Origin: Nitrospirae bacterium CG2_30_53_67
GTDB lineage: Bacteria > CG2-30-53-67
Reading direction: 5' to 3'
Length of the DNA stretch: 8,464 bases
Assembly: GCA_001873285.1 (NCBI GenBank)
Contig: MNYV01000002.1
Span: 1-8,464, forward strand
In this document: one piece after another, positions 1 to 8,464 of the stretch
How the letters are laid out: every line of letters begins with the position of its first letter
Numbering within the stretch: position 1 is the stretch's first letter
Notes under the pieces: model-generated
Told to the model about the DNA's origin: nothing
The model's database searches: none
The model's input: the letters and a program-made list of their open reading frames with translations, nothing else
Made by a program: the position numbers and the translations under genes

Positions 1-869
1 CGATCTTCGCCACCAACACTTCCTCGCTTTCCGTGACCGAACTGGCCAAGGCCTCCGAACATCCGGACAAGGTCGTGGGGATGCATTTCTTCAACCCGGT
101 GGACAAGATGCCCCTGGTCGAAGTGATCCGAGGGGATCTGACCTCGGATGAGACCGTGGCTGCGATTGTGGCGCTCGGGAAGAAGCTGGGAAAGACCCCG
201 ATCGTGGTCAAGGACCGGGAAGGATTCCTGGTCAATCGGATTTTGATGCCTTACCTGAACGAAGGGGCGCTTTTGCTTGAAGACGGCGTGGAGATCAAGA
301 CCATCGACCGGCTGATGCTCCATTTCGGGATGCCCATGGGGGTCTTTATCCTTCTCGATCAGATCGGTCTGGATGTTGCCATGAAGGTCGCCGGGATCCT
401 GCACCAGGCCTATGGAGATCGGATGCGCCCCTCTGTGATCCTGTCCAAGATGGTGGAGGCCGGACGGCTCGGCAAGAAAAACGGCAAGGGGTTTTACGCC
501 TATAAAGGGAGAGAGCGGTTCGTGGCACAGGAGACTCTCGGCCTGATTTCCGGAATCCGCAAGGGCAGCCCCCCTCTCTTGGAAAAGGAGATCTCCGGAC
601 GGCTCATTCTCACCATGATCAACGAGGCGGCCATGATCTTGTCCGAAGGGATCGCGGACCGGCCCTCGGTCGTGGATGCCGGGATGATCTTCGGAACCGG
701 TTTCCCGCCGTTCCGAGGCGGCCTGCTCAGATATGCAGACGAAATCGGCATGGAGAAGATCCGGAAAGACCTCGAAGGATTTGCCGGGAGATTCGGGGAT
801 CGTTTCAAGCCGGCGGATTTGATCGTGAAGATGGCCGAGAAGAAAGAGCTCTTCTACCCGGAAAATTAA
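1..869 (+). CDS. 3-hydroxyacyl-CoA dehydrogenase, FadB/FadJ-type multifunctional enzyme (5' truncated)
   Basis: Oxidises (S)-3-hydroxyacyl-CoA to 3-oxoacyl-CoA with NAD+, the third step of beta-oxidation, in the cytoplasm. The frame is open from base 3, so the gene begins outside the window; a GTG at 33 is internal. Visible from the edge: the NTSSLS stretch that closes the NAD-binding domain, the catalytic His in GMHFFNP (codon 84-86), its Glu partner in PLVEVI (codon 120-122), and the 3HCDH signature DREGFLVNR with the conserved Asn at 234-236. A second C-terminal 3HCDH domain follows, with MINEAAMILSEGI and then GMIFGTGFPPFRGGLLRYAD. That tandem arrangement is typical of FadB/FadJ/TFP-alpha proteins rather than the short single-domain enzyme, so an N-terminal enoyl-CoA hydratase domain probably lies upstream; this part is inferred. 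The stop is TAA at 867-869, followed by a 301-bp gap. Confidence 0.93.
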   Translation, partial: IFATNTSSLSVTELAKASEHPDKVVGMHFFNPVDKMPLVEVIRGDLTSDETVAAIVALGKKLGKTPIVVKDREGFLVNRILMPYLNEGALLLEDGVEIKTIDRLMLHFGMPMGVFILLDQIGLDVAMKVAGILHQAYGDRMRPSVILSKMVEAGRLGKKNGKGFYAYKGRERFVAQETLGLISGIRKGSPPLLEKEISGRLILTMINEAAMILSEGIADRPSVVDAGMIFGTGFPPFRGGLLRYADEIGMEKIRKDLEGFAGRFGDRFKPADLIVKMAEKKELFYPEN

Positions 870-960
870 AAAAGGGGGACTCCCAGAGGTTGACCATGCC
901 GGGTGTATGCGGTTAACCGAAATGCTTTACCTCTAACTCCCCCTTGCACCCGTCAGAGGG

Positions 961-1040
961 ATAACTCCCCCCGACCCCCTCTTAAATAAGAGGGGGAGAC
1001 CCCCTTGTAGTAAGGGGAGGAGGGGAGGGGTTAAGGGGAG
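961..1040. repeat. C-rich/G-rich palindromic repeat block
   Basis: The core is a perfect 10-bp inverted repeat, CCCCCTCTTA (975-984) and TAAGAGGGGG (987-996), with a 2-nt centre. A second stem, CCCCTT (1001-1006) with AAGGGG (1012-1017), follows directly. The outer arms are TAACTCCCCCC on the left and GGGGAGGGGTTAA / GGGGAGGG on the right, so the block can fold as one larger imperfect palindrome. Blocks of this style recur between genes in many environmental bacterial genomes; that it is a dispersed family here is inferred from style only. Confidence 0.65.
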
Positions 1041-1043
1041 GGT

Positions 1044-1061
1044 GTTTTTAACTTTTTACGA
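1044..1061. repeat. Half copy of the 2901-2942 palindromic repeat
   Basis: The stretch G-TTTTTA-ACTTTTTACGA matches bases 2917-2935 (G-TTTTTA-G-ACTTTTTACGA) except for one missing G. It therefore corresponds to the loop plus right arm of the downstream palindrome, with no left arm next to it. This looks like a truncated copy of the same element. Confidence 0.6.
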
Positions 1062-1064
1062 ATA

Positions 1065-1110
1065 GGCCCCTTTGAGGGGCCGGCAAACGTCAAGCATCCA
1101 GCTTTGCCGG
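1065..1110. other. Two overlapping hairpins upstream of the VLCAD-like gene
   Basis: Hairpin A is GGCCCCT (1065-1071) pairing with AGGGGCC (1075-1081) over a 3-nt loop. Hairpin B is CCGGCAAA (1080-1087) pairing with TTTGCCGG (1103-1110) over a 15-nt loop. They share bases 1080-1081, so the full stems cannot both form. No T tract follows either one. Possible roles are transcript processing or stability, or simply repeat remnants. Confidence 0.5.
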
Positions 1111-1127
1111 AGGTTGATGACTCTTCA

Positions 1128-1152
1128 AAACGTTCAAACCCTTTGAACGTTT
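1128..1152. promoter_or_regulatory. Perfect 11-bp inverted repeat just before the ribosome binding site (operator or 5'-UTR hairpin candidate)
   Basis: AAACGTTCAAA (1128-1138) and TTTGAACGTTT (1142-1152) are exact reverse complements around CCC. The element ends 6 bases before the AAGGAG ribosome binding site at 1159-1164. Size and symmetry would suit a dimeric repressor such as the TetR-family regulators often found with beta-oxidation genes, but no regulator gene is in the window and no second copy of this site is seen elsewhere in it. It could equally be an mRNA hairpin or another dispersed repeat. Confidence 0.4.
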
Positions 1153-1170
1153 ATTTATAAGGAGCGCCTT

Positions 1171-2886
1171 ATGGCCCATGTAGAGCAGAGAAGCTATTGC
1201 AAGGCCCTGTTCGAAGGGAAGATCGAGGAGGACATCGTTTTTCCTTTTCCCCATCTTCAAGGGGAGGAGAGGGAAAGCCTCAACATGGTCATTGACTCCG
1301 TAGCCAAGTTCTGCAGGGATAAAATCAAACCGGATGTCATCGACAGAGAAAAACGGATCCCCAAGGATGTGATGAAGGGGTTATCCGAACTGGGACTCAT
1401 GGGGATGGTCATCCCCGAAGCGTACGGGGGGTTCTCACTCTCCCAGCGGGGGTATTGCAGGGTGATCGAGGAACTCTCCAGGACCAGCGCCTCGGTCGCC
1501 GTGACCGTGGGCGGGCATCAGTCCATCGGGCTCAAAGGAATTCTCCTTTATGGCACTGAGGATCAGAAGAAGAAATACCTTCCGAGACTGGCCTCCGGAG
1601 AATGGATTGCGGCCTTTTGTCTGACAGAGCCCGGCGCCGGGTCCGATGCCCAGAGCCAGAAAACCACGGCCGTGCGCAAGGGGGACCATTATATTTTAAA
1701 CGGATCCAAGCAGTGGGTCACCAACGGGGGCATCGCGGATTTATATACGGTCTTCGCCCAGACAGAGGTTCTCGTGAAGGGGGCGAAGAAGAACCGGATC
1801 TCCGCCTTGATTGTGACCAGGGATCTGGACGGGATCACCATCGGACCTGAAGAGAAGAAGATGGGAATCCGGGGGTCCTCCACCACGCCGGTGATCTTTG
1901 AGAATGTCAAGGTCCCGGTGGAGAACCTTCTGGGGCAGGAAGGGAACGGATTCAAGACGGCCATGGAGATCCTGAACTCGGGCCGCCTGGGGCTGGCCTC
2001 GGGATGCGTGGGCGCAGCACGGACCATGATCCAGTCATCGCTGTCTCATGCCGGGGAGCGGGAACAGTTCGGAAAGAAGATCTCCGAATTCGAGATGATC
2101 CGGGAGAAAATCGCCCGCATGACCGTGAACACCTATGCCATGGAGAGTGTCACCTACATGACCGCCGGCCTCGTGGACCGCGGGGACGTGGACTTTTCCA
2201 TGGAGTCCGCCGTTTCCAAGGTCTTCTGCACCGAACGGTTGTGGGAGCTGATCAACGATGCCCTCCAGATCATGGGCGGGAACGGCTACATGGAGGAATA
2301 CCCCCATGGGCGTTTCCTGAGGGATTCCCGCATCAATATGATCTTTGAAGGGACCAACGAGATCCTCCGTCTTTTCATCGCCCTCTCCGGGCTTCAGAGG
2401 CCGGGTGAGGTCCTCAAGGAGGTGGCCAAGGCCATTCAGGACCCCCTGCACAACTTCGGACAGCTTGCGGATTATGCCGTGAAAAAGATCACCTCCCTGG
2501 CCGGAGACCGGATCACGCTGGCCGAACATCTGCTGGAGGATGAATACAGCCGTGTGGAAGAATATACACGGCATCTATCCGAGGTCGCCGAGAAGGTGAT
2601 CCGCCGTTATAAAAAGAAAATCGTTGAGAAAGAATTCGTCCTGGAACGGATCGCAGAGATGGTCATGGATCTCTATGTCATGACCTGTGTGATATCGAGG
2701 GTCAGCTCCGCCATCAAGGAGAAGGGCGCGGACAAGGCCTCGGATGAGATCAATATATGCAGGACCTTCTGCAATTTCGCCTGGCGCAGGGTCCGGAAGA
2801 ACAGCCGAATGATCGACCGGAACGATGATGAGATCCTGACCGCCGTCTCGGGCAAAACCATCGAAAAGGGGGCCTATCCGTTTTAA
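1171..2886 (+). CDS. Long (VLCAD/ACAD9-like) acyl-CoA dehydrogenase
   Basis: FAD-dependent alpha,beta-dehydrogenation of acyl-CoA to trans-2-enoyl-CoA, with electrons passed to ETF. The protein has 571 residues, against about 380 for ordinary family members. Residues 1-35 are a leader like that of mitochondrial VLCAD (FEGKIEEDIVFPFP), and residues 36-403 are the dehydrogenase core. Both family signatures are present: CLTEPGAGSDAQS (150-162) and Q366 to D385 (QIMGGNGY...RFLRD). The catalytic base is E393 in IFEGTNEILRLFIAL. Stretches such as GHQSIGLKGILLYGT and EKKMGIRGSSTTP closely resemble VLCAD. Residues about 405-571 form a charged, probably helical C-terminal extension, the region that aids membrane association in VLCAD; membrane contact here is inferred. 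The ATG is set by AAGGAG at 1159-1164, 6 bases upstream. Chain-length preference for long acyl-CoA is likely but unproven. Confidence 0.95.
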   Translation: MAHVEQRSYCKALFEGKIEEDIVFPFPHLQGEERESLNMVIDSVAKFCRDKIKPDVIDREKRIPKDVMKGLSELGLMGMVIPEAYGGFSLSQRGYCRVIEELSRTSASVAVTVGGHQSIGLKGILLYGTEDQKKKYLPRLASGEWIAAFCLTEPGAGSDAQSQKTTAVRKGDHYILNGSKQWVTNGGIADLYTVFAQTEVLVKGAKKNRISALIVTRDLDGITIGPEEKKMGIRGSSTTPVIFENVKVPVENLLGQEGNGFKTAMEILNSGRLGLASGCVGAARTMIQSSLSHAGEREQFGKKISEFEMIREKIARMTVNTYAMESVTYMTAGLVDRGDVDFSMESAVSKVFCTERLWELINDALQIMGGNGYMEEYPHGRFLRDSRINMIFEGTNEILRLFIALSGLQRPGEVLKEVAKAIQDPLHNFGQLADYAVKKITSLAGDRITLAEHLLEDEYSRVEEYTRHLSEVAEKVIRRYKKKIVEKEFVLERIAEMVMDLYVMTCVISRVSSAIKEKGADKASDEINICRTFCNFAWRRVRKNSRMIDRNDDEILTAVSGKTIEKGAYPF

Positions 2887-2900
2887 ACAGAATCTTTTTT

Positions 2901-2942
2901 GATGGTCTCGTAAAAAGTTTTTAGACTTTTTACGAGTTCATC
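2901..2942. repeat. 42-nt palindromic intergenic repeat
   Basis: CTCGTAAAAAGT (2907-2918) and ACTTTTTACGAG (2925-2936) form a perfect 12-bp stem over a 6-nt loop. After two unpaired positions the pairing resumes with GATG (2901-2904) and CATC (2939-2942). It lies 14 bases after the stop of the long dehydrogenase gene. A near-exact half copy is at 1044-1061. From memory, palindromes with GGTCTCGTAAAAAGT-type arms are dispersed in Desulfobacterota genomes. The stem may act as a weak transcript-end structure, but no T tract follows it. Confidence 0.75.
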
Positions 2943-2979
2943 TTCTTTGGTTATCGGCAATAAAAATGGCTCACGGCCT

Positions 2980-2983
2980 GGAG
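2980..2983 (+). promoter_or_regulatory. Ribosome binding site GGAG that sets the start of the second acyl-CoA dehydrogenase
   Basis: Three in-frame ATG codons lie at 2966, 2984 and 2990. GGAG at 2980-2983 is 6 bases before 2990, the usual spacing. It sits directly against 2984, and nothing similar precedes 2966. The start at 2990 also gives the family-typical N-terminus MDFEWTEEQ. Confidence 0.6.
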
Positions 2984-2989
2984 ATGAAC

Positions 2990-4144
2990 ATGGACTTTGA
3001 ATGGACCGAAGAGCAGCGCATGATCCGGGAGATGGTGAGAAAGTTCACGGATCAGGAGGTGAGGCCTCTCGCGGCTGAGATCGACAGGAAAGAGGAGATT
3101 CCGGCTCAGCTTCTTAAAAAAGGGGTGGAAAACGGCCTGATGGGGATCGCGATCCCGGAGGCTTATGGAGGGAGCGGATTCGGCGAGGTGGGTTATTGCA
3201 TCATGATGGAGGAACTCTCCCATGGGTGCGCGAGCTTCGCCATCACCATCGCCGCACACCAGAGCATCGGGTGCATGCCGATCCTGCTGGATGGGACCGA
3301 GGAGCAGAAGCAGAAATTTCTGGTTCCGATGGCCAGAGGGGAGAAGCTCGGGGCATTCGCCCTGACCGAACCCGGCGCCGGTTCCGATGCGGGAAGCATC
3401 CGCACCACCGCCGTGGAGGATGGAGACGACTTTGTCATCAACGGGAGCAAAATCTGGATCACCAACGGGGGGATCGCCGACATCATGATCCTGTACGCTG
3501 CTACCGATCCTGGGAAAGGCGGAAGGGGAGGGATCACCGCATTCATTGTCCCCACCGACACCCCCGGTTTCACCGTGGGGACCCTGGAAAAAAAGATGGG
3601 GATTCGGGGCTCCAATACGGCGGAACTGATTTTTGAAAACATGCGGATACCCCGTTCCCATGTGCTGGGAAAGTCAGGGGATGGGTTTAAAAACGCCATG
3701 GCGACCCTGGGCTATGGGAGGCTGGGGCTGGGCGCCGCGGCCGTAGGGGCCGGGAAGGAGATGCTCAATCTTTCGGTGCGGCATGCGCAGGAACGCCGGC
3801 AGTTCGGCAAACCCATCGCGGATCAGCAGATCATTCAGTTCTATCTCGCCGAGATGGCGGCGAAGATCTACGCCATGGAGAGCATGGTTTATCGCACGGC
3901 GTCCATGGCCGACCGGGGGGAGAAATTCAGCCGGGAGTCTGCAACGGTCAAATTTCTCTGCACCGAATGGCAGGACTGGATCGTGGACCGCGCCATGCAG
4001 ATCCACGGGGGCATGGGATACATGACCCACATGCCCATTGAACGTTTTTACCGGGATTCCCGGATCAACCGGATCTTTGAGGGGACCAACGAGATCCAGC
4101 ATCTGGTGATTGCAAGGGACGTGCTTAAGAAAGGGAGGTACTGA
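2990..4144 (+). CDS. Acyl-CoA dehydrogenase (standard-length, short/medium-chain type)
   Basis: FAD-dependent acyl-CoA dehydrogenase that hands electrons to ETF. From the ATG at 2990 it has 384 residues, the normal family length; an upstream in-frame ATG at 2966 would add 8 residues. The helical N-terminal domain covers about 1-115, the beta domain about 116-225 and the C-terminal helical domain the rest. The first signature is ALTEPGAGSDAGS (124-136). The second runs from Q337 to D356 but carries His347 where the consensus expects Asp, Glu or Asn. The catalytic base is E364 in IFEGTNEIQHLVIARD. The position that holds the catalytic Glu in isovaleryl-CoA dehydrogenase appears to be G243 here, so the isovaleryl-type base is absent. 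The protein is clearly related to, but much shorter than, the VLCAD-like protein upstream, so the two are not a recent duplication. Exact substrate cannot be told. Confidence 0.93.
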   Translation: MDFEWTEEQRMIREMVRKFTDQEVRPLAAEIDRKEEIPAQLLKKGVENGLMGIAIPEAYGGSGFGEVGYCIMMEELSHGCASFAITIAAHQSIGCMPILLDGTEEQKQKFLVPMARGEKLGAFALTEPGAGSDAGSIRTTAVEDGDDFVINGSKIWITNGGIADIMILYAATDPGKGGRGGITAFIVPTDTPGFTVGTLEKKMGIRGSNTAELIFENMRIPRSHVLGKSGDGFKNAMATLGYGRLGLGAAAVGAGKEMLNLSVRHAQERRQFGKPIADQQIIQFYLAEMAAKIYAMESMVYRTASMADRGEKFSRESATVKFLCTEWQDWIVDRAMQIHGGMGYMTHMPIERFYRDSRINRIFEGTNEIQHLVIARDVLKKGRY

Positions 4145-4341
4145 TCACGGCAAAGTAAAAAATTCATCTGCGGCTATTAAAAGCGGATCATCTCCAAAAG
4201 AGTGGGTGGAAACATAAGGGTTCAAGGGGTCAAGGATTCCAGGGGTCAAGTGAAGTGCTAAAAACATAAGGGGTCGAGGGTCCTAGGGTTCAAGGGTTCC
4301 AGTGTTTTTCTCTGGAGATTTTGCTTGCGTTTCAGTATTTC

Positions 4342-4374
4342 ACCCCGTTAGAGAGCTCGTCTCTCTAACGGGGT
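4342..4374. repeat. Perfect 14-bp hairpin at the centre of the repeat block
   Basis: ACCCCGTTAGAGAG (4342-4355) and CTCTCTAACGGGGT (4361-4374) are exact reverse complements around the 5-nt loop CTCGT. This is the strongest stem-loop in the window. It is not followed by a T tract (TCACTTGAAC follows), so I do not call it an intrinsic terminator, though it could still block or process a transcript arriving from the dehydrogenase gene. Confidence 0.75.
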
Positions 4375-4386
4375 TCACTTGAACCC

Positions 4387-4416
4387 TTGACCCCTTGATT
4401 CCTAGAACCCTATAGC
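4387..4416 (+). promoter_or_regulatory. Possible sigma-70-like promoter upstream of etfB
   Basis: TTGACC (4387-4392) could be a -35 box and TATAGC (4411-4416) a -10 box, with an 18-base spacer. The match is partial, and the bases also belong to the repeat block, so chance similarity is a real alternative. Confidence 0.18.
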
Positions 4417-4502
4417 TCTTCAACCCTCGAATCCTTCTTATCCACTAATTTGGAGAAGACCCTTAAAGCTGAAAGCCGACGGCCTAATTCGAGAGGAGGA
4501 TC

Positions 4503-5294
4503 ATGAAGATCATTGTCTGCGTCAAACAGGTGCCGGATACGGCGGCCCGGATCAGGATCGCGTCCAGCGGAAGAGAGATCGACACGGCGGATCTGACCTA
4601 TGTGGTCAATCCCTATGACGAATATGCCGTGGAAGAGGCCCTGCGAATCAAGGAGAAGGCCGGAGGGGAGGTCATTGTGATCTCAATGGGTCCGGACCGA
4701 GCGGCTGAGGCCGTCCGTACCGCACTCGCCATGGGGGCGGACCGGGGGATCCATCTCAAGGACGTCGCCTTCGAGGGATCCGATCCATACACAACGGCCA
4801 AACTCCTTGCCAAGGTCATCTCAGGCATGGAATATGATCTCATCCTCTGCGGCAAGCAGGCCGTGGATGATGATGCCTCATTCGTGGGGCCGGCCCTGGC
4901 GGAATTTCTGGGAATCCCGCAGGCCACGGTGATTACAAAACTCGATCTCTCCGAAGACCGGAAGAGCATCACCGTGGAACGGGAGGTGGAAGGGGGCAAA
5001 GAGGCGCTCGAGCTTCCCCTTCCTGCCCTGGTTACCGCGCAGAAGGGATTGAATGAACCGCGTTATGCATCACTCCCGGGAATCATGAAGGCCAAGAAGA
5101 AGGAGATCAAGGTGATGGATGCCGCGTCCGCCGGGATTTCTCCGGATGAGGTTGGAGAGAAGGGGGCAAAACAGAAACTTCTTTCTCTTTCACTGCCCGC
5201 CGAACGGAAAGGCGGCAAGGTCATTCCGGGTGAGCCTAAAGATGCGGTCAAGGAACTGGTCAGGCTTCTCAAGGAAGAGGCCAAGGCGCTGTAA
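4503..5294 (+). CDS. etfB: Electron transfer flavoprotein subunit beta
   Basis: Beta subunit of the soluble heterodimeric EtfAB, which accepts electrons from acyl-CoA dehydrogenases; in canonical ETF this subunit binds AMP. It has 263 residues, the usual length. Seen: N-terminal MKIIVCVKQVPDT, NPYDEYAVEEAL (36-47), the nucleotide-site stretch CGKQAVDDDASFVGP (116-130), and the ETF-beta signature from V158 to T178 (VEREVEGG...LPALVT) followed by NEPRYASLP. The D-D-D at 122-124 resembles canonical ETF; many electron-bifurcating ETFs have D-G-D there. I therefore lean towards a non-bifurcating type, which is inference. AGGAGG (4494-4499) lies 3 bases before the ATG. It is followed by an 85-bp gap, then the microprotein gene and etfA, instead of etfA directly. 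Confidence 0.96.
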   Translation: MKIIVCVKQVPDTAARIRIASSGREIDTADLTYVVNPYDEYAVEEALRIKEKAGGEVIVISMGPDRAAEAVRTALAMGADRGIHLKDVAFEGSDPYTTAKLLAKVISGMEYDLILCGKQAVDDDASFVGPALAEFLGIPQATVITKLDLSEDRKSITVEREVEGGKEALELPLPALVTAQKGLNEPRYASLPGIMKAKKKEIKVMDAASAGISPDEVGEKGAKQKLLSLSLPAERKGGKVIPGEPKDAVKELVRLLKEEAKAL

Positions 5295-5297
5295 AGA

Positions 5298-5322
5298 ACA
5301 GTAGATAGCAGACAGTAGATAG
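5298..5322. repeat. Short direct repeat between etfB and the microprotein gene
   Basis: ACAGTAGATAG occurs at 5298-5308 and again at 5312-5322, a period of 14 bases. It is followed by further purine-rich ACAGGG/ACAGAAGG-type units up to about 5356. No inverted symmetry of note is seen. Confidence 0.5.
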
Positions 5323-5379
5323 GGGACAGGGGGAAACCAACAGAAGGAAACAGGGATACAGGATAGAAGGAGAGGAGAT

Positions 5380-5568
5380 ATGGGAAAAAATGAAGGCACG
5401 ACCGGGGTCAGGGAGACGGAAGAGAACCAGGATCACTCTTTCTGGAAACGTTACGGGCCGGATATCCTGCTCGGCATCCTGATCATCTACGTGATCCTCC
5501 TCGGAATCGGGACCTATGCAGAACTGACTCATAATGAAAGCATTCTGAACTGGTGGATTTTCAAGTAG
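5380..5568 (+). CDS. 62-residue single-pass membrane microprotein between etfB and etfA
   Basis: I do not recognise a named family. The protein has a hydrophilic, acidic N-terminus (about 1-20), an aromatic and basic boundary FWKRYGPD (21-28), one strongly hydrophobic segment (about 28-46, ILLGILIIYVILLGIGTY), and a short tail ending in ILNWWIFK. Lys23 and Arg24 before the segment predict the N-terminus in the cytoplasm. It is very likely a real gene: AGGAGAGGAG (5368-5377) stands just before the ATG, the protein has a sensible membrane topology, and its stop codon overlaps the ribosome binding site of etfA, which implies co-translation. Position between the two ETF genes suggests a role in placing ETF or an acyl-CoA dehydrogenase near the membrane quinone oxidoreductase; this is inference from context only. 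Confidence 0.78.
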   Translation: MGKNEGTTGVRETEENQDHSFWKRYGPDILLGILIIYVILLGIGTYAELTHNESILNWWIFK

Positions 5569-5574
5569 GGAGGA
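5568..5574 (+). promoter_or_regulatory. etfA ribosome binding site overlapping the microprotein stop codon
   Basis: GGGAGGA starts with the last base of the TAG stop (5566-5568) and ends 4 bases before the etfA ATG at 5579. The overlap suggests translational coupling of the microprotein to EtfA. Confidence 0.6.
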
Positions 5575-5578
5575 CATC

Positions 5579-6562
5579 ATGAGCGGGGTCATGGTCATCG
5601 GCGAAATCAAGGACGGGAAGGTCAAGAAAGTCTCGTTTGAGGCCGTCTCAGCCGGCCGGCGCCTCGGCGATCAGACAGGCCAAGAACTCTCCGTGGTCCT
5701 GGCCGGGAGCGGACTCGATGCGGTTGCTTCCGAGTTCGGAAAATACGGGGCGGACCGGGTCATCCTCCTGGAGGATCCAAGGCTCACGCCGTATTCCACG
5801 GATGGGTATGTTTCAGCCCTGTCAGGTCTCATCCAGGAGAGAAAGCCTGCCATCCTCCTGATGGGAAATTCGATTCTGGCCAGGGACCTCGCCCCCCGTC
5901 TCGCCGCCCGCCTGGGGACCGGGCTCTTGGCCGACTGTACGGAGATCGGCTTGGAAAATGAAACCCTCACGGCTCTCCGGCCCGTCTACGGCGCCAAGGC
6001 TGTTGCAAAGGTGCAGGCCGGAGGCGAGTCACCGCAGTTTGCAACGATCCGGCCCAATGTCGTTTCCCTCATTGAATTGAATCCGCCGAGAAGCGCCGTA
6101 GCGCAAAAAGTGGTCCCGCAGGTCGGCGGCATCAGAACGAAAGTGAAGGAAGTGATTCATGAAAAGCAGGGGAAGGTTGATCTGACCGAGGCCGAAGTGA
6201 TTGTCTCCGGAGGGCGGGGGATGAAGAATGCCGAAAACTTCAAGATCCTCGAAACGCTCGCCGGGGTTTTGGGCGGCGCCGTGGGGGCATCCAGGGTGGC
6301 CGTGGATTCGGGCTGGCGGCCCCATAGCGATCAGGTCGGTCAGACCGGAAAGGTCGTCAACCCCAAGCTCTATATCGCCTGCGGGATATCGGGGGCCGTG
6401 CAGCATCTGGCCGGCATGGGGACATCCCGCACCATTGTCGCCGTCAACTCCGATCCCGGTGCGCCGATCTTTCAGAAGGCTGATTACGGCATCGTCGGAG
6501 ATCTTTTTACCATTGTTCCGCTTCTGACTGAGGAGCTGAAAAAAGTGCTGGGTCATGAATAA
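5579..6562 (+). CDS. etfA: Electron transfer flavoprotein subunit alpha
   Basis: Alpha subunit of EtfAB, carrying the FAD that shuttles electrons from acyl-CoA dehydrogenases towards a membrane ETF:quinone oxidoreductase or another acceptor. It has 327 residues, so it is the short form without an added ferredoxin domain. The N-terminal domain covers about 1-190. The C-terminal FAD domain shows SGGRG (210-214), GASRVAVDSGWRP (236-248), QVGQTGKVVNP (252-262) and the full ETF-alpha signature from L264 to N290 (LYIACGISGAVQH...IVAVN), then SDPGAPIF. The start is fixed by GGGAGGA at 5568-5574. It lies 10 bases after the microprotein and is almost certainly in one transcript with it. No key residue appears to be missing. 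Confidence 0.97.
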   Translation: MSGVMVIGEIKDGKVKKVSFEAVSAGRRLGDQTGQELSVVLAGSGLDAVASEFGKYGADRVILLEDPRLTPYSTDGYVSALSGLIQERKPAILLMGNSILARDLAPRLAARLGTGLLADCTEIGLENETLTALRPVYGAKAVAKVQAGGESPQFATIRPNVVSLIELNPPRSAVAQKVVPQVGGIRTKVKEVIHEKQGKVDLTEAEVIVSGGRGMKNAENFKILETLAGVLGGAVGASRVAVDSGWRPHSDQVGQTGKVVNPKLYIACGISGAVQHLAGMGTSRTIVAVNSDPGAPIFQKADYGIVGDLFTIVPLLTEELKKVLGHE

Positions 6563-6565
6563 AAG

Positions 6566-6595
6566 AAATTTCAAATTTGAAATTTGAGATTTGAA
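6566..6595. repeat. AT-rich 20-bp palindrome running into a heptamer tandem repeat
   Basis: AAATTTCAAA (6566-6575) and TTTGAAATTT (6576-6585) form a perfect 20-bp palindrome without a spacer. Overlapping it, ATTTGAA, ATTTGAG and ATTTGAA stand in tandem at 6575-6595. The element starts 4 bases after the etfA stop and ends 22 bases before the acyl-CoA synthetase ATG. It may be another dispersed repeat or a binding site; the low GC content contrasts with the flanking genes. Confidence 0.55.
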
Positions 6596-6617
6596 AAATA
6601 GCGGCACGGGCAAAAAT

Positions 6618-8408
6618 ATGAACGACACACTTCATTCACGTTTTCAAAAATGCGTGGACCAGTACAGGGACAAAACCGCCCTCATGTACAAGATCATGGG
6701 GCGCTACCAGACGATCACCTGGAGGGAGTTCGGGGAATCGGTATGCCGTTTCGCCCTCGGCCTGTCCACGATCGGCGTAAAAAAAAGGGACCGCGTGGCC
6801 CTCTTGTCCGAGAACAGACCTGGGTGGCCCATCTCCGATCTCGCGATCCTTTCAGAAGGGGCGGTCACGGTTCCCATCTATCCGACCAGCACCCCCAAAC
6901 AGATTGCCTATATCCTGAACAACTCCGAGAGCAAAGTGGTGATTGTCTCGACCGGAGAACAGCTTCAGAAACTCAAGGCCGTGTTTGATGACCTGTCGTA
7001 TCTTGAAAAAATCGTGGTCATGGATCGTTTAGAGGATACGGGCGTCATGCAATTTGAAAATCTTTTGGAGAAAGGGAAAGAACTCTTCCTTGCTCAACCC
7101 GGCCTCTATGACGAGCATACACAGAGGACCGGTCCTATGGATACGGCCACGATTATCTATACCTCAGGAACCACCGGCGAACCCAAGGGGGTGATGCTGA
7201 CGCATGAAAATATTCTTTTTAACTGCGATGCGGCGGACTGCGTGGTCCCGGTATCGGATGAAGACACCTGCCTCTCCTTCCTCCCATTAAGCCACGTCTT
7301 CGAAAGGACCGTCGGACAGTTCTTTATGATCTTCCACGGCATAACCATCGCCTATGCCGAAGGGATTGACAAGGTGGCCGATAACATGGAAGAGGTTCGC
7401 CCAACGCTTATGATCTCGGTTCCAAGGCTCTTTGAGAAGATGTATGCACGGGTTCTGGAGAAGGTGCATCAAGGCCCGAAGATCCGCCGGAAGATCTTTT
7501 TCTGGGGAATCCATGTTGGAAAGAGGCTGGCTCCTTATCGTTTGCAGGGGGATAGAGGCCCCTCTTTACTCCGTCTGCGTTATGCCGTTGCGGACCACCT
7601 GGTGTTCAAGAAGATCAAAGAGAGGCTGGGAGGCCGGCTGCGGTATTTTGTCTCCGGTGGGGCGCCGCTCTCAAAAGAGATTGCAGAGTTTTTTTATGCC
7701 GCAGGCGTGACCATTGTGGAAGGATACGGTTTGACCGAAAGTTCACCGGTGATCTCGGCCAACCGGCATGATCAGATCAGGTTCGGAACTATTGGAAAAC
7801 CCCTTCCCGGTGTCGAGGTCAGGATCAGCGAGGATGGTGAAATCCTGACACGCAGTCCTTCGGTCATGAAAGGGTATTTCAAAAACGAGGAAGCGACACG
7901 CGAGGCCGTTGATGCAGACGGGTGGCTGCATACAGGGGACGTCGGGATGATGGATGAGGAAGGTTTCATCACGATCACAGACCGGAAGAAGGATATCATC
8001 ATCACGTCCGGCGGCAAGAATGTCGCTCCGCAGAATATCGAAAACCTCCTGATATCGGACAAGTACATCAGTCAGGTCATGGTCTACGGTGACGGGAGGA
8101 AATACCTCACGGGACTTGTGGCGCCGGACTTCAACATCCTGAGCGAGTATTGGGGCGCCCGTGGAGTTGCGTTCAATACTCATCAGGAGATGATCCATGA
8201 TCTTAGGATTTACGATTTCCTCCTCGATCGGATTCAAGAGAAGATGAAAGACATGGCCGGCTTTGAGCAGCTCAAGAAGATTGCACTCCTCGACCATGAA
8301 CTCAGCCAGGAGAACGGCGAACTCACCCCCACCATGAAGCTCCGAAGAAAGATCATCACGCGGAAATATTTTGACCTGCTGGACAGCCTGTACGAAAAAG
8401 AATTCTGA
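6618..8408 (+). CDS. fadD: Long-chain fatty-acid-CoA ligase (AMP-forming acyl-CoA synthetase)
   Basis: Activates a fatty acid with ATP and CoA, giving acyl-CoA, AMP and pyrophosphate; this is the entry step for the dehydrogenases in the window. From the ATG at 6618 it has 596 residues, the usual size for the FadD15-like long-chain group. Motifs of the ANL superfamily, numbered from that ATG: P-loop YTSGTTGEPKG (181-191), GYGLTESSP (369-377), DGWLHTGD (434-441) with the ribose-binding Asp441, the hinge DRKKDIIITSGGKNVAP (455-471), and the C-terminal catalytic lysine K574 in LTPTMKLRRK. An alternative TTG start at 6591 would add 9 residues but lies inside the AT-rich repeat. The ribosome binding site is weak for either start. 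It sits 55 bases after etfA on the same strand, probably the same operon. Long-chain specificity is a family-based inference. fadD is used here in the broad sense. Confidence 0.93.
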   Translation: MNDTLHSRFQKCVDQYRDKTALMYKIMGRYQTITWREFGESVCRFALGLSTIGVKKRDRVALLSENRPGWPISDLAILSEGAVTVPIYPTSTPKQIAYILNNSESKVVIVSTGEQLQKLKAVFDDLSYLEKIVVMDRLEDTGVMQFENLLEKGKELFLAQPGLYDEHTQRTGPMDTATIIYTSGTTGEPKGVMLTHENILFNCDAADCVVPVSDEDTCLSFLPLSHVFERTVGQFFMIFHGITIAYAEGIDKVADNMEEVRPTLMISVPRLFEKMYARVLEKVHQGPKIRRKIFFWGIHVGKRLAPYRLQGDRGPSLLRLRYAVADHLVFKKIKERLGGRLRYFVSGGAPLSKEIAEFFYAAGVTIVEGYGLTESSPVISANRHDQIRFGTIGKPLPGVEVRISEDGEILTRSPSVMKGYFKNEEATREAVDADGWLHTGDVGMMDEEGFITITDRKKDIIITSGGKNVAPQNIENLLISDKYISQVMVYGDGRKYLTGLVAPDFNILSEYWGARGVAFNTHQEMIHDLRIYDFLLDRIQEKMKDMAGFEQLKKIALLDHELSQENGELTPTMKLRRKIITRKYFDLLDSLYEKEF

Positions 8409-8464
8409 GCTTGATATTGATAGGCTCTGCCTCCCCGGTTTCCCGATTCCTCCGCCCATACAAC

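Follow-up and report, generated by a model that had tools for sequence, protein, structure and literature searches.

A conserved single-helix microprotein encoded between etfB and etfA: a family probably not dedicated to electron transfer flavoprotein

The window analysed here, which is the whole 8,464-base contig, carries a beta-oxidation cluster composed of part of a 3-hydroxyacyl-CoA dehydrogenase gene, two acyl-CoA dehydrogenase genes, etfB, an open reading frame (ORF) for a 62-residue microprotein, etfA, and a fatty acid-CoA ligase gene (Table 1). CG2-30-53-67 is used in the literature as a candidate phylum name (PMC11406059). The locus raises the question of whether the ORF between the two genes of electron transfer flavoprotein (ETF) is a real gene and, if so, whether its product serves ETF, as was proposed in the initial annotation, which regarded it as a plausible docking or assembly factor. 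The ligase ORF was called mechanically from TTG 6591, and the ATG given in the table is the likelier start.

Table 1. Features of the etfB-etfA region in the window
Feature	Position	Strand	Basis
etfB, electron transfer flavoprotein beta subunit	4503..5294	+	PF01012, E=1.4e-50
Ribosome binding site AAGGAGAGGAG, purine-rich	5367..5377	+	sequence; conserved in sister genome G001
Microprotein gene	5380..5568	+	ORF, ATG start, 62 aa, stop TAG 5566-5568; homologs and profile; dN/dS
N-terminal part, residues 1-28, predicted cytosolic	5380..5463	+	alignments; charge bias
Transmembrane helix ILLGILIIYVILLGIGTYA, residues 29-47	5464..5520	+	hydropathy; AlphaFold2; invariant columns
Conserved tail ELTHNESILNWWIFK, residues 48-62, predicted outside the inner membrane	5521..5565	+	alignment; positive-inside charge bias
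etfA, electron transfer flavoprotein alpha subunit	5579..6562	+	PF01012 and PF00766
Long-chain fatty acid-CoA ligase, after etfA	6620..8408	+	NCBIfam FadD-type ligases

Judged from sequence comparison, the ORF is a real gene under purifying selection. The decisive evidence, above the shuffling statistics given below, is its conservation. Within the window's family, comparison with the sister genome gave a dN/dS of 0.28, and the remaining computable pairs gave 0.05-0.20. In addition, the 15 nt upstream of the ATG are identical in the window's genome and the sister genome, and the spacer farther upstream has diverged. The initial annotation had described a protein with one membrane segment, the tail ILNWWIFK, and a strong ribosome binding site, and these features were all confirmed: the purine-rich site lies just upstream of the ATG, and a single hydrophobic segment, averaging 2.5 in hydropathy, covers residues 29-47. 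The stop codon had been thought to overlap etfA, but a gap of 10 nt actually separates the two. The spacer between etfB and the microprotein gene (window 5295-5379; also locus L005, upstream of the microprotein) varies from 71 to 283 nt in length across the family and contains short repeats of the GACAG / GGAAGAC type.

No family in Pfam or NCBIfam matched the microprotein above the cut-off, and a PDB sequence search found no match to any solved chain, in agreement with its earlier description as an unrecognised protein; scans for Rfam families and for promoters were unproductive. By the evidence of the libraries searched, the microprotein is a member of an undescribed family. Three family profiles were used: A1 (from the nine first homologs), A2 (from a closer set), and A3. 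The signature family was defined by A1 and A3, and the A2 search of the genome contigs found five loci. Among 291 relatives of genome G012, the family was found by profile in 60, of which the few weakest matches are remote or doubtful; this second lineage is probably Nitrospinota. In a domain-wide sample, strong profile matches were found in seven families (f1, f7, f44, f59, f75, f117, and f178).

The window microprotein displays the family signature, Y..LL.(I/L)GT..E on a single helix, followed by a tail of the form IL..(W/P)(I/L)F(K/R). The consensus of the second lineage is about KYK.EIGL..L.LYV.LLGLGT.GE..E.EWILDLP(L/I)FRPPGKY, in which the tail reads about E(I/V/L)...EWILDLP(I/L)FRPPGKY. 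Residues 20-53 of the microprotein also resemble the start of the YfgM-type N-terminal anchor (Pfam TPR_21, PF09976). Five of 28 members matched this profile weakly (best E=0.0015), over positions 2-35 of 193 only, and the window protein scored 16.7 bits against the curated cut-off of 25.5. YfgM carries a periplasmic TPR domain, whereas the microprotein has none. Identity with PF09976 or with NF046005 was rejected; both matches fall short of the cut-off and resemble a generic membrane anchor.

Three further observations concern the limits of the family. Loci L084-L092, from other phyla, encode shorter and remote single-helix proteins of 38-47 aa with the pattern KKYKAEI.L..L.IYV.ILG.AT..E, which adjoin a CooC-like ATPase (L088, L089, and L091), gyrB (L086 and L092), or a SurA/PpiD-like protein (L087); they possibly form one superfamily with the microprotein. 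The f117 members (L077, L080, and L082) possess a long basic (KRRR) N-terminal extension and share a neighbourhood of uncharacterised proteins. In G173 (L130:13684-13855), two overlapping frames take the place of the single microprotein frame, owing to a frameshift or an assembly error.

The conservation is concentrated in the helix and the tail. The N-terminal part is variable in sequence and in length (about 10 to 90 residues in the family), except for a basic/aromatic patch beside the helix (FWKRYG in the window). In 28 diverse members, Y37, L41, G44, T45, and I55 are invariant and E48 is nearly so. The conservation moment over residues 28-50 was significant at 100 degrees (permutation p=0.0009), where it also peaked, and the conserved positions L34, Y37, L41, G44/T45, and E48 make up one face of the helix. 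This helical period of conservation argues that the face would meet a partner helix rather than lipid. The AlphaFold2 model consists of one helix (residues 20-50) and a short helical turn in the tail (mean pLDDT 74.5; 94 for residues 31-40). In 45 sequences, lysine and arginine together averaged 3.1 residues N-terminal to the helix and 1.1 C-terminal to it. With basic residues thus prevailing at the N-terminal end, and acidic ones at the other, on average, an N-in/C-out topology is likely, as judged from this charge bias. The microprotein shares with CydX and KdpF, small single-helix accessory subunits of membrane enzymes, its size, single helix, conserved face, and variable ends, and its conserved face is compatible with an accessory subunit of this type.

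If the product serves ETF, it could be an accessory peptide that tethers EtfAB, or a complex of EtfAB with acyl-CoA dehydrogenases, to the membrane near the quinone oxidoreductase or aids its assembly. Genomic positions of the gene support this idea, and the microprotein recurs between etfB and etfA in both the window's family and the second, distant lineage. Homologs occupy this place in all five window-family genomes with an intact locus (G000-G004). A sixth genome, G005, was rejected as a non-carrier; the absence is apparent only, with etfB lying 84 nt from the contig end. In the second lineage, the gene adjoins etfB or etfA in 42 of 48 mapped genomes; a genome was counted if etfB directly precedes the microprotein gene or etfA directly follows it. 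By family, the counts were 5/5 for f1, the window's family, and, in the second lineage, 32/32 for f7, 3/3 for f93, 1/1 for f94, 3/4 for f95, 1/1 for f97, 2/2 for f99, 0/2 for f96, and 0/3 for f100. In f99 (L054 and L055), counted here as etf-adjacent, a gene for an FAD-dependent oxidoreductase (PF01266) is located between etfB and the microprotein gene. The microprotein stays with etfB where etfA is found elsewhere (G143, G144, and G146 of f93/f94), and the copy in G269 lies within 5 kb of etfBA. An apparent EtfB-microprotein fusion in G153 was rejected: the long frame is not that of EtfB, and etfB ends just upstream.

The weight of these positions differs. Gene order within the second lineage is weak functional evidence, because the order etfA-gidB-parA-parB, whose functions are unrelated, is kept there about as well. 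The position shared between two distant lineages means more than order within one. A single clade for the two lineages was weakly rejected in the microprotein tree (AU p=0.02), which has few columns and long branches, although one clade was not rejected in the EtfBA tree (p=0.455). This is a weak sign, drawn from the trees, that the microprotein may have reached its place between etfB and etfA separately in the two lineages.

Elsewhere, the gene was etf-adjacent in none of nine cases across f44, f59, f75, f117, f178, and L017, and non-etf contexts were found in about eight groups. The microprotein gene follows LptF-LptG-PAP2 in G169, precedes Bax1-I in G161/G165, and lies beside NUDIX-YchF in G049. 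At L017, a fatty acid-CoA ligase gene homologous to that of the window is located directly 3' of it.

The distribution of the microprotein was compared with that of ETF by a search of 54 genomes for EtfA (PF00766). EtfA was present in 27 of 29 tested carriers and 10 of 15 non-carriers (p=0.036, in a hand-picked set), which favours a link to ETF. In contrast, G161 and G165, two carriers of one genus, gave no match to EtfA or to ETF-QO and no full-length match to EMO. Between these two genomes, 35 of 38 core residues are identical, and 34 of 56 third positions have changed, indicating saturated synonymous change. Because the core was kept despite this change, the microprotein is evidently constrained without ETF. 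Alternatively, the link to ETF may have been lost secondarily in this genus, through a switch to another partner. The converse was also found: G102, of the genus of the carrier G012, lacks the microprotein although its etfB-etfA pair is intact, the two genes being separated by a clean spacer of about 100 nt, and G150, G152, G154, and G155 have EtfA but no microprotein.

FixX, ETF-QO, and EMO (EtfD) are the known partners of ETF at the membrane and act in the ETF pathway of these genomes. They carry Fe-S clusters and/or flavin, whereas the window microprotein has neither cysteine nor a cofactor motif. Most members of the window's family, and also G164, have ETF-QO, which lies in the window's own genome (G000) at L199:1180-2871 on the minus strand; EMO was found in f7/f93/f94/f95, most of the second lineage, G012 included. 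The microprotein therefore goes with no single type of ETF dehydrogenase, and the idea of a subunit peculiar to ETF-QO, or one peculiar to EMO, was rejected, since the etf-linked gene occurs with either.

The link to ETF is thus real as gene order, and the functional link is putative. A dedicated docking role is unlikely, because the microprotein also occurs elsewhere and survives where ETF has been lost; the gene is not in the etf operon wherever it is present, nor is it absent where ETF is absent. Moreover, conservation would be expected on the cytosolic surface of a protein that docks a soluble flavoprotein of the cytosol, whereas the microprotein conserves its membrane face and the predicted outer tail. 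On balance, an accessory peptide of ETF in the wider sense seems to us a possible but rather doubtful explanation. Still less probable is a membrane peptide that arrived more than once between etfB and etfA and that tethers, or helps to assemble, the ETF respiratory branch as a new kind of subunit compatible with both ETF-QO and EMO.

A leader role, in which translation of the small ORF sets the ratio of EtfB to EtfA or the timing of their synthesis and the peptide itself matters little, would suit the place inside the operon, the strong ribosome binding site, and the short gap to etfA in the window, but selection on the amino acid sequence, the conservation of one helix face, and the many non-etf locations make it very improbable. 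A chance ORF in the intergenic spacer has practically no likelihood left and is already refuted by the conservation: ORFs of at least 62 codons that begin with ATG arose in 4.8% of shuffled spacers and are thus not rare by themselves, but none of 4,000 shuffles yielded one with a segment as hydrophobic as that of the microprotein, and the homologs in several lineages, dN/dS below 0.3, and invariant residues all argue against it.

We favour, with modest confidence, the view that the microproteins form an undescribed family of accessory proteins, each a single N-in/C-out helix, that would belong to a putative inner-membrane complex; in some lineages their gene has its place in the etf operon. 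The helix would enter the membrane from the cytosol, its conserved face would pack against a helix belonging to a multi-spanning membrane complex, and the short conserved tail would grip the outer side of that complex, in the manner proposed for small accessory subunits such as CydX and KdpF. The partner is probably neither ETF nor its quinone oxidoreductase, and direct contact with ETF would not be expected. Placement in the etf operon may reflect shared expression or inherited gene order. The etf position kept in two distant lineages counts against such an accessory protein, as does the persistence beside etfB where etfA is elsewhere.

The microprotein thus represents a conserved membrane family without an entry in the family libraries searched, occurring in several poorly studied lineages and, by inference, reaching Nitrospinota, the main marine nitrite oxidisers. 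If its partner were found, a known membrane complex might gain a further subunit. The case also illustrates how misleading conserved gene order can be, since the microprotein is retained without ETF despite a deep association with the ETF genes.

The survey also bears on the ETF pathway of Nitrospinota, for which the N. gracilis genome paper left a possible ETF:quinone reductase unidentified (PMC3578206). The EMO-carrying genomes of inferred Nitrospinota gave no ETF-QO match, and EMO is a sequence-based candidate for this reductase. The EMO loci of f7/f93-f95 (L142, L144, L146, and L148-L161) encode an EMO-like protein 37-42% identical to that at L135:7628-9631, which has a long N-terminal part followed by Fe-S and CCG domains.
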